64,000 bases of DNA from Candidatus Electrothrix aestuarii (GTDB lineage: Bacteria; Desulfobacterota; Desulfobulbia; Desulfobulbales; Desulfobulbaceae): contig CP159373.1 in assembly GCA_032595685.2 (NCBI GenBank), forward strand, positions 1,509,001 through 1,573,000, given 5' to 3'. Shown here one piece after another: positions 1-64,000 of this stretch. The translations under genes and the position numbers were made by a program. Every line of letters starts with the position of its first letter. Within the stretch, counting starts at the first letter, position 1. Under the pieces are notes generated by a model. That model had not been told where the DNA came from. It was given only the letters and a program-made list of their open reading frames with translations, and ran no database searches.

Positions 1-1035
1 TCCCTGCTGGAAAGCGTCCCGCCGGACACCCTGGAGCATTTCTCCATCGCCAAGATCGCCGCTATGCATAAGGACAGCTATACCGTTACTGACGGTGAAA
101 ACACCCTTGCTGCGGAGCTGATCGGCAAGATCCTCTTCAACGCCTCATCCCCCTTGGATTACCCTGCCGTAGGGGACTGGGTTCTGGCCAGCTTCTACGA
201 TGACGATACCCTGGCCATCATCCACGAGATCCTCCCCCGTAAGTCCCTGCTCAAGAGAAAGACGCCGGGCAAGAAGGTGGACTTTCAGCTCATTGCCGCC
301 AATATTGATGTTGCCTTTATCGTTCAATCCCTGAATGAAAACTTCAATCTCCGCCGCCTGGAACGCTACCTGGTCATGGTGAATGAAGCCGGGATTCAGC
401 CGGTTGCCCTGCTCAGCAAGAGCGATCTGCTGGATGAAGCTGAGATAGCCATCAGGATTACCGAGATTCACAGCATCGCGCCCCAGCTGAAGGTTATCCC
501 CTTCAGCAGCGAGAACGGCTTTGGTCTGGATGCAATACGGGAAATGATGCTGCCGGGCCAGGCCTCTTGCCTGCTGGGCTCATCCGGTGTGGGCAAGACC
601 ACCCTGCTCAATGCCCTTCTTGGTGAAGCAAAATATGCAACCAAGACCGTCAGCAGCAAAGAGAGCAAAGGACGACATGCCACAACCCATCGCCAGTTGA
701 TCAGGCTCGATTCCGGGGCAATGATAGTGGATACGCCGGGGATGCGGGAGCTGGGCAACTTTTCCACAGAAAGAGGGGTGGAGGAAACCTTTGCAGAGAT
801 AGCCTCCTTGGCCGAGCAATGCCGGTTCAGTGATTGCTCCCATGTCAGTGAGAAGGGCTGCGCCGTGCTGGCTGCCGTGGAAGAGGGAGTCCTACCTGCG
901 GATCGCTATGAAAACTATCTGAAGATGACCAGGGAGTCGGCCTTTCACGAGATGTCGTACCATGAGAAACGGAGAAAGGACAAGCAGTTTGCCAGGCATT
1001 GCAAGTCTGTGATGAAGCAGAAGCATCGCAGATAA
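1..1035 (+). CDS. rsgA: Ribosome small subunit-dependent GTPase A, 5' partial
   Basis: Circularly permuted GTPase that acts in late 30S subunit maturation. The reading frame is open from base 1, and codons before the first ATG at 64 (SLLESVPPDT...) look like genuine protein, so the gene starts upstream of the window and the ATG at 64 is internal. Motifs appear in the permuted order: G4 (LLSKSDLLD), then the P-loop G1 (GSSGVGKTTLLN), then G3 (DTPGMREL). A C-terminal Cys/His cluster (CRFSDCSHVSEKGC) matches the RsgA zinc finger. The C-terminal tail is basic, as expected for rRNA contact. The family call is secure; only the N-terminal OB-fold region is missing. Confidence 0.95.
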   Translation, partial: SLLESVPPDTLEHFSIAKIAAMHKDSYTVTDGENTLAAELIGKILFNASSPLDYPAVGDWVLASFYDDDTLAIIHEILPRKSLLKRKTPGKKVDFQLIAANIDVAFIVQSLNENFNLRRLERYLVMVNEAGIQPVALLSKSDLLDEAEIAIRITEIHSIAPQLKVIPFSSENGFGLDAIREMMLPGQASCLLGSSGVGKTTLLNALLGEAKYATKTVSSKESKGRHATTHRQLIRLDSGAMIVDTPGMRELGNFSTERGVEETFAEIASLAEQCRFSDCSHVSEKGCAVLAAVEEGVLPADRYENYLKMTRESAFHEMSYHEKRRKDKQFARHCKSVMKQKHRR

Positions 1036-1084
1036 CACAACGCCCCTTCTTTAATATATCTTCTTTCACAATGATATTATAACA

Positions 1085-1504
1085 ATGAGTTGTATACTAA
1101 GAGCTTGGGGAAAAGACTTCGGTATTGATGAGTTCATGGAACACAATGAACTTGAGGTGATCAATACTTGGTATAGAGGGAATCCAAAGCTACCAACAAG
1201 GCCACAAGGAAGAAACGTTGAGAGTTTGGGTCTAAGTGTTGAATTAAGCGCGGCAGACTTTTGTGAGCTTGATAAACAAGTTATAGAAGCGATAGACTTT
1301 TGCAAAAAGAACAAGACAGTTCTTAAAAGACTAGCTTCATTTGAGGGAGTTGAAGGAATAGTAGCGGACTTTGGCGTTAATATTCACCCGCCCGGCTGGG
1401 CATCTTTTTGTCTTCCTCCAGAGTTACTGATGTTATTAGGTGAGTTAGGTATATCGTGTGAAATATCCGTATATCCTGTTGATGAAGAAGAGAACGACAC
1501 ATAA
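1085..1504 (+). CDS. Hypothetical protein, 139 aa
   Basis: I do not recognise this protein. It is a soluble, mildly acidic 139-residue protein with no signal peptide or membrane segment. It starts MSCILRAWGKDFGIDEF and ends in a run of acidic residues (VDEEENDT). No Shine-Dalgarno sequence stands out before ATG 1085. It lies alone between rsgA and pbpC, and its base composition is more AT-rich than either neighbour, which suggests acquisition. Size and isolation resemble small immunity-type proteins, but that is only a resemblance. Confidence 0.6.
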   Translation: MSCILRAWGKDFGIDEFMEHNELEVINTWYRGNPKLPTRPQGRNVESLGLSVELSAADFCELDKQVIEAIDFCKKNKTVLKRLASFEGVEGIVADFGVNIHPPGWASFCLPPELLMLLGELGISCEISVYPVDEEENDT

Positions 1505-1513
1505 CAAGGGGAA

Positions 1514-3661
1514 ATGAGATATAATGTACGGTTATGGCCCTCACTATTCAGCCAAAAATGTTTTTTCATTACCCTCTCTCTCCTATGTTTCATAACAGCT
1601 AGCACCTTCCTGCTCCTCTTCCTTTTCCTCCCTTCTCCTCTGCCGGAGGCCTTCCCGCCGCCCTGCTCCACCAAGGTGGTGGACCGCGACGGCAGGCTGC
1701 TCCGCCTCTTTACCACTAAGGACGGCTATTGGCGTCTGCCTGCCCATCTGGACAACACGGACGGCCACACAGCAGTTGACCCGCAATTTATCCGTCTTCT
1801 CCTGGCCTGTGAGGATAAGCGCTTCTGGTCCCACCACGGGGTGGACCCGCTGGCCATGAGCCGGGCCTTGCTCCAGTTCATCAGCCAGGGCCGGGTGATA
1901 TCCGGGGCCTCCACCATCACCATGCAGACCGTGCGCCTGCTCCGGCCTCATCCCCGCAGCCTCTGGTGGAAGCTCCTGGAGATGTTCCAGGCCCTGCGTC
2001 TGGAACAGCAGTTGAGCAAAAAGGAGATCCTGGCAACCTATCTCACCCTGACGCCATACGGTGGCAATATCGAAGGCATTGAGGCGGCCTGTCGCTTCTA
2101 CTTCCAGAAGAACGCGACCCGTATCACCCCCTCCGAGGCAGCCCTGCTGATCAGCCTGCCCCAGTCCCCGGAACGCAGGCGACCGGACCGCCGGCATGAG
2201 CAGGCCGTGGCAGCGAGGAATCGTTTCCTCCACCGCCTCTATGACGAAGGGCTGCTGACCGCAGAGCAGGTGAAGCTCGGCCTGGAGCAACCGATCCCGC
2301 ATAAACGCAGCCCGACCCCCTTCCTGGCCCCGCATCTGAGCCAGCGCCTTGCGCGCTCCACAGGCCGGGAGGAAATCAGAACCTCCTTAGTCCGACCGCT
2401 GCAGGAACAGCTGGAAAGCATTGCCGGGCAGGTCCAGGACCGCCTCGGTGCAGATGGAAAAAAGACCCTGGCCATCCTGGTGGTGGCGAATCAAGGCCGC
2501 AGGGTGCTGGCCTATATCGGTTCAGGGGACTTCTGGTCCAATGGCATTGACCTGACCAGGGCGCGGCGCTCTCCCGGCTCTGCCCTGAAACCCTTTATCT
2601 ATGGCCTGGCCTTTGAGCAGGGCTTCCTCCACCCGGAGACCCGCATCCTGGATCGTCCCACCCGCTTCGGGGGCTACGGACCCGGTAACTTTGACGGTCG
2701 TTTTCGAGGCTGGATCTCTGTGCGCGAGGCCCTGCAACGCTCCCTGAACCTGCCTGCTGTGCAGGTGCTGGAACGGGTCGGCCCCCAACGCCTCCTCTCC
2801 CGCTTTGCCGGGCTCGGTCTGGCTGTTGATCAGGATAAGCCACCCGGTCTGTCCCTGGCCTTGGGCGGCACCGCAGCAAGCCTGGAAGAGCTGACCGGCC
2901 TTTATGCGGCCCTGGCCGACAGGGGGCAGTTCAAGCCCCTCTCCTATAATCCCAACACGCCTGTCCCTTCCGGGCAGAAGATGCTTTCCAGGGCAGCGAC
3001 CTGGTATGTGGATGATATCCTCCGTACCCGACCGCCCCGCTCCGGCCTGGCACCCAAAGGGGTGCAGGGCAGCAGGATTCGCTATAAGACCGGGACCTCC
3101 TACGGCTACCGGGATGCCTGGGCCTTGGGCTATACCCCTGGAGGGCATACCGTCGGGGTCTGGATCGGTCGCCCGGATTGGGGCTATGGCAAGGAAACCA
3201 CAGGGGCCAACTCGGCAGTGCCGGTGCTCTTTCGGGTCTTTGCCGCCTTGAACACCATGCAGGAGCCGCAAGGGAAGCAGGCAGAGGTCGCGCAGGTGAG
3301 TAATCGTATCCCCGCTGAAGTCCTGCTGGTGCGTCATAATCAACTGCCGGTGCATCTGCAATGGTTTTCCCGGACAGCAGGGACGGGGCAGGGAGCGAAC
3401 AAACCACGGATCTACTTCCCGGTGGACGGCAGCACTATGCAGCTGGAGCAAGAGCCGCTGCTCGCCCTCAAGGCCCAGGGCGGCATCCCGCCCTTTCACT
3501 GGCTGGTCAACGGGCGGCCTCTGGGGCGGGAGCACCGGGAGGCCATCACCTCCTATACCCCGGAGGGGCCGGGCCTTACCCGGATCACCCTGGTGGACAG
3601 CCGGGGCAAACGGGATACGGTCTCGGTATGGCTGGCGGAAGGGGAAGCGGCAGGCCGGTGA
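1514..3661 (+). CDS. pbpC: Penicillin-binding protein 1C
   Basis: Bifunctional peptidoglycan glycosyltransferase/transpeptidase-like protein of the PBP1C family, anchored in the inner membrane by one N-terminal segment (about residues 17-37). The glycosyltransferase domain shows EDKRFWSHHGVDPLA near residue 99 and GASTITMQTVRLL. The transpeptidase domain has SxxK as SALK (Ser about 355), SLN (RSLNLPAV) and KTG (YKTGTSYGYRDAW, Lys about 525). The C-terminal ~90 residues match a BiPBP_C-type domain. Length 715 aa fits the family. The start ATG 1514 follows AAGGGG closely. No alpha-2-macroglobulin gene, the usual partner, lies next to it. Confidence 0.93.
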   Translation: MRYNVRLWPSLFSQKCFFITLSLLCFITASTFLLLFLFLPSPLPEAFPPPCSTKVVDRDGRLLRLFTTKDGYWRLPAHLDNTDGHTAVDPQFIRLLLACEDKRFWSHHGVDPLAMSRALLQFISQGRVISGASTITMQTVRLLRPHPRSLWWKLLEMFQALRLEQQLSKKEILATYLTLTPYGGNIEGIEAACRFYFQKNATRITPSEAALLISLPQSPERRRPDRRHEQAVAARNRFLHRLYDEGLLTAEQVKLGLEQPIPHKRSPTPFLAPHLSQRLARSTGREEIRTSLVRPLQEQLESIAGQVQDRLGADGKKTLAILVVANQGRRVLAYIGSGDFWSNGIDLTRARRSPGSALKPFIYGLAFEQGFLHPETRILDRPTRFGGYGPGNFDGRFRGWISVREALQRSLNLPAVQVLERVGPQRLLSRFAGLGLAVDQDKPPGLSLALGGTAASLEELTGLYAALADRGQFKPLSYNPNTPVPSGQKMLSRAATWYVDDILRTRPPRSGLAPKGVQGSRIRYKTGTSYGYRDAWALGYTPGGHTVGVWIGRPDWGYGKETTGANSAVPVLFRVFAALNTMQEPQGKQAEVAQVSNRIPAEVLLVRHNQLPVHLQWFSRTAGTGQGANKPRIYFPVDGSTMQLEQEPLLALKAQGGIPPFHWLVNGRPLGREHREAITSYTPEGPGLTRITLVDSRGKRDTVSVWLAEGEAAGR

Positions 3662-3672
3662 GTGAGAAGGCA

Positions 3673-3751
3673 CCCGGGGTTAAAACCCTGGGCTATGTTC
3701 GCAGCGTCCCGGAGGGACAGCCGATAATAGCCCCGTGATTCATCGCGGGGC
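3673..3751. repeat. Triple-hairpin repeat cluster, left of STAND gene
   Basis: Three inverted repeats follow one another: CCCGGGGTT-AA-AACCCTGGG (3673-3692), GTCCC-gga-GGGAC (3706-3718) and GCCCCG...CGGGGC (3730-3751). The same kind of series occurs on the other side of the STAND gene. It fits a mobile intergenic hairpin family; it could also end pbpC transcription, although no T-tract follows. Confidence 0.7.
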
Positions 3752-3779
3752 ATAAATGCAGGAGAAGAAGGTACGAAGC

Positions 3780-5909
3780 ATGGGTAATCAATTCGACAAC
3801 AGGGGCAACGGGGACCAGAACATTGTCCAAGGCGATAATGCGGTGGGTAAGCAGGTTAATGACCACAGAACCACCACCCAGACCATCGACGGCAATGAGA
3901 ACATGGCCGCAGGCAGGGATATCAATATAACACATATTCATGATCCCGCTGCCAAGGATACATCCAGATCCCTCCTCCCGACCCAAGGTGACATCTTTCT
4001 CCACCGGGAGGAAGAACTCTCCTGGCTGGACAAACACCTCCATCCGGACAAGGTGGTTGCCATCTGCGCACCCGGCGGCATGGGCAAGACCGCCTTGGCA
4101 GCCCGTGCCTTGCGTAGTCTGCCTGCTGACCGCTTCCCGGACCCCATCATCTCTCACACCTTTTACCATCAGCCGGCAACCACCCAGGCCCTGCAAACCA
4201 TTGCCCGTGCCTTGGGTATTCAGGCTGAGGCTGACCTGGAGCAACAGGTTGCTGCGGCTTTGGGCAGTAGGCAGGCATTGCTGGTCCTGGACGGGGCTGA
4301 GGAGGCCAACGACCTTGCTGCTCTGCTGCGGCTGCGTGGAACCTGTGGGGTGCTGATCACCACAAGAAAGCGAACCGACTGCGGAGCCTTGCGCCTGGAC
4401 CTGCCGCCCCTGCCCGAGGAGCAGGCCGAAGAGGTCTTGCGGGCCTACAGCCAAGTGACTGGGGAGGAGGAGGCCATTCAGGGTATTGAGAAGATACTGG
4501 GTGGCTGGCCCGTGGCCCTGCGTATTGCTGGCCATTATCTGCACAGTACCGGGGAGCCTGCAACGGACTACCTGCGCTGGTTACAGAAACGGCCTTTCAG
4601 GAAGTTGCAAACGGGTGACAGGCATCAGCAAGACAATGCGGCTCTGCTGCTGGAACGCAGTGTGGAACAGGTCAACCCGGATGCAGTGCAGGTGCTGCGA
4701 CTGGCCGGGGTGCTGGCCTTTGCGCCTCTTAGCCTGATGTCGGTGATGGTTGTGTTGTCCACAGAGGGTGAAGATGAGGAGGAGCTTGAGCTGCGCAGCA
4801 TGGAGGCTGTGAACGAGCTGGTCAATTACGGGCTACTGGAACGCCGCAAGGAGGGCCTGCATATCGGCCATGCCCTGATCCATGAGTATGCTGCCGGGCA
4901 GTTGGGGCTGGGCAAGGAGGAGTTGAAGCGGGTTGCTACTTTTTATATAGGCTGGTGCGAGGAACAGAGTGAGGCTGGGTTGGAAGGCTACGCCCGTATG
5001 GATGGGGAACGGGTGCATTGCCTGCGAATGATTGGGGCCTGTTTGGAGAGGGAGCTGTGGGGGGAGGTAAAACTGTTAGTCAGGGCGATCGACATCTATT
5101 TGGAGCGACAGGGCTGGTGGACAGAGCAGCTGGCCGCCCTTGAGATACACCTGACTGCGACCCGCAAGGCAGGTGACCGCAAAGGTGAGGGCTGGAGCCT
5201 AAACAGCCTGGGCAACACCTGCTACAGTCGCGGAAAGCTTGACTTGGCCATGCATTGGTATGAACAAGCCCTGCCCATATGGCTTGAACTGTGCCTTCAG
5301 ATGGATGAAGGCGTGACCCTGAACAACATGGCTTTGATTTACCGGCAGCAAGGCAGGTATAAGGAGGCTCTGATAAAGGCTGAGCAAAGCCTGAGCATCC
5401 AGCAGGAGGTTGGCTATCGGGAGGGGGAAGGTAGTACCCTGGATAATATCGCAGGGGGTTATTATGATCAAAAAGATTATAGACAAGCTTTGCAATATTA
5501 CCAGAAAAGCCTACTTATCCGCTTTGAGGTTGGGGATAAGGTCGGGTTAGGGGAAACATTTAATAATATTGCTAATACATATAATGCGCTAGGTAAGCCG
5601 AACAAAGCGGTGGAGTGCCACCAACAAGCCTTGATGATATTCTGTGAGCTATGTGACCGGGCTAAAGAAATGGTAACATGCTGGAACATCAGCTTTACCT
5701 ATAAAGACTTGGGTGATCTTGTCAAGACAGAGGAATATCTTGTACAAGCGATGCAAATTGCAGAAGCCATTGATCACCACGAATTGGAAAGATTTCGCGA
5801 CAACTTGATATATGTTCGGGAAGTATTGAATAGTCGCTGGCTGTTCTGGTTATACAAGAGTGAGAAGATCATTTTGAATTGGCTGCGGACCAAACGGCAT
5901 GGGGCGTAG
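3780..5909 (+). CDS. STAND NTPase with NB-ARC and TPR repeats
   Basis: NLR-like signalling ATPase of the STAND class. Order: a ~50-residue N-terminal segment rich in N, Q, G and D (GNQFDNRGNGDQNIVQGDNA); an NB-ARC ATPase with P-loop CAPGGMGKTALAAR, Walker B-like LLVLDGAEEAND and sensor TTRKRTD; a helical linker; and about six C-terminal TPRs (roughly residues 440-650). Such proteins usually oligomerise after ligand sensing by the repeats, and many serve in phage defence. The N-terminal segment resembles prion-like amyloid signalling motifs attached to bacterial STAND proteins (inference). I prefer ATG 3780 because AAGAAGG precedes it at good spacing; ATG 3756 would add eight residues. No separate effector gene is adjacent. 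Confidence 0.85.
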   Translation: MGNQFDNRGNGDQNIVQGDNAVGKQVNDHRTTTQTIDGNENMAAGRDINITHIHDPAAKDTSRSLLPTQGDIFLHREEELSWLDKHLHPDKVVAICAPGGMGKTALAARALRSLPADRFPDPIISHTFYHQPATTQALQTIARALGIQAEADLEQQVAAALGSRQALLVLDGAEEANDLAALLRLRGTCGVLITTRKRTDCGALRLDLPPLPEEQAEEVLRAYSQVTGEEEAIQGIEKILGGWPVALRIAGHYLHSTGEPATDYLRWLQKRPFRKLQTGDRHQQDNAALLLERSVEQVNPDAVQVLRLAGVLAFAPLSLMSVMVVLSTEGEDEEELELRSMEAVNELVNYGLLERRKEGLHIGHALIHEYAAGQLGLGKEELKRVATFYIGWCEEQSEAGLEGYARMDGERVHCLRMIGACLERELWGEVKLLVRAIDIYLERQGWWTEQLAALEIHLTATRKAGDRKGEGWSLNSLGNTCYSRGKLDLAMHWYEQALPIWLELCLQMDEGVTLNNMALIYRQQGRYKEALIKAEQSLSIQQEVGYREGEGSTLDNIAGGYYDQKDYRQALQYYQKSLLIRFEVGDKVGLGETFNNIANTYNALGKPNKAVECHQQALMIFCELCDRAKEMVTCWNISFTYKDLGDLVKTEEYLVQAMQIAEAIDHHELERFRDNLIYVREVLNSRWLFWLYKSEKIILNWLRTKRHGA

Positions 5910-5993
5910 GGGCGACCGGCCGGTCGCCCTTGTCATTCCATCAGATTACACAGGGTGTTACCCTGTGCTTATTATATATAACCCCGTCGGGGT
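5910..5993. repeat. Triple-hairpin repeat cluster, right of STAND gene
   Basis: Right after the STAND stop codon come GGGCGACC/GGTCGCCC (5910-5929), CACAGGGT-gtt-ACCCTGTG (5949-5967) and ACCCCG-t-CGGGGT (5981-5993). This is the same three-hairpin format as at 3673-3751 with different stems. The first hairpin could act as the transcript end of the STAND gene. Confidence 0.65.
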
Positions 5994-6039
5994 ATGGTGC
6001 GTCGGCCCCCCCTACCCTTGAAGGATAAGTAACATCTGC

Positions 6040-6154
6040 GAGCATGCTCAAAGTCGGACGATGAGCATGCTCAGGATCGGACGATGACCATGCTGAGGAT
6101 CAAACGATGACCATGCTGAGGGTTGGATGGTGACCAGGCTCATACGCCTCGTAT
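6040..6154. repeat. Five tandem 23-bp repeats
   Basis: Five direct copies of a 23-bp unit, decaying from left to right. The first two contain the perfect palindrome GAGCATGCTC followed by a GTCGGACGAT or ATCGGACGAT tail. The third and fourth read GACCATGCTG, and the fifth is most divergent. No gene covers them convincingly; a 67-codon reverse frame across the area has no protein character. The rest of 5994-6276 holds nothing I recognise. Confidence 0.85.
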
Positions 6155-6276
6155 GACGGGAGTCATGTTTCCGGGTACACTTTCCGCAGAAAGAATGCTT
6201 CAATAGAACCGGCCCCACAGTCTCCGCTTTGTGCCCAATGTAACGGCGCAATTATCTGTTCAACCTGCTGAGCAGG

Positions 6277-6495
6277 CTACTGCTCATCATCCCGCAGGGC
6301 TTCCTCCCGCTCTCTCCGGTAGGTCTCGTAGCTCGGTTGCTCCGGGGGAAAGGGCTCATCAGAGGGATGGACCATCTCCTCCCGCTGCTGGAGGCCATGA
6401 TACATCCCCTCATAAAAGCCCTCCTTGGAACACCCAATCACGAGCAAGAGAGAGGCAGCCAGAAGCAACAGACTAACGGTCTTCATTCTCTTCAC
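6277..6495 (-). CDS. Small lipoprotein, 72 aa
   Basis: Short lipoprotein with a lipobox: MKTVSLLLLAASLLLVIGCS gives a signal peptide with the lipidated Cys directly before SKEGFYEG. The mature part is charged and Pro/Glu-rich and has no recognised domain. I chose GTG 6495 because AAGGAGGG lies about 11 bases upstream; ATG 6486 is the alternative. The upstream gene's stop codon sits inside this ribosome binding site, so the two are probably co-translated. Confidence 0.7.
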   Translation of the reverse strand: MKRMKTVSLLLLAASLLLVIGCSKEGFYEGMYHGLQQREEMVHPSDEPFPPEQPSYETYRREREEALRDDEQ

Positions 6496-6500
6496 AGGAA

Positions 6501-6722
6501 CTACACCCTCCTTTCTTTGAAAAGCACGTAACATGATAGCGATAGATCTCCTTTTTTTCCTGAGTGGACAGTCCTGTTACCCAATGCACCCTGTCGCCAA
6601 AGGGCAGCGCCCCTTACTGTATTTAAGGGGCACTCTCTGTTCTTGCGACCAATTGGACATTCATCAGCCAAGCAGATAAGCTTTGCTGTGTATTCTTCCT
6701 CTGATAACTCATCATCACTCAT
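6501..6722 (-). CDS. Small cysteine-containing protein
   Basis: A 73-residue protein beginning MSDDELSEEEYTAKLICLADECP. It carries a C-x4-C-x7-C pattern (CLADECPIGRKNRECPL), which could bind metal, and an Arg-rich tail. Its TAG stop overlaps the Shine-Dalgarno sequence of the following lipoprotein gene, which argues for a real coupled gene. A GTG at 6731 is an alternative start. Family unknown. Confidence 0.5.
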   Translation of the reverse strand: MSDDELSEEEYTAKLICLADECPIGRKNRECPLNTVRGAALWRQGALGNRTVHSGKKGDLSLSCYVLFKERRV

Positions 6723-6811
6723 GCAGCACACTCTACCTTAAAAACAAAGCTCAGCTCTCTCTCCTTTGGGCAGGGCCGCCCCGCTCAGTGCAGGGCAACC
6801 CAGGATTGTCC

Positions 6812-7267
6812 TTAATGCAGATTACTCACCTGATGCTCCATTTCTTCATCAGCCATCCGCTCGTCAACATCAATGTAAATACGCTCTGGATACCCCAACT
6901 GCGCATTATAGGTCACATCAAGCTGGGCAACGTCATCGTTGATGGCCTTCTGGATCACCTCAAACAACTCCTCCACAGTCATGAGACTGTCAAGCCGCTC
7001 CGGCATCACAGGATTATCACTGGGATAATAATGGGCAGAGACAACATTGCCGTATTGTACGTCCACCACGATATCCTCTTCCTGCGGACAAAAGCACACC
7101 CTTTTATAGGTATAGGTGTAGGTTGAACGATTGCTGTTCTTCCACAGGGCGTGATTCTTGTTCAGCGCTTCCTGCTGCGGGTTGTCGTCTATGTGGGGCA
7201 ATGTGGGATGTGTGCAGCCGAAAAGTGAGACAATAAGGGCAAGGACAACGAGTTGAATAATCTTCAT
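6812..7267 (-). CDS. DUF6174-like lipoprotein
   Basis: Lipoprotein with a signal peptide ending in SLFGC (Cys18). The mature domain has the YTYTYKRVCFCPQEEDIVVDV stretch, with a Cys-x-Cys pair, followed by an alpha/beta C-terminal part typical of DUF6174 proteins, small periplasmic domains of unknown function. TCTTCCTCC on the opposite strand gives a good ribosome binding site (GGAGGAAG) before ATG 7267. It lies upstream of the small Cys protein and lipoprotein on the same strand. Confidence 0.7.
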   Translation of the reverse strand: MKIIQLVVLALIVSLFGCTHPTLPHIDDNPQQEALNKNHALWKNSNRSTYTYTYKRVCFCPQEEDIVVDVQYGNVVSAHYYPSDNPVMPERLDSLMTVEELFEVIQKAINDDVAQLDVTYNAQLGYPERIYIDVDERMADEEMEHQVSNLH

Positions 7268-7460
7268 ATCTTCCTCCTTTGGTCAATGTAAATAGAGATA
7301 CCTTCACTGAAGAAGCACTCTACTTCCTTCGGTGCTTTGTGGCAAGAAGATCAAAAGCTGTGCCGGGTTAAAACTCCAGGCTCTACCACTTCATCCCTCC
7401 ATCCCTTCGAGACGGGCAAACTGGACTTCGCATTCCGCAAAACAATGAAGATTAAACAAG

Positions 7461-7504
7461 TTGACACACACCTCCCTAATAAGTAGTATGACTTATAGAG
7501 TCAT
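7461..7504 (+). promoter_or_regulatory. Toxin-antitoxin promoter and operator
   Basis: TTGACA (7461-7466), 17-bp spacer and TAGTAT (7484-7489) form a strong sigma70-type promoter. The perfect palindrome ATGACT-TATAG-AGTCAT (7488-7504) overlaps the -10 box and lies 22 bases before the antitoxin ATG. This is the usual place for autorepression by a Phd/YefM antitoxin. Confidence 0.75.
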
Positions 7505-7526
7505 TATACTTATAAAGGAGAAAAGT

Positions 7527-7820
7527 ATGGATAGAATCATTGACGTAACCACTGCCCGGAGACAGTTCGGCACCTTACTGGATGAAGTCTTTCATAAAGG
7601 TGATACGGTTATCATCGAGAGAAAAGGAAAACCCCTAGCCAGAATTGTACCGATAGAAGAAGTGGATAAGCAGGGCGAGCAAATTTCTTCACGACAGCGT
7701 GCCTTGCTGGAAAAACTGCACAGCCTGCCTGCCTTGGAAATATCTCAGGACCCTGTTGCTGTCTTGAGAAACATGCGCGAGCAAAAACGGATCAAAGCGG
7801 GTGAAAAGTATGGAGAGTGA
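7527..7820 (+). CDS. Phd/YefM-family antitoxin
   Basis: Antitoxin of 97 aa. The N-terminal half (MDRIIDVTTARRQFGTLLDE...DTVIIERKGKPLARIVPIE) is a textbook Phd/YefM DNA-binding fold. The C-terminal half is charged and would wrap the toxin. AAAGGAG precedes ATG 7527. The toxin gene overlaps its 3' end, so the pair is translationally coupled. The palindrome at 7488-7504 is the likely operator for this protein. Confidence 0.88.
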   Translation: MDRIIDVTTARRQFGTLLDEVFHKGDTVIIERKGKPLARIVPIEEVDKQGEQISSRQRALLEKLHSLPALEISQDPVAVLRNMREQKRIKAGEKYGE

Positions 7821-8259
7821 TCTTTATGTGCCGGATGCCAATGTCTTTCTGGAATATATCTATGACAGACCTCTGAAGCATCATGCGCAGCAGATTATTC
7901 ATGATGCTGTTCTGGACAAAATCCGACTTATCGTTCCCAGTCTTCTCCTTGACGAAATTACAGAAGTGCTTTGCGGGAATTTGAACAACCTTGAAGAGGT
8001 TAAGCTGCATATACAATACCTTGACACCTTGATAAAAGAAGGAATCCTGAATATTATTATCCCTGACAGCGCCGTACGGATAGAAGCAATTACAATCGCA
8101 AGAACGGGAAATCCGAAGAGCGGTTATCCGGAGTTGACTGACAGTTTGTATCATGCCTTGGCGATTCTCAATGGTGCTTCCTTTATAACCAATGATCAAA
8201 GGCAGATCGCCAAGGTGAAAGCCTTCGGGTATATTATGCCCTTATCCGAGTATGTTTGA
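7810..8259 (+). CDS. PIN-domain toxin (VapC-like ribonuclease)
   Basis: PIN-domain protein of 149 aa, predicted Mg-dependent RNase. Acidic active-site residues are in place: D in VPDANVFLEY, E in LLDEITEVL, D in LTDSLYHAL and D in ITNDQRQ. Pairing of a Phd-type antitoxin with a PIN toxin is common. ATG 7810 overlaps the antitoxin stop at 7818-7820; GTG 7801 is an alternative. The last codons (MPLSEYV) and the ~70 bases after the stop recur in decayed form at 11034-11110. Confidence 0.85.
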   Translation: MESDLYVPDANVFLEYIYDRPLKHHAQQIIHDAVLDKIRLIVPSLLLDEITEVLCGNLNNLEEVKLHIQYLDTLIKEGILNIIIPDSAVRIEAITIARTGNPKSGYPELTDSLYHALAILNGASFITNDQRQIAKVKAFGYIMPLSEYV

Positions 8260-8432
8260 CAGCAAACATACCTCCTTCCTGCCCAAAAGGGGCTGTACAT
8301 ATCAGCTCTGCGTAGCCCCCCTAGGAACTCTTACCTTCGTCACTCTCCAGTACAATACAGATATTGACAGATTCAAAGGCTTACGTTTACTCTTCGAGAC
8401 ATACATCCATCATAAAAAAAACAAGGAAAGAT

Positions 8433-8921
8433 ATGAGCCTATCACCAACACTCCTCCAAGCAAGCGAGCTGGGTATCCGCCTGGAGATCGTCAATGGTCT
8501 GCCGATCTGGGAAGCCCAACCGGTGTACCGCCATCAAAAGCATGTGGAGCGCATCGTCCAGGGGATAGAAAAGCGCGAGGACAGCGAATGCGCCTGTGTC
8601 CATGCCCTGGATGTCTATGTCCAGTTTCCCAATGGCCTGAAGCGGCCCGACATCTCTATCTTCTGCCAGGAACCCAGTGAGGAAGAACAGGACTCCGCCC
8701 TGACCATGATTCCCGAGGCCGTTATCGAGGTGGTCAGTAAAGGCTATGAGGCCAAGGACCTGGAGATCGGCCCGCCTTTCTATCTCTCCCAGGGGGTGAA
8801 GGATGTGATTGTCTTTGACCCGCTCACCCTGCTGGTCCTGCATGTTCGCCGGGATAACACGGTACGGCAGGTTTCCCCGGTGACCGTTGAGCTGGAATGC
8901 GGTTGTCGGGTGCTGGTGTGA
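8433..8921 (+). CDS. Uma2/DUF820-family putative endonuclease
   Basis: PD-(D/E)XK-fold protein of the Uma2 family. Visible signatures are KRPDISIF, the acidic residues of EAVIEVVSKGY and the C-terminal YLSQGVKDVIVFDP, which parallels the family YwivdP motif. Function in the family is unproven; nuclease activity is predicted from the fold. AAGGAAAG precedes ATG 8433. It sits between a toxin-antitoxin pair and a TPR protein. A second, more canonical Uma2 gene lies at 50901. Confidence 0.8.
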   Translation: MSLSPTLLQASELGIRLEIVNGLPIWEAQPVYRHQKHVERIVQGIEKREDSECACVHALDVYVQFPNGLKRPDISIFCQEPSEEEQDSALTMIPEAVIEVVSKGYEAKDLEIGPPFYLSQGVKDVIVFDPLTLLVLHVRRDNTVRQVSPVTVELECGCRVLV

Positions 8922-8948
8922 TGCCATCCTGAACAGAGGAACAGAATC

Positions 8949-10142
8949 ATGAACATCTCAGGCTTTGACAAGATTGCACCCTATCTCACCCATCCGCTGG
9001 TGCTGGTGGGCTTTGTTATGCTGCTGGCCTACGGCATACACTGGCAGCTGATGCGCTCCGGGCTGTTGCGGCAGGTTTCACAGAAGGACAGTGGCCTGAT
9101 CATCAGGCTCTTTCTCCGTTACGGCTTTTGGCTGGCATTGGTGTTGCTGCTGGCAGGTTTCGGATTGCAGTTCTCCGGGATTGGCTTGTCTGCCTGGAAC
9201 AAGTGGATGGACAAGGAAAAGGCTGTTGCGGAAAAAGAGACAGTAGTTGCAGTCAATGCGGGTAAGGTGGCGGAGAAGTTGTATACCCAGCTGGACACCA
9301 AAGACCAGCAGCTTGCTAACCAGGCTGAACAGATCAAATCTCTGACCGAAGCCATCACCGCTTTGTCTCAGGCAGATGCTCCGGTCAAGGACATCAACAC
9401 GGCCCTGCGTGCCTTGGAGCAGGGTGATACCAAGGAGGCCGAGGCTATCTTTGCCCAGGTTGCTGCTACGAATGAAGCTGTTGGGCAACAACATAATAAA
9501 AAGGCAGCAGAAGCGTACCGCCATTTGGGCGCATTGGCTTTCCAGAACGATACCAAGGCGGCCTTGGCTGCCTACAGGAAGGCGGTGCATCTTGACCCGG
9601 ATAATGCAGTAGGATGGAATCAGTTAGGTCTTCTGCTTAACCGGACTGGGGAGCTTGCACAGGCTAAAGAAACCTTTCACAAGGTACTCGCCCTGGCTGA
9701 AGCGCATCAGAAAAAAGAGTGGCAGGCAATAGCTGTCGGCAATCTGGGGCTTGTGTATAATACACGCAGAGAGCTGGACAGAGCCGAAGAAATGTACCGG
9801 AAGGCTCTGGAGCTTAATGAGGCTTTGGGCAGGAAGGAAGGGATAGCAATCAATTATGGCAATCTTGGCAATGTGTACACAAAGCGAGGCAGCTTTGCTC
9901 AGGCGGAACAGATGCATAGGATGAGCTTGGAAATCAGCGAGGCATTGGGCCTGAAGGAAATAACGGCGGAAGAATATGACAACCTGGGAAATATGTATCA
10001 GGCATCCGGCAAACTTGGCAAAGCGGAAGAGATGTTCAGGAGAAGTTTACTTCTATTTTTGGAAATAGGGCATCCTAATGCCAAAAGGGAGCGGCAATAT
10101 CTGGATAAGCTGGCCCAAGGGCGTACCTCCTCCCCCCAATAA
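8949..10142 (+). CDS. Membrane-anchored TPR protein
   Basis: Protein of 397 aa with two N-terminal membrane segments (about residues 15-32 and 55-77), a coiled coil (about 90-145, KLYTQLDTKDQQLANQAEQ) and at least five TPRs (about 150-380), for example YRHLGALAFQNDTKAALAAY and NLGNVYTKRGSFAQAEQMH. TPRs would face the cytoplasm or the periplasm depending on topology, and a scaffold role is inferred. AGAGGAACAG precedes ATG 8949. The repeats resemble those of the STAND protein at 3780, so the two may share ancestry in the repeat part. Confidence 0.75.
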   Translation: MNISGFDKIAPYLTHPLVLVGFVMLLAYGIHWQLMRSGLLRQVSQKDSGLIIRLFLRYGFWLALVLLLAGFGLQFSGIGLSAWNKWMDKEKAVAEKETVVAVNAGKVAEKLYTQLDTKDQQLANQAEQIKSLTEAITALSQADAPVKDINTALRALEQGDTKEAEAIFAQVAATNEAVGQQHNKKAAEAYRHLGALAFQNDTKAALAAYRKAVHLDPDNAVGWNQLGLLLNRTGELAQAKETFHKVLALAEAHQKKEWQAIAVGNLGLVYNTRRELDRAEEMYRKALELNEALGRKEGIAINYGNLGNVYTKRGSFAQAEQMHRMSLEISEALGLKEITAEEYDNLGNMYQASGKLGKAEEMFRRSLLLFLEIGHPNAKRERQYLDKLAQGRTSSPQ

Positions 10143-10238
10143 CCGCAGGCCGTCCGCCTCACCCTTTTCCTCCCTTCCCCGACAACCTATGCAGCCATCC
10201 TCGACAGGCTGTCTCGCCTTGCCCGACACGCTGTCGAG

Positions 10239-10305
10239 CGATGCTCCCTCCGACCTTCGGCGATGCTCCCTCCGACCTTCGTACGATGCTCCCTCTGACC
10301 TTCGC
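10239..10305. repeat. Three tandem ~22-bp repeats
   Basis: Three consecutive copies of CGATGCTCCCTCCGACCTTC with 2-3 variable bases (10239-10260, 10261-10283, 10284-10305). Related copies lie inside the broken toxin gene near 10850-10905. The flanks 10195-10240 and 10310-10410 hold other short inverted and direct repeats, such as CTCGACAG/CTGTCGAG and two CCCGATA-type units. No gene is visible in 10143-10549. Confidence 0.8.
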
Positions 10306-10549
10306 CGATAGCACGATCAAGACAAACCCGATAATGCTTTCGGGCGTGCCCGATAGTACTATCGAGACAAGCTCGTTACTCGAATCGGGATAGGCCGGAT
10401 CACAGGTTCGGGTTCCCTGCCCCTCTCTTGTATCTCTCGGAGGATAACGTAAACTTCCGTTGTTGTAACACGAAACAGATGGTATCATGATACAATAGGT
10501 GATGGCAAGGAGTTACAGCTTCAGATATGAACAGCATACAGGAGGCATT

Positions 10550-10768
10550 ATGACGATCGCAGAACGCATTTACCAGCAGAGCAGGGATCTCCCTGAAGCG
10601 CAGGCCCAGAGTGTGCTTGACTTCATCGAGTTCCTGCGGGAGAAGCTGCGCCGAAACAAGGTGCGGCAGCAGGAAGCCGCCGACATGAGCGAGTTCGACC
10701 AGTTCGGTACGGTGTATGACGGAACCTTTGACCGGGACGCCTGCTATGACCGACCTGTGCTTCGTTGA
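10550..10768 (+). CDS. DUF2281-type antitoxin
   Basis: Small protein of 72 aa beginning MTIAERIYQQSRDLPEAQAQ, with the LPEAQAQSVLDFIEFLREK stretch typical of DUF2281/VapB-like antitoxins. AGGAGG lies seven bases before ATG 10550. Its 3' end overlaps the start of a PIN toxin gene at 10746, the usual arrangement, but that toxin is broken, so this antitoxin is an orphan. Confidence 0.8.
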   Translation: MTIAERIYQQSRDLPEAQAQSVLDFIEFLREKLRRNKVRQQEAADMSEFDQFGTVYDGTFDRDACYDRPVLR

Positions 10769-10949
10769 CACCAACATCGTGCTGTACAGCATCGGCAGGG
10801 ATACCAGTAAGAAGGCAACGGCAAGGAACATCCTCGCCCTGCGGCCTTCATACGATACTCCCTCCGACCTTCGTACGATGCTCCCTCTGACCTTCGCCGA
10901 TGCTCCTCCGGTACCAAAAGCAAAGCAGCCCTGCGCGACCCAATCCTGA
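10746..10949 (+). pseudogene. PIN-domain toxin truncated by short repeats
   Basis: The first ~33 codons (MTDLCFVDTNIVLYSIGRD...) are a clear PIN-domain start with the DTN motif. At about 10845 the frame runs into copies of the CTCCCTCCGACCTTCG repeat and reads LRPSYDTPSDLR, which has no PIN character. About 100 residues of toxin are missing, including the remaining catalytic acids. The repeats thus mark, or caused, the deletion. Confidence 0.8.
10850..10910. repeat. Repeats inside broken toxin gene
   Basis: Two to three copies of CGATxCTCCCTCCGACCTTCG, matching the tandem set 600 bp upstream. They replace the body of the PIN toxin gene. Confidence 0.75.
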
Positions 10950-10952
10950 TGA

Positions 10953-11057
10953 TTGACATATACTTCCCCTGGAAGTAGTATGCCCAACAGAGTTAACCTA
11001 TTGGTGTTTTGAGAACCATACGTCGCAAAAACAATGCCACTATCCGAATATGTTTAA
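10953..11057 (+). pseudogene. Remnant of a second Phd/PIN locus
   Basis: A promoter copy with the same -35 and -10 boxes and 17-bp spacer as at 7461 (TTGACA 10953-10958, TAGTAT 10976-10981) is followed only ~50 bases later by ATG CCA CTA TCC GAA TAT GTT TAA (11034-11057). That encodes MPLSEYV, the exact C-terminus of the PIN toxin at 7810. The sequence after it, with CCAAAGGGGCTAT...ATCAGCTC, also parallels 8260-8320. The antitoxin and nearly all of the toxin have been deleted. Confidence 0.75.
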
Positions 11058-11129
11058 CGGCTGGCATCCCTCCCCCTGCCCCAAAGGGGCTATATCCTAT
11101 CAGCTCAGAGTAACACCCTGAGAAACCCC

Positions 11130-14100
11130 ATGCGCCCACTCCATCCCCTGACCCTCAACCTGCACGGCCAGATCCTCATCGAAGCCAGCGCCGGCACCGG
11201 CAAGACCTACACCATCGCCCTTCTCTTTCTCCGCCTGCTCCTGGAACGGGGCCTGAGCGTGGACGAGATCCTGGTGGTCACCTTTACCAAGGCCGCCACC
11301 GAGGAGCTGCGTGGCCGGATTCGCCAGCGTATCCGTGATGCCCTGGATGTGCTGGAAGGCCAGGGACCGGATGATCCTCTGCTCCGGGAGCTGCTGGACA
11401 ATGCCACCGCAGCCATTGCCGAGAATCGGGCCAGAATCCTGCTCGGCGATGCCCTCACCCGCATGGACGAGGCCGCCATCTACACCATCCACGGCTTCTG
11501 TCAACGCATGCTCCAGGACCATGCCTTTGAGTCTGGTGCCCCCTTTGCAATGGAGTTCCTGGAGAGCGAGCAGCTCCTGCGCAAGCGGATCATGGAGGAT
11601 TTCTGGCGCAAGCGCTTTTACCCTGCCTCTGAGGCGGAGGCGGCCTGGGTGGCCTCGCTCTGGCAGACCCCTGAGGAGCTGCTGGCCGGGTTGGGCGGCC
11701 ATCTGGGGCGACAGGATCTGGAGTGTATCCCGGCGGTTACTGAGGAGGCGGTGGCGGAGCAGGCGGAATCTCTGGCCGCGCTCTTCAGCAGGGTGCAGGA
11801 GCAATGGCAGGCAGATGGGGAAGTGATTGCTGAGCTCTTACGAGAGAATAAGCGCCTTTCTCGCGATAAGAGCAAGGGCTACGGTCAGCCCCGTCTGGAT
11901 ACAGCCCTGGATGCGCTGAACGAATTCCTTGCTGCCGAGCAGATGCCCTGGCTGATGCAGGCCGAGCTTGAGTTGTTCACGCACAGCAAGGTTCAATCCT
12001 CTCTAAAGAAGACAGGCAAGGCGGAACCGCCCGAGCATCCCTTTTTCACCCTGTTCGAGGAGCTCTATCAGGCCCATCAACAGCTCAGTAAGGCTCGGCG
12101 CATCCTTGTCCTGCGCCAAGCCCGAACCTGGTTGGAGGATGAGCTGGCCCGCCGCAAGCAGGCCCAGGACCAACTCTCCTTTGACGACCTCCTCACCCGG
12201 CTGGAGGCAGCCCTGCAAGGTAAAGGGGGACAGCGGCTTGCCGGTCGCATCAGCAAGCGTTTCCCAATCATTATGGTGGATGAGTTTCAGGATACAGACC
12301 CCCTCCAGTACCGGATCTTTGCTGCAGTCCATCGGGCTACGGAAGGCATTGCAGGGCCAGATATAGAGACAGGCGCACTGACAGAGCAAAAACGCTCCGG
12401 CCTCTTTCTCATCGGTGATCCCAAGCAGGCTATCTACAGCTTTCGCGGGGCAGATATCTTTACCTATATCCAGGCCCGGCAGGACACTTTGCCGGAGAAC
12501 CGCCTGACCATGACCACCAATTACCGCTCTGCCACCCCAATGGTGGCAGCGGTTAATCGCCTTTTCCAGCATGAGGCACCCTTTCTCTTTGCCAAGGATG
12601 CAATTGATTTCCCGGAGGTGGAGGCCGCAGGGCTGGCAGATAAGAAACAGTTTATTGTAGAGGAGGGCTCCCCCGCCCCTCTGACCTGCCTCCTCCTTCC
12701 AGAGGGAGATAAGGGCAAGGCCTTATCTAAAGGTGCTGCCGAGGAGATGGCAGCCCGTTTCTGCGCCCACGAAATCGCGGATCTGCTGGTAGCGGGCCAG
12801 GCCAACAAGGCCCGGCTTGGCGAGCAGCCGCTCAGCGCTGGAGATATCGCCGTCCTGGTGCGGACCCATGCTGAGGCAGATCTTGTCCGCAAGGAACTCA
12901 GCGCCCTGTCCATTACCTCGGTCTCCTTGAGCCAGCAATCGGTCTTTGCCGGTAAGGAGGCCCGGCAGCTCCTCACCGTTATGACCGCCCTCAATGATCT
13001 CTCCGATGCAGCCCTGGTACGCACCGCTCTGGTCACCGAGCTGTTTGGTTATACTGCGGAGCGCCTGGATCGGCTCCGTAATGATGAGCAGGAGTGGGAA
13101 GAGGTGATGCAGGGCATGATCGAGTATCGCCGGATTTGGCAGCAACAGGGGGTGATTCCCATGCTGCAAAAGTTGCTCAAGGAGCAACAGACGGTCAGCC
13201 GTCTCCATGCCGCCCCCACCGGGGAGAGGATGCTGACCAATTTCCTCCATCTTGCCGAGCTGCTTCAGGCGGAATCCCGCCATCGTAGCGGAGCACATGG
13301 GGCTAATGCCCTGCTGCGTTGGTTCAGTGATCAGATGCAATCCCCGGAAAAGCACGCAGAAAATCAGCAGCTCCGCCTGGAAAGTGATGAGAACCTGGTC
13401 AAGATCGTTACCATCCATAAATCCAAGGGCATGGAATACCCAGTGGTCTTCCTTCCCTTTCTCTGGGCCGCCCGTCCTTGTTCGCCCAAACGACCCTTGG
13501 CCTTTCACCGGCCTGACCAGCCCGATCAACTCTGTCTGGACCTGGGCAGCGGCAAGGAGGAGCATTTTGCCCTGGCAGAGAAGGAGCGACTGGCCGAGGA
13601 TCTGCGCCTGCTCTATGTGGCCGTGACTCGGGCACGGGCCTGTTGCTTCTTCTGTTGGGGCCGGGTGAGTAAGATGGAAGACTCTGCCCTCTGCTATCTC
13701 CTCCACGGGGGCCTGCCAGATGCTGAGCAGCTCCTCCCTGAACTGGAAGGCCTGAATGAGGACAACGACCTACTGAAGTACAAACCCTTTCCAGAGCATT
13801 TCCTCCCTGCAAAGCTGAATGCAACAGACAATGAGACCCAGCTGGTCAGCGCATCCTTTACCGGCCAGATTGATACCCGTTGGCAGCTCACCAGTTACTC
13901 CGGCCTCATTGCCTCTGTTCATGAAGCACCTGAACTTGCCCGGCCCGAGCCGGAACGCCCTGATTATGATGAGGCCACGGTCAATGACGCGGTCAAGGAG
14001 AGCCGATTGTTAGACTCCCCGGTTCAGGATGCCTTTACCTTTCCCAAGGGCGCTGCTGCGGGCACCTGTCTCCATGCCATTCTGGAACAGATCAGCTTTA

Positions 14101-14783
14101 CTGATCCCCGTACGCATGAAGCGGTGGTGACAGCGGAACTGGCCCGGGCCGGGTTTGACCGAAGCTGGGTTCCTGTGGTGGGTGCGTGGATGGGGGATGT
14201 GCTTCAGACTCCTTTCACGGTGGGCGAGGAAGGAGAATTCTCCTCGCTCTCTACTCTTGAGGAGCAGGACAGAGTCAATGAGATGGCCTTTTACTTCCCC
14301 CTTTCTGGTATGCGCTTAGGTCGTTTTAATCAGGTCTTGGAGGAGTTTTCCTACCCGCCTCTGCCCAATCAGCATGAGGTCCTGGAAGGCCTGATGGTGG
14401 GTTTTATCGATCTGGTCTTCTCGGTTGCTGGCCGCTATTATCTGGCAGACTATAAGTCCAATTATCTCGGCGACCAACCTGCTGATTACCAGCAGGCACA
14501 GCTCCAGCAAGCCATGCTTGAGCACCGCTATGATCTGCAATATCTCCTCTACACCCTGGCCCTGCATCGCTTTCTCCGAGGGCGAATTAAGGGGTATGCC
14601 TATGACTGGCATTTCGGTGGGGCTGTGTATTTCTTTCTCCGTGGGATGCATCCTGATTATACAGCAGGCACCGGTATCTTTGCTGCCCGTCCTCCCTTGG
14701 CGCTCATTGAGGCCCTGGATCAGGTTATGGGACAGATGGAAAAGGAAAAGGGGACAGATTTATTTCTTGAGGCGGTCACATAG
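11130..14783 (+). CDS. recB: Exodeoxyribonuclease V beta subunit
   Basis: RecB helicase-nuclease of 1217 aa. N-terminal UvrD-like helicase: P-loop EASAGTGKTYTIA (residues ~18-30), VTFTKAATEEL, VDEFQDTD, GDPKQAIYSFRGADI and TIHKSKGMEYPVV. C-terminal nuclease: GFIDLVF and DYKSNYLG (Asp about 1107), the RecB nuclease motif. In the family, RecB works with RecC and RecD in double-strand break repair; neither gene lies in this window, and the upstream side is toxin-antitoxin debris. The start ATG 11130 has a weak ribosome binding site. The last ~10 codons (KEKGTDLFLEAVT) are supplied by a REP-like repeat. Confidence 0.93.
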   Translation: MRPLHPLTLNLHGQILIEASAGTGKTYTIALLFLRLLLERGLSVDEILVVTFTKAATEELRGRIRQRIRDALDVLEGQGPDDPLLRELLDNATAAIAENRARILLGDALTRMDEAAIYTIHGFCQRMLQDHAFESGAPFAMEFLESEQLLRKRIMEDFWRKRFYPASEAEAAWVASLWQTPEELLAGLGGHLGRQDLECIPAVTEEAVAEQAESLAALFSRVQEQWQADGEVIAELLRENKRLSRDKSKGYGQPRLDTALDALNEFLAAEQMPWLMQAELELFTHSKVQSSLKKTGKAEPPEHPFFTLFEELYQAHQQLSKARRILVLRQARTWLEDELARRKQAQDQLSFDDLLTRLEAALQGKGGQRLAGRISKRFPIIMVDEFQDTDPLQYRIFAAVHRATEGIAGPDIETGALTEQKRSGLFLIGDPKQAIYSFRGADIFTYIQARQDTLPENRLTMTTNYRSATPMVAAVNRLFQHEAPFLFAKDAIDFPEVEAAGLADKKQFIVEEGSPAPLTCLLLPEGDKGKALSKGAAEEMAARFCAHEIADLLVAGQANKARLGEQPLSAGDIAVLVRTHAEADLVRKELSALSITSVSLSQQSVFAGKEARQLLTVMTALNDLSDAALVRTALVTELFGYTAERLDRLRNDEQEWEEVMQGMIEYRRIWQQQGVIPMLQKLLKEQQTVSRLHAAPTGERMLTNFLHLAELLQAESRHRSGAHGANALLRWFSDQMQSPEKHAENQQLRLESDENLVKIVTIHKSKGMEYPVVFLPFLWAARPCSPKRPLAFHRPDQPDQLCLDLGSGKEEHFALAEKERLAEDLRLLYVAVTRARACCFFCWGRVSKMEDSALCYLLHGGLPDAEQLLPELEGLNEDNDLLKYKPFPEHFLPAKLNATDNETQLVSASFTGQIDTRWQLTSYSGLIASVHEAPELARPEPERPDYDEATVNDAVKESRLLDSPVQDAFTFPKGAAAGTCLHAILEQISFTDPRTHEAVVTAELARAGFDRSWVPVVGAWMGDVLQTPFTVGEEGEFSSLSTLEEQDRVNEMAFYFPLSGMRLGRFNQVLEEFSYPPLPNQHEVLEGLMVGFIDLVFSVAGRYYLADYKSNYLGDQPADYQQAQLQQAMLEHRYDLQYLLYTLALHRFLRGRIKGYAYDWHFGGAVYFFLRGMHPDYTAGTGIFAARPPLALIEALDQVMGQMEKEKGTDLFLEAVT

Positions 14784-14824
14784 CTTGCCTTTTAAATTGA
14801 CAAAAATAAATCCGTCCCCTTTTC
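14744..14824. repeat. REP-like inverted repeat pair, left
   Basis: GGGGACAGATTTATTT inside the recB 3' end pairs with AAATAAATCCGTCCCC downstream (arms ~14744-14765 and 14802-14824, loop ~37 bases). The same repeat pair recurs at 15931-16008. This sequence type resembles dispersed REP elements. Confidence 0.8.
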
Positions 14825-15955
14825 CTAAAGAAGCTTCTTCAGGCGCCGCTTGAGAAGCAGGCGATTGAGATAGGTGAATGGGGGACGAGCAACCTTTGCT
14901 CTTCCTTTAAGCGTAGCTTCCGGGGCAAAGAGCAGGTCGAGCAGATGCACGATCTGCACCCGGGATTTGAGAAAATCCACACAACCTGCGCAATAGGTTA
15001 TAGCAAGGGGAGCAGTGTTCTGCATCTCCTGCTGGCGCAGATCGCCCCAGTGTCGGGCAAGATCTTTGCGGAGAAAGGGCACGGCCCCGCCCTCCCCACA
15101 GCACAGCGTCTTCCCCCCATGATGGGGCATGTCCTCCACCTTTAAGCCCGCCAACCCGAGAAGCTTCCGTACCGCAGCATGGACCTGGGAATCCTGCCGT
15201 GTTGTGCAGGGATCATGCACTGTGATGTTTTCGAGCCCGGCCTTCCCTATACACTGGTGCGTATACTGCTCCGGTAAGGGCTGTTCTGCCAAAACGCTGT
15301 ATACATACTCTGTGTGCAATGGGGAGCCGTATTGCTTGAACACCGCATGACAGCTGGGGCAGAGCACCAGGACCCGACGTATTCCCTGGGCCATGAGAGC
15401 CTGCCGCAGCTCCCCGAACCTGCTGTGAAAAAAATCGCTTCGGCCAAGGTCATGGGAGGGCTTGGTGCAACAACTGAGGACCATACCCAGAGTGGGAATG
15501 CTTTGGCGGAGGTGTGCAAAGAGCTCCAAAAGACGGGCCGGGCGGGTTCCGGCAAAGGCACAGCCGGGAAAGAGCACGGTATCGCACCGTTCATCACAAT
15601 TTTTCGGCAGAGCAAAGCAGGAAAACAGGGACGAGGAGCCACGCTGTTCGTAAGCAAGGATGCGCTTATGTTCTGAAAAGGGAGCCACCCCGTTGGTCAC
15701 CACCTGTTGGCGCATTGCTAGAAACATAGCTCTCGGGTCAAGCCCGACCTTGGGCGGACAGACCGCTGTGCAGAGGCCGCAGAGGTTACAGGCAAAGGGA
15801 AGCTGCTGGCCAGCTTTGCTGTCTGGTTGCCAGGAAGAGGCTATGGCCTTGGGCGTGCCGTATTCCTGCAGGAAACTGCATTCCCGAACACAGAGACCGC
15901 ATTCGATGCAGTTCTCTGCATGGCGCTCGGGAAAGGGGACGGATTTATTTTTCAT
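14825..15955 (-). CDS. CCG-domain Fe-S oxidoreductase subunit
   Basis: Cytoplasmic electron-transfer protein of ~376 aa related to GlpC/HdrD/LldE-type subunits. Two 4Fe-4S motifs at the N-terminus (CIECGLCVREC; CNLCGLCTAVCPP) are followed by two cysteine-rich CCG domains (CC at SCCTKPSHD and CCGEGGAV, with CPSCH and CAGCVDF). Such proteins shuttle electrons to or from quinones, thiols or flavoproteins; the partner is not encoded next door. ATG 15955 is used, with codons KNKSVPF coming from a REP-like repeat; TTG starts at 15988 or 15958 are possible. No clear ribosome binding site is visible. Confidence 0.85.
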   Translation of the reverse strand: MKNKSVPFPERHAENCIECGLCVRECSFLQEYGTPKAIASSWQPDSKAGQQLPFACNLCGLCTAVCPPKVGLDPRAMFLAMRQQVVTNGVAPFSEHKRILAYEQRGSSSLFSCFALPKNCDERCDTVLFPGCAFAGTRPARLLELFAHLRQSIPTLGMVLSCCTKPSHDLGRSDFFHSRFGELRQALMAQGIRRVLVLCPSCHAVFKQYGSPLHTEYVYSVLAEQPLPEQYTHQCIGKAGLENITVHDPCTTRQDSQVHAAVRKLLGLAGLKVEDMPHHGGKTLCCGEGGAVPFLRKDLARHWGDLRQQEMQNTAPLAITYCAGCVDFLKSRVQIVHLLDLLFAPEATLKGRAKVARPPFTYLNRLLLKRRLKKLL

Positions 15956-16008
15956 CAAACTGTAAGCTGATCTGGGCTTCTGTATCAAAAATAAATCCGT
16001 CCCCTTTC
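15931..16008. repeat. REP-like inverted repeat pair, right
   Basis: GGGGACGGATTTATTT (within 15931-15952) and AAATAAATCCGTCCCC (within 15987-16008) form an inverted pair with a ~34-base loop. Together with 14744-14824 they bracket the Fe-S gene and overlap its start. Confidence 0.8.
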
Positions 16009-16207
16009 TCTGAAGTTTAGCCTTATTTTAAAATAACGGGTATTAGACAGGGAAACTATAGTTTTTTTGGGTTGAAGCATTTCTGCTTTGGGATTAAAGA
16101 CTTCTTATTTTCTCTTGACTTTTCCTTGCTAAATTGCTCCATTGGAACGGCTTAATATCATAAGGAAAAGATATTTTTTCTATCAATACTCTCACGGAGA
16201 AGAACTC

Positions 16208-17125
16208 ATGAAGTTCAGACGAATTGTTCTGTTGGCATTGGTCTTTTGCCTGGCAGCAGTTTGCGGCGCATCCGCTTATGAGGCTGAAATTAAAAAAATG
16301 TCCGCAACAATGGCGGACAAAATTGCTGGGACAGAAAAGGCGAAAATCGCTGTTGTGGATTTCACCAACCTTCAGGGGGATGTGACAGAACTTGGTCGCT
16401 TCCTTGCGGAGGAGTTCTCTGTTGCCCTTGCTGGTGCGGGAAAGGGATTTAAGGTGGTGGATAGAACCCATCTCAAAAGCATTATCAAAGAAAACAAGCT
16501 TTCCGCAACCGGATTAATAGATCCTGAAACCGCAAGAAAACTAGGGCAAATTGCCGGGGTGGATGCCCTGATTACGGGGACGCTTACGCCCTTCGGAGAT
16601 AGTGTACGGATCGCTGTTAAGGTTTTGGACGCCTCTTCTGCGGAGGTCGTTGATGCGATATCCGGCAATATTGCTAAGACAGAGGCCGTTAAAGAACTTC
16701 TTGCGAACAATCTTGTTCTTAGGAAAGTTTCTGCCGGTGAAAAACGGAAAGGAAAAACAGGGGAATCTCTACAGGTGGTTGAAGCAGATGGTTTTACCTT
16801 TCAGCTTGAGGAAAGTAGGTTTTCTAATGGAAATATAGTATTTTCTCTATTGATAACAAGTATAGATCAAGATAGAAAGCTCGGTATGTATGGTGATGAA
16901 CGATCTAGATTTTTTGATTATAATGGAAATGAATATGGTGGTAGCGGGGTTAAACTTGGTAACTCCAGTCATTGGGGCCATGTAACTAACACACTGATTG
17001 CTGGCATTCCGGTTAAGGCGAGTCTGACTTTCAAAGGGGTATCGGAAAAAATAAAAAGCGTGGCTTTGCTTGATGTTAATTGTGGATTTCATGTTCAATT
17101 TAGAGATATTTTGGTGTCTAAATAA
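16208..17125 (+). CDS. FlgO/CsgG-like exported protein
   Basis: Exported protein of 305 aa with a cleavable signal peptide (MKFRRIVLLALVFCLAAVCG, then ASAYEAE). The segment IAVVDFTNLQGDVTELGRFL to the VVDRTHLKSIIKENKLS region and VDALITGTLTPFGDSVRIAV is the CsgG/FlgO-type domain, found in outer-membrane or periplasmic proteins of curli and flagellar assembly. The C-terminal third (after about residue 185) is beta-rich and unassigned. GGAGAAGAACTC precedes ATG 16208. The next gene follows after 14 bases and may be co-transcribed. Its exact role here is not known. Confidence 0.75.
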   Translation: MKFRRIVLLALVFCLAAVCGASAYEAEIKKMSATMADKIAGTEKAKIAVVDFTNLQGDVTELGRFLAEEFSVALAGAGKGFKVVDRTHLKSIIKENKLSATGLIDPETARKLGQIAGVDALITGTLTPFGDSVRIAVKVLDASSAEVVDAISGNIAKTEAVKELLANNLVLRKVSAGEKRKGKTGESLQVVEADGFTFQLEESRFSNGNIVFSLLITSIDQDRKLGMYGDERSRFFDYNGNEYGGSGVKLGNSSHWGHVTNTLIAGIPVKASLTFKGVSEKIKSVALLDVNCGFHVQFRDILVSK

Positions 17126-17139
17126 ATAACCTAAACAGA

Positions 17140-17640
17140 ATGAACTATAGCGGAAGATTGGCAAAAGTAACGCATATTGTTACAAACACCACATTTCAAT
17201 GGTTCATCGGACTACTCGTCGCTATAGCCGGGGTGGTAATAGGGGTACTTGCTTTAATGCAAGGGGGAGAGAGTAGACAAAAAGATCCGCTACATCAAGC
17301 TGAATATACCGTCCCCCTGAAAGATCCAGTGATGCAGAATCAACCAACTGTAACGCCTCCTGATACTCAGGCACTACCTCAAAATTACAGTCTGATTGAA
17401 CATCAGCCTCTCTTTATCCGAGACGCCAGTACTAACCTATCGATTCGTTTTCAGAATATTGAGGGAGAGGAATTCGTCAGCCTCAATATTTCTCCCACAG
17501 GCAAAAAATCATCGGTTCGTCCCGTACTGGAGGGATATACGGAAGATTTTACCTCCTCGGAAGGTGTGTTCGATGTCCAAGTACTGGATATTGATTACAC
17601 GAATCAAAAAGTTACTGTGCAGGTCAGTAGAAAAATCTGA
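17140..17640 (+). CDS. Single-pass membrane protein, hypothetical
   Basis: Protein of 166 aa with one membrane segment (about residues 20-40, FIGLLVAIAGVVIGVLAL) and a C-terminal extracytoplasmic domain with Pro/Gln-rich linker (TPPDTQALPQN). Family unknown. It probably forms a unit with the FlgO/CsgG-like gene just upstream. No clear ribosome binding site. Confidence 0.6.
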   Translation: MNYSGRLAKVTHIVTNTTFQWFIGLLVAIAGVVIGVLALMQGGESRQKDPLHQAEYTVPLKDPVMQNQPTVTPPDTQALPQNYSLIEHQPLFIRDASTNLSIRFQNIEGEEFVSLNISPTGKKSSVRPVLEGYTEDFTSSEGVFDVQVLDIDYTNQKVTVQVSRKI

Positions 17641-17652
17641 AAAGAAGGACAA

Positions 17653-17689
17653 AAGGTCGGGAAAAATTATCTAGTTTCTCCCGACCTTA
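17653..17689 (-). terminator. Hairpin between convergent genes
   Basis: AAGGTCGGG and CCCGACCTT form a 9-bp stem around an AT-rich loop. On the minus strand TTTTGTCC follows, so it can end the GGGtGRT operon; it may serve both strands. Confidence 0.6.
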
Positions 17690-17730
17690 CTTGCCGCTTA
17701 ATCAGGTAATCAAGCAGCGAAAAGAGTGAA

Positions 17731-18729
17731 TTATGCCGCAGCCTGCTCCATTGCAACTGCCACCGCAACAGAGGCACCGACCATCGGGTTATTCCCCATG
17801 CCGATGAAACCCATCATTTCCACATGGGCCGGAACCGAGGAAGACCCAGCAAACTGGGCATCACAGTGCATTCTGCCCATAGTGTCGGTCATACCGTAAG
17901 AGGCCGGTCCCGCCGCCATATTATCCGGGTGCAGGGTTCGACCGGTCCCGCCGCCTGATGCCACAGAGAAGTATCTCCTGCCCTGTTCCAAGCATTCCTT
18001 TTTATAGGTACCTGCTACCGGATGCTGGAAGCGGGTCGGGTTGGTGGAGTTCCCGGTGATGGAGACATCAACCCCCTCATGGTGGTTAATCGCCACACCT
18101 TCACGTACATCATCCGCACCGAAACAGCGCACCTTGGAACGAGGTCCATCAGAGAAAGGCTTTTCGGAAACAATATTCAGAGTACCGCTGGCATAATCAA
18201 ACTGGGTCCGCACATAGGTAAAGCCATTGATTCGGGAGATGATGTAGGCTGCATCCTTGCCCAAACCGTTGAGGATAACCCGCAGGGGTTCAGTGCGAAC
18301 CCGGTTGGCAGATTTTGCAAGACCGATGGCACCTTCTGCGGCAGCAAAGGACTCATGCCCGGCCAGAAAGGCAAAACAGCGGGTGTTTTCGTTGAGCAGC
18401 ATGGCGGCCAGGTTACCGTGCCCGATACCTACCTTGCGGTTTTCCGCAACCGAGCCAGGAATACAGAAGGCCTGGAGGCCGATGCCCAGGGTTGCGGCGA
18501 TATCCACCGCCTTGGTCTGGCCTTTTTTCAGGGCCACAGCCGCGCCAGCAATATAGGCCCAGCAGGCATTCTCAAAACAGATGGGCTGGACCTCTTTGAC
18601 GATGGAGTATACATCCAGGCCAGCATCTTTGCTCATCTGTTGGGCTTCTTCAAGACTCGCAATACCGTGCTCGGCCAGAGCCGCATTGATCTTGTCAATT
18701 CTTCGTTCGTATCCTTCAAATAAGGCCAT
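17731..18729 (-). CDS. GGGtGRT protein
   Basis: Member of the GGGtGRT family, named for the GGGTGRT motif seen here (ASGGGTGRTLHPDN). Length 332 aa is normal. Cysteines and Gly-rich segments are dispersed; no signal peptide. Its biochemical role is not established; in anaerobes it is repeatedly next to a NifU-like scaffold, which suggests Fe-S or sulfur-related work. The start codon lies five bases after the stop of that scaffold gene, so the two form an operon. Confidence 0.9.
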   Translation of the reverse strand: MALFEGYERRIDKINAALAEHGIASLEEAQQMSKDAGLDVYSIVKEVQPICFENACWAYIAGAAVALKKGQTKAVDIAATLGIGLQAFCIPGSVAENRKVGIGHGNLAAMLLNENTRCFAFLAGHESFAAAEGAIGLAKSANRVRTEPLRVILNGLGKDAAYIISRINGFTYVRTQFDYASGTLNIVSEKPFSDGPRSKVRCFGADDVREGVAINHHEGVDVSITGNSTNPTRFQHPVAGTYKKECLEQGRRYFSVASGGGTGRTLHPDNMAAGPASYGMTDTMGRMHCDAQFAGSSSVPAHVEMMGFIGMGNNPMVGASVAVAVAMEQAAA

Positions 18730-18734
18730 GATCT

Positions 18735-19427
18735 CTACTCCTGCCGAGGGTCAATAGTTTTCACGGCATCGGCAAACCTGCCGTAGGTGCCGGTTGCCTC
18801 TTCCATCGCCTGTGCCGGATCAACCCCTTTTTTGATGGCGTCCAGCATCGGTCCCATCTTGACGAACTTATAACCGATGATCTCGTCATCCTTGTCCAGG
18901 CCCAGCTCCACCACGTAGCCCTCTGCCACTTCCAGGTAACGGGGGCCTTTAAGCTTGGTGCCGTAGGTGGTTCCAGTGACGGAACGCAGGCCCTTGCCCA
19001 GGTCCTCCAGACCAGCGCCGATGGGCAATCCGCCCTCAGAGAATGCTGACTGACTGCGACCGTAGCTGATCTGCTTGAACAGCTCGCGCATGGCCACGTT
19101 GATCGCGTCACAGACCAGATCGGTGTTCAGGGCCTCCAGGATGGTCTTACCAGGCAGGATCTCTGAGGCCATTGCCGCAGAATGGGTCATGCCGGTGCAA
19201 CCGATGGTCTCAATCAGGGCCTCTTCGATGATTCCTTCTTTGATGTTGAGGGTCAGCTTGCAGGCTCCCTGATGGGGGGCACACCAGCCAACACCGTGGG
19301 TAAGTCCGCTAATATCTCCAATCTGACGCACTTGATTCCACTGTCCCTCCTGGGGGATGGGCGCAGGCCCGTGGTTTGTCCCCTGGACAACGCAGTGCAT
19401 CTCCTTTACTTCAGAAGAGTAGTTCAT
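18735..19427 (-). CDS. NifU-like iron-sulfur cluster scaffold
   Basis: Protein of 230 aa with the IscU/NifU N-terminal-type fold: conserved cysteines in GVGWCAPHQGACKL and ETIGCTGMTHSAAM. It would carry nascent Fe-S clusters, probably for its operon partner GGGtGRT. ATG 19427 is chosen because GGAGA precedes it by seven bases; the frame stays open further upstream through a GC hairpin, but that part has no protein character. A hairpin CCCCGCCCC/GGGGCGGGG stands about 30 bases before the start. Confidence 0.85.
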   Translation of the reverse strand: MNYSSEVKEMHCVVQGTNHGPAPIPQEGQWNQVRQIGDISGLTHGVGWCAPHQGACKLTLNIKEGIIEEALIETIGCTGMTHSAAMASEILPGKTILEALNTDLVCDAINVAMRELFKQISYGRSQSAFSEGGLPIGAGLEDLGKGLRSVTGTTYGTKLKGPRYLEVAEGYVVELGLDKDDEIIGYKFVKMGPMLDAIKKGVDPAQAMEEATGTYGRFADAVKTIDPRQE

Positions 19428-19454
19428 AGTGGGGTCTCCATTGTAATAAACATC

Positions 19455-19474
19455 CCCGCCCCTTGGGGCGGGGG
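19455..19474. repeat. GC hairpin before NifU-like gene
   Basis: CCCCGCCCC-tt-GGGGCGGGG, a 9-bp perfect stem in the leader of the NifU-like gene. A near-identical hairpin precedes queC (20481-20498) and shorter versions occur at 3730-3751 and 46803-46817. The rest of 19475-19736 shows no convincing gene. Confidence 0.7.
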
Positions 19475-19736
19475 ATTGATAAAAAATTGTTCCGCTGTAC
19501 TCCGCAGGTTGCGGGGTATCTGACCCTGAGTTGAGCAATGAATAATAATCGGGAATGCATGATACTATACCCAGGCAAAAATACCATGACAAAAATGCAG
19601 GAAGATGTACAGCAAAAGGCGTGGAAGATCCTTTTCGTTCTTCCTTGTCAGCAGGAGATGAAAGAGCTCTTGCATTTATTTTTCCCTATGGTACTTGTGT
19701 ATCCCATACCTCAAATCTCGCCAAGAATAAGACCTT

Positions 19737-20450
19737 ATGCTCCTCCCTCCCATACGCCAGCAGGGCATCCTGATCCGACGCTATAAACGCTTTCTTGCTG
19801 ATATTGCCCTTGCCGACGGCACAGAATTGACTGTACATTGTCCCAACTCCGGGGCCATGCGTGGCTGCTCTGCCCCTGAAAGTCCGGTGGTGATCTCCAA
19901 GTCGGATAATCCCAAGCGGAAATACGCCTGGACCCTGGAGATGGTGCAGGAAGACGGGGTCTGGATCGGGGTGAATACCGGCATGACCAATAAGCTGGTC
20001 CATGAGGCCCTGGACAACGGGGTGATTGCTGCCTTTGGCCCCATCCAATCGGTGCAACCCGAGGTCAAGGTCTCGGACAAGAGCCGCCTGGATTTTCTCC
20101 TCCAAACAGAGGGCGGTCCGGTGTATGTTGAGGTGAAGAACTGTTCCTTGGTGGAGGATGACAAGGCCATGTTTCCGGATGCGGTCACAGCAAGAGGCAC
20201 CAAGCATCTCCATGAGCTGAGCCAGCTACTTGATCCAGAGAACCAGAAAACACGGGCAGCGGTGCTGTTCTGTGTCCAGCGGGCAGATGGTCATTGCTTT
20301 GCCCCGGCCCGGCATATTGATCCTGTCTACGCAGCAACCCTGGCCGAGGTAAAACAGCAGGGCGTGCAAGTCCTGGCCTACCGGGCAGAGGTCACACCGG
20401 AGGAGGTCCGCATCGTCTCGGCAATGGAACTCTGCCTGGAAGCGCAGTAA
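19737..20450 (+). CDS. sfsA: SfsA family protein
   Basis: SfsA family, 237 aa, the full family length. Recognisable segments: RRYKRFLADIALADGTE, HCPNSGAMRGC, YAWTLEMVQ, SRLDFLL and VYVEVKNCSLV, with a nuclease-like DxxL...ExK arrangement. The family was named for sugar fermentation stimulation in E. coli and is thought to bind or cut DNA; its cellular role is uncertain. The ribosome binding site is weak. queC follows after about 50 bases. Confidence 0.92.
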   Translation: MLLPPIRQQGILIRRYKRFLADIALADGTELTVHCPNSGAMRGCSAPESPVVISKSDNPKRKYAWTLEMVQEDGVWIGVNTGMTNKLVHEALDNGVIAAFGPIQSVQPEVKVSDKSRLDFLLQTEGGPVYVEVKNCSLVEDDKAMFPDAVTARGTKHLHELSQLLDPENQKTRAAVLFCVQRADGHCFAPARHIDPVYAATLAEVKQQGVQVLAYRAEVTPEEVRIVSAMELCLEAQ

Positions 20451-20480
20451 GAAGAAAAGAAAGGAACACAAATAACTCCC

Positions 20481-20498
20481 CCCGCCCCGTGGGGCGGG
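20481..20498. repeat. GC hairpin before queC
   Basis: CCCGCCCC-gt-GGGGCGGG ends two bases before the first possible queC start codon, where it could mask translation initiation. Confidence 0.7.
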
Positions 20499-20499
20499 T

Positions 20500-21204
20500 A
20501 TGAATAACAAAATGAACACACAACGAAAAAAGGCAGTTATTCTCCTCAGCGGCGGCCTGGACTCCACAACGGTCCTGGCCATTGCCCGCTCCAGGGGCTT
20601 TCAATGCCATTGCCTCAGCTTTCGCTACGGGCAAAAGCAGGATATTGAGTTACAGCGGGCAGCAGCCATTGCCCAGCACATGGAGGCGGCAGAGCATCTG
20701 GTCCTGCGCCTGGACTTGGGGATGATTGGTGGCTCTGCCCTGACCTCGGACATTGCCGTGCCTAAGGACCGCCAGCTCCAGGAGATCGAAAAGGATATCC
20801 CGGTGACCTATGTCCCGGCCCGCAATATCATCTTCCTCTCCCATGCCCTGGCCTGGGCCGAGGTCATCGGAGCCACGGATATCTTTCTTGGCATCAATGC
20901 GGTGGACTATAGCGGCTACCCTGATTGCCGACCTGAGTTCCTCAAGTCCTTTGAGCGGACCGCCAACCTGGGCACCAAGGAAGGCAGCACCGGCCACCCC
21001 TTCAAGCTCCATGCCCCTCTGATTGAGCTGAGCAAGAAGGAGATCATCGAGGTGGGCACTCAGCTGGGGGTGGATTACTCCAAGACCCATAGCTGCTATG
21101 ATCCGGTGGACGGCCTTTCCTGCGGGCATTGCGATGCCTGTATCCTGCGGCTGCGCGGCTTTGCCGAGGCCGGGTTGGAAGATCCGGCGCCGTATGCCGA
21201 GTAA
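20500..21204 (+). CDS. queC: 7-cyano-7-deazaguanine synthase
   Basis: ATP-dependent enzyme converting 7-carboxy-7-deazaguanine to preQ0 in queuosine synthesis. The N-terminal PP-loop is SGGLDSTTVL; the family signature YVPARNIIFLSHALAWAE and the zinc-binding cysteines near the C-terminus (CYDPVDGLSCGHCDAC) are all present. Length 234 aa is normal. ATG 20500 or ATG 20512 (MNTQRKKAVILLSGG) may be used. A GC hairpin touches the start. A 120-bp copy of codons from the 3' part of this gene lies at 22234-22353. Confidence 0.95.
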   Translation: MNNKMNTQRKKAVILLSGGLDSTTVLAIARSRGFQCHCLSFRYGQKQDIELQRAAAIAQHMEAAEHLVLRLDLGMIGGSALTSDIAVPKDRQLQEIEKDIPVTYVPARNIIFLSHALAWAEVIGATDIFLGINAVDYSGYPDCRPEFLKSFERTANLGTKEGSTGHPFKLHAPLIELSKKEIIEVGTQLGVDYSKTHSCYDPVDGLSCGHCDACILRLRGFAEAGLEDPAPYAE

Positions 21205-21230
21205 ATGTAGGGCTACTCTCCATATGTTAA

Positions 21231-21252
21231 GTCCTCCCTCTAAGGGAGGATT
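21231..21252 (+). terminator. Hairpin after queC
   Basis: CCTCCCT-ctaa-... AGGGAGG stem followed by ATTATTGCTTCTT. It is a plausible but weak terminator for queC. Confidence 0.4.
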
Positions 21253-21316
21253 ATTGCTTCTTGGCCCAGAAGCAACCCCCTATATTATTTCTTAACCTTC
21301 CACCCAGAGAAAAGCC

Positions 21317-22046
21317 ATGAAACCTGCAATCCTGTGTTCTTTCCTCGTACTTATGGTCCTTGCATCCTCTGCATTTGCTATTGACAAGGCCGTTGTCGTT
21401 CCCCTATTCGTTCTCCTTTTTCGTAACCAGCCCGATGTATGTACTGCCCCTCCTGAAACACCGGAGCTCTGTAATGGACTAGATGATGATTGTGATGGAG
21501 TAGTGGATGAGAACTGGCAATTTGATCTCGGTGTCGCATGTGTGGTCGGAGGGGGTATGCCAACGATCTGGAGTCAAAGTTTGTTCTGCAGATGGTTCAG
21601 GTACTGAGTGCAACGCAATTCCAGGAAGTCCTTCACCGGAGCTCTGTAATGGACAAGATGATGATTGCGATGGAGTAGTGGATGAGAACTGGCAATTTGA
21701 TCTCGGTGTCGCATGTGTGGTCGGAGGGGGTATGCCAACGATCTGGAGTCAAAGTTTGTTCTGCAGATGGTTCAGGTACTGAGTGCAACGCAATTCCAGG
21801 AAGTCCTTCACCGGAGCTCTGTAATGGACTAGATGATGATTGTGATGGAGTAGTGGATGAGAACTGGCAATTTGATCTCGGTGTCGCATGTGTGGTCGGA
21901 GAGGGGTATGCCAACGATCTGGAGTCAAAGTTTGTTCTGCAGATGGTTCAGGTACTGAGTGCAACGCAATTCCAGGAAGTCCTTCATCGGAGCTCTGTAA
22001 TGGACTAGATGATGATTGTGATGGATCAATAGACGAGGGGTGCTGA
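21317..22046 (+). pseudogene. Exported MopE-type metal-binding repeat protein, frameshifted
   Basis: A signal peptide (MKPAILCSFLVLMVLASSAF) leads into MopE-like repeats, ELCNGLDDDCDGVVDE, a motif family with putative metal binding. Three near-identical DNA repeats begin at 21462, 21637 and 21812; a last partial unit at 21988 ends GSIDEGC and a stop at 22046. An in-frame unit would be 177 bp (59 residues), but the first two are 175 bp and the third 176 bp, because a G-rich spot (GTCGGAGGGGGTATG) has lost two or one bases. The protein therefore breaks in each unit. AGAAAAGCC precedes ATG 21317. Confidence 0.8.
21462..21987 (+). repeat. Three 175/176-bp direct repeats
   Basis: Units start at CCGGAGCTCTGTAATGGA (21462, 21637, 21812) and are nearly identical over their whole length. 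The first two carry the same 2-bp deletion, so that deletion is older than the duplication. Confidence 0.9.
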
Positions 22047-22138
22047 ATCAGTCGATAGGGTAATCACTCCACAAAAAGTTTAGTGACCACCCTATCATGA
22101 ACCAAATAATATTATCCCGCAAAGGGCAATTTATGAAT

Positions 22139-22233
22139 CTATGAATCGCCCTCACATCCACCGGCATTGCCAACAACCGCACCTGCCATCCCCATAATAA
22201 CACCCACCGCATTATACGCACCGGCAATAATCG
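22139..22233 (-). pseudogene. Glycine-rich C-terminal gene remnant
   Basis: On the minus strand a frame reads PIIAGAYNAVGVIMGMAG and then AVVGNAGGCEGDS before a TAG at 22139-22141. The Gly/Ala periodicity looks like a glycine-zipper membrane segment or a bacteriocin-like tail. It has no start of its own because the queC fragment abuts it. Confidence 0.35.
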
Positions 22234-22353
22234 GAGCACCGGCTCCCCCCTTCAAGCTCAATGCCCCCCTGATTGAGCTGAGCAAGAGGGAGATCATCGA
22301 AGTGGGCAACCAGCTGGGAGTGGATTACTCCAAGACCCATAGCTGCTATGATC
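22234..22353 (+). pseudogene. Duplicated fragment of queC
   Basis: About 120 bp match queC near 20984-21102, giving FKLNAPLIELSKREIIEVGN and then QLGVDYSKTHSCYD, with scattered substitutions. The copy lacks both ends and is not functional. It lies 1.2 kb from its parent in the same orientation. Confidence 0.9.
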
Positions 22354-22381
22354 TGCTGGGCGTCAGCCTGCATCCTCCTGA

Positions 22382-22819
22382 TCACTCCTTGCCAATGGGC
22401 TCAAAGAAGTCAATTTGCTTGAGAGAACCTGAAAATATCCTGAAGTGGCCGCTATCAAACCTATCATATTTTCCACGTATGTATGCATACCCAGCTCGAA
22501 AGTCTTCGTTATCCCCTAAATCTAAACCGTTAACGTCAATCCAAACAGCATCTTTTACGAGTCGGTTCACATAATGCTCCTTTGTAGCGTATATTGCATT
22601 CCCTTCCTGTGTAAAACGGACATACCCTCCCAAGGCAATTTTCTTGTTATGATATTTCTCTGAATGAGTAAGGAGTTCGCACATTGATATTGAGTAGTAT
22701 AAGCAGATTCCAGCATCATCATATTCTCCACAACTGGGGTCCTCTCCTGCTGGAGCTACATACACTCTGGCCGGAGCGAGTGGAGGAACATCGGGACTAC
22801 CACATCCGCTAAAAAGAAC
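22382..22819 (-). pseudogene. Lipoprotein gene split by IS91 copy 1
   Basis: The body of a lipoprotein gene begins here with VLFSGCGSPDVPP, a lipobox, and continues for ~140 residues with Cys pairs (DPSCGEYDDAGICLYY) and a C-terminal OB-like part (KKIALGGYVRF, AVWIDVNG). Its first codons lie beyond the element at 24158-24190 (ATG 24190, with AAGGGAG upstream). Removing the 1338-bp element gives MFKKYHGLIYIVLFSGC, a complete lipoprotein signal. Function unknown. Confidence 0.8.
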
Positions 22820-24157
22820 AAAACGCCCTACGGGCGGATTAAAACGGAAGCAATTGCGGTATCCACTTAACCTGCCGACCCGAAGAGTTTCTCTTGTTGC
22901 ATTCTTGTTTACTCTTGCTTTCCACAAAAGGTCCGTCTCTGCTCAGATCAAAGATATCTCCATAGTCAGGATGCCAAATCCGCCATAAAAACATTTTTTC
23001 TTTACAGTTTGGACATGTTAACGGATCTTTCCCGAAACTCTGTACTAGACGCTCTCTCCAGCTCAATGACCTTGAATCACTTTTCATGAATTCAAAAGTC
23101 TTCTGGATAAAACGTTTACAGTCCATCAAAATCTCTATCGCGATTGTTTTTGTACGTCGAGAATATAACCCATAATGGCGACCATCTTGAATCCCTTTAG
23201 CGGGATATGGTCAATTAATCGTTGTATGAACTCTTTGGCTGGAATCGCTTCGGTAACTTTAACTTCTGTTTTATGATCAATATACCAAAATGTTACTTCC
23301 TCACCATCGTAATTCGTTATCTTGTGCTCTGCCAATGCTGGACGAGCCATATAGCGACCAATATATCGAGCTGCATGTCTTGCTGATGTCATCTTGCTTT
23401 TACCATTTACATAAAAACCATTACGTTGGCTTTTAAACAGGTAATCTATGAATCTTACATTTTCTTTTGTTTGCGGCAAGCTAGCCTTTATTTCAGTCAG
23501 CAAATAATATTGCCATTTTTTTCTAAGCAGACCATATGGCAAAAATGGAATATCAACCCACTGATTGGAAGATGTTAATCCTCCTTCTGTCATTAACATA
23601 TGGACATGCGGATTAAACTTAAGATCTCTTCCAAACGTATGGACAACTAATAGAATTCCCGGAACAGCATCAACTCCTTTACTTTGAAGTACTTCCACAG
23701 CCGCTTTTGAAGCACAATCCATCATAATCTTGATCAGCATACGATCACTAAAAATTATCTTTCGGAGTTCTTGTGGAATGGTAAACACTAAATGTCGATG
23801 AACTACGTCGAATATACTTTTCACTGTCTTTTCAACCCATTCATCGACGTATCGCTTACCGCAAGACGTACAGAATCGACACTTACAGGTGAACCCTACT
23901 CTCTTTTTTCAAAACAATTCGGACAAATATACTCGACATAGCCATTGGTAGACTCTCCACAGTTGATCATTTTTTCTACATTTTCAACGATTGACTCCCA
24001 GTGAAGGCTTGAGTACCTGCTTGCCAATTCAACGCAGACTACATACCAAAAATCACGAAAGATTAATTTTATCAGCTTATTTTTCATTAAGCTAATACTC
24101 TATTCGCAATTACAACATGTTGAAAGGAAAATTTTATAATTTCCTATACAATAAAAA
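22820..24157 (-). mobile_element. IS91-family element, copy 1
   Basis: A 1338-bp rolling-circle type insertion sequence. The oriIS-like end carries the hairpin CGCCCTACGGGCG (22824-22836) and is followed by the tetramer GTTC in element orientation, the IS91-family target. The other end has the palindrome GGAAATTATAAAATTTTCC (24125-24143). There are no inverted terminal repeats and no target duplication. Copy 2 at 48250 is almost identical; copy 3 begins at 63386. Confidence 0.92.
22839..24087 (-). pseudogene. IS91-family Y2/HUH transposase, copy 1, frameshifted
   Basis: Rolling-circle transposase: N-terminal zinc-binding part (YICPNCFEKR, CKCRFCTSCGKR), HUH motif FNPHVHMLMTEGG and a tyrosine helix region ARYIGRYMARPALAEH. 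Two breaks occur. An A6 run at 23904-23909 puts the first 63 codons in another frame, and this is shared with copy 2. A missing base near 23180 (AAGATGGTCGCC instead of GGTCCGCC) shifts the C-terminal third and is unique to this copy. The product is therefore probably inactive. Confidence 0.88.
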
Positions 24158-24642
24158 AATGTAGATGAGGCCGTGGTATTTTTTAAACATGCATATCTCC
24201 CTTGATTATAGAAGCAACTATTGTCCAATCCACGCTACCAACAATATAGATGAGAGGCGTAGATTTTTTTCGATTTGCTGAATCAACAGTTAAAAAATAT
24301 TTGCGTCATCCATATGTAAAAACAAAGAAATATATTTTTCATTGAGGCAGAAGATAAAATAATCATGGGCTCTTCATATTTTTTTTCTCCAACGCCTCGC
24401 TAACATCATTTCCTGTCATTCCATATCAGAGTAAAACTCTAAAAATCACCCTACCGTACAAAAATCTGTATTGGAAAAATTGCTTTCTTCCGTTATGTTG
24501 CTTAATTGAAAGAGGCATAAAACCTCTCTCGTTTTTATGGGCAGCAAGCAAGAATAAACAGCTAATGTCCGATCATAACTACACGCATAACTCGCTTTGC
24601 TCTTTTATAGAAAGCGAAACTCTGCGTTACCGGAGGTAAGCC
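24158..24642. other. AT-rich intergenic stretch
   Basis: Apart from the first codons of the split lipoprotein gene (24158-24190, minus) no gene is seen. A hairpin AGAGG-cataaaa-CCTCT followed by CGTTTTTAT (24511-24540) could be a plus-strand terminator. Confidence 0.5.
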
Positions 24643-24789
24643 ATGAATATCCTGCAAAACGGAGACCGTATTATCTATGGTGTAGTTCCAACAAAAAGAT
24701 CACTGAAGAGATCATTGAACATGATGCTGCCTGTCAGTCCTTTCTTACCAGGTACACTCTCCTTCTTCCACGGTGGTCATTATGAATAG
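24643..24789 (+). CDS. 48-aa small ORF coupled to PilZ gene
   Basis: Small ORF starting MNILQNGDRIIYGVV with an excellent ribosome binding site (CGGAGG, seven bases before ATG 24643). It ends at TAG 24787-24789, overlapping the PilZ start codon (ATGAATAG), a classic translational coupling signal. The peptide is basic in the middle (KRSLKRSLNMM) and unlike any family I know. It could be a leader peptide or a genuine small protein. Confidence 0.55.
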   Translation: MNILQNGDRIIYGVVPTKRSLKRSLNMMLPVSPFLPGTLSFFHGGHYE

Positions 24790-25162
24790 ACGTCAATTCA
24801 CCCGTATCAAGTCCCCTTTTCCTGTTCTTCTCAATTTCGGCAGAAACAAATATGAGTCTTTTGCAAACAATTTCAGCCTTGGTGGAATGTATGTTCAAGG
24901 CTGGTTTGACCAAGATATTGGTGATAGTTGCGAGATAAAATTATCTTTTTCAGACAAGCCAGAACTAACTATTGAAGCTATTTGCTCCGTTGTCCGCCAG
25001 GACAAAGACGGTCTTGCATTGCGCTTCACTTCTATGGAGCCAGACAGCTTTTTATTCCTCCAGGAAGCCCTGTTATATAAAAATAACGCGCATTGGTGCA
25101 GTCAACCGGATTGGTGTACCCCACCTCCAACACCTCCGGCCTATAGCTGGAAAATGCTGTAG
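24782..25162 (+). CDS. Stand-alone PilZ domain protein
   Basis: PilZ domain of 126 aa, predicted cyclic-di-GMP receptor. Both binding motifs are present: RxxxR as RQFTR at the N-terminus and the (D/N)xSxxG-type motif as NFSLGG. It shares the terminal FLFLQEALLY pattern with two other PilZ proteins in the window (32414 and 52981), so the three are paralogues. The gene is coupled to the 48-codon ORF upstream. Target process unknown. Confidence 0.88.
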   Translation: MNRRQFTRIKSPFPVLLNFGRNKYESFANNFSLGGMYVQGWFDQDIGDSCEIKLSFSDKPELTIEAICSVVRQDKDGLALRFTSMEPDSFLFLQEALLYKNNAHWCSQPDWCTPPPTPPAYSWKML

Positions 25163-25204
25163 CAGCAAGAAGAAGGATACTCTTTTCAACAACAAGCTGC
25201 TGTT

Positions 25205-25729
25205 TTAAAATTCCACACCCTTCTGCGCCGTTATTCCTTTCTGATACGGATGTTTTACCGGTTTCATTTCCGTAACCAGATCGGCCAGTTCAATAAGTTC
25301 TTCCACCGCATCACGCCCGGTAATGCAGATATGCAGGTCTGCGGGCTTGCTCCCTAGTACCTTCAAGGCCTCCTCTTTTTCAATCATTCCGTAACGCAAC
25401 AAATAGGTAAATTCATCAAGCACCACGGTATGATATTCTCCTGATACTATAGCTTCCTTAGCCTTTTCCCACGCCTCTCTGGCAGACTCTTTGTCTTTTT
25501 CCAGATCATCTGATTTCCAGGTAAACCCCCGTCCCATAACGTGAAAATCTATCTCCTCCTGAAAGTGGGTCATCGCCTCCATTTCACCGTATTTCCAGCT
25601 CCCCTTAATAAATTGAATAAAACAGGTTTTCATTCCGTGTCCAGCCGCTCGTAACGTCATGCCCAATGCAGCCGTGGTTTTTCCCTTCCCATGTCCTGTG
25701 AAAAGAAGGATCAGTCCTTTTTTGTTCAT
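25205..25729 (-). CDS. cobO: Cob(I)alamin adenosyltransferase
   Basis: CobO/BtuR-type corrinoid adenosyltransferase of 174 aa. P-loop GHGKGKTTAALGMTLRA at the N-terminus, the FIKGSWKYGE and VLDEFTYLLRYG segments and the C-terminal MKPVKHPYQKGITAQKGVEF, all characteristic of the family. It makes adenosylcobalamin from cob(I)alamin and ATP in synthesis or salvage. It is divergent from dnaN and stands alone. Confidence 0.95.
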   Translation of the reverse strand: MNKKGLILLFTGHGKGKTTAALGMTLRAAGHGMKTCFIQFIKGSWKYGEMEAMTHFQEEIDFHVMGRGFTWKSDDLEKDKESAREAWEKAKEAIVSGEYHTVVLDEFTYLLRYGMIEKEEALKVLGSKPADLHICITGRDAVEELIELADLVTEMKPVKHPYQKGITAQKGVEF

Positions 25730-25977
25730 AATATTCTCTTTGAAAGGTCCCTTAAGGAAAATGTTGAAAAAGTTGTTAGCAACTTGTTGACAATCATCTT
25801 AAAACATTGTTGATAACAATAAAAACCTCATATATACACAATCCCTTTGCAGACAGTAAACGTTTTTTGTTAACATATTTTTTTCAAAAAAAACAATTTG
25901 ATAATTATATTTTCAACAAACTGACAGCACTAATACTAATAATAAGATTTTATATATAAAGAAAAGGAGTAATTATT
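25730..25977. other. AT-rich region before dnaN
   Basis: About 250 bases of very AT-rich DNA between cobO and dnaN with TTGTTGACAA, TTGTTGATAACAA, GTTAAC and TTCAACAAA. Two of these differ by one or two bases from a DnaA box (TTATCCACA). They could be regulatory; a replication origin is not claimed. Confidence 0.35.
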
Positions 25978-27108
25978 ATGCCGTTTCACTTCAATATAGC
26001 CCGAGAGGATCTTCTCCGAGCCATCAGTGCGCAGCAGCAGATAACGAATAAAAAAGGAACACTTGCTATCCTGGCAAATGTTCTGATGGAAGTACGCAAT
26101 AATGAGATTGTCTTTATGGCAACAGATCTGGAGATAAGTCTTCGTCAGGCAGTACCTGCAGAAGTCTTTGAGGAAGGCAGTCTGACTATTCCCTCGAAAA
26201 AGCTTTTTGAGTTAGCCCGGGAGTCAGGATCTCCTACATTGAGTTTTAAAGAAGGAGAAAAAAACTGGATCAATATCACCGCTGGCAGCAGTACCTATAA
26301 ACTTGCCGGAATGGTGGCTGACGAGTTTCCGCAGTTTGAGCAGTATAATGAAGATGACTTAGTGGTGATTGAAGGCGAAGTTATTAGTGATCTCATTGAT
26401 AAGACAATATTTTCTATAGCCACAGAAAAAGAAAATATGTATAATCTCAATGCGGCGCTTTTTCAGCAATTTGTTGAGAATGAGAAAACAGTCTTCAGGA
26501 TGGTAACCTCAGATGGTCATCGTTTGAGCATTATGCGTCGGGAGAGCAATGGCAGTCCTCTTCCTCATTTTGAAAAATTCATCCTGATTCCCCGACGCGG
26601 AATACAGCAGATCCGGAAATTTGGTGAAGAGCAGGATACCTTTCAGCTGGGTATTGAAAAGAAAAAGATCGTCCTGAAAAGTGACGATTCCATCCTGATT
26701 ATCAGGTTAATGGAAGGGGAATTTCCTGATTTCGAAAATATCCTCAATTTCGTTTCCAAAGAGAGTAATATCCTTATTAACAAAATACTCTTTCTTGAAG
26801 CACTGAAACGAATTAACCTTTTTACTGAAGATACCTTTCACGCAATTAAGTTTGAGCTGGAAAATAATCAGCTGGTGCTGACTTCTGAACATGCGGATTT
26901 TGGTTCTGCTCGGGACGAAATCGCTATTGAGTATAGCGGAGACAGCCTCTCCTTGGGATTCAACTGCCGCTACTTTATGGATGCCCTACAAGTTATGGAG
27001 GGCGAAAATATTCAGGCTTCTATCAGCTCCAATGAAAGTCCCTGCCTTATTACCTCAGAAGAAGACGAGGGATTTTTGGGCATCATCATGCCGATGAAGC
27101 TTAGCTAA
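25978..27108 (+). CDS. dnaN: DNA polymerase III beta sliding clamp
   Basis: Sliding clamp of 376 aa with three repeated clamp domains. Family signatures: RAISAQQQITNKKGTLAILANV at the start, MATDLEISLRQ, TSDGHRLSIM, LIPRRGIQQI and the C-terminal IIMPMKL. It tethers the replicative polymerase to DNA. GAAAAGGAG precedes ATG 25978. Unlike in many bacteria, it is not next to dnaA or recF here: cobO lies upstream in the opposite direction and acsE-like downstream. Confidence 0.96.
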   Translation: MPFHFNIAREDLLRAISAQQQITNKKGTLAILANVLMEVRNNEIVFMATDLEISLRQAVPAEVFEEGSLTIPSKKLFELARESGSPTLSFKEGEKNWINITAGSSTYKLAGMVADEFPQFEQYNEDDLVVIEGEVISDLIDKTIFSIATEKENMYNLNAALFQQFVENEKTVFRMVTSDGHRLSIMRRESNGSPLPHFEKFILIPRRGIQQIRKFGEEQDTFQLGIEKKKIVLKSDDSILIIRLMEGEFPDFENILNFVSKESNILINKILFLEALKRINLFTEDTFHAIKFELENNQLVLTSEHADFGSARDEIAIEYSGDSLSLGFNCRYFMDALQVMEGENIQASISSNESPCLITSEEDEGFLGIIMPMKLS

Positions 27109-27577
27109 TCATTGTATTCCTTCAGGGGATGAAGAGAGCTGTTCTTATCTTTCTTCCTTCCCTGGGGTATTTTTCCTTGTTGGAGATGATAAGGGAAAAA
27201 ATGTTTTTTTGACGTTGCTGGTAAGGAACGTTTGGCACTAATTTTTACAAAAAAGGAATTTTTTCCTCGAAAGAGAAAGAAGTTACTACTGCACATCGTT
27301 TTCTATCAAGCATAAAAAGGTTATTTTTTTACCTCTTTCTCTATCCTGTAAAAAAAGCTTCTTTGAAATTTGTTGATTGACAAATACCCTAAAATGCGAT
27401 TAATTATCAAACTTAAGGTGAGGGTTACGATTTTGTAAACTCTATTTCACGTTAAAATATTTTTTTTCTTCTGGTCGAACAAATTTCCAAAAACATATTT
27501 GTCTGATTAAGATTACAAAAATGAAATAAATTTAAGATCATTCTTTTCCGAATTAACTTAATTAAAGGAGAAAGCAA
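27109..27577. other. Long AT-rich leader before acsE-like gene
   Basis: About 470 bases without a gene. TTGACA (27377-27382), 17 bases, TTAATT (27400-27405) is a candidate promoter, giving a leader of ~165 bases. I recognise no riboswitch fold. Confidence 0.35.
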
Positions 27578-28474
27578 ATGGCAATGACGGTAAAAGCTAT
27601 CGCCGAGAGCATCAATATCATGGGGAATCGAAGCGGTTCAGCCATGAAAGAACGTATTCAGGGACCTATTCAGGAGATGGCAAAGGAAGAAACTGCTGCT
27701 GGAGCCTCCTATCTTGACCTGAATATCGGACCGGCACGTAAGGATGGTACTGAGCTTATGCCTTGGGTTGTGCAGACCGTAGAAGAGGCGGTTGATACCC
27801 CTCTCTGTCTGGATACCACCAATACCAACGCTATGATTGCTGGTTTCGATGTGGTAAAAAATAAAGAAGCTGCCATCATGAACTCTATTTCCGCCCAGCC
27901 GGAACGAATGGAGGCCCTGATTCCGGTCGCTGCCGAGGCTAAATGTAATGTTATCGCCCTGCTTTGGGGACCTGATGGTATGCCCCGCGACTCAAACGAG
28001 CGTGCAGCTATGGCCGTTGACCTGATGATGGCAATGAACGAGGCTGGAATTCCCAACGAAAAAATTCTCTTCGATCCTATTGGTACTCCTATGACCTTGG
28101 GTGCAGATCAGATTGCCTCTGGTCTGGAGTTCATGATGATGCTGCCGGATATCGCGCCGGGTGCCGGGTCTACCGTTGGTCTGTCCAATGTTTCTAATGG
28201 TGTGGCTGAGCACCTGCGGAAATACCTGGATCGCACCTACCTGATCATGCTGATGAAGTATGGTATCAGCACAGCTATTGTTAATTCTTACGATCCAGAT
28301 CTGATGGCCATCTGTAAAGGGGAACGTCAGGACTTGGTTGATCTGGTGCATGGCATGATGGATGGTGATATGCCTGATCCTGCTGGTCTGGAAGGAGCAG
28401 CACTTGAGCATTACAAGACATTCCGCTGCCTTTCCGGTCAGGCTATTTTCTCTGAATCCTGGTTGGATCTGTAA
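27578..28474 (+). CDS. acsE: Methyltetrahydrofolate:corrinoid/Fe-S protein methyltransferase
   Basis: Pterin-binding TIM-barrel methyltransferase of 298 aa, AcsE type. It moves the methyl group from methyl-tetrahydrofolate to the corrinoid Fe-S protein in the Wood-Ljungdahl pathway. Diagnostic stretches: INIMGNRSGSAMKERI, GASYLDLNIGPARKD, DTTNTNAMIAG, STVGLSNVSNG and a C-terminal region rich in conserved acidic residues. AAAGGAG precedes ATG 27578. No other pathway gene is adjacent, which is unusual; MtgA-like methyltransferases are the alternative. Confidence 0.85.
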   Translation: MAMTVKAIAESINIMGNRSGSAMKERIQGPIQEMAKEETAAGASYLDLNIGPARKDGTELMPWVVQTVEEAVDTPLCLDTTNTNAMIAGFDVVKNKEAAIMNSISAQPERMEALIPVAAEAKCNVIALLWGPDGMPRDSNERAAMAVDLMMAMNEAGIPNEKILFDPIGTPMTLGADQIASGLEFMMMLPDIAPGAGSTVGLSNVSNGVAEHLRKYLDRTYLIMLMKYGISTAIVNSYDPDLMAICKGERQDLVDLVHGMMDGDMPDPAGLEGAALEHYKTFRCLSGQAIFSESWLDL

Positions 28475-28496
28475 AAAACTGTTTTTTGCAGAGAAC

Positions 28497-28536
28497 AAGG
28501 GCATCTTTTCTTCAAGGTGAGAGATGCCCTTTTAAA
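28497..28536 (+). terminator. Intrinsic terminator after acsE
   Basis: AAGGGCATCT...AGATGCCC stem followed by TTTT. The following 330 bases up to the next gene show only AT-rich DNA and no recognisable element. Confidence 0.85.
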
Positions 28537-28865
28537 AAATTTTTCTCCTTCTGTTACCTCTCTTTTCCTCATCAGGAGGAACGCTTCTTTTCCCTCTTTG
28601 AGATAACGGCGCATTATCAATAGCATGATTTTGTGATAAAAAATATTTTTCGCGCCACATAAAAGAAAAAATCTTCTTTGAGAGGATTGCATTTTTTCGT
28701 TAAACAATTACATTAGGCCATTGTTTCTTGATGTATTGTATCGGTTCCTATCCCTCCGCTGTATAAGGCCTTGAAGCCCGTTACCGAAGTACACTTGAAT
28801 ACGCCTATCATCGTCTTGAGTTCACAAAATAAAATATCATCTTTACGTTAACTTTCCTGAAAAAT

Positions 28866-30212
28866 ATGACAACTGCAACGAATTGGACCAAATCATCTTG
28901 GCGCAATTTTCCGGTTCTGCAACAGCCGAACTGGCCGGATGAAAACGAATTGAATACTGTTCTTCAAACAATATCTGTCCTCCCTCCGCTGGTTTTTGCC
29001 GGTGAAATACGCGAATTGAAAAATAAACTCGCTAAAGCTGTTCAGGGAGACGCCTTTCTCTTGCAGGGAGGCGATTGCTCGGAAGAATTTTGCCGCTGTA
29101 CGGCCCCGAATATCAGAGATACCCTGAAGGTACTCCTGCAGATGGCGGTGACTCTGACCTACGCTGGTGAAAAGCCGGTTATCAAAGTTGGACGAATTGC
29201 TGGACAGTATGCCAAGCCCCGCTCCAGTGATACCGAGATTGTTGACGGTGTTGAATTGCCAAGCTATCGCGGTGACATGTGTAACGCCGAAGCAGCTGAC
29301 CCGGAAGCGCGTATTCCGAACCCTACTCGGCTGCTGCAGGGGTATAATATGTCTGCTGCCAGCTTGAACCTACTCCGGGCTTTCACCAGGGGAGGATTTG
29401 GTGCTCTGGATAAAGTGCAGGCCTGGAATCAGGAGTTTGTCAAACAGTCTCCTATGGGCCGCTCCTATGAGCGAATGGCTAAGCAGATCAGCCGGACCAT
29501 GAAGTTCATGCAGAACGTGGGGTTTGATACCAATACGCCGCAGTTAAAAGAGGTTGAATTTTACACCTCCCATGAGGCCCTCTTTCTTGGCTACGAAGAA
29601 GCGTTGACCCGTGAAGACTCTCTGGAAGGCGGCTGGTATGACTGCTCAGGTCATATGCTCTGGATTGGTGATAGGACCCGCCAGATTGATGGTGCTCATA
29701 TTGAATTTCTCCGTGGTATCCTCAATCCTTTGGGAATGAAGGTCGGGCCTAAGCATAAGATTGATGATATCCTCTCTATTGTTCAAAAGTTAAACCCGAA
29801 TAACGAAGCGGGCAGAATAACCCTGATCACCCGCTTTGGAGCAAAGGATATTGAAAACCACCTGCCCACCCTGCTCAGGGCGTTCAAGAAAGAAGGAATG
29901 AAAGTCCTCTGGAGTTGCGATCCTATGCATGCCAATATCCGCAAAACAGAGACAGGACATAAGACCCGAAGTTTTGATGATATTCTCTCAGAGCTGCGTC
30001 AGTTTTTTGAGATACACTGGGCTGAGGGAACTGTTCCTGGTGGTGTTCATTTTGAGTTGACCGGAGCTGATGTCACAGAGTGTACTGGTGGCGCACGGCA
30101 GCTGGCTGATGAGGAGCTGGGCAAGAACTACCAGACTACCTGCGATCCTCGTTTAAATGCGGAACAGTCTTTGGAAATGGCCTTTCAAATTGCTGAAATG
30201 ATGAAAAGCTAA
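28866..30212 (+). CDS. aroF: Class II DAHP synthase
   Basis: Type II 3-deoxy-D-arabino-heptulosonate 7-phosphate synthase of 448 aa, first step of the shikimate pathway, joining phosphoenolpyruvate and erythrose 4-phosphate. Plant/actinobacterial-type signatures: LQGGDCSEEF, KVGRIAGQYAKPRS, LLRAFTRGGFG, YTSHEALFLGYEEA, WIGDRTRQIDGAH and GGVHFELTGADVTECTGG. The ribosome binding site before ATG 28866 is weak. The gene stands alone between two terminator-like hairpins. The symbol is the generic one for this reaction. Confidence 0.93.
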   Translation: MTTATNWTKSSWRNFPVLQQPNWPDENELNTVLQTISVLPPLVFAGEIRELKNKLAKAVQGDAFLLQGGDCSEEFCRCTAPNIRDTLKVLLQMAVTLTYAGEKPVIKVGRIAGQYAKPRSSDTEIVDGVELPSYRGDMCNAEAADPEARIPNPTRLLQGYNMSAASLNLLRAFTRGGFGALDKVQAWNQEFVKQSPMGRSYERMAKQISRTMKFMQNVGFDTNTPQLKEVEFYTSHEALFLGYEEALTREDSLEGGWYDCSGHMLWIGDRTRQIDGAHIEFLRGILNPLGMKVGPKHKIDDILSIVQKLNPNNEAGRITLITRFGAKDIENHLPTLLRAFKKEGMKVLWSCDPMHANIRKTETGHKTRSFDDILSELRQFFEIHWAEGTVPGGVHFELTGADVTECTGGARQLADEELGKNYQTTCDPRLNAEQSLEMAFQIAEMMKS

Positions 30213-30263
30213 AAAATCAAAGGTTTTCTAGCTTTAAACACGTTATTCTAGCCAACTGATAAA

Positions 30264-30303
30264 AACCTCCCTTCCTCCCTTATCTTTGGAGGAGGGGAGT
30301 TTT
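30264..30303 (+). terminator. Terminator after DAHP synthase
   Basis: CCTCCCTTCCTCC pairs with GGAGGAGGGGAG, followed by TTTTACCTTCTTC. It lies between convergent genes. Confidence 0.65.
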
Positions 30304-30357
30304 ACCTTCTTCTTTTCTTCTCTTTGCCCGATTTCTTACATTAGAAATACGCCGCTG

Positions 30358-31728
30358 TTAGCGTGAATAAATCTCGCTCTCCTCAACGACCAGCTTGGGT
30401 CCACGAGTATTAGTCATGGTATTGTCTTTCATCTCATGCACCTTTGAGCCGAAGACAAGAACAATACCTGGAGAACCAGTTTTGCTTATCTGATTACGGT
30501 TCAGCCTCAGGACCGTGCTGCTATTAATGGCTATTCCCACAGAGCCGGTCTGGTCAACACGATTATCCTCCACAATACTCACGCCCCCATTCATTAAGCC
30601 AATCCCGACAGCGCGTTCTCTGATCACAAGATTATTGAGGATTCTGACTGGCAGCTCTGCTGAACCGGCTGCTTCATTTCCTATGCCCGGTTTGTTCTTG
30701 CCATTGCTGAAGACGATATTCTGCGCAATCAGAGGAGCGGTCGGCTTATCTATCTGATATCTGCCCTGAGGTTCACCTCTCCCGGTCAGGATACCTCCAC
30801 CAGGGTTATTATGCACTATATTGCCGAGAATGTTAGGCGCTGCGCCGTGTTTCGTGCCAATGCCTGGTGAGGGGCTTCCGGTGAGTTCCGAATCATCGTT
30901 GCCAAAAATTTCATTGCCCAAGACCCAGGGGGTGGAAAAATGATTACACCCGATGCCTAAACCAAAATTGTCCTTGATAATATTATGATAAAGTACAGCG
31001 GAAGATCTGGTATTGATATTCTGCCAACGGAAATCTCGGGTAGGCATAGGCTGTTTTTGGTCCTTAAAAAAGACGTGATTGCCGATTCCTGTGGAACCAT
31101 TTTTGCGGATAAGACAGTTCATAACCACGGCACTTGCTCCTCTCATGTTGATAGCATGGGCATGACCAGCATTGTGGTGGTTCTGTTTGGGCATATTTTG
31201 GATGGTAAAGCCATCAATGATGCTTGTCGGACCAATTCCCTCGCTGAAATCAAACATCCCGTGATGGGATGGGGAGGATTTAGAGCCATCAATAACCGTC
31301 CGCAGGGTTCTACGGGGCAGCTGCAAGAGCGCTTGATCAACGGGAACGATTGTATTGCCATCGTTGGAGGCATCTGAAATAAGCTTCACCCCCTCCTTCA
31401 TGACCAACTGTTCGTAATAGATCCCTTCCTTAACAATCACGGAATCCCCCGTTGTTGCGGCATTGATAGCCGACTGAATGGTCTTGTACTGTGTGGGAAC
31501 GAGTAGTTTTCTCCCCTTATCATGAAAATGTAAATCCATCAGGCTCAGGGCTTTCTCGTGGGCCACCTGGAGATTGTGTTGTACGACTTGATCAAAATAC
31601 TCCTGGGTAACAGGTTTGGGAGTTTGAGGAGAGCTTGCTTCTGCGTGTTGTGACTGGCAGGACGTGTTGAGAAAGAGTGAGAAGAGGGTACAGAACAGGA
31701 TGAGATGCTTTGTTTTTTTTGATGGCAT
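30358..31728 (-). CDS. Right-handed beta-helix lipoprotein
   Basis: Lipoprotein of 456 aa with signal peptide and lipobox LNTSC (Cys24). After a linker, QYKTIQSAINAATTGDSVIV begins a parallel beta-helix of the NosD/pectate-lyase-like fold, with repeated turns such as GIGNHVFF, GLGIGCNHF, GPGIG-type and GIGLMNGGVSIVEDN. Such proteins bind or cleave polysaccharides or act as periplasmic scaffolds; no catalytic residues can be assigned. No operon partner. Confidence 0.82.
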   Translation of the reverse strand: MPSKKTKHLILFCTLFSLFLNTSCQSQHAEASSPQTPKPVTQEYFDQVVQHNLQVAHEKALSLMDLHFHDKGRKLLVPTQYKTIQSAINAATTGDSVIVKEGIYYEQLVMKEGVKLISDASNDGNTIVPVDQALLQLPRRTLRTVIDGSKSSPSHHGMFDFSEGIGPTSIIDGFTIQNMPKQNHHNAGHAHAINMRGASAVVMNCLIRKNGSTGIGNHVFFKDQKQPMPTRDFRWQNINTRSSAVLYHNIIKDNFGLGIGCNHFSTPWVLGNEIFGNDDSELTGSPSPGIGTKHGAAPNILGNIVHNNPGGGILTGRGEPQGRYQIDKPTAPLIAQNIVFSNGKNKPGIGNEAAGSAELPVRILNNLVIRERAVGIGLMNGGVSIVEDNRVDQTGSVGIAINSSTVLRLNRNQISKTGSPGIVLVFGSKVHEMKDNTMTNTRGPKLVVEESEIYSR

Positions 31729-31984
31729 AATGAATAGTTTTTTTTGAAAGGCGTTTAGCTTTTGTCCAATTTATATAAACTTACAATAAATCAATAAGGT
31801 GTGCCAGCTTATGCGACCCCCTTATTCCTTTTCTATACAATCTTACTGGATGTATTTCGCCTCCGACTCATTTTTTTTGATTGTCATGAATTTCCTCAAT
31901 ATCCTCCTTGGAAATGGCATGTAAAAAATTGTATAATAAACAAGGAGGGTATATTTTTTTATACTTTCGAAAAAGGAGGGAGAG

Positions 31985-32263
31985 ATGGAAAGGGAGCTTT
32001 TGAACTGTTGGGAGTTTAAAAATTGCGGTAGAGAGCCTGGAGGCAGAAATTCTGCGCTACTCGGTGTGTGTTCTGTTGCACTTGAAGAGGAAATTGATGG
32101 AATTCATGGCGGCAAAAATGCTGGGCGCTGTTGCTGGCTTATAGCCTCTTCATATGGCTCAAAAGGACCGTTTGGCTGTTTTGGGGGTGGGTTTACCAAG
32201 TGCGAAGAGTGTGACTTCTACCATATGGTAAAGGAAGATTCCGATCTTCTTGTTGTAGCATAG
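31985..32263 (+). CDS. Two-CW domain protein
   Basis: Cysteine-rich protein of 92 aa with the two Cys-Trp signatures of the two-CW family: NCWEFKNCGREPGG near the start and GRCCWLIASS in the middle, then GPFGCFGGG and KCEECDFYHMVKE. Nine or more cysteines point to metal or Fe-S binding; the function is unknown. In relatives the same segment is often next to or fused with sensory proteins. GGAGGGAGAG precedes ATG 31985. The 256 bases upstream hold no other gene. Confidence 0.85.
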   Translation: MERELLNCWEFKNCGREPGGRNSALLGVCSVALEEEIDGIHGGKNAGRCCWLIASSYGSKGPFGCFGGGFTKCEECDFYHMVKEDSDLLVVA

Positions 32264-32413
32264 TTTTTTCTATTTCAGGAGTCTTTTTTTCGTGTAGTGG
32301 ATTGTTCCGGCACTGGTTCCGCCCTCTTCTGGAATTCGAATCCGCGCTCCACCCTGTAACCTGCTTCATTGCATGGTCTATTTTGGTAGGGGCGGAACAG
32401 GAAATTAAACGCT

Positions 32414-32863
32414 ATGAATGGATTAAATAATCGACAATTTACCCGGATGAATATTCGCTGGGCTGTTCAGATTGATTTCGAGTCCACGCAATATCGGTAT
32501 TTTGTCGAGAATCTTAGTTTAAGTGGTTTTCTCGTTAAGGAAGAGTGCGGACTGGCGATGGGAGATATCTGTAAAATAACTATAAAAGAATCAGCTTTGT
32601 ATACAGACGCTGTTATTCGTGCCGCCGGTTTAATTGTCAGGAAAACAGAACAGATTACTGCTTTTGAATTTATCGGTATGAAATTGAATAGCTATTGTTA
32701 CCTTCAGGCAAGCCTGTTGACCAAAGCTATCAAACCTTCGGACTTGGTAACTGAGATTGTTCAAAGCAATATTTTTAGCTTCGATAAAGACTTAGTCTTT
32801 AATAGTGCTCGTAATTTTGATAGAAATGAGATATCGATTTTGCTTGATGATCTTGGCCTCTAG
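32414..32863 (+). CDS. Stand-alone PilZ domain protein
   Basis: Predicted cyclic-di-GMP receptor of 149 aa. N-terminal NRQFTRMNIR gives the RxxxR motif and ENLSLSGFLV the second motif; the final Gly of the second motif is kept. The core ends SYCYLQASLLTK like its two paralogues in the window, followed by a ~45-residue tail with no domain. Monocistronic between the two-CW gene and zwf. Confidence 0.88.
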   Translation: MNGLNNRQFTRMNIRWAVQIDFESTQYRYFVENLSLSGFLVKEECGLAMGDICKITIKESALYTDAVIRAAGLIVRKTEQITAFEFIGMKLNSYCYLQASLLTKAIKPSDLVTEIVQSNIFSFDKDLVFNSARNFDRNEISILLDDLGL

Positions 32864-32964
32864 TGTTCTATAAAAGCTAAAATCACGCAACAAAATAGCG
32901 AGCCGTGGATTTTTTATCGTAGAGGTCGTGCTAAAAAAAACATGCTCAATACCAAGAAACGCAC

Positions 32965-34422
32965 TCACTCCTCCCACTCCCGCCCATCCCGCGCCAGCAG
33001 GGCTACCGAGGCCACCGGCCCCCAGGTGCCTGCCGGGTATTGCTTGGGCGGCTCATTGGATTTTTCCCAGGCATCCTGAATGGAGTCGATCCAGGTCCAG
33101 GAGTGTTCCACCTCATCCCGGTGAATGAACAGGGCCTGACTTCCCTGCATGACATCCAGAATCAGACGTTCATAGGCACCGGCAACTCGCTCCTTTTTAA
33201 AGGCCTCGGAAAAACTGAGATCCAGCATAGTGCGCTGAAGATGGATGCCATCCCCGATGCCCGGAGCCTTGTTCAGCATCTCTATCTCCACGCCTTCATC
33301 GGGCTGAAGGCGGATTACGAGCTTATTGGCCGGCAAGGAGCGATACGAGTCGGTAAATATATTATGGGGCAGCTGCTTATAGTTGATCACCACCTCGGAA
33401 CGCTTGGTGGCCATCGCCTTGCCGGTACGCAGATAAAAAGGCACCCCGGCCCAACGCCAGTTATCGATATCCAGCCGGATGGCGACAAAAGTCTCTGTGC
33501 TGGATGTCGGATTGCCCCCTGATTCCTCCAAATAGCCAGGAACAGATTTTCCCCGAATAAATCCTGGTCCGTACTGCCCTCGTACCACTCTTCGCTCAAT
33601 ATTTTTCGTTGTGATCGGACGCAGTGCCTTGAGCACCTTCAATTTTTCATTACGCAGGCTGTCGTCTTGCAAATTGACAGGCGGCTCCATAGCAACCAAG
33701 GTTAGAATCTGCATCAGGTGGTTCTGCACCATGTCTCGCAACTGGCCAGATTTATCAAAATAGCCCCAGCGGCCCTCGATGCCCACCTGCTCTGCCACAG
33801 TAATCTGGACATGATCAATGGTGTTGTGATCCCAGTTGGTTGTGAAAATGGAGTTGGCAAAACGCAAGGCCAACAGGTTCATGACCGTTTCCTTACCCAG
33901 ATAATGATCAATGCGGTAAATCTGGCGTTCATGAAAGAACTTGGCCACAAGATCGTTGATCTGGCGAGAGGTTGCCAGATTACGGCCAATGGGTTTTTCC
34001 AGCACAACCCTGGTCTCCGGGGTGATTAGACCGGCATGGTCCAGGCCGTTACAGATATCACCAAACAAAGAGGGAGCAACAGAAAAATAATTCACCATCA
34101 CCCGGCACTGCTGATTGGTCAGCTGGCAGAGGCGCGTATACTGCTCCGGTTGATCAAGATTGATCAGGACATAATGCATCCTGGAAAGAAGCTGCTCTTC
34201 CGCCTCACGTTCCAAGGGCTCTTCAACGAATTTTTTCAGTTTTTTCCGCATCTCGGCCAAAAAGGCCTGCTGATCAAGGTCATGGCGAGCCACCCCGACA
34301 ATCCTGGTATCGTAGTTAAGCATACCTGCCTTTTCCAGCTGATAGAGCGAGGGCAAGAGCTTACGCTGGGCCAGATCCCCCATAACACCAAAGATGATAA
34401 AATCACAGGATCGCTTCTCCAT
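32965..34422 (-). CDS. zwf: Glucose-6-phosphate 1-dehydrogenase
   Basis: NADP-dependent enzyme of the oxidative pentose phosphate pathway, 485 aa. The N-terminal nucleotide site is IIFGVMGDLAQRKLLPSLY; the active-site signature RIDHYLGKETV includes the catalytic His; VLEKPIG and WRWAGVPFYLRTGKAM are also typical. Usually pgl or gnd lies nearby, but neither is here. Confidence 0.96.
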   Translation of the reverse strand: MEKRSCDFIIFGVMGDLAQRKLLPSLYQLEKAGMLNYDTRIVGVARHDLDQQAFLAEMRKKLKKFVEEPLEREAEEQLLSRMHYVLINLDQPEQYTRLCQLTNQQCRVMVNYFSVAPSLFGDICNGLDHAGLITPETRVVLEKPIGRNLATSRQINDLVAKFFHERQIYRIDHYLGKETVMNLLALRFANSIFTTNWDHNTIDHVQITVAEQVGIEGRWGYFDKSGQLRDMVQNHLMQILTLVAMEPPVNLQDDSLRNEKLKVLKALRPITTKNIERRVVRGQYGPGFIRGKSVPGYLEESGGNPTSSTETFVAIRLDIDNWRWAGVPFYLRTGKAMATKRSEVVINYKQLPHNIFTDSYRSLPANKLVIRLQPDEGVEIEMLNKAPGIGDGIHLQRTMLDLSFSEAFKKERVAGAYERLILDVMQGSQALFIHRDEVEHSWTWIDSIQDAWEKSNEPPKQYPAGTWGPVASVALLARDGREWEE

Positions 34423-34479
34423 TATATAGGCTCCTATAGGCTACATTAGGGTTGAATTGGGTCAGGGCAATAATTGCAT

Positions 34480-34519
34480 AAAAAAACGGCAGGAGCTGGA
34501 TCAATCCAACCTCCTGCCA
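34480..34519 (-). terminator. Intrinsic terminator between SH3b gene and zwf
   Basis: On the minus strand GGCAGGAG...CTCCTGCC is followed by GTTTTTTTATG. It ends the SH3b transcript before zwf. A second hairpin, GAGGAAATGAGCA...TGCTCATTTCCCTC with T6 on the plus strand, lies at 34567-34602. Confidence 0.85.
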
Positions 34520-34616
34520 TAGTTGCCGTAGTTACCATAATACAGATGATATTACAGCAGAGAGGAAATGAGCAATGCGCTTTGCTCATTTCCCTCTTTT
34601 TTCTTCTTTTCTCTTC

Positions 34617-35501
34617 CTATCCGTCAGCACGTACTCCAACAGGGGCTGTGAACTGACTCATAACCCAGCCCCAGGTATTATCGGGCAGCCGCACATAAGT
34701 CCAACCCGCTTCTCTTTGCAGGACCTGGAGAACATCTCCAGAATATACCCGCCCTGATATCGAGTACTGAATACCTGGACCAGAACGAACATTGAGCATA
34801 TTTGAGGTAACAACGATCTGATTACTGAGAACAGGCTGTACGACTCTCCTTCTCGGATCCTGCACAATCTGATACCCATTAGAAACCTGAAGATAATAGT
34901 TTCCCTCATAGGTATAATAGCGAGTCCCGTCCACAACCAGGTAACTGTAGCCAAAAGGAAGTGAGGGAACCACGGCTCCAACAGGTGCATCAACAATCAT
35001 ATACCCCCCAGGAGCAGGGCGATAAAAGCTCCCCGAGTAATAGTAATACAAGTCATTAGCCAGCATAATCGCTGCATATCCCAAAGGGAGCGTTGCATAC
35101 ACACTTCCTCTGGAAAAGCGACGTCGTGATCTGTTATAATGGCGGGGAGCAGAATAAGAACGCCTTGAGGGATAGAAAGACCCACGACGCGACGGAGCAA
35201 CATAATTTCCTGATCTATGGTTTCGTGACCGGTTTGATGAGGAGGGACGATTTCGATAGCCCCGATCAGGAGAACGCGACGGTCTTCTCGGCTGGCTCAT
35301 ACGGGGTACTACCGGAGCCCCTCTGTCTGGTGAGGCATACCCTGGTACTACCGGATTAAAACCGCGAGCAAAGACCGGAGTAAGCGGGGTGAAAAGTAAT
35401 CCTGTGGAGAGAAAGACTGCCCAACATATCCTTACGGTTCGCAACGTTTTTTTTCTCTCCTGCCCCCTTTTCTGTTCAAAAGACTGTCGACGCTGTAACA
35501 T
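34617..35501 (-). CDS. DUF6515/SH3b exported protein
   Basis: Exported protein of 294 aa: N-terminal basic part with one hydrophobic segment (about residues 24-45), an Arg/Ser/Pro-rich low-complexity region (about 60-130), a DUF6515-like core with YYYYSGSFYRPAPGGYMIV and TYEGNYYLQ repeats, and a C-terminal bacterial SH3 domain (NMLNVRSGPGIQYSISG). It is likely periplasmic and associated with the cell wall or outer membrane. No partner gene. Confidence 0.8.
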   Translation of the reverse strand: MLQRRQSFEQKRGQERKKTLRTVRICWAVFLSTGLLFTPLTPVFARGFNPVVPGYASPDRGAPVVPRMSQPRRPSRSPDRGYRNRPSSSNRSRNHRSGNYVAPSRRGSFYPSRRSYSAPRHYNRSRRRFSRGSVYATLPLGYAAIMLANDLYYYYSGSFYRPAPGGYMIVDAPVGAVVPSLPFGYSYLVVDGTRYYTYEGNYYLQVSNGYQIVQDPRRRVVQPVLSNQIVVTSNMLNVRSGPGIQYSISGRVYSGDVLQVLQREAGWTYVRLPDNTWGWVMSQFTAPVGVRADG

Positions 35502-35935
35502 ATATTTTCTCCGCCAAAATTAATACCATGAGCGCTTGCTCGTACCTGATTCATTTTCCCCTTTCCTTTGAGAGACTAAAAGGGAGATCGTCCTGCCTGG
35601 TGAAGCCGATAAAACAGAAGGAAAAATGCCTTTGTTACCGGCCCAACGCTCTACAAACTATTGTTCATTTATTAAAAAATAACAAGGAAATCTTAGGGAT
35701 TTTTCGCAGGGCCCTCTCTACCCTGCCCTGGCGATTGATAGAAGAGATATCCCTTCAACTTATCATGATTTTATCCACTTTCCAGAGCAAGAGATACCGA
35801 AGGGAAAATATCGAGAGCTGGCAACTTGACTTTTTATTGATATCAAGTACTATCGCTAAAAACTCTCGTCCAAAAAGATATCTCTTTTTCAACACGATAT
35901 ACAGATAACAGAAACCCATACAACAAGGCAGAAAC
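35502..35935. other. Intergenic, nothing recognised
   Basis: 434 bases between divergent genes. Several weak reading frames on both strands lack ribosome binding sites and protein character. Promoters for both neighbours are expected here but none is clear. Confidence 0.5.
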
Positions 35936-37159
35936 ATGCTGAAAATCAACGAACATTATCTGAAATTGCAGGCCTCGTACCTTTTTTCCGATATCGCGAA
36001 ACGAGTGAGCGCCTTTCAGGAAGCCAACCCGGACAAGGAGATCATCCGGCTGGGAATTGGCGATGTGACCCACGGACTCCCCAAGGCCTGTATTGCTGCC
36101 TTTCACAGTGCTGTGGACGAAATGGCGGAAGACAGCAGTTTTCGCGGCTACGGGCCTGAGCAAGGATACGCCTTCCTTCGTGAGATTATCGCAGAAAATG
36201 ATTTCCAGGCCAGAGGCGCAGACATCAGTCCAGATGAGATCTTTGTTTCAGACGGAGCAAAATGTGATACCGGAAATATTCAGGAGCTGTTCAGCATAGA
36301 TGCCAAGATTGCCATTCCCGATCCGGTCTACCCGGTGTACCTGGACACCAATGTTATGGCCGGACGCACAGGAACCTTCAGCGATGGACGCTATCAGGGC
36401 ATGGTCTACCTTGATTCAACCCATGAAAATAACTATGTCCCGGACCTCCCCTCAGAGCCGGTTGACCTGATTTACCTCTGCTTTCCCAATAATCCCACCG
36501 GCTCCACAGCCACCAAGGAAGAGCTAAAGAAATGGGTGGACTACGCTAAGGAAAATAAGGCGCTCATCCTCTTTGATGCGGCCTATGAGGCCTTTATCCG
36601 CGATGAGTCCCTGCCCCACTCTATCTTTGAGATTGAGGGTGCCAAGGAAGTTGCTATAGAGTTCCGCTCATTATCCAAGAATGCTGGCTTCACCGGAACA
36701 CGTTGCGCCTACACTGTTGTTCCCAAGGAGTGTATGGCCTTTGACAGTGCGGGCAATAAGCAGGCAATCCACCCGCTCTGGAACCGACGCCACTGCACCA
36801 AGTTCAACGGGGTTTCCTATCCTGTCCAACGGGCAGCCGAAGCGGTATATTCCGCTGAAGGCAAGGTCCAATGCAAAGCACTGGTGGACTCCTACCTTGA
36901 GAACGCAGACCTGATTGCCAAAGCAATTGGAGAGCTGGGTTTTGCATATGCTGGGGCAGCCAACTCCCCCTATGTCTGGATCCAGGGGCAGCGTAATTCC
37001 TGGGAATTCTTTGATATGTTGCTGAATGAAGCCGGAGTCGTTTGTACACCGGGCGAAGGATTCGGAAAATGTGGTCAGGGCTATATTCGCCTTTCCGCCT
37101 TTAACTCCCGTGAAAACGTCATCACGGCGATGGAGAGAATCAAAAAGGCTCTCGCCTGA
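35936..37159 (+). CDS. dapL: LL-diaminopimelate aminotransferase
   Basis: PLP enzyme of 407 aa that converts tetrahydrodipicolinate directly to LL-2,6-diaminopimelate. Family signatures: [54 protein letters not shown] and the Schiff-base lysine in [16 protein letters not shown]. Its substrates and products connect to dapA, dapB and dapF elsewhere in the window, together giving the short lysine/DAP route. AAGGCAG precedes ATG 35936. Confidence 0.95.
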
Positions 37160-37292
37160 TCCTCCCCATCCTTTTCGTCGTAGACAACCGGAGATATTTT
37201 CAGGAGCTTCCATCTCGGCCCTTCAGGCCGAGAAAACAAACCACGAAAGCAAAACACTGAGAAGTATCTCCGGCCCTCAACAACACCAGTTG

Positions 37293-37442
37293 TTACTTTC
37301 TCTCCGGCTGATCACGTGATTGCTGTCCAGCCGCTCTCCCCGGTACCGGTCGCAGGCATCCCCGCAAAGCAATTTGAAAGGAATCCCAATCCTTGAGCAG
37401 GAAAAGGGTGATCTTACAGTAAGCCTGTTCTCTTGCAGTCAT
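37293..37442 (-). CDS. 49-aa ORF downstream of cobalamin riboswitch
   Basis: Small ORF beginning MTAREQAYCKITLFLLKDW, then Arg-rich to the stop (PERK). AAGGAGG lies seven bases before ATG 37442, a perfect ribosome binding site. It is the only reading frame behind the riboswitch and terminator at 37487-37845, so it is either the regulated gene or the stump of a longer gene that was lost. No homologue recognised. It faces the 3' end of dapL. Confidence 0.5.
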   Translation of the reverse strand: MTAREQAYCKITLFLLKDWDSFQIALRGCLRPVPGRAAGQQSRDQPERK

Positions 37443-37486
37443 AGCAAATCCTCCTTGCATTGTAGAAATGGCTCGGAGATGCAGGC

Positions 37487-37524
37487 AAAAAAAATCCCCG
37501 AACCTGATTAACAGATTCGAGGAT
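37487..37524 (-). terminator. Riboswitch-linked intrinsic terminator
   Basis: On the minus strand ATCCTCGAATCTG-ttaat-CAGGTTCGGGGAT is followed by T8. It lies between the cobalamin riboswitch and the 49-codon ORF, where it would stop transcription. Confidence 0.85.
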
Positions 37525-37657
37525 GCCCTGTTTTTCCACGAATAAATGATTTGTTCCGCCCTGTTTCTTCACAGACAGTTCTCCTATGTTACAAAAAAAA
37601 AGAAAGGACGGTTCACCTAGACGCACATACCTTCGATGCGGTAGGCAGTTCTTTTTT

Positions 37658-37845
37658 CAGACAGGTCTTCTGACTCCCAGATCATCCTCCCGGCCGCGCC
37701 TTCCCGCATCCATACAGTATACAGTGGCTTCATGCAGCGTTCGTCCCCGGTCACAGCGGCGGGCCCGTCCCGGATTCACACCGGGTTCCCTATTAAGCTC
37801 GGTTAAGAGCATCTGAAAAGATGGTTAAAATCTTACCTGACCTCC
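37658..37845 (-). promoter_or_regulatory. Cobalamin riboswitch (minus strand)
   Basis: Minus-strand landmarks of the adenosylcobalamin aptamer in correct order: AATAGGGAA, CCGGTGTGAATCCGG, GGGCCCGCCGCTGTGACC, AAGCCACTGTA, GCGGGAAGGC, GGGAGGATGATC and GAGTCAGAAGACCTG. A pairing GGTCAGG (37835-37843)/GACCTG can close P1. It is followed by a terminator and a small ORF rather than a known B12 gene. Confidence 0.93.
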
Positions 37846-37882
37846 TTCCGGCTGTCAACACCTTCAATATCTAACTACGAAA

Positions 37883-37901
37883 GAAGGTTATTATCATTCT
37901 C
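37883..37901 (-). promoter_or_regulatory. Fur-box-like site upstream of riboswitch
   Basis: GAGAATGATAATAACCTTC on the minus strand matches 14 of 19 bases of the classical Fur box and sits ~40 bases before the riboswitch 5' end, where a promoter would be. Confidence 0.4.
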
Positions 37902-38000
37902 CGCGAGCAATATTCTCTTTATTTCTTTTCACAAATACTCTTCCGGCACAAAGAAATAATCACAAAAAAAGCAAGTTACCTTGCGATCAAGTGCGATACA

Positions 38001-38019
38001 GATAATTATTATCTTTATC
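38001..38019 (+). promoter_or_regulatory. Fur-box-like site upstream of lipoprotein operon
   Basis: GATAATTATTATCTTTATC matches 16 of 19 bases of the classical Fur box and contains the perfect 6-1-6 palindrome GATAAT-T-ATTATC. It lies about 80 bases before ATG 38101. Confidence 0.6.
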
Positions 38020-38100
38020 TCAAGGGCTACATTATGATAGCATTCAATATGAATTAGCTAATAATATTTTATTAAATAAAACAAAAAAGGAGGAAAGGTT

Positions 38101-39741
38101 ATGCAGAATAAATTCTATTTACTTGGCTATATTGCGCTATTTTTTCTTTCGGGGTGTACAGGGTTACCGCTGAATTCTAACGATTATCCGGTTCCAAAAG
38201 AAATCTCAAAGGGAACTAAAGAATATAACGATATGATTAAAAAGCATGAAAAAGAAATTAAAAACCACGTAATTGCAATAGGAAGAGACGGCGATTTGAG
38301 AAGTCCTTTAACAGGTAAAGAAATGCCTTCCTCTCAATATGAGGACGACTATTTCATTAATATAGTCGAAAATATTAAAGAGTATGTTCGAAAAAAAACT
38401 GGCGGAGCCCCTGAACTGCTCATTTATATCCACGGTGGGTTGAATAGTGAAGGAGGAGCTTTACAACGAGCCTTGAACAACTATCAATTAATTAAAAACA
38501 GTGGAAAATATCCGATCTTTATAAACTGGAGGTCCGGCCCGGCAACAACATACCTTGCTCATTTGTGGAGAATTCGCCAGGGAGAGAAATCCGATACCGC
38601 TTTAATGACCTCTCCTGTTTATCTTGCAACTGATGTCGGCAAATCTATTATCAATGCTCCCAAGGCATGGCTTGTAAGCGGAGAACACCTGATCAGATCT
38701 CTCAATAAAGATAAAATTACAACAGACCTTGATTCACAAATCAAATTCCATAATGATAGCCATCCGGATCTGGTTACTCTTACTGAGGGCAAGGGACGAT
38801 CTAATTTTTTCCGCCATCTTCAATGGGCTGCCACCAGTCCTTTTAAAATTGTTACAACCCCTTTTACCTACACTATGTCAAAACCAGCATGGGATATCAT
38901 GTTGCGACGTACAAACACGTTATTCTACACCCCATGTGATCTTAAAAAAACTCCAAAAGACAGTCATTGTGATATATCTCCAGAAATGGAGGGTAACGAA
39001 AAGTCGTCTGCTGGAATAGAACTTAAGTCAGGAAACGGAGCATTATACCGTTTTCTTTCCGCCTTAGAGCAAGATGATGAGGCATCAAAGGTGAAAATCA
39101 CCCTCATCGGACACAGCATGGGGGCTATTGTTGTCAACGACATCATTAATTTAGGCCTAAACCTGACCTATAAAAATATTGTTCATATGGCATCTGCCGA
39201 TTCTATAGAAAATTTTCTTAATAAAGTAGTGCCGTATATTGATTGTAGCCTTGAGAAAAATAAAGAGTCAGCATGCAATAACGGAGTTCCTGTTAAATTC
39301 TATAGTCTCTATTTACACCCTGATAATGAAAACAGAGAAGTAAGTGCAGAAGGATTTACGCCAAGCGGAAGTCTGCTGACTTGGATAGACGGCATGTTTA
39401 CTATACCAAAAACCGTATTGGATAAACGATCCGGGAGGTGGGATAACATGACACGAGCGATTGAGCTAATACCGCCCGTTGGAGAAAGATCAGAAAAGCA
39501 AAATGATATCAAGGAACAGATGAGTTTTACCATTTTTAATACAGAAGAGCGAAAAGCATATAGCCCGGACGGACTAAGCAAGCTCGGAATTAATATAGCT
39601 CCACAGGATTATGGAAAAAATGGCAAGGTAAAATGCCTCTATTCCACAGCTCAAAAACATGGAGACTTTGGAGACCTCCCATTCTGGCTCCAAGAAGTTT
39701 GGGAAGGTTCCCATCCAACAGCACAAGGAGTATGTAAATAA
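38101..39741 (+). CDS. Lipoprotein alpha/beta hydrolase
   Basis: Lipoprotein of 546 aa: lipobox LFFLSGC (Cys19), then an alpha/beta hydrolase fold. The nucleophile elbow is GHSMGAIVV and an oxyanion-type segment is LLIYIHGGLNSEGG. An acid and a His should follow but cannot be assigned by eye. A ~120-residue insert separates the two motifs. Probably an esterase or lipase facing the periplasm or surface. GGAGGAAAGGTT precedes ATG 38101. A beta-barrel protein follows after 25 bases with the same AAAAAAGGAGGAA leader, so they form an operon; a Fur-box-like site lies upstream. Confidence 0.8.
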   Translation: MQNKFYLLGYIALFFLSGCTGLPLNSNDYPVPKEISKGTKEYNDMIKKHEKEIKNHVIAIGRDGDLRSPLTGKEMPSSQYEDDYFINIVENIKEYVRKKTGGAPELLIYIHGGLNSEGGALQRALNNYQLIKNSGKYPIFINWRSGPATTYLAHLWRIRQGEKSDTALMTSPVYLATDVGKSIINAPKAWLVSGEHLIRSLNKDKITTDLDSQIKFHNDSHPDLVTLTEGKGRSNFFRHLQWAATSPFKIVTTPFTYTMSKPAWDIMLRRTNTLFYTPCDLKKTPKDSHCDISPEMEGNEKSSAGIELKSGNGALYRFLSALEQDDEASKVKITLIGHSMGAIVVNDIINLGLNLTYKNIVHMASADSIENFLNKVVPYIDCSLEKNKESACNNGVPVKFYSLYLHPDNENREVSAEGFTPSGSLLTWIDGMFTIPKTVLDKRSGRWDNMTRAIELIPPVGERSEKQNDIKEQMSFTIFNTEERKAYSPDGLSKLGINIAPQDYGKNGKVKCLYSTAQKHGDFGDLPFWLQEVWEGSHPTAQGVCK

Positions 39742-39766
39742 CCAAACAAAAAAGGAGGAACTCACT

Positions 39767-40369
39767 ATGAACAGCTATACAAAAAAAACTCTCACCCTTC
39801 TCTGCGCAGCACTATTTTTTCTCACTGTCGTTCCACTGGCCTTTGCAGGAGATGAAAATTCAACGAGTGTCAACACGGAATTATTAGGAGGATTCAAATT
39901 CGGCGTAGCTCTGGGATTAACAATGGATCTCGGTGATAACGACCGTGTTGAAAGCGCAGAGGTCGTCAATGGCGTGGTTAGAGTGACGAAAGACAATAAC
40001 TATTCTCCAAGGATCATGCTGGAAACCCATTATTTTTTCACCCCGGACCCCGAAAAAGATCTGTACCTAAAAAATGGAAAATTTCTCGGTCATCAGGAAG
40101 GAGAATTCGGGATTGGCCCTTTTGTAGCGATCCAGAATGGTTCAGATGACTTCATAGAATATATCGGTGCAGGCGTGATGCTTGGCTTCAGGAGAGGAAA
40201 TACAAAAGAAAGTTTTAATATCGGACTCGGCGTTGTCGTGGACCCTTCCTCTCAAATTCTGGGAGATGGCATAGTGGAAAACCAGCCACTTCCTGAGGGC
40301 GAAACAGCAGTTCGTTATAAAGAAACCAGTCAACTTGGGTTGCTGGCTATGGTTTCCTACGCTTTTTAA
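39767..40369 (+). CDS. Outer-membrane beta-barrel protein
   Basis: Exported protein of 200 aa with signal peptide MNSYTKKTLTLLCAALFFLT (cleavage after AFA). The mature chain alternates in beta strands (GGFKFGVALGLTMDLG, GPFVAIQNG, YIGAGVMLGFRRG, FNIGLGVVVD) and ends in a terminal Phe (MVSYAF), as outer-membrane barrels do. AAAAAAGGAGGAACTCACT precedes ATG 39767. Likely partner of the lipoprotein hydrolase upstream. Confidence 0.78.
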   Translation: MNSYTKKTLTLLCAALFFLTVVPLAFAGDENSTSVNTELLGGFKFGVALGLTMDLGDNDRVESAEVVNGVVRVTKDNNYSPRIMLETHYFFTPDPEKDLYLKNGKFLGHQEGEFGIGPFVAIQNGSDDFIEYIGAGVMLGFRRGNTKESFNIGLGVVVDPSSQILGDGIVENQPLPEGETAVRYKETSQLGLLAMVSYAF

Positions 40370-40529
40370 CCTCTTCCTTCCCCTCAGAAACGGCGAACAA
40401 GTTATGCAACGAAGTGATGATGTCCTGTTCAGAAGCATTCGTTTCATACGTTTTCCGGGGGGGGGACGCGCATTGCCGGAAAAACCGTCATCATCTCAAT
40501 GCAGGACACTGCCGTCCCCCTTTGAAATA

Positions 40530-42125
40530 TCAAGGCTTCCGCCCTTTTTCAACAAAGCTGTGAAAATGAGTGTACTGGGTAATCACGGTAAAAAATCGTC
40601 GCATCAACTTCGGGTTTATCTTCCACGTCTTTCGCAGCATTCTGAAGAACAGCATCCGTACATCCCGGTCCGCGTTAAAGAGAAAATATTTAAAAATCCT
40701 GATCCCGAACACCATCTGCTTTGCGTCAGCCTTCCTGTTGACATAGACCGTACTGAAATAATCAACATTCTGTAACCATCGCAGGAACCTGTCCTCAAAA
40801 AAATCCGGCTTATAAAGCTTCTGAAAAAAATCCCAATATAACTCATTTAATCGTTCAGGAGTCATTTGTTTGGGAATAATATTAGACTGTAACTGCCATT
40901 CACCGGAGAAACTATTGTCGGTCAGGCGGTTTTCCTGCCGCAATCGTTTATAGAGAGGGGTATGGCGAGGCGCGTTTAATAAACTGACACCAGCAATGGG
41001 ACTGTCGGTTGCGTTGAGAAAGTCCTCCAGATCTTTGAACACCCCCTCATCATCGTTATCAAATCCGACAATCAGGCCGATAAAAGGGACAATGCCATAA
41101 CGGGATATTTTACGGATTCTTTCAAAAATATCTCTGTCCACATTTCGACTCTTATGCACCTCTGCAAGACTTTCCTTTCTCACTGTTTCAACCCCTAAAA
41201 ATAAAACGGAAAACTTGGCATCGGCAAACATCTTCAACAGTTCGTCATCGTCGGCGACCTGTACCGTAATCTGGGTTGAAAAGGACAGGGGCCTTTCCTG
41301 TTGCACATTCCAGGCAATCACCCGGCTAAGCAGTTCTCGTGTGAATTGTTTATTACCGAGAAAATTATCATCTGAAAAGAAAACTGTTCTCGCACCGATA
41401 TCCAGCGCGTTGTCCAGTTCCGCCAAGATCTGCTCAATAGATTTTGTTCGATAGTTCCTGCCTACATACTGTATCACGTCGCAGAAATCACATTGATTGG
41501 GACACCCTCTGCTGGTCTGAATACTGATATTGACATAATCTCCAGCGGAAATTAAGGACCAATCAGGAGGCGGACTGTCCTTCATGTCAATATACTCCTC
41601 CTGAGTATAGACCTTCCTGGCGGTGCCGATCATCCATTGCTTGAGAAAGAGCGGCCAAGTATATTCTGCTTCCCCGACAAAAAGATAATCCGCCAGTCCG
41701 TCACAGCGGTCATGTTCAATAGAGGCGTAGGTTCCTCCAAGGGCGATCTGTCTCCCTTTTTGTTTAAACCTGTCACAAAGATCATGGATTCGCCGGGCAT
41801 GCAGCGTTCCTCCGGTTATCGCTACAAGATCGCAGGGATAATCAAAGTCAATTGTACTGATATTTTCATCGGCCAGCGTATATCGTATGTCAACACCTGC
41901 TGGCGTCAATGCCATCAGGGTCGCCAAGGCTGCATTGGGCATCAGTGTTTTGGCACCCAACACATCCGCCGTTCCCTGCATGGACCAAAAATTATCTGGA
42001 TGTTTTGGCGCTACAAGATAAATTCTTTTGCAAAACTTTTCTGATCCATACTGCTTATACGTTGCACGATTCATGAGCCTGTCAGTTTGCCGGAGGTGCT
42101 GAGTGGATGGATGATTGCTTGACAT
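40530..42125 (-). CDS. B12-binding radical SAM protein with DUF4070
   Basis: Protein of 531 aa. The N-terminal ~150 residues are a cobalamin-binding-type Rossmann domain (RIYLVAPKHPDNFWSMQG, VAITGG, IALGGTYAS). The radical SAM centre is CPNQCDFCDV (CxxxCxxC) near residue 203. The C-terminal ~150 residues fit DUF4070, as in HpnP-like hopanoid methylases and related enzymes of unknown substrate. A downstream Met (42074) is an alternative start. It lies divergent to the cobalamin riboswitch and ThiC/BzaF gene. Confidence 0.85.
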   Translation of the reverse strand: MSSNHPSTQHLRQTDRLMNRATYKQYGSEKFCKRIYLVAPKHPDNFWSMQGTADVLGAKTLMPNAALATLMALTPAGVDIRYTLADENISTIDFDYPCDLVAITGGTLHARRIHDLCDRFKQKGRQIALGGTYASIEHDRCDGLADYLFVGEAEYTWPLFLKQWMIGTARKVYTQEEYIDMKDSPPPDWSLISAGDYVNISIQTSRGCPNQCDFCDVIQYVGRNYRTKSIEQILAELDNALDIGARTVFFSDDNFLGNKQFTRELLSRVIAWNVQQERPLSFSTQITVQVADDDELLKMFADAKFSVLFLGVETVRKESLAEVHKSRNVDRDIFERIRKISRYGIVPFIGLIVGFDNDDEGVFKDLEDFLNATDSPIAGVSLLNAPRHTPLYKRLRQENRLTDNSFSGEWQLQSNIIPKQMTPERLNELYWDFFQKLYKPDFFEDRFLRWLQNVDYFSTVYVNRKADAKQMVFGIRIFKYFLFNADRDVRMLFFRMLRKTWKINPKLMRRFFTVITQYTHFHSFVEKGRKP

Positions 42126-42313
42126 TATGTAAGGAGAATTGCCGGTTATCTTACCTGAAGATGGCTATTTCATGTATAAAAATAAAGGCCAAACGCGAAG
42201 TTCCGGGTAAACGACCACTGGACAGTAAAATACCCAGTGGTTACCAAGGGTATAAATCGTTAAAATATGGGGCCAATATCTAATCGCCCCATTCCCTTCT
42301 TGCCTCCGACCCA

Positions 42314-42530
42314 AAAGGTGTTTATAATGTTCCGGCGTTGCGATAAGCACGCCACCAAAAAACAGATGATGTTCAGTTAACGGAACACGGTGCGAATCCG
42401 TGGCATACCCAATGCTGTAACCCTGTAGACATCCTGCACATTGATGGTCACTGTTTCCTCGTTGAAACGGGAAGGCCGCTGCCGGAGAGGGGAAGCCAGA
42501 AGACGAACTGAAGATCTCACGAATATGGAA
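42314..42530 (+). promoter_or_regulatory. Cobalamin riboswitch (plus strand)
   Basis: Aptamer landmarks in order: AAAAGGTG, AACACGGTGCGAATCCGTGG, AATGCTGTAACCC, GGTCACTGTTT, ACGGGAAGGC, GGAGAGGGGAAGCCAGAAGAC. It precedes a ThiC-type gene that would otherwise be called thiamine synthesis. Confidence 0.88.
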
Positions 42531-42540
42531 CGCGATGGTA

Positions 42541-42584
42541 AAGGGTTCCGGAAGAGCAATTGCTCTGCCGGTGCCCTTTTTTTT
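42541..42584 (+). terminator. Riboswitch-controlled terminator
   Basis: AAGGGttCCGG...CCGGtgCCCTT with inner AGAGC-aatt-GCTCT stem, followed by T8 (42577-42584). It stands between the riboswitch and the coding region, as expected for transcriptional attenuation by cobalamin. Confidence 0.92.
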
Positions 42585-42619
42585 ATTCCGGCAGGGCGAG
42601 CAGATAATGAGGAAAAATC

Positions 42620-43948
42620 ATGCAAACCCGACTCACCCAATTGGAACTGGCCCGTGCCGGAGAACTAACCGAACAGATCAACATCGTTGCCCAAAACGAA
42701 GGCCTTGCCCCGGAGCTCATCAGGAGCCGGGTTGCCAAGGGCGAGATCGTTATTGCCAACCACCCCCTGCGCCCGCAGCAAAAGATCGTCGGCATAGGCA
42801 CAGGCTTACGTACCAAGGTCAATGCCTCCATTGGTACTTCTTCTGATATCTGTGATATCAACATGGAGGTACGCAAGGCTATCATCGCAGAGCAGGAAGG
42901 CGCCGATACCCTGATGGAGCTTTCAGCAGACGGTGATTTTGATGCCATCCGACGGGCCGTCCTGGCAGCCACCAACCTCCCAGTGGGAACCGTTCCCCTC
43001 TATCAGGCCTTTAAAGAGACCACAGCAAAATACGCCAATCCCGGCAAGCTCGATCCGGAGTATCTCTTCGACCTGATTGAGAAGCAGCTGGCAGACGGCA
43101 TCAGCTTTATGGCTATCCACTGTGGGATAAATCAATACACGGTGGAGCGCCTGCGCAAGCAGGGTTATCGCTACGGCGGTCTGGTCTCCAAGGGGGGAAC
43201 CTTCATGGTCGCCTGGATGGACATCAACGGCAAAGAAAATCCCCTCTACGAGCAGTTCGACCGGGTTTGTGCCCTGATGAAGAAGTACGATGCCATCCTC
43301 TCGCTGGGCAATGGTATCCGGGCCGGAGCCATCCATGACAGCCATGATCGGGCCCAGATGGCGGAGATGATCATCAACTGTGAGTTGGCTGAGCTAGGTC
43401 GGGAAATGGGCTGCCAGATGATGGTGGAAGGGCCAGGCCATGTTCCTCTCGATGAAATCGCAGGCAACATCATGCTGGAAAAACGGATGAGCGGCAACGC
43501 GCCTTACTACGTGCTCGGTCCTCTGCCCCTGGACAGTGGCGCAGGCTACGATCATATCACCGCTGCCATTGGCGCGGCTAACTCTTCCCGGCACGGCGCA
43601 GACTTGGTCTGCTATATCACCCCGGCTGAACATCTGGCTCTGCCTGATGAAAACGATGTCCGCGAAGGTGTGCGGGCCACCCGTCTGGCTGTCCGAGTTG
43701 GTGATATTGCTAAATATCCCGAGCGAAGGGAGAACGAGAAGGCGGCCTCAATGGCCCGACGGGATATGCGTTGGCAGGATCTGGAGCAACATCTCCTCTT
43801 CCCGGAAGTAGTTAAGGAGCTGCGTAAGAACAGGATGCCGGAGCACAACGACACCTGCACTATGTGTGGCGATTTCTGCGCGATGAAAAAGGGGACCGAG
43901 GTATTTCAGAACGACATTGCAGGAGATAAGCTCACTCCGGCAATTTAA
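42620..43948 (+). CDS. bzaF: ThiC-family radical SAM enzyme, probable 5-hydroxybenzimidazole synthase
   Basis: ThiC superfamily enzyme of 442 aa that rearranges aminoimidazole ribotide. Family signatures: ASIGTSSDICDINMEVRKA, MAIHCGINQYTVERL, MVEGPGHVPLDEIAGN and C-terminal Fe-S cysteines CTMCGDFC. ThiC makes the thiamine pyrimidine; its paralogue BzaF makes 5-hydroxybenzimidazole, precursor of the B12 lower ligand. The sequence alone does not separate them for me, but the cobalamin riboswitch and terminator upstream favour BzaF. No thi or cob genes follow. The start ATG 42620 follows AATGAGGAAAAATC. Confidence 0.75.
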   Translation: MQTRLTQLELARAGELTEQINIVAQNEGLAPELIRSRVAKGEIVIANHPLRPQQKIVGIGTGLRTKVNASIGTSSDICDINMEVRKAIIAEQEGADTLMELSADGDFDAIRRAVLAATNLPVGTVPLYQAFKETTAKYANPGKLDPEYLFDLIEKQLADGISFMAIHCGINQYTVERLRKQGYRYGGLVSKGGTFMVAWMDINGKENPLYEQFDRVCALMKKYDAILSLGNGIRAGAIHDSHDRAQMAEMIINCELAELGREMGCQMMVEGPGHVPLDEIAGNIMLEKRMSGNAPYYVLGPLPLDSGAGYDHITAAIGAANSSRHGADLVCYITPAEHLALPDENDVREGVRATRLAVRVGDIAKYPERRENEKAASMARRDMRWQDLEQHLLFPEVVKELRKNRMPEHNDTCTMCGDFCAMKKGTEVFQNDIAGDKLTPAI

Positions 43949-43971
43949 TATCCTTTCCGCACTTTACCTGC

Positions 43972-44001
43972 TTCAGCTGCTGAAAAACAAAGCAGCTGAA
44001 G
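43972..44001 (+). terminator. Hairpin after ThiC/BzaF gene
   Basis: CTTCAGCTGCT-gaaaaacaa-AGCAGCTGAAG, an 11-bp perfect stem without a T-tract on the plus strand. Confidence 0.45.
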
Positions 44002-44025
44002 GGGGCTACTGAATTTCCGCATGAG

Positions 44026-44331
44026 TTATGTGGCGATCGCATTCAATATATGTTGTTGTTCTGATTTATCTAAGCCTGACCAACTTGTTTGATCGGCAAG
44101 TTGCACCTCTATACCGACTTGTCTAATTATTTCTACCATATGAAAAAAACAAGTTGAGTAAGTCCATTCTTTGGGCTCTGTTGAAATAAAACCTTTAAGA
44201 GTTGGTTCCCAATAAATCCCAGCTGCTTCTCTGTAAATGTATTGATAAGAGTTATCTCCACCACTTTCTAATTCCAAAAGTAGTTTTCCATCTTCAAGAA
44301 CTCTTATTTCTTTTATGACTTCCTTTTTCAT
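44026..44331 (-). CDS. Hypothetical protein, 101 aa
   Basis: Soluble alpha/beta-like protein beginning MKKEVIKEIRVLEDGKLLLE with no recognised family. It is AT-rich compared with dapF and the ThiC gene and lies in tandem with the next minus-strand gene, 25 bases apart. Size and pairing resemble orphan immunity proteins; this is only a resemblance. A TTG at 44343 is another start. Confidence 0.55.
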   Translation of the reverse strand: MKKEVIKEIRVLEDGKLLLELESGGDNSYQYIYREAAGIYWEPTLKGFISTEPKEWTYSTCFFHMVEIIRQVGIEVQLADQTSWSGLDKSEQQHILNAIAT

Positions 44332-44356
44332 GATTAAAATCAAACAAAAGAAAAAG

Positions 44357-44815
44357 TTATGTAAATTTCCAAGAATCGATGAACCCTAGAACGTCCTCCC
44401 TAAACGCACAAAGATCGAAATCCCGTTTCTTCATTGACGGGCTGTCAAAGTTAATTAAGGATGAAATAAACTTTTGGCAGAATAAGTTAATTGCTGATTC
44501 ACCTGACTCAATAAACCTATCAATTTCGGCATCAGACAACTTAATATCGTAACTATAGCAATTATAAAATTCAGTAATATCCTGACCAGGAATCTGGATT
44601 TTTTGTATTTTTCGGAACAGAGGTTTTCTTTGCTTAAACCAATCTTCGTAACCAGGTTTTGATCTGATGACGACTAAGCCTATCGTGAAATGCTCAATTC
44701 CAGAACCGTAGTCTCGCTCACGAATATACTCTGATAAATTATCCACAAAACGATGGATACAGGAGCCGCTTTGGAATGCTTCTTCCTCAATCTCCATCCC
44801 TATACCAAATTCCAT
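44357..44815 (-). CDS. Hypothetical protein, 152 aa
   Basis: Soluble acidic protein beginning MEFGIGMEIEEEAFQSG; family unknown. ATG 44815 follows GGAG at five bases. It shares strand, spacing and low GC with the 101-aa gene after it, so the two are probably an operon acquired together. Confidence 0.6.
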   Translation of the reverse strand: MEFGIGMEIEEEAFQSGSCIHRFVDNLSEYIRERDYGSGIEHFTIGLVVIRSKPGYEDWFKQRKPLFRKIQKIQIPGQDITEFYNCYSYDIKLSDAEIDRFIESGESAINLFCQKFISSLINFDSPSMKKRDFDLCAFREDVLGFIDSWKFT

Positions 44816-45142
44816 CGAATCTCCATTTTTGCATAATCGTGTCAATAATAGATCTCAGAGTTTCCTCTCGTACCATACTGTAATAGATCAGCATCGAAAA
44901 AACAAAAAACATCGCAAACAGATCAGGAGGAGAGGATCGCTCCCGACCCACCGTTTTCCCTACACAGGAACCCCTGCATTCGCAACACATAACCACATGC
45001 ATTCATGAGGAGCAAAGCTTCACCGTAGCTTCGTGGGTAAGCAAGAATAACGATGCACTTTCCGGCATTTTCCATTAAATTGCCAAGCTCAACCTTTATT
45101 TCTGCTCTACACTCAGGAAACTCAACCCTTTGGAGAACTGTT

Positions 45143-45664
45143 ATGAACGTCAAAATTTTGCTGTTAGGTTTCGCCTTAGTATGTTCGGCCCTGCTTGCCA
45201 GTAACGGAGCCTTTGCTCAACAATGTGAAGCCGAGTTGATAAGTGGACGAGACAGGACCATCATTGATATCATCAGTGGAGCAAGCTGTAATGAGGTCAG
45301 CAGGCGCTGCAATAAAAGATTGCGCAGGTTACGAAATCAGGATCCCTATTTCTATCGGGATGCATATTGTAATATCGTTGATTCTCCGCGCCGCGTTGAT
45401 CCTCGTAACTCACGTGATCCACGCAATCGACGTAATTCACGTAATCCTCGCGACCCTCGGTTTTCTCACTCTGCTCAGCCTCAGCCGCAAGCATATGTCA
45501 CCCGTGCTTATGATCGCTGCCAGGCCCCAGGTATTGTTCGTTGCACCCAAGAGTGGTCTGACGGAAGAGTAGTCACAGAAGACCACCGCTGTGCTGGCTG
45601 TCGAGGGTACAGTAACCCGTCCGGCGATCCCTGTGGCTGGAGGTGTTCCTTCCCGCAGAAATAA
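45143..45664 (+). CDS. Exported cysteine- and arginine-rich protein
   Basis: Exported protein of 173 aa. Signal peptide MNVKILLLGFALVCSALLAS, cleaved after AFA. The mature part has ten or more cysteines split between an N-terminal block (QQCEAELIS, SCNEVSRRCNKRL) and a C-terminal block (DRCQAPGIVRCTQEW, CAGCRGY, CGWRCSF). A linker of Asn-Ser-Arg-Asp-Pro-Arg-type repeats lies between. Disulfides in the periplasm are likely. TTTGGAGAA precedes ATG 45143 and a strong terminator follows. Family unknown. Confidence 0.7.
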   Translation: MNVKILLLGFALVCSALLASNGAFAQQCEAELISGRDRTIIDIISGASCNEVSRRCNKRLRRLRNQDPYFYRDAYCNIVDSPRRVDPRNSRDPRNRRNSRNPRDPRFSHSAQPQPQAYVTRAYDRCQAPGIVRCTQEWSDGRVVTEDHRCAGCRGYSNPSGDPCGWRCSFPQK

Positions 45665-45736
45665 CGTAACCTCCAGGCAGTTCCACAACCTCTTCTTATC
45701 CCAAGCTCTCACTAACTAACGAGAAGAAAAGACCTT

Positions 45737-45774
45737 CCATGCCGCTTCCTTCTCCGGGAAGCGGCATTTTTTTA
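45737..45774 (+). terminator. Intrinsic terminator
   Basis: ATGCCGCTTCC-ttctcc-GGGAAGCGGCAT followed by T7, after the exported Cys-rich gene. Confidence 0.95.
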
Positions 45775-45927
45775 TGCAGCCCCCGCATTTGCATTGAGGA
45801 AAGCTGGTAAAGGCTATAAAAAGAGATTTCCACTTGATAGACCATAGTGAACTCACTATAGTGGCTTTCTAAGGAACACTCTTTCATAGAGATAGACTCC
45901 CCTCACCGAAAAAAACGGACAACAACA

Positions 45928-46791
45928 ATGCAGACACCTGACTTTCCTGTCCCCTTTGTGAAGATGAGCGGCACAGGCAATGATTTCATTATTATTGATC
46001 ACCGTAAACCCGTACTTGCCCCTGAGGCGATGGCCGACTTTGCAGCCAAGGTTTGCCGGAGAAAATTTTCCGCTGGCGCAGATGGGTTGATCCTTATTGA
46101 GGATTCCTCTGAGGCAGACTTCCAATGGCAGTTCTTCAACGCAGACGGTTCAGTCGCTGAGATGTGCGGAAACGGAGCCCGTTGCGCGGCCCGCTTTGCC
46201 TTTTTGCAGGGTATTGCCCCGGCAGAGATGCGCTTTGCCACCTTGGCTGGCATTATTGAGGCCTCTGTCTCTGAAAAGGATGTTGCCGTGAAGATGACCG
46301 ATCCCGTGGACCTGAAAATGGACCAGCGTATCACTGTGGACGGGAAAGAATACACGGTCCACAGCATTGATACCGGTGTCCCCCATGCCGTGGTCTTTGT
46401 CGATGATATCGAGCAGACTGATGTCCGCACCTTAGGGAGTTTCATCCGCCATCATCAGGCCTTTATGCCTGCTGGCACCAATGTGAACTTTGCCCAGAGG
46501 CAAGGAGATGCCATCAAGGTCCGGACTTATGAGCGGGGCGTGGAAGATGAGACCCTGGCCTGCGGAACAGGGGCAGCAGCCTCAGCCATCATTGCCGCAC
46601 TCCTGGGTCAGGCCGCCTCTCCGGTCAACATCATTACCTCCGGTGGTGATCGTCTGACTATCCTTTTCGATATCAAGGAGGGCATGGAGAAAGGAACCGA
46701 CGGTACCGTAGGAGCTGTCCAGAATGTTTTCCTGAAGGGACCGGCGTATACCATTTATTCTGGAACATTCGACGCTGAGGCCTTGCTGTAA
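45928..46791 (+). CDS. dapF: Diaminopimelate epimerase
   Basis: Cofactor-free epimerase of 287 aa turning LL- into meso-diaminopimelate. Both catalytic cysteines are visible: FNADGSVAEMCGNGARCAA and DETLACGTGAAAS. The N-terminal MSGTGNDFIIID is typical. dapA follows after ~110 bases, with a small GC hairpin (CCCCTCCGGGG-like, 46803-46817) between them. Confidence 0.96.
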   Translation: MQTPDFPVPFVKMSGTGNDFIIIDHRKPVLAPEAMADFAAKVCRRKFSAGADGLILIEDSSEADFQWQFFNADGSVAEMCGNGARCAARFAFLQGIAPAEMRFATLAGIIEASVSEKDVAVKMTDPVDLKMDQRITVDGKEYTVHSIDTGVPHAVVFVDDIEQTDVRTLGSFIRHHQAFMPAGTNVNFAQRQGDAIKVRTYERGVEDETLACGTGAAASAIIAALLGQAASPVNIITSGGDRLTILFDIKEGMEKGTDGTVGAVQNVFLKGPAYTIYSGTFDAEALL

Positions 46792-46899
46792 ACGTCCATC
46801 CACCCCTCCGGGGCGGGACAACAAAAACATGAAAGGTGTGGTTGGGCGCCTCATTGACTCACCCACACTTTCATATAAAGATTACTAAGGAGAAGAGAG

Positions 46900-47793
46900 A
46901 TGACGATACAAGGAAAAAATATCCAAGGTGCTTTTACCGCCATTGTCACCCCAATGCGGGATGGCAAGGTTGATGAACAAAGTCTGACTGATCTGATTAA
47001 TTTCCAGATCGACAACGGCATCCACGGCCTGGTGCCCTGCGGAACCACAGGGGAATCTGCGACCCTGGGCTTTGACGAGCATAAACGAGTCATTGATATC
47101 ACTGTTAAGGTGGTTGACGGACGTGTACCGGTCATTGCCGGAACCGGTGCTAACAGCACAGCTGAAGCTATTGAGTTGACCGAATCAGCTAAGGCCAGTG
47201 GTGCAGATGCAGTTCTCTCTGTAGCGCCTTATTATAATAAGCCGAGCCAGGAAGGTCTGTACCAGCATTTTAAAGCCATTATCGATGCTGTGGATATTCC
47301 TATGGTGCTCTATAATGTGCCGAGTCGTACTGTAGTCAACATGACTCCAGCAACAACAGCTCGTCTGGCCGAACTGCCCAACGTTATTGCTATTAAAGAG
47401 GCCTGCGGCTGCCTCAATCAGATCTCTGAGGTTATTCGCCTTTGCCCGAAAGACTTTATTGTTCTGTCTGGTGATGACTTCACCTCCATGCCCACCGTGC
47501 TTATCGGCGGAAAGGGTGTTATCTCGGTGACCTCCAACGTTGATCCGGCAGGTATGGCCGCCATGATGGAGGCAGCCCTACAGGGTGATCTGGCCAAGGC
47601 CAATGAGATCCATTACAAGCTCTTTGCCCTGATGGGGACCATGTTTTGCTATCCCAACCCGGCCCCGGCCAAGAAGGGACTGCACCTTATGGGTGAGATC
47701 GCCAGCCCTGAGGTTCGCCTGCCCATGACGGAAATGGATGAGGCTTCCTTGAATAAGCTGACCACAGAGATGAAAGCGGTTGGATTGATCTGA
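46900..47793 (+). CDS. dapA: 4-hydroxy-tetrahydrodipicolinate synthase
   Basis: First committed enzyme of the DAP/lysine pathway, condensing pyruvate and aspartate semialdehyde, 297 aa. Signatures: GLVPCGTTGESATL, PYYNKPSQEGLYQHF and the Schiff-base lysine in VIAIKEACG. AAGGAGAAGAGAG precedes ATG 46900. In a tidy operon dapB would follow; here an accessory block of 3.7 kb intervenes. Confidence 0.96.
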   Translation: MTIQGKNIQGAFTAIVTPMRDGKVDEQSLTDLINFQIDNGIHGLVPCGTTGESATLGFDEHKRVIDITVKVVDGRVPVIAGTGANSTAEAIELTESAKASGADAVLSVAPYYNKPSQEGLYQHFKAIIDAVDIPMVLYNVPSRTVVNMTPATTARLAELPNVIAIKEACGCLNQISEVIRLCPKDFIVLSGDDFTSMPTVLIGGKGVISVTSNVDPAGMAAMMEAALQGDLAKANEIHYKLFALMGTMFCYPNPAPAKKGLHLMGEIASPEVRLPMTEMDEASLNKLTTEMKAVGLI

Positions 47794-47863
47794 GTTGTGC
47801 AGGGGCGATCCTTGTGATCGCCCTCTGTAAAGCCAAGGCCTTCAATCACGCGATAAGCATAAG

Positions 47864-48249
47864 ATGGACCTCACATTAGAAGAACTCCAGCAAGCTATCA
47901 ACGGAGATGTAACCTACAGATGGTCTCATGACAGGACTATTATTCCTTTAACCTTAGATGAAAACGGAAAGAAACTGTTCAAACAGTTCACCAAGCAAGG
48001 CTTTGGAGTTAAGGGTGGGGCGACGAATGCTTATGATGTCTATTCAACATGGTGCTCCATAGAGAAACAGCCTGAGATTTTTATTTCACCCAAAAGGAAA
48101 TATGCCCATATTGAAATTGATATGATTTTTACAGACTGCCATATATCAATTGAGGGCCAACGGTTGATTGAAAGTGTAGTGAAAAACAACTGGCCCAAAG
48201 AATATGAAAGAGCTTCTTTGCAGGTCAGTGCAGGAGAAATATATTCTGT
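47864..48249 (+). pseudogene. Hypothetical gene disrupted by IS91 copy 2
   Basis: A small soluble protein beginning MDLTLEELQQAINGDVTYRW, of unknown family. The element cuts it in the codon after SAGEIYS. In the present sequence the frame runs into the element and ends in FYCIGNYKIF...; without the element it would finish VFFCFKGTS at TGA 49613-49615, giving 137 residues. Only the last nine residues are affected, so the product may still work. Confidence 0.7.
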
Positions 48250-49587
48250 TTTTTATTGTATAGGAAATTATAAAATTTTCCTTTCAACATGTTGTAATTG
48301 CGAATAGAGTATTAGCTTAATGAAAAATAAGCTGATAAAATTAATCTTTCGTGATTTTTGGTATGTAGTCTGCGTTGAATTGGCAAGCAGGTACTCAAGC
48401 CTTCACTGGGAGTCAATCGTTGAAAATGTAGAAAAAATGATCAACTGTGGAGAGTCTACCAATGGCTATGTCGAGTATATTTGTCCGAATTGTTTTGAAA
48501 AAAGAGAGTAGGGTTCACCTGTAAGTGTCGATTCTGTACGTCTTGCGGTAAGCGATACGTCGATGAATGGGTTGAAAAGACAGTGAAAAGTATATTCGAC
48601 GTAGTTCATCGACATTTAGTGTTTACCATTCCACAAGAACTCCGAAAGATAATTTTTAGTGATCGTATGCTGATCAAGATTATGATGGATTGTGCTTCAA
48701 AAGCGGCTGTGGAAGTACTTCAAAGTAAAGGAGTTGATGCTGTTCCGGGAATTCTATTAGTTGTCCATACGTTTGGAAGAGATCTTAAGTTTAATCCGCA
48801 TGTCCATATGTTAATGACAGAAGGAGGATTAACATCTTCCAATCAGTGGGTTGATATTCCATTTTTGCCATATGGTCTGCTTAGAAAAAATGGCAATATT
48901 ATTTGCTGACTGAAATAAAGGCTAGCTTGCCGCAAACAAAAGAAAATGTAAGATTCATAGATTACCTGTTTAAAAGCCAACGTAATGGTTTTTATGTAAA
49001 TGGTAAAAGCAAGATGACATCAGCAAGACATGCAGCTCGATATATTGGTCGCTATATGGCTCGTCCAGCATTGGCAGAGCACAAGATAACGAATTACGAT
49101 GGTGAGGAAGTAACATTTTGGTATATTGATCATAAAACAGAAGTTAAAGTTACCGAAGCGATTCCAGCCAAAGAGTTCATACAACGATTAATTGACCATA
49201 TCCCGCTAAAGGGATTCAAGATGGTCCGCCATTATGGGTTATATTCTCGACGTACAAAAACAATCGCGATAGAGATTTTGATGGACTGTAAACGTTTTAT
49301 CCAGAAGACTTTTGAATTCATGAAAAGTGATTCAAGGTCATTGAGCTGGAGAGAGCGTCTAGTACAGAGTTTCGGGAAAGATCCGTTAACATGTCCAAAC
49401 TGTAAAGAAAAAATGTTTTTATGGCGGATTTGGCATCCTGACTATGGAGATATCTTTGATCTGAGCAGAGACAGATCTTTTGTGGAAAGCAAGAGTAAAC
49501 AAGAATGCAACAAGAGAAACTCTTCGGGTCGGCAGGTTAAGTGGATACCGCAATTGCTTCCGTTTTAATCCGCCCGTAGGGCGTTTT
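48250..49587 (+). mobile_element. IS91-family element, copy 2
   Basis: 1338 bp, nearly identical to copy 1. The left end is TTTTTATTGTATAGG with palindrome GGAAATTATAAAATTTTCC (48263-48281). The right end has the hairpin CGCCCGTAGGGCG and ends in GTTTT next to the target GTTC (49588-49591). No target duplication is present; flanks rejoin cleanly. Confidence 0.93.
48320..49568 (+). pseudogene. IS91-family Y2/HUH transposase, copy 2, frameshifted
   Basis: Same domain order as copy 1. It shares the A6 run (48498-48503) after which the first 63 codons stop. In addition a run near 48885-48890 has A6 where copy 1 has A7, so the frame ends at RKNGNIIC just after the HUH region. The C-terminal part, MLTEIKASLPQ onward (48903-49568), is intact and includes the base lost in copy 1. 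Confidence 0.9.
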
Positions 49588-49589
49588 GT

Positions 49590-50318
49590 TCTTTTGTTTT
49601 AAAGGAACGAGCTGAATTAGTTGCAAAAAGGATTGTAGAAGTTGTACGAGACAAAAGGTATCTTGTTCCAAAGGATCAATGGGACGGTGAATACCCAAAC
49701 AAGATAGACAGCAAGATAAACAAACGGAATAAAAAAAATAGAACAATTGGAAATAAAAAAGAAGGATATGTTTATTTTATTCAAGCAGAAGAAAGGAATA
49801 TTTTCAAAATAGGCTATTCAAAAAACCATCCTAGGACCAGAATAAGAAGCCTTCAAAGCGGTTCTCCATACGATCTTTTTCTGCGTTATTTTTTTTACTC
49901 TATTGACTGTAAAATTGCAGAAAGTAAGGTGCATGAATATCTAAAAGACATTCCTCAGAAAAGAGAATGGTTTTTTATCAGCCCTGTCCAAATCGTAAAA
50001 GCAATAAACCATTTTCACTCCACAATAGATGTAGCTTTAGATTCAAATGATTTTCGGGTGATATCTGGTAAATATTTAGTTTTAAAATCGAGAGTTCGCA
50101 AAGGTTTACGAACTGTTGAAACAGAGAAATGTCCATTTTGCGGAACCAAACATATACATAGCGGAGGCGGGAAAGATTATAAAAAAAACATTGAGGTGCA
50201 AGAAGGAATTAGAACCCTTGGACACCGTAGACCTCATTGTCTGATCAAACACATTGAATTTATAACACCAAATGGCACAGTAGTTAACAATAAGGATGGA
50301 TACTATCTTGGCATCTAG
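49590..50318 (+). pseudogene. T5orf172/GIY-YIG-like protein, 5' end cut by IS91
   Basis: An open frame of 242 codons runs from the IS border. It contains a T5orf172 (MUG113)-type GIY-YIG domain, GYVYFIQAEERNIFKIGYSK, then RTRIRSLQSGSPYDLF, ESKVHEYL and EWFFIS, and a C-terminal zinc-like knuckle (CPFCGTKHIHSG, RRPHC). The N-terminal part KERAELVAKRIVEVVRD is also protein-like. The normal start is missing; without the element the frame opens back to ATG 48204, overlapping the gene upstream. ATG 49929 would remove half of the domain. Confidence 0.7.
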
Positions 50319-50399
50319 TACTAACAAAAAAACTATATGATTATCCCTGTAACTATCTTTTTATCCAACTTAACAAGGCAAACAACCCGTCGTTCACAG

Positions 50400-50825
50400 G
50401 ACGCACCCTTTGTAAAAAACACAGGCTCCTCTTGTAAAACGATGCGCTCCAATGAAAGACAGGAGACCTCCTACTTTTCTGAGGGCCTCTACTTTTTAAA
50501 AAAGTACTGCCCCATTTAAAGAATGGAGGCCCCCTCTTTAAAAAAGGACAGCCACTTTTTAGAAAAGCACAGGCCCTTTTTTAACTCGCGCTAGTCCTTT
50601 TTAAAAAAGCATGACTCCTTTCTTGAAAAGTACCGGCTCTCTTTTAAAAAGGAAGGCTCCTGTGGAAGAAAGTACGAAGCCTCTCCTTAACCGAAGAGCT
50701 ACTTTCTCTAAGAGCAGCTTTCCTGTTTTAAAATGGAGCAGTCCTTTTTTAAGATGAAGCGCTCCTGTCAAAGAAAGCACGAGACCTTTTTTTAAAAGAA
50801 GCTCTCCTTTCTTTGCTAGCACTCC
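50400..50825. repeat. ~20-unit 21-bp phased palindrome array
   Basis: Degenerate repeats of a pyrimidine-TTAA-purine motif, for example TCCTTTTTAAAAAAGCA and CTCTTTTAAAAAGGAAG. Unit centres lie about 21 bp apart (20-23 by eye). In 50601-50822 a minus-strand frame shows exact seven-residue periodicity (for instance LHLKKGL, LHFKTGK, VLFKKGV), so the period is 21 there. Units at about 50658 and 50763 (CTCCTGTxxAAGAAAG) are 105 bp apart, hinting at a five-unit higher order. No gene is visible in 50319-50900. Confidence 0.85.
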
Positions 50826-50900
50826 ACATTTTTGAGAAAGAAGATACCCTCAGCAACAAACAGGAGCATCGAACAAAGTGTTCCTTCAAGGAAAGACAGT

Positions 50901-51467
50901 ATGAACAGGCCGGATCTGACAGCAAAACGACACTACACGGTTGATGATTATGCCTCATGGAACGACGGCCAACGCTATGAACTCCTGCACGGGGATGTCC
51001 ATGCAATGACGCCTGCGCCGAGCTGGCTGCATCAGGTGGTTTCAGCAAACCTGGGCTTTGAAATCCAGGCACGTTTGCGCTCCATGAAAAAATGCCATCT
51101 TGTTCATGCGCCTATTGATGTTTACCTCTTAAATGATACAGTGGTGCAACCGGATATCATCGTTGTTTGTGACCCGAAAAAAATCGAAAAGAAAGGTTGT
51201 GTCGGCGCACCCGACCTTGTCGTAGAAATTCTTTCTCCCTCTACAGCAAAGACAGACTGGAAGGATAAATACGCCCTCTATGAAACAGCAGGTGTGCGTG
51301 AGTACTGGATCGTTAACCCCGAAGACACCCTTGTGCATGTCTTCCGCCTCAGCGAAAAAAAGTTCCACCTGGAGAACACCTATTCTCTTGAGAATACTGT
51401 ACCGATCGGTATTTTTGATGACGTGGTGATAGACCTGAAAAATGTCTTTGAAAACGACAGGGATTGA
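50901..51467 (+). CDS. Uma2-family putative endonuclease
   Basis: PD-(D/E)XK-fold Uma2 protein of 188 aa, with the full motif set: YTVDDYASWNDGQRYELLHG, VQPDIIVVCDP, APDLVVEILSPST, DWKDKYALYETAGVREYWIV. AAGGAAAG precedes ATG 50901. The family is abundant in cyanobacteria and sulfate reducers but its role is unproven. It ends 66 bases before dapB and belongs to the accessory block between dapA and dapB. Confidence 0.88.
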   Translation: MNRPDLTAKRHYTVDDYASWNDGQRYELLHGDVHAMTPAPSWLHQVVSANLGFEIQARLRSMKKCHLVHAPIDVYLLNDTVVQPDIIVVCDPKKIEKKGCVGAPDLVVEILSPSTAKTDWKDKYALYETAGVREYWIVNPEDTLVHVFRLSEKKFHLENTYSLENTVPIGIFDDVVIDLKNVFENDRD

Positions 51468-51532
51468 GTATCTTCGGTACACCAAAAGACGAATGGCAGA
51501 AAATAAATATTTAACCAAAAGAATAGAACAAT

Positions 51533-52345
51533 ATGACCAAAGTAATTGTAGCCGGAGCCTCCGGTCGGATGGGACAACGCATCTGTTATATGGTAGATCA
51601 ACACCCGGACCTTACCCTGGCTGGTGCCTTTGAACAGGCCAGCAATCCTAATGTGGGTAAGGACGCCGGTGAAATTGCCGGAATTGGCACTTCAGGAGTG
51701 ATCATCGCTGACAGCCTGGAAAAGGTAATTGATGACGGAGAGGTCATCATTGATTTTACCTTCCACAAAGCCACAATGGAATTTGTCAAGATAGCAGCCA
51801 AACATGGCCGAGCTATGGTTATCGGAACCACCGGTCTCAGCGCTGATGACCTGACCATACTCCGCAATACCGCAGCCGAACACTTCCCCTGCGTTCAGGC
51901 CCCGAATATGGCCGTGGGCGTGAATGTCCTGTTCAAGCTGGTGGAAAAGGCCGCTGCTGTACTGGGTGATTCCTATGATGTGGAAATCGTTGAGGCCCAT
52001 CACCGGATGAAAAAGGATGCACCCTCTGGAACAGCTCTGAAGATCGGGGAAATGGCAGCCAAGGGCTTAGGGCGTGATTTGGCCAAGGTTGGTGTTTTTG
52101 AACGTAATGGTATTATCGGTGAGCGCACAGATCAGGAAATCGGCATCCAGACTATTCGGGCCGGAGACATCGTTGGTGAGCATACCGCCTATTTTGCTGG
52201 CCCAGGCGAGCGGATTGAGATCACCCACCGAGCCCACAGCCGGGATAACTTTGCTGGTGGCGCAGCCAAGGCTGCCGCCTGGGTCGTGAGCCAACCCAAG
52301 GGACTCTACACCATGTTCGATGTTCTGGGACTCTCAGAGTTCTGA
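51533..52345 (+). CDS. dapB: 4-hydroxy-tetrahydrodipicolinate reductase
   Basis: NAD(P)H-dependent reductase of 270 aa, second step after DapA. Nucleotide motif VIVAGASGRMGQRI, catalytic segment EIVEAHHRMKKDAPSGTAL with the tandem His, and ITHRAHSRDNFAGGA are diagnostic. folK follows at ~100 bases. Confidence 0.96.
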   Translation: MTKVIVAGASGRMGQRICYMVDQHPDLTLAGAFEQASNPNVGKDAGEIAGIGTSGVIIADSLEKVIDDGEVIIDFTFHKATMEFVKIAAKHGRAMVIGTTGLSADDLTILRNTAAEHFPCVQAPNMAVGVNVLFKLVEKAAAVLGDSYDVEIVEAHHRMKKDAPSGTALKIGEMAAKGLGRDLAKVGVFERNGIIGERTDQEIGIQTIRAGDIVGEHTAYFAGPGERIEITHRAHSRDNFAGGAAKAAAWVVSQPKGLYTMFDVLGLSEF

Positions 52346-52441
52346 TTTATCCAATTCACGGCAGATACTTTTCTTCCCAGTCGATGAGCACAGCCCGCCC
52401 TAGTCTCATCGACTGTGCCGATTGTTTTCAAGACCGCCTTT

Positions 52442-52984
52442 ATGGACACACCTTTTCCTGCTTCCGCCTACATTGGCCTCGGCTCTAATCTGGGGAATTC
52501 CCGCAGTCTCCTCCAGGAGGCCTGGCAGTCCCTTGGTCAGCATCCAGAGGTAGCGATTCAGACGCTTTCCTCTCCCTATCGTACCCAGCCCGTTGGAATG
52601 GAAAGTGAACATTGGTTCATCAATGCCGTTGGCTGCCTGCACACAAGACTCTCTCCGGAGAACCTGCTTGATCTTCTTTTAGCAACAGAGCACAAATTTG
52701 GCAGGATACGCCACCCGGAGCTTGGGGGATACCAGGACAGAACCCTTGATCTGGATCTGCTTCTTTATGAGGACTTGGTCCTGGAGAATTCTCGGCTGAT
52801 CCTACCTCATCCGGCACTGCATGAGCGACTCTTTGTGCTGGTTCCTTTGTCGGAAATCGGTGCGCAAGTGGCGCATCCTCGCTTAAAAAAGAGCATCGCC
52901 GAGCTCTTGGCAGAACAAGAGGCCAGAAGTGGGCGAGAAGGAATTGAGCAGAGCAGCTGGCAGGAAGAATACGCAGGAAATTAG
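52442..52984 (+). CDS. folK: 6-hydroxymethyl-7,8-dihydropterin pyrophosphokinase
   Basis: HPPK of folate synthesis, 180 aa. Signatures: YIGLGSNLGNSRSLL, SSPYRTQPVG, FINAV, GRIRHPELGGYQDRTLDLDL and PHPALHERLFVLVPL. ATG 52442 and GTG 52415 are both possible starts. The 3' end overlaps the convergent PilZ gene by four bases. Folate one-carbon chemistry links it loosely with acsE. Confidence 0.95.
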   Translation: MDTPFPASAYIGLGSNLGNSRSLLQEAWQSLGQHPEVAIQTLSSPYRTQPVGMESEHWFINAVGCLHTRLSPENLLDLLLATEHKFGRIRHPELGGYQDRTLDLDLLLYEDLVLENSRLILPHPALHERLFVLVPLSEIGAQVAHPRLKKSIAELLAEQEARSGREGIEQSSWQEEYAGN

Positions 52985-53769
52985 GCTATTCGCCGTTTTT
53001 TCTCTTTCTCACGGTAAAAACTAAAGGTCCTACACAGGATAAGGTCCCCTTCGAGTTCCAAGTTCACATTATTTACAAACTCTGTCCCTAAGATAAAAGG
53101 ATCATCAGCTCCGTACAGCAGAACGGTTTGCAAATGGCAAAAATCATCCAGCTTCATGGAAACAAATTCCAGGGCCACTCCCTGCTCTCCCCCCCTGATA
53201 ACCGCGCAGGTAGCATGAACCTCAAAGGCCTCATCAAAATCCGAATGATTTATACTGACAGTACAAATATCCCCCAGGTGCTGACCAAAACTTCCATTCA
53301 CATAAAGGCCACCAAGGCTGATATTTTCCACAGCATGCCGGTAATAGCGCTGTGAACCGAAATCAAGGTCAGCATCCAGCTGGATATGTAATCTTGTGAA
53401 CTGCCTTTTATTCTTGCTCCCTATATTGACCAGCAGTTGTTGAATATTCTTAACCAAGAGCTGTTGTACATTTTCCGGGTGTACAGCTTCCTGTTTCTGA
53501 ATCTTCAAAGGAACGAGAACTTTTTTGCGTTTTGGCTTTGCTCGTAAATTATTCTGTTGGATACTGAGAGCACTCTCGAGAATTTTATTCTCTCTCTTAA
53601 CGACCACCTGCTGTTGGAGCTGAGCGAGTTCCTTTTTCAGTCTGCTATTTTCCTTTTCTGCATTTTCAATACGCACCTTCTGCCAGTCAATAAACTTCAA
53701 TAACACATCGACAAACGGAGTCCGTTCATCGTCAGGAATGGGGCAGAGTATACCGTTAGTTGCATCCAT
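52981..53769 (-). CDS. PilZ protein with N-terminal coiled coil
   Basis: Predicted cyclic-di-GMP receptor of 262 aa. Residues ~30-70 form a coiled coil (ENAEKENSRLKKELAQLQQQ), then a linker and a PilZ domain with RQFTRLHIQL and ENISLGGLYVNG motifs and the DFCHLQTVLLYG segment shared with the PilZ proteins at 24782 and 32414. The coiled coil suggests dimerisation. It ends with a basic KEKEKKRRIA tail. Monocistronic. Confidence 0.88.
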   Translation of the reverse strand: MDATNGILCPIPDDERTPFVDVLLKFIDWQKVRIENAEKENSRLKKELAQLQQQVVVKRENKILESALSIQQNNLRAKPKRKKVLVPLKIQKQEAVHPENVQQLLVKNIQQLLVNIGSKNKRQFTRLHIQLDADLDFGSQRYYRHAVENISLGGLYVNGSFGQHLGDICTVSINHSDFDEAFEVHATCAVIRGGEQGVALEFVSMKLDDFCHLQTVLLYGADDPFILGTEFVNNVNLELEGDLILCRTFSFYREKEKKRRIA

Positions 53770-53928
53770 AGGCCCAAGAACGATCTATTTATAACAATGA
53801 AAGGAGAGAGATGAGCCTGCACAGAACAGACGTTTTGCCTGCGCACATATGACAGCTTATGATGGAAGCAGATAACTTATCCTGTTTATTAAGAGAAAAA
53901 AAGGGAAAAAAGAGGATGGAAGGCGAGC

Positions 53929-54843
53929 TTAGACGAGAATAAGGACAGATTTCAGAGTGTATTCCGGGTCAAATATGGTGATTCGGGTGAATTCCTCATC
54001 ATTTTTTTGGATATAAACCCGTTGATACCGGGGCACAGCATGCTCCTCAGTAGTTGTAAAAACATCAACGATACTGGCATGCTCTTTTTTATGCGGACAA
54101 AGCTTGAGATACAGGGCAGATGATTCTGTGGGACAGTAGGAAATTTCAGTTGTCTGCGAGACAGTTCCCTTTTTGTAAGGATTTTCAAACCAGTAGCTAA
54201 CCGAGCTTTGACAATGGGACTCAAAATCTATGGTAATTGTGGCTGCGGGCAGGGGCTTCTTTCTCTCCCGCACTCTATGTGTTGTGCAAGATTTTGCTTC
54301 TTCTTTTTCTTCCAAGTGAAGAGACGTAATAACTGACGGGGCTTCTCTATCTGGCAGCGAGGTAACACTGGTGAAAAATTTAACCTGAGGCTCGCAGAGG
54401 AAATTTTCATCAACAACAAATTCTCCGGCCTGATCGGTCTGGGTTATCACAGGAGCAATCTGCACATTATCGACGGAAGCAAGAGCTAGCTGATGTCCCT
54501 GAAAGGCCACCTGCACCCTGATCCCAGGATGAGGAGGATCAATTCTGCCGTAGGCCAGGAGATGCATCCGTTGAGATTGACTATGTCGTCCGACGCTGAC
54601 CATCGTCACGGGCGAGACAATAGTATAATAATCAGCTCTGGCACAGGCCTCCTGCGAACGTAAAGGAACAACCCGCGACAAGGAGGCGCGAAAAAATGTA
54701 CCTATCTTGGCTAAAAAACGTCTCGTTGTATCTAAAAGCATAAAAACGCCGTCATGCATCCTTCCTGATTCCACAACTGTTTTTGACTCATGATTCTGAG
54801 TTGTTTTTATGAAGGTATTCATCGCGCTCCATGCAAAAAACAA
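53929..54843 (-). CDS. Hypothetical protein, 304 aa
   Basis: No family recognised. The chain lacks a signal peptide; an N-terminal segment around residues 35-60 is moderately hydrophobic. From about residue 70 it is rich in beta-prone segments (YYTIVSPVTMVSVGRHSQSQ, IRVQVAFQGHQLALAS, GEFVVDENFLC), like Ig or carboxypeptidase-regulatory folds. The later Met at residue 8 (MNTFIKTT) or 29 (MHDGVFML) may be the true start. Not in an obvious operon. Confidence 0.6.
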   Translation of the reverse strand: MFFAWSAMNTFIKTTQNHESKTVVESGRMHDGVFMLLDTTRRFLAKIGTFFRASLSRVVPLRSQEACARADYYTIVSPVTMVSVGRHSQSQRMHLLAYGRIDPPHPGIRVQVAFQGHQLALASVDNVQIAPVITQTDQAGEFVVDENFLCEPQVKFFTSVTSLPDREAPSVITSLHLEEKEEAKSCTTHRVRERKKPLPAATITIDFESHCQSSVSYWFENPYKKGTVSQTTEISYCPTESSALYLKLCPHKKEHASIVDVFTTTEEHAVPRYQRVYIQKNDEEFTRITIFDPEYTLKSVLILV

Positions 54844-55216
54844 ATAAACTCAAGCTATCTTGAATATTATATTAAAAAAATCCTATAGACACCTCTATAC
54901 ATTACATGAAAACGCTTCTCATCTGTCTGATCACCGTATCATAATATTTTTTCGCCCATTGGCTCTACATTACCCACAATGGGCTCAATATCTCTTGTAT
55001 ATCTTAACTCTTTATCAAGCAAAAACAATACCACATTTCGTAGGACTCTACCCAAAGAACAAAATCCAGATAAAAATATTTTTCATTCTCAAAAGATAAA
55101 AAAGAAAAAGAGGCGTTATTTTCTTATCCCCTCTCCCTCTCTTCCCGCGTTTTTTTCAAATGCGTATACTCTTTACCCATCCAGGATTCAGCATATTATA
55201 CTCTGCAAGAGCTGTT
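54844..55216. other. AT-rich intergenic, nothing recognised
   Basis: About 370 bases of AT-rich DNA between two minus-strand genes. Short frames lack ribosome binding sites. No hairpin with T-tract is evident for the KASIII operon end. Confidence 0.45.
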
Positions 55217-56356
55217 TCATACCACGGTCAGCAGCATCCAGCCCACAGAAAACCTGCCACTCTCAGGGATCATTCCCAGGATACGGTCTCCTTGCCGTAA
55301 TCTCCCTGACGAGAAAAGTTCTTCCAGCATAATGTAGAACGAGGCTGAGCCGGTATTTCCTTTTGTGTGGAGATTGGTAAACCATTTTTCCTCGGGCACA
55401 GAAAACCCAGCTTCGATAAACTTCTCCATAAGCGGCTCATGGAAAAACTCAGAAGAGTAATGGGGCAGAAACCAGTCAATCTGCTCTGGTTTAAGGTCAT
55501 GCCGTTCTCTGGTCAAAGAGAAGCTCTCCTCGACGATGACTCTGATTATCTCGTGGTTCAGCAGACGGGCATCCTGTTTAATAGTAAAAATCCCGGCTTT
55601 GCGACCTGCTCGCAGATGCTCCCGCCATCCTACAAGGCTGCCATCGGCCTGTTTGAGCGCACCGGCATACATGCAGGTCTCCAGCTGGTGCGCATGAGAG
55701 GTCAGCTCAATCCAATCAATCTGGAGGCTCAATTTTTCTTGCGCAGGTTTTGACTCGATAAGAACAGCTCCGGCCCCGTCAGAGAGCATCCAGCGAAGAA
55801 ATTCCGCCTCAAAAGAAAAGGCCGCATGACGCTGTTTGTCTGAATCACTTTTCTTCTTTCGTTGAGCTGTGACCTGAAAAAAATCCTGGTGCATATAGGT
55901 GGAGGCTAACTCCGAGCCGGTAGCCACTGCATTCTCAGTTATTCCCGAGGCCACGGACAGGGCTGCGTACTTCATCGCCGTAATACCGCTCAGACAGATT
56001 CCACTGGTGGAGACTACCTCGCAAGGCCCTCCTCCTAACTCTCCATGCACCATCGAGGCATGACCAGGCATAAGCTGATCCGGTGACGATGTGCCGCAAC
56101 AGAGGCATTCCAGGGCTTCAAGATCAATTCCTAAGCCGCGTACAGCCTCAGCTGCTAATTGGGCATTGGTAAAAAGAGTTTTTCCTGTTACCGGATCAAG
56201 GGCATAATATCTCGTTTGTATGCCGTTGCCAGCAAGAATCATCTGGCGAGTCCTGGCAGATACCCTCTCTACTTTTCCCAGATACGCATCCAGGGCATCA
56301 TTCTCCACCGGCTCACCAGGCAGAAAGGCCGAAATCGCCGTTATAAACGCATTCAT
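55217..56356 (-). CDS. 3-oxoacyl-ACP synthase III-like condensing enzyme
   Basis: Thiolase-fold enzyme of 379 aa in the KASIII group. The catalytic triad is visible: Cys121 (STSGICLSG), His in FLPHYSSEF and Asn in TKGNTGSAS. It would condense an acyl thioester with an ACP- or CoA-bound unit. Length exceeds housekeeping FabH (~320 aa) owing to inserts after residue 165 (RKKKSDSDKQR). It is the last gene of a five-gene unit with radical SAM, ACP and ABC exporter, so a specialised acyl product is likely. Confidence 0.85.
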   Translation of the reverse strand: MNAFITAISAFLPGEPVENDALDAYLGKVERVSARTRQMILAGNGIQTRYYALDPVTGKTLFTNAQLAAEAVRGLGIDLEALECLCCGTSSPDQLMPGHASMVHGELGGGPCEVVSTSGICLSGITAMKYAALSVASGITENAVATGSELASTYMHQDFFQVTAQRKKKSDSDKQRHAAFSFEAEFLRWMLSDGAGAVLIESKPAQEKLSLQIDWIELTSHAHQLETCMYAGALKQADGSLVGWREHLRAGRKAGIFTIKQDARLLNHEIIRVIVEESFSLTRERHDLKPEQIDWFLPHYSSEFFHEPLMEKFIEAGFSVPEEKWFTNLHTKGNTGSASFYIMLEELFSSGRLRQGDRILGMIPESGRFSVGWMLLTVV

Positions 56357-56359
56357 CCT

Positions 56360-57652
56360 TTATATCTTCGCATGTTCATGACTTTTGCGGATAAGCTCCG
56401 CATAAAGCGTATAAAATTCCTTTTCCTCAAGCCGGGTTTCAGTAACGGCATTGGTTAAGGTGTAATAATCAAGATCATGATTAACAATTCGATCCTGCTG
56501 CTGCCGATACAGCTCAGTACCTGGCAGCGGCGTCATCACTGTAATCATGGGTAAATCAATCTGGGCCTTTTCAAGATAGGCATCAAGACGGAGAAAGTCC
56601 TGTTCCTCGTACTGGGGATCAATAATGAAATCGCCCACCACGGTGATACCCAGTTCCTTGAGCACAGCCACCGCCTCGGTATTGATATCCGCCCGATTGG
56701 CCTTGTTCATGGCTGTCAGGCGCTGATCGTCTATCTCCTCAAAACCGATAACCACTGCCCGTAGCCCTGCCTCTTTCCAGCTCCTCAGCAGCTCGGGATA
56801 CTGGACAACAGTATCGGAACGGATATCCGCAAGGTATTGTTTGCGCAACCCAGAATCCTTCAAGGCCTCAGCCAAGGCCTTGGCCCGCTCAATATCACCA
56901 AAGGTATTAGCATCCACCAGGCGGATCACCGGGACATCGGGCAGGAGCTGAATCTCCCGCAGCACCGCATCAATGGACTTGGTCAGATACCTGCCATTGG
57001 TCTGCCCCTTAATAGAGCAAAAGGAACAACGATGGGGACAACCGTAGGCCGAGGCAACAAAGCCCATCGTCACCTTGAGTTTTTCCAAAATATAAGAGGA
57101 GCGGTATTGCTGCACCTTGTCATAAGCTGGCGGCAGATCCTCCATAATATCAGCAACTGTGCAACGGTGGTCCGGCACCTGAATTTCCCCACCCGGATTG
57201 GTGGCAATGACACCGGGGATAGCAACCTCTTCCTCGCGAATCAGACAGGTGACAAGCTCGGCAAAAATCCTTTTGCCCAAGCCGACGATAATATAATCAA
57301 CCGTCACCTGATTAAAAAAAGCCGGATCATTACTGGCGTGAATCCCGCCCACAACCACCAGCGGCTGCCCATGCTCCTTAACCTGCCCGGCAAGCCGCAA
57401 CATGGTGTTTGCCTCGCAGGTCAGGCCGGTGATCCCGACAAGCTCGGGCCTGAATTCCGCCAGCATAGCCTCCAAGCCAGCCGGTTCAGCCTTCAGATCC
57501 AGTATCCGGACATCGTGCTCCAGCAGATTCCCGGCCAGCTCTTCCAGAGCAAGGGGCTCCCCCCGAAAGATCTGCTTTATGGAGGTAATCCCGTAGCGCT
57601 CCTCTGGAATGCTGCGTCCGCAATTAGGTGGGTTGATCAGCAGGATCTTCAT
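56360..57652 (-). CDS. B12-binding radical SAM enzyme
   Basis: Protein of 430 aa: N-terminal cobalamin-binding-type domain (MKILLINPPNCG, VGITGLTCEAN, LVVVGGIHAS) followed by a radical SAM barrel with CPHRCSFCSI near residue 198. Similar to BchE-like and other class B methylases or cyclases. The start is six bases after the ACP stop and the stop is three bases before the KASIII start. It probably modifies the ACP-bound or final acyl product; methylation is one option. Confidence 0.85.
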   Translation of the reverse strand: MKILLINPPNCGRSIPEERYGITSIKQIFRGEPLALEELAGNLLEHDVRILDLKAEPAGLEAMLAEFRPELVGITGLTCEANTMLRLAGQVKEHGQPLVVVGGIHASNDPAFFNQVTVDYIIVGLGKRIFAELVTCLIREEEVAIPGVIATNPGGEIQVPDHRCTVADIMEDLPPAYDKVQQYRSSYILEKLKVTMGFVASAYGCPHRCSFCSIKGQTNGRYLTKSIDAVLREIQLLPDVPVIRLVDANTFGDIERAKALAEALKDSGLRKQYLADIRSDTVVQYPELLRSWKEAGLRAVVIGFEEIDDQRLTAMNKANRADINTEAVAVLKELGITVVGDFIIDPQYEEQDFLRLDAYLEKAQIDLPMITVMTPLPGTELYRQQQDRIVNHDLDYYTLTNAVTETRLEEKEFYTLYAELIRKSHEHAKI

Positions 57653-57658
57653 GGACTC

Positions 57659-57928
57659 TCAGACTCCATCGTTTTGCCGGATATACTCAGCCAGAGTAGC
57701 TAAGGATTGCAGGACGGTCCTGCTGGTATTTTCCGAATCCATGCGCACCCCGTATTCCCGTTGCACCGTCACCGCGATCTCAAGGGCATCAATAGAGTCA
57801 ATGCCCAGAGGAGACTCCGGACCGATCAGGGGATCAGTATTGGAAACCGTATTTGTATCAATATCATCTAGTTTGCAGGTTGCGCAAATCAAATCAAGCA
57901 GTTCTTTTTCAAAAGCATCAGTTATCAT
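57659..57928 (-). CDS. Acyl carrier protein
   Basis: Acyl carrier protein of 89 aa with phosphopantetheine serine Ser45 in GIDSIDALE. Sequence differs from housekeeping AcpP (which has DSLD), so it is a dedicated carrier. It sits between the ABC permease and the radical SAM gene. Confidence 0.9.
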   Translation of the reverse strand: MITDAFEKELLDLICATCKLDDIDTNTVSNTDPLIGPESPLGIDSIDALEIAVTVQREYGVRMDSENTSRTVLQSLATLAEYIRQNDGV

Positions 57929-57975
57929 TCTTCACATTATAGCGTTAATACCGTTGAGACGAAAGGAATAGCCTT

Positions 57976-59298
57976 TCATATTTTGCTGTTCCACCCCTGA
58001 AATTTCCAGGCCAGCAGGATAGTCACAAGGAAAAAGCAGCCCAGGCGCAGCAGGTCGCCCTGCACCAGAGCCAGCGAATCTCCCCGCAATAAGATATCAT
58101 GAAAGGCGGTCAGACCCCAGTTTAAAGGAGAAATAATACTGAGCCGCTGCATGATCTGGGGCATGGCATACACTGGCACCATCACCCCGCCAAGGGCCGC
58201 AGCCGCAACGATTGTGGTCGATCCCAGGGTAGAAGCCTGCTCATAGGTCCGGCAAACCGTCCCCAAAAAGATACCATAGCCGCAGGCAGCCAGGCCCGTC
58301 AACAAGACAACGACAAGCAGGAACAAAATATCCTGTCCCAGAGAAAAGGCCGGAAGATCCAGGACAGGGAAAAAATGCGCCCCAACCAGGGTAATCAGAG
58401 AAAACTGGCAGCAGCAAACCGCCAGATAGGCCAGGACCTTGGCCGTGAGGAGCAGAACCGGAGAAACCGGCAGGGTACTGAGGCGAAGCTGAATGCCACT
58501 CCTTCGCTCCTGCAAAAGGCCACCGGCAATAGGGATGGCAGTAAAAAAAATACCAAAGAGGGCCCAGGCCGGGACGTTCTGCTGGACTGGGTTATATTCC
58601 GAGACAACCTCTCCCTGCTCTGAGGTTTGGCCAGATACTTGTGCAGAAGCGGGATCGCTGACCTCGAACAAAGATTGGTCAAAGACCGTTGCGATACGCT
58701 TACCGGAAAGACCTGAGGCAACAGGCCAGGGGAGCATGATATTGCTCTGCTTTTCCAACTCCTTTTGCAGCTGCTCAGCCTTGGCCTGGAGAGCCAGCTT
58801 CTCCAGGGTCATACGGAGTTGGGCGCTCAGACCGGTGCGAAAACCTGGCATTACCGCAGGATCGAAAAAGAGATAAATCGGAATCAGGCTGGATACGTCG
58901 CTAGAGGTCTTCTCATCCCTCTCGGTAAAGATGGCTTCCGCCTCCGCACGCAGTCGTTCCGAGGAACCAGCAGGAATCACCAGGCCAACCTGGAAATCAC
59001 CGTTCTGCACCGCAGCTTGGATAACCTCCAGGCTTACTTGCCCTGCCGCATGACGGATAATCTCAACATTCCCCTCTTCCAGGGAATCAGACAAGGCCTT
59101 GCCAAGGTTGCCCTTATCCAGGTCTGCCATGAGCAGCCGGGTCTTGCTCTGCCCGGTCAATTCCATGACGTTCTTTTGCACCAGGGTGATCGCAACAACC
59201 AGGAAAACCGGCATGAGAAAGAGGACAGCCAGACCAGCCCGATCCCGCCTGAGGAGCAGGAGTTCCTTAACCACAGCGGCAAAGAGCCTCCCCATCAT
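57976..59298 (-). CDS. ABC-2 type permease
   Basis: Membrane subunit of 440 aa: one N-terminal segment (about 20-42), a large extracytoplasmic domain (about 50-240) and five or six C-terminal segments (about 245-435), the layout of ABC-2 exporters of the YhhJ/Dra type. It overlaps the ATPase gene stop by ATGA. It should export the product of the acyl operon or a lipid. Confidence 0.88.
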   Translation of the reverse strand: MMGRLFAAVVKELLLLRRDRAGLAVLFLMPVFLVVAITLVQKNVMELTGQSKTRLLMADLDKGNLGKALSDSLEEGNVEIIRHAAGQVSLEVIQAAVQNGDFQVGLVIPAGSSERLRAEAEAIFTERDEKTSSDVSSLIPIYLFFDPAVMPGFRTGLSAQLRMTLEKLALQAKAEQLQKELEKQSNIMLPWPVASGLSGKRIATVFDQSLFEVSDPASAQVSGQTSEQGEVVSEYNPVQQNVPAWALFGIFFTAIPIAGGLLQERRSGIQLRLSTLPVSPVLLLTAKVLAYLAVCCCQFSLITLVGAHFFPVLDLPAFSLGQDILFLLVVVLLTGLAACGYGIFLGTVCRTYEQASTLGSTTIVAAAALGGVMVPVYAMPQIMQRLSIISPLNWGLTAFHDILLRGDSLALVQGDLLRLGCFFLVTILLAWKFQGWNSKI

Positions 59299-60068
59299 GC
59301 GTCCCGAAGCTGCCTGCCTGTTAAATGGAGAAAGAGTTCTTCCAGGGTGTTGAGGCCGCTCTCTGCAATCAGGCTGGACGGTATGCCCTGTTTAATGATG
59401 CTCCCCTGATCGATAATGCCGATGCGGGTACAGAGTTTTTGCGCCTCATCCATAGAATGACTGGTGTACAGGATCGTTGTGCCGCCCCGGTTGGCCTCTT
59501 GCAATTGTTCGTGAATCATATTGCGTGATTGGGCGTCAACGCCAACGGTTGGTTCATCAAGAAAAAGGATCTCCGGTTCATGGAGCAGGGCCGCAGCAAT
59601 ATTCAGGCGCCGCTTCATGCCGCCGGAATAGGTCCCCACCAATCGGGAGGCCCGATCAAGCAGGCCAGCTACCTCCAGGCATGTCTTCACCTGCTTGCCC
59701 AGCCTCTCTTTGCCCAGCCCGTGCAGTTTGCCGAAAAAAACAAGATGCTCCTGCGCGGTCAGGTTATCATACAGGGCGATTTCCTGCGGGACAAGACCGA
59801 AGATCTCTTTGATCGCCTTAGCCTGCTTGCTGAACTGTTTTCCGGCAATTTGGAGGGTACCGCTATCCGGCATCAAAAGTCCGCTAAAGATGGATAGAGC
59901 TGTTGTCTTCCCGGCCCCGTTGGGACCGAGTAGCCCGAAGAACTCTCCCTTTTCCACCTCCAGGTTGAGCTCCTGCAAGGCCGGGTATTCAGCGCCCTTG
60001 TACTGCTTGCACAGGGAGCGGGCCAGGAGGGCCGGAGTATCTTGTTGGTCTTCTGTTTTTGTCTTCAT
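59295..60068 (-). CDS. ABC exporter ATPase
   Basis: ATP-binding subunit of 257 aa: Walker [17 protein letters not shown]-loop [13 protein letters not shown], signature [15 protein letters not shown], Walker [15 protein letters not shown] and switch His in YTSHSMDEA. It is first in the operon. ATG 60068 is preferred over TTG 60083; no strong ribosome binding site. Confidence 0.93.
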
Positions 60069-60342
60069 AACTACACAACGCAACTGCCGAGATAGAGCTT
60101 CTGCTCTGAATGAAAAAGTTACCGTTTCCTAGCTGATATTCCGGTGGCTTTCAAGGAAAAACCGCGCGACCTCTTGTTTCCCGACGTTTTTTGGGAAGGC
60201 AGGGAGAAATAAGGTTGCTCGATATTAGAGCACTCATTCCTGACAGGTACACCGCATAACTACGTGGCTTGATAAAAGTATGCTTTTATATTCTCTCCGT
60301 ATATGCTAGCGTTACGCCTGATGAGTTTATCAAGGAGGCATT
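60069..60342. other. Divergent promoter region
   Basis: 274 bases between the acyl operon and the ribbon-helix-helix gene. AAGGAGGC before ATG 60343 is the only clear signal. Confidence 0.4.
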
Positions 60343-60567
60343 ATGGGAACAGTTACAGTGAGACTGCCGGATGATACCCACAAAAGAATCAAAGCGCTGG
60401 CAGCATCAAGAAAAACCAGTATCAACAAACTCTATGAGGAATTCACGATAATGGCCTTAACTGCATTTGATGCCGAAAACCGCTTTAAAGCTATGGCAGG
60501 TAAAGGCAGTAAAAAGCGGGGACTTGAGTTGTTAAAAAAACTTCAATCTCATTACGAGGACGAGTGA
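60343..60567 (+). CDS. Ribbon-helix-helix antitoxin-like protein
   Basis: CopG/Arc-type DNA-binding protein of 74 aa. The start GTVTVRLPDDTHKRIKALA gives the beta strand and first helix, and SINKLYEEFTIMAL the second helix. AAGGAGGC precedes ATG 60343. The C-terminal tail is basic. A toxin gene would be expected to overlap the 3' end; a frame opens at GTG 60564 but does not look like a toxin. Confidence 0.8.
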   Translation: MGTVTVRLPDDTHKRIKALAASRKTSINKLYEEFTIMALTAFDAENRFKAMAGKGSKKRGLELLKKLQSHYEDE

Positions 60568-60791
60568 GGCTGCGGTATTTATTCAGTACCACTGCGCGGT
60601 TTGATTTCGGCTGTGATACAGGGGGGGGGAATACATTACATCCTGTTACCAACTGTTTTATATTTACTTTTCGTTCAGGACGGTTAACATCTGATTCAGA
60701 TGAAATAATGACTCTGCTATCTATGCTAATTCACTCCACCACCCCTTTCCCCCACATACACCTCCCAGCAATTCCCTTTTCCCTACCATAA
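60564..60791 (+). pseudogene. Possible toxin remnant
   Basis: A frame overlaps the antitoxin stop by four bases (GTGA), the usual coupling. It reads MRLRYLFSTTARFDFG and then low-character sequence, passing a G9 run at 60620-60628 that invites frameshifts. No catalytic motif is visible. The remaining 140 bases to the next gene contain a 37-bp repeat (60804-60840). Confidence 0.3.
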
Positions 60792-60803
60792 TCAAGATTT
60801 CCT

Positions 60804-60840
60804 ATTTACTTTTCAGGTTCAGCATCTTAGTCTTTAAAGA
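60804..60840 (+). repeat. 37-bp direct repeat, copy A
   Basis: ATTTACTTTTCAGGTTCAGC... ending TTAGTCTTTAAAGA, 29 of 37 bases identical to 61804-61840, exactly 1000 bp apart. Each copy lies ahead of a gene (REC-TIR; zinc ribbon), so it may be a promoter or operator. Confidence 0.7.
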
Positions 60841-60931
60841 GAAGAATACCCGCAAGGCGGTAAACTTCTTTTAAAATATGCCCGAAACACCAGAGATTCA
60901 TACTCACGATAATTTTACCAGTGAGGCGCCG

Positions 60932-61792
60932 ATGAAATATGTAGTCGTTGTCGTTGATGACAGTAAATTCGTCCACAAACTGATCGAAAAACTTTTTGAT
61001 CCCAACTTGTTTGACGCCCACTTTTTTACTTCTGCGGAAGAAACAAAAAAAGCCTTGGATACCTTTGCTACTCAAGGCCGGAATGTTGACCTAGTCTTAC
61101 TCGATATCTACTTACAAGAAGGCACCAAGGACGAAAGCCTTGCCTTGCTGGAGTTTTTAACAAAAACACGAAAGCGGACCCAGGTTATCGTCATGTCTGG
61201 TCGCTTAGCATCAGAGGAATTCGCGGAATTTTATTATAAGGGTGCTGACAGCTACCTGATTAAACCTTTTCCCGAGGACAAATTCACCACTTCCATCAAA
61301 AAGCATATAAATATCGCTCGTCATATCCCCAAGTTTAATAATGCCCCGTTGGCAAAGATTAAGATCGATAAAAGGGAGATATTTATAGGTCATCTCACTA
61401 CAGACACAAAACTGGCCTCATTTTTCAGAGATGAATTGATGAAAAACAATATCGGTTCATGGTGTGAAAGTGCAGAGTTACTGGAAGACCCGATCTGGAA
61501 GCCTGTCCTGACTGATGCTATCAATTCCTGCAAAATATTCCTCTTACTCCTCTCCCATGACACCCTGCGGTCCCCGTACATGAAGCAGGAAATCATCCAG
61601 GCCTTTAACAGAAAAAAACGCGACGGAAACAAATTCCTCCTCATTCCTGTCCTGTATAATATCAAAGCAAATGAGGTACCTCGCCAAATCACCTCCATGC
61701 ATTGTGTGGATCTTACAGTGGCCAATAAGAGAACTGAGCACATTCGTTCTCTCATGGCTTCCCTCAGGAAGATTCTGAAACCGGCGAATTAG
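60932..61792 (+). CDS. Response-regulator receiver fused to TIR domain
   Basis: Two-domain protein of 286 aa. Residues 1-125 are a CheY-like receiver: acidic pair Asp9/Asp10, phosphoacceptor Asp58 (LLDIYLQ), Ser89 and Lys111 (LIKPF). Residues ~147-286 are a TIR domain: REIFIGHLTTD, DPIWKPVLTDAINSCKIFLL and LRSPYMKQEI, with Glu220 at the position of the catalytic glutamate of TIR NADases. Phosphorylation could gate NAD cleavage or assembly (inference). GTGAGGC precedes ATG 60932; ATG 60878 would add 18 residues without a ribosome binding site. No kinase is next door. Confidence 0.85.
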   Translation: MKYVVVVVDDSKFVHKLIEKLFDPNLFDAHFFTSAEETKKALDTFATQGRNVDLVLLDIYLQEGTKDESLALLEFLTKTRKRTQVIVMSGRLASEEFAEFYYKGADSYLIKPFPEDKFTTSIKKHINIARHIPKFNNAPLAKIKIDKREIFIGHLTTDTKLASFFRDELMKNNIGSWCESAELLEDPIWKPVLTDAINSCKIFLLLLSHDTLRSPYMKQEIIQAFNRKKRDGNKFLLIPVLYNIKANEVPRQITSMHCVDLTVANKRTEHIRSLMASLRKILKPAN

Positions 61793-61803
61793 CAAGATTT
61801 TTT

Positions 61804-61840
61804 ATTTACTTTTTTGGTCTGACATTTTAGTCTTTGAAGA
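61804..61840 (+). repeat. 37-bp direct repeat, copy B
   Basis: ATTTACTTTTTTGGTCTGAC... ending TTAGTCTTTGAAGA; see copy A at 60804. Confidence 0.7.
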
Positions 61841-61996
61841 TTGGTTACGCGCTTGGCGCGTCAGATAACCTCAAGAGCATATCCTGGTCATTTTTCATGA
61901 AAAAATAGCCCTTGTGCCCAATGCACCAAAGCAGTATATGCCCTTACCCCACCGACTCTCGCTCAACGCGAGTCAATTTTAACGGAAAAACGTTCA

Positions 61997-62227
61997 ATGG
62001 AAAACCAACCTACAAGCCCGAAAATCGATTTTGCGATAGATGAAGATCTCAATACAGCACTCGTCATCACCTGCGGCAATTGCGCAGCAGTAACCAAAAT
62101 TCCATCAGATGAGTTAACCACGGAAGGAAATATCCTCTGTTCTGGATGTCATTATGAATTCCAAATAACTGCTGATGATATTACAATGATCAAAAAATAT
62201 CTGGACGACGCAAAGAAACTCCAATGA
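61997..62227 (+). CDS. Small zinc-ribbon protein
   Basis: Protein of 76 aa with two Cys pairs, CGNC and CSGC, spaced as in a zinc ribbon (VITCGNCAAVTKIP ... ILCSGCHYEFQ). The N-terminal half is acidic. It is similar to MJ0042-type ribbons of sulfate reducers. Function unknown; it lies between the REC-TIR gene and an outer-membrane protein. Confidence 0.7.
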   Translation: MENQPTSPKIDFAIDEDLNTALVITCGNCAAVTKIPSDELTTEGNILCSGCHYEFQITADDITMIKKYLDDAKKLQ

Positions 62228-62289
62228 TTCTCCCTGCCTGATGTGGCAGCAAGAGAGTCTTTTTTATTCCTCCAACCTACGGAAAAAAT

Positions 62290-62973
62290 ATGAAACAAAT
62301 TAAAAACAAAGCACCAATGCAGAAGTTGTTTATTAGCGCAATGATGTTCACCGTTTTTTGGGGAATATCTGCATCTCGCGCAGAGGCTATATCAATGGGT
62401 CCCTATATCGACCTTTCCACCGGAACAGGGAGTCTGGAATGGCAGTATACTGGCGATGAATTTGATATTGATATGAATACCATCGCCGTTGGTTTTGTGC
62501 TGGACACGGCGGCACTCAGCCCCTCCTTCTTTAATTATCGCCTCAACATCGGTTTTGAGGGCAGAGAGCTTGAGGCAGACGATAATTCCACCCTTGATCT
62601 CAGCGGCATCGTGGTGGAAAATATCTTTGGTTTTTCCTTAACCCAAACCCCCTATTACCGTTGGTGGGTTGGACCTCTTCTCCATTTCAGTGCCCACAGC
62701 GGTGACAGCGATACGGTGTACGATGAATATGGTTACCCCTATGAATATGAATACGACTTTGTTCAATATGGCGTTGGTGTCGTCACAGGTGTAAATTTCA
62801 TGGTCAATCCATATATGACCTTCTCCGGCTCTATTGGTTTCCGCGTCCTCGAAACAGAAGGCACGGCGAGTATCAACGACTACTATTCATATGGTCACTA
62901 CACCACCTATTATGAAGAAGATCTTGATGGGTCTACAGAGAGCTTTTTTCTCAACCTTGCCCTTTTGTTTTAA
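62290..62973 (+). CDS. Outer-membrane beta-barrel protein
   Basis: Exported protein of 227 aa with a signal peptide ending SRAEA. The mature chain alternates aromatic/polar beta strands, has Tyr-rich loops (YDEYGYPYEYEYDF, YYSYGHYTTYYEED) and ends in LNLALLF with a terminal Phe, as barrels recognised by BamA do. No specific function. A stem GGAGACGC/GCGTCTCC (63031-63050) follows in the 3' region. Confidence 0.75.
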   Translation: MKQIKNKAPMQKLFISAMMFTVFWGISASRAEAISMGPYIDLSTGTGSLEWQYTGDEFDIDMNTIAVGFVLDTAALSPSFFNYRLNIGFEGRELEADDNSTLDLSGIVVENIFGFSLTQTPYYRWWVGPLLHFSAHSGDSDTVYDEYGYPYEYEYDFVQYGVGVVTGVNFMVNPYMTFSGSIGFRVLETEGTASINDYYSYGHYTTYYEEDLDGSTESFFLNLALLF

Positions 62974-63285
62974 TTTCTCTTGTGTTAATCGCCCCAAAGC
63001 CCAGTCTTAGGGGAGCCAGCTGAGCACCGGGAGACGCGTATGCGTCTCCTGTCTCCCCCTTTCCGCTCCCATCTCCGCATCCCCTTCTCCTCGCCGCAAA
63101 CGCGGCAGCATTCTCAGCGATTTACCCTCCCCATCTGCAATGCTCTCTCTTTTTCATCGAAAAGACCTTTGCTCTTCACCATGAGACCTTTCACAAATGC
63201 ATTATGCATTTTTTTCTTCCTTTAACCTTGACGTGCTCGATCATCGTACTTACCTATTCAATCAGAAAGGAAAGCGATCCTTATC
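62974..63285. other. Intergenic region after barrel gene
   Basis: Contains the stem GGAGACGC-gtat-GCGTCTCC at 63031-63050. Nothing else is recognised. Confidence 0.45.
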
Positions 63286-63385
63286 ATGTTACAAAAAATA
63301 AATATAGAACAGAAGAATGATATACAAATATTGAGAGATCAATATTTATTAAGAAAAAAAATAATACAAGATCTCTTGACAGAAC
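63286..63385 (+). pseudogene. 5' fragment of gene cut by IS91 copy 3
   Basis: ATG 63286 follows AAAGGAAAGCG and opens MLQKINIEQKNDIQILRDQY, a helical start. After 33 codons the frame enters the element and stops at 63406-63408. The rest of the gene should lie beyond the element, outside the window. Confidence 0.5.
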
Positions 63386-64000
63386 AAAACGCCCTACGGG
63401 CGGATTAAAACGGAAGCAATTGCGGTATCCACTTAACCTGCCGACCCGAAGAGTTTCTCTTGTTGCATTCTTGTTTACTCTTGCTTTCCACAAAAGGTCC
63501 GTCTCTGCTCAGATCAAAGATATCTCCATAGTCAGGATGCCAAATCCGCCATAAAAACATTTTTTCTTTACAGTTTGGACATGTTAACGGATCTTTCCCG
63601 AAACTCTGTACTAGACGCTCTCTCCAGCTCAATGACCTTGAATCACTTTTCATGAATTCAAAAGTCTTCTGGATAAAACGTTTACAGTCCATCAAAATCT
63701 CTATCGCGATTGTTTTTGTACGTCGAGAATATAACCCATAATGGCGGACCATCTTGAATCCCTTTAGCGGGATATGGTCAATTAATCGTTGTATGAACTC
63801 TTTGGCTGGAATCGCTTCGGTAACTTTAACTTCTGTTTTATGATCAATATACCAAAATGTTACTTCCTCACCATCGTAATTCGTTATCTTGTGCTCTGCC
63901 AATGCTGGACGAGCCATATAGCGACCAATATATCGAGCTGCATGTCTTGCTGATGTCATCTTGCTTTTACCATTTACATAAAAACCATTACGTTGGCTTT
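63386..64000 (-). mobile_element. IS91-family element, copy 3, partial
   Basis: The oriIS-like end with hairpin CGCCCTACGGGCG again abuts GTTC (63382-63385 in minus orientation). The element continues past the window edge. Confidence 0.93.
63405..64000 (-). CDS. IS91-family Y2/HUH transposase, copy 3, C-terminal part
   Basis: The C-terminal ~198 codons are open without the breaks of copies 1 and 2: the base missing in copy 1 near MVRHYGLYS is present. ARYIGRYMARPALAEH, the tyrosine-containing segment, is visible. Whether the A6 and A7 runs upstream are intact cannot be seen. This copy may encode the active enzyme. Confidence 0.88.
   Translation of the reverse strand, partial: SQRNGFYVNGKSKMTSARHAARYIGRYMARPALAEHKITNYDGEEVTFWYIDHKTEVKVTEAIPAKEFIQRLIDHIPLKGFKMVRHYGLYSRRTKTIAIEILMDCKRFIQKTFEFMKSDSRSLSWRERLVQSFGKDPLTCPNCKEKMFLWRIWHPDYGDIFDLSRDGPFVESKSKQECNKRNSSGRQVKWIPQLLPF

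Follow-up and report, generated by a model that had tools for sequence, protein, structure and literature searches.

In the genome of Candidatus Electrothrix aestuarii, a row of palindromic units repeated every 21 bp lies between the remains of a transposase gene and a Uma2-dapB gene pair. The question raised by this locus is what sort of element the row represents, and whether it stands alone or belongs to a wider class. The window analyzed here is the whole 64,000-nucleotide stretch that contains it, and the assembly from which it was taken (G000) is a single 5.11-Mb contig.

Structure of the array in the window

The original prediction placed twenty units over about 425 bp, at positions 50400-50825. 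The array itself proved to be real, but it has 21 units and ends near 50844 rather than at 50825. The features of the locus are as follows.

50404..50844, no strand assigned: array of 21 units of 21 bp in register, with a dyad-symmetric consensus of about GCTCCTTTTTTAAAAAGAACC; very probably an orphan of the array family described below
50488..50823, no strand assigned: part of the array that contributed three four-unit windows to the search model R1
50662..50884, no strand assigned: Uma2-proximal part of the array up to and including its edge; a close relative, G007 (locus L179), has nearly the same sequence here but other units in the distal half
50601..50822, minus strand: 73-aa heptad open frame (LFKKGAV-like), judged to be a by-product of the 21-bp unit and not a gene
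50901..51467, plus strand: Uma2-family gene (PF05685), which occupies the place of the small-protein gene after the array; same order in L179, L200 and L197
51533..52345, plus strand: dapB, the downstream synteny anchor
48583..49568, plus strand: interrupted Y2 (IS91-like) transposase gene on the upstream side of the array; NCBIfam IS91 model 124.0 bits, cut-off 125

Across 50400-50825, identity at a lag of 21 bp was 0.521, compared with 0.257 ± 0.024 in 2000 dinucleotide shuffles, and further autocorrelation peaks appeared at lags 42, 63, 84, 105 and 126. The proposed 21-bp period is thus far above what shuffled DNA gives. Twenty of the 21 units share one phase, while the units differ from their own consensus at a mean of 33% of positions, in agreement with the proposal that the sequence drifts and the period and symmetry stay. 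The dyad symmetry of the consensus was not equalled in any of 200 column permutations. The usual core of the units is C-TTTT-nnn-AAAA-G, and a second dyad centre lies between units. A pyrimidine-TTAA-purine motif had been predicted for every unit; TTAA is present in 10 of the 21 and YTTAAR in only 8, so that the palindromic 21-bp unit was upheld and the motif was not.

Two further suggestions had to be given up. When the order of the units was shuffled, the largest excess at multiples of 21 had z = 2.0, a value reached by 367 of 2000 shuffles, and the possible 105-bp higher-order period was rejected. The power of AA/TT in the array was 11.45 at 21.0 bp and 0.05 at 10.5 bp, which speaks against phased A-tracts and, judged from this periodicity rather than from a curvature model, against curved DNA.

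This is the sole lag-21 array found within the 64-kb window. The heptamer TAACTGA is absent from both of its strands, and lags 7 and 14 show no peak. Its units are contiguous at 21 bp, without the unrelated spacers of a CRISPR-like layout. Rfam gave 11 matches in 49500-51600, none of them at the gathering score. A scan of 50250-50960 for promoters and terminators returned, on the minus strand, one site resembling a promoter (shuffles 0.8) and three resembling terminators (shuffles 0.8 ± 1.1).

Other repeats were observed in the same genome. Tandem arrays with a period of 22-23 bp occur in the window at 6038-6150, 10224-10310 and 10826-10910, in L101 (11641-11778) and in L105 (14890-15090). Several of them have palindromic cores (GAGCATGCTC, CAGCATGCTG, CCTTCGAGCGAGG), and they are possibly a second array class of G000 with a different period. 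A 175-bp tandem repeat with 3.2 copies matching at 98% lies at window positions 21459-22025.

Gene neighbourhood and conservation of the locus

Eight window ORFs beside the array were scanned against Pfam. The neighbours matched were Uma2, dapB, dapA and the Y2 transposase; no partition-type NTPase was present among the eight ORFs, nor any replication initiator among the matched neighbours. Among named relatives, DapB is closest to that of Desulfobulbaceae MAG S24.Bin023 (94%), followed by Ca. Electrothrix marina (93%) and Ca. E. aarhusensis (92%), as befits the genome of a Ca. Electrothrix-like cable bacterium. The IS91-like transposase adjoining the array is broken into several frames (window 48300-50318), and L016, the locus of S24.Bin023, has a different gene there.

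An array also precedes the Uma2-dapB pair in G007 (L179), G001 (L200) and G003 (L197). At this position the arrays of the four genomes have diverged by 14-19%, and no member of the small-protein family described below lies between array and Uma2 in any of them. Between G000 and G007, the half of the array on the Uma2 side is near-identical and the far half has been replaced. By reading of the E. marina and E. aarhusensis contigs, neither an array nor Uma2 is found directly upstream of dapB.

Related arrays across genomes

The search for similar arrays that the original prediction had called for returned at least 13 in the window's own genome and more in its relatives. Model R1, built from sequence only with 23 four-unit windows, matched seven loci of G000 at E < 1e-3. 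The 73-aa heptad ORF, used for a protein-level search of the same genome, led to further places, six with a 21-bp period; it had no match in plasmids. The total of at least 13 includes arrays found through the gene described below and diverged ones at 411.5 kb and 2152 kb, and it is a lower bound in that R1 scored 150 of 1589 first-look candidates. Unbiased sampling of G000, in 20 stretches of 20 kb, turned up a single lag-21 array (L103), and none at lags 19, 20 or 22.

Among 37 genomes, R1 matched ten, the window's own included: 7 of 8 in the genus, 3 of 16 others in the family and 0 of 13 others in the order. These ten are the nine genomes that also carry the linked gene and the marginal G017. 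One array of another genus, L208 (G013, contig C418), is 95.5% identical to L193 of G003 over 1 kb; it is likely contamination or a recent transfer, and G013 cannot be counted as independent.

For comparison between loci, a set of 76 arrays was assembled, which includes orthologues. Its 18 orphan arrays, meaning arrays with no family gene alongside, were hand-picked from the fetched loci, and one of them, the presumed orphan L202, reaches a contig end. Left outside the set were L230 and L243, which lack an array; six fragments of the gene, two of which have arrays; five held-out genes of genome G531; L201 and L209; L179, L182, L183, L186 and L200, as orthologues of included rows; L175, L180, L184, L185 and similar loci already represented under another number; and second arrays in some loci. 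L201 is 0.83 self-similar and not palindromic.

A small-protein gene family downstream of the arrays

Many of the fetched arrays stop just upstream of a small ORF, and eleven such ORFs align as one family (A3). The protein has about 115-120 aa, is multi-copy and bears a C-terminal (F/Y)GxDSxEYxMxGGxRxSxxxK motif. A second branch (A4) starts with MA(Y/F) and contains DPNLDLG. The five A3 members scanned gave nothing above cut-off in Pfam or NCBIfam, and no ribbon-helix-helix (RHH), winged-helix or other known DNA-binding match, nor any known Rep, was found for the linked protein in Pfam, NCBIfam, PHROGs, PADLOC and PDB sequences. Among the weak matches, one protein reached a PHROG of unknown function (E 8e-4). 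A designed DARPin (6mol) gave a low whole-sequence E with no single stretch passing alone, and was rejected. In ten pairs dN/dS was 0.07-0.27; the linked gene is a real protein gene under purifying selection.

The A3 gene was found in 9 of the 37 genomes, all of which have arrays; G004 and G006 contain fragments only. In a sample of 395 genomes of the phylum, A3 matched in the window's own genome only. Across the order, A4 was found in 10 of 193 genomes, all from two genera, and in a class sample in 5 of 97 genomes, from the same two genera. The A4 branch also matches plasmid pA of the cyanobacterium Kovacikia minuta CCNUW1 at two places; one of these copies lies at NZ_CP083583.1 53613-53924. 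This was the only plasmid match of the family, and phages and viral contigs gave none. In L245 (3942-4190), on the same plasmid, an array with a 41-bp period lies downstream of a copy of the family gene.

To measure the association, 66 family members were oriented and up to 1400 bp upstream of each was taken; a pass was a period of 21 or 42 with a score of at least 0.42, and genes with at least 75 model positions were treated as full-length. Such an array lies upstream of 58 of the 60 full-length genes, both Kovacikia minuta pA copies being counted among the 58. None of 600 random 1400-bp stretches of G000 passed, though 22 reached the score with another period, and none of 280 tiles from a 400-kb G000 sample passed; the orphan L103, which lies in that sample near the end of a stretch, was not registered by these controls. 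The six gene fragments were tallied separately, and two have arrays. Both misses have foreign-looking sequence next to the gene: in L230 an ISKra4 transposase immediately precedes it, and L243 has ORFs that look by eye like a transposase, the one scanned being without an NCBIfam match. In the held-out genome G531, four of five genes passed and the fifth had best periods of 42 and 21 with a score of 0.394, below the threshold; this count covers the five larger matches and leaves out two further fragment matches. With orthologues and duplicates among them, the 58 linked arrays do not count as independent cases, so that Fisher values are formal only; they span two clearly different gene branches and a second phylum. 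Arrays and gene family go together, and the array in the window very probably belongs to this gene-linked family.

In a narrow literature search, with most subscription journals outside its scope, no match to the motif strings of the protein was found and no description of 21-bp arrays with small proteins was recognized. In the parts available of the cable-bacteria genome papers (PMC10926707, PMC10030654, PMC10580974), only long near-identical repeats, repeats in general and protein repeats are mentioned. A 29-copy hypothetical protein, which might conceivably belong to the linked family, has matches in other Beggiatoaceae and some cyanobacteria according to PMC4679880.

Symmetry, register and turnover of the units

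The dyad of the unit consensus exceeded 95% of column permutations in 61 of the 76 arrays, with differing letters. The dyad did not reach significance in the other 15, namely L231, the two Kovacikia arrays and every one of the 12 arrays of an AACAA/TTGTT type. Consensuses are unlike between arrays, even within one genome, with cores such as CTTTTnnnAAAAG, CTCTTnnnAAGAG and GCAATTnAATTGC; L267 has a near-perfect 20-bp palindrome and L264 is G+C-rich. The unit sequence is free and the 21-bp period is fixed. In L008/L174, L005/L176 and L003/L175 a second unit type, with the right half nCTCGCRC instead of AAAAAGG, is interspersed with normal units.

Across the set, 981 of 1106 units stand at phase 0 despite a mean divergence of 36% from consensus, a count that is partly circular because the arrays were found by their period and shifted ones would be trimmed. 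Fewer than 60% of units are in phase in three arrays (L251, L197 and L189). Between related arrays, forced global alignments gave 63 of 78 gaps that were not multiples of 21, partly because unlike halves were forced together. A diagonal test was used instead, in which most of the diagonals carrying shared 14-mers were separated by multiples of 21, with one-base shifts in some pairs.

Within units, no compensation between the arms was detected: 3872 of 7686 pairs, against a fraction of 0.499 after shuffling (z 1.0). Core pairing in L003, L005 and L008 was below the within-array shuffle. Absence of compensation is expected if half-sites are read separately by the subunits of a dimer, and is not expected of RNA hairpins kept by pairing. 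From one array to another, both half-sites have changed jointly, as a change in the specificity of a homodimer would produce.

Turnover differs between loci. The orphan arrays L177 and L182 are 99.2% identical, while the surrounding 2.56 kb including the arrays is 96.9% identical; the arrays of the pairs L172/L180 and L174/L186 change faster than their own flanks. Divergence is slightly higher in orphan arrays than in linked ones (0.379 vs 0.349, p = 0.012), which fits a slow decay. At L187 (G006, the same locus as L175) and at L172 (compared with L180), the array is kept and the gene is absent, relatives having the gene. G000 has no complete gene of the subtype that goes with two of its orphan arrays, L172 and L173. 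Signs of very recent unit expansion were observed in L194 (2689-3094), L257 and L258, where self-similarity is 94-96%. The L194 array reads SLNVSGA repeatedly in one frame (cf. L231).

The original prediction had preferred a protein-coated structure to a simple minisatellite, and the period indeed stays the same from locus to locus, between species and in a second phylum, even as the sequence changes. A neutral minisatellite does not describe arrays that are tied to a gene and that keep register and dyad at 36% divergence; the window orphan alone may decay slowly.

Position of the arrays relative to promoters

In 42 of the 58 linked arrays, the array ends less than 90 bp from the gene match, and many of these gaps carry a strong ribosome site. 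The other 16 have gaps of at least 90 bp, and in 12 of them a TTGACA-17-TA hexamer pair lies between array and gene.

Arrays with a TTGACA box: L235, L240, L242, L256-L259, L262, L265, L266, L268, L269

The long-gap arrays without this box are L231 (gap 92), L271 and both Kovacikia copies. The 12 arrays with the box are exactly the 12 AACAA/TTGTT-type arrays that lack a significant dyad, and array symmetry and promoter layout look as if they had changed together. These 12 arrays likely lie upstream of a promoter. Just upstream of the PKLL-type arrays L210, L211, L212, L219 and L227, a TTGCGC-17-TATCAA-like site was seen by eye; it is a candidate promoter, from which the five arrays would probably be transcribed. 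Sites upstream of arrays did not stand out in a generic promoter scan. By these predicted layouts, the arrays that can be placed outside the transcript are not clearly palindromic, and the palindromic arrays may be transcribed. A role at the DNA level would be the common denominator of both layouts.

Comparison with known repeat systems

The repeat units of parC, tubC and parS are about 7-12 bp or 20 bp long. In type II and type III partition systems (parC/ParR, tubC/TubR) and in type Ib (parS/Omega), a small protein has an upstream repeat array that doubles as its operator, as set out in PMC5016525. Tandem repeats next to a small-protein gene are shared by 58 of 60 family genes and not by the window orphan, and both the protein and the array come in several variants, so that the layout would resemble parC/ParR or tubC/TubR. 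Partition systems, however, are plasmid-borne and have an NTPase partner and RHH or winged-helix proteins, whereas the present arrays have 21-bp units, many chromosomal copies per genome, no partner seen (the neighbouring ORFs of 40 loci were heterogeneous by eye) and a protein that matched no known fold in sequence searches. With no partner or such fold seen and a chromosomal, multi-copy setting, we do not file the family there, and we consider it quite improbable that the array is a partition centromere with the small protein as its ParR or TubR.

The iterons of plasmid replicons are also tandem sites at about two helical turns. They adjoin a Rep gene, whereas the arrays adjoin a protein of about 115 aa of no known family, at many loci per chromosome. 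REP and BIME elements are dispersed intergenic palindromes with one sequence per genome and do not form long phased tandem arrays beside one gene. The arrays are likewise dispersed palindromes, but their unit consensuses differ within one genome. Arrays of the heptamer TAACTGA, described in PMC4679880, are intergenic, lie upstream of genes and occur in Beggiatoaceae, cyanobacteria and Bacteroidetes. They are the nearest printed phenomenon found; they differ in having 7-bp units of fixed sequence beside unrelated genes, against 21-bp units of free sequence beside one gene family. No known family tested fits the array in the window.

Alternative explanations

The array could act as RNA, that is, as the 5' leader of the small gene forming a string of hairpins that is read by a protein or the ribosome. 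The short gaps and ribosome sites of most linked arrays would suit such a leader, as would the five arrays that are probably transcribed from the TTGCGC-type site; in addition, bar L231 and the Kovacikia copies, the dyad-less linked arrays are the very 12 that lie upstream of a TTGACA box. Hairpins would nevertheless call for arm compensation, which is lacking within arrays, and 12 long-gap cable-bacterium genes have a likely promoter between array and gene; the lack of Rfam matches at the gathering score in 49500-51600 of the window and the outcome of the generic promoter scan also count against it. We regard an RNA role as unlikely, though it deserves to be taken seriously. Another alternative is a present or former gene encoding heptad repeats, which would read LFKKGAV on the minus strand of this array and SLVKRGx in others. 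In its favour, seven codons make 21 bp, 24 of 76 arrays have an open frame, and in L206 a frame spans the array and carries on into the small gene. When the lowest stop count among the six frames was summed over the arrays, the total was 96, against 118 ± 7 in column shuffles, a small bias in the same direction. The 24 open-frame arrays compare with 23.8 expected, however, and 52 of 76 arrays are stopped in every frame. A codon-position bias at p < 0.05 was seen in just 1 of 15 related-array pairs, and past the 73-aa minus-strand ORF the same-strand match crosses three TAA codons. With open-frame counts at expectation and no codon-position signal, coding heptads were rejected as very improbable; the conserved minus-strand heptad protein that would have spoken against the original prediction is not supported by substitutions without codon periodicity. 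In L206 (1674-2270), the heptad-reading array and the small-protein gene form a single 198-aa frame.

Whatever the linked arrays do, the array in the window might have become functionless when its family gene was lost, and persist as a relic by inertia only. It has no family gene between itself and Uma2 in the four genomes compared, gene loss with retention of the array is seen at L187 and L172, and orphan arrays are slightly more diverged. Against this, its phase (20 of 21 units) and its dyad are intact, its position is constant in G000, G007, G001 and G003 despite their 14-19% divergence, and the orphans L177 and L182 are more alike than the 2.56 kb around them. A relic is a real possibility for this one locus, if not a probable one. 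The many dispersed copies, two of them on one contig (L188), the orphan arrays and an identical unit common to the non-allelic arrays L172 and L173 could also point to a mobile or self-copying unit of array and gene, in which the array would be the site used in movement. Yet no recurrent transposase or recombinase was seen by eye beside the unit, and several arrays hold their position between species, and we find this explanation improbable.

Proposed function

The explanation that we prefer, with a confidence that stays a little short of even, is that the window array is an orphan cis-acting element of a kind that normally lies directly upstream of the small gene family and forms a row of putative dimer sites. 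Protein-coated, phased DNA, as originally predicted, is thus the best surviving reading, its curvature part having been dropped. Each 21-bp unit would be the site of a symmetric protein dimer. A spacing of exactly two turns of B-DNA would place all dimers on one face of the helix, where they could bind cooperatively and build a filament or a wrapped complex. The likeliest ligand would be the linked small protein, which might act through the array to regulate the gene that encodes it, in the manner of centromere-binding repressors, with a separate protein variant for each type of array. This binding mechanism is put forward tentatively, as quite conceivable rather than probable, because the arrays whose promoter positions argue for a DNA-level role are those in which the dyad is not significant.

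Orphan arrays would arise by loss of the gene, as in L187 and L172, or by copying of an array alone. With no family gene near it, the array in the window may be bound by a family protein in trans; such an orphan could dock a related protein, influence Uma2-dapB, or decay. A wider and rather doubtful reading is that of a module made of a protein and its own 21-bp array of free sequence, present in each genome as many diverged, self-recognizing pairs that form phased nucleoprotein filaments, with orphans as docking sites in trans. As part of that reading, the module would be common to multicellular cable bacteria and a cyanobacterium.

If the explanation is right, a defined DNA target could be assigned to an unnamed protein family that occurs in many copies in cable bacteria and also in a cyanobacterium, and this would be the first handle on its function. 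The arrays would also constitute a natural experiment, with the spacing kept and the DNA code rewritten many times, so that the joint change of protein and site specificity could be asked about, and the rule that links array and gene can be used for finding members in other genomes.
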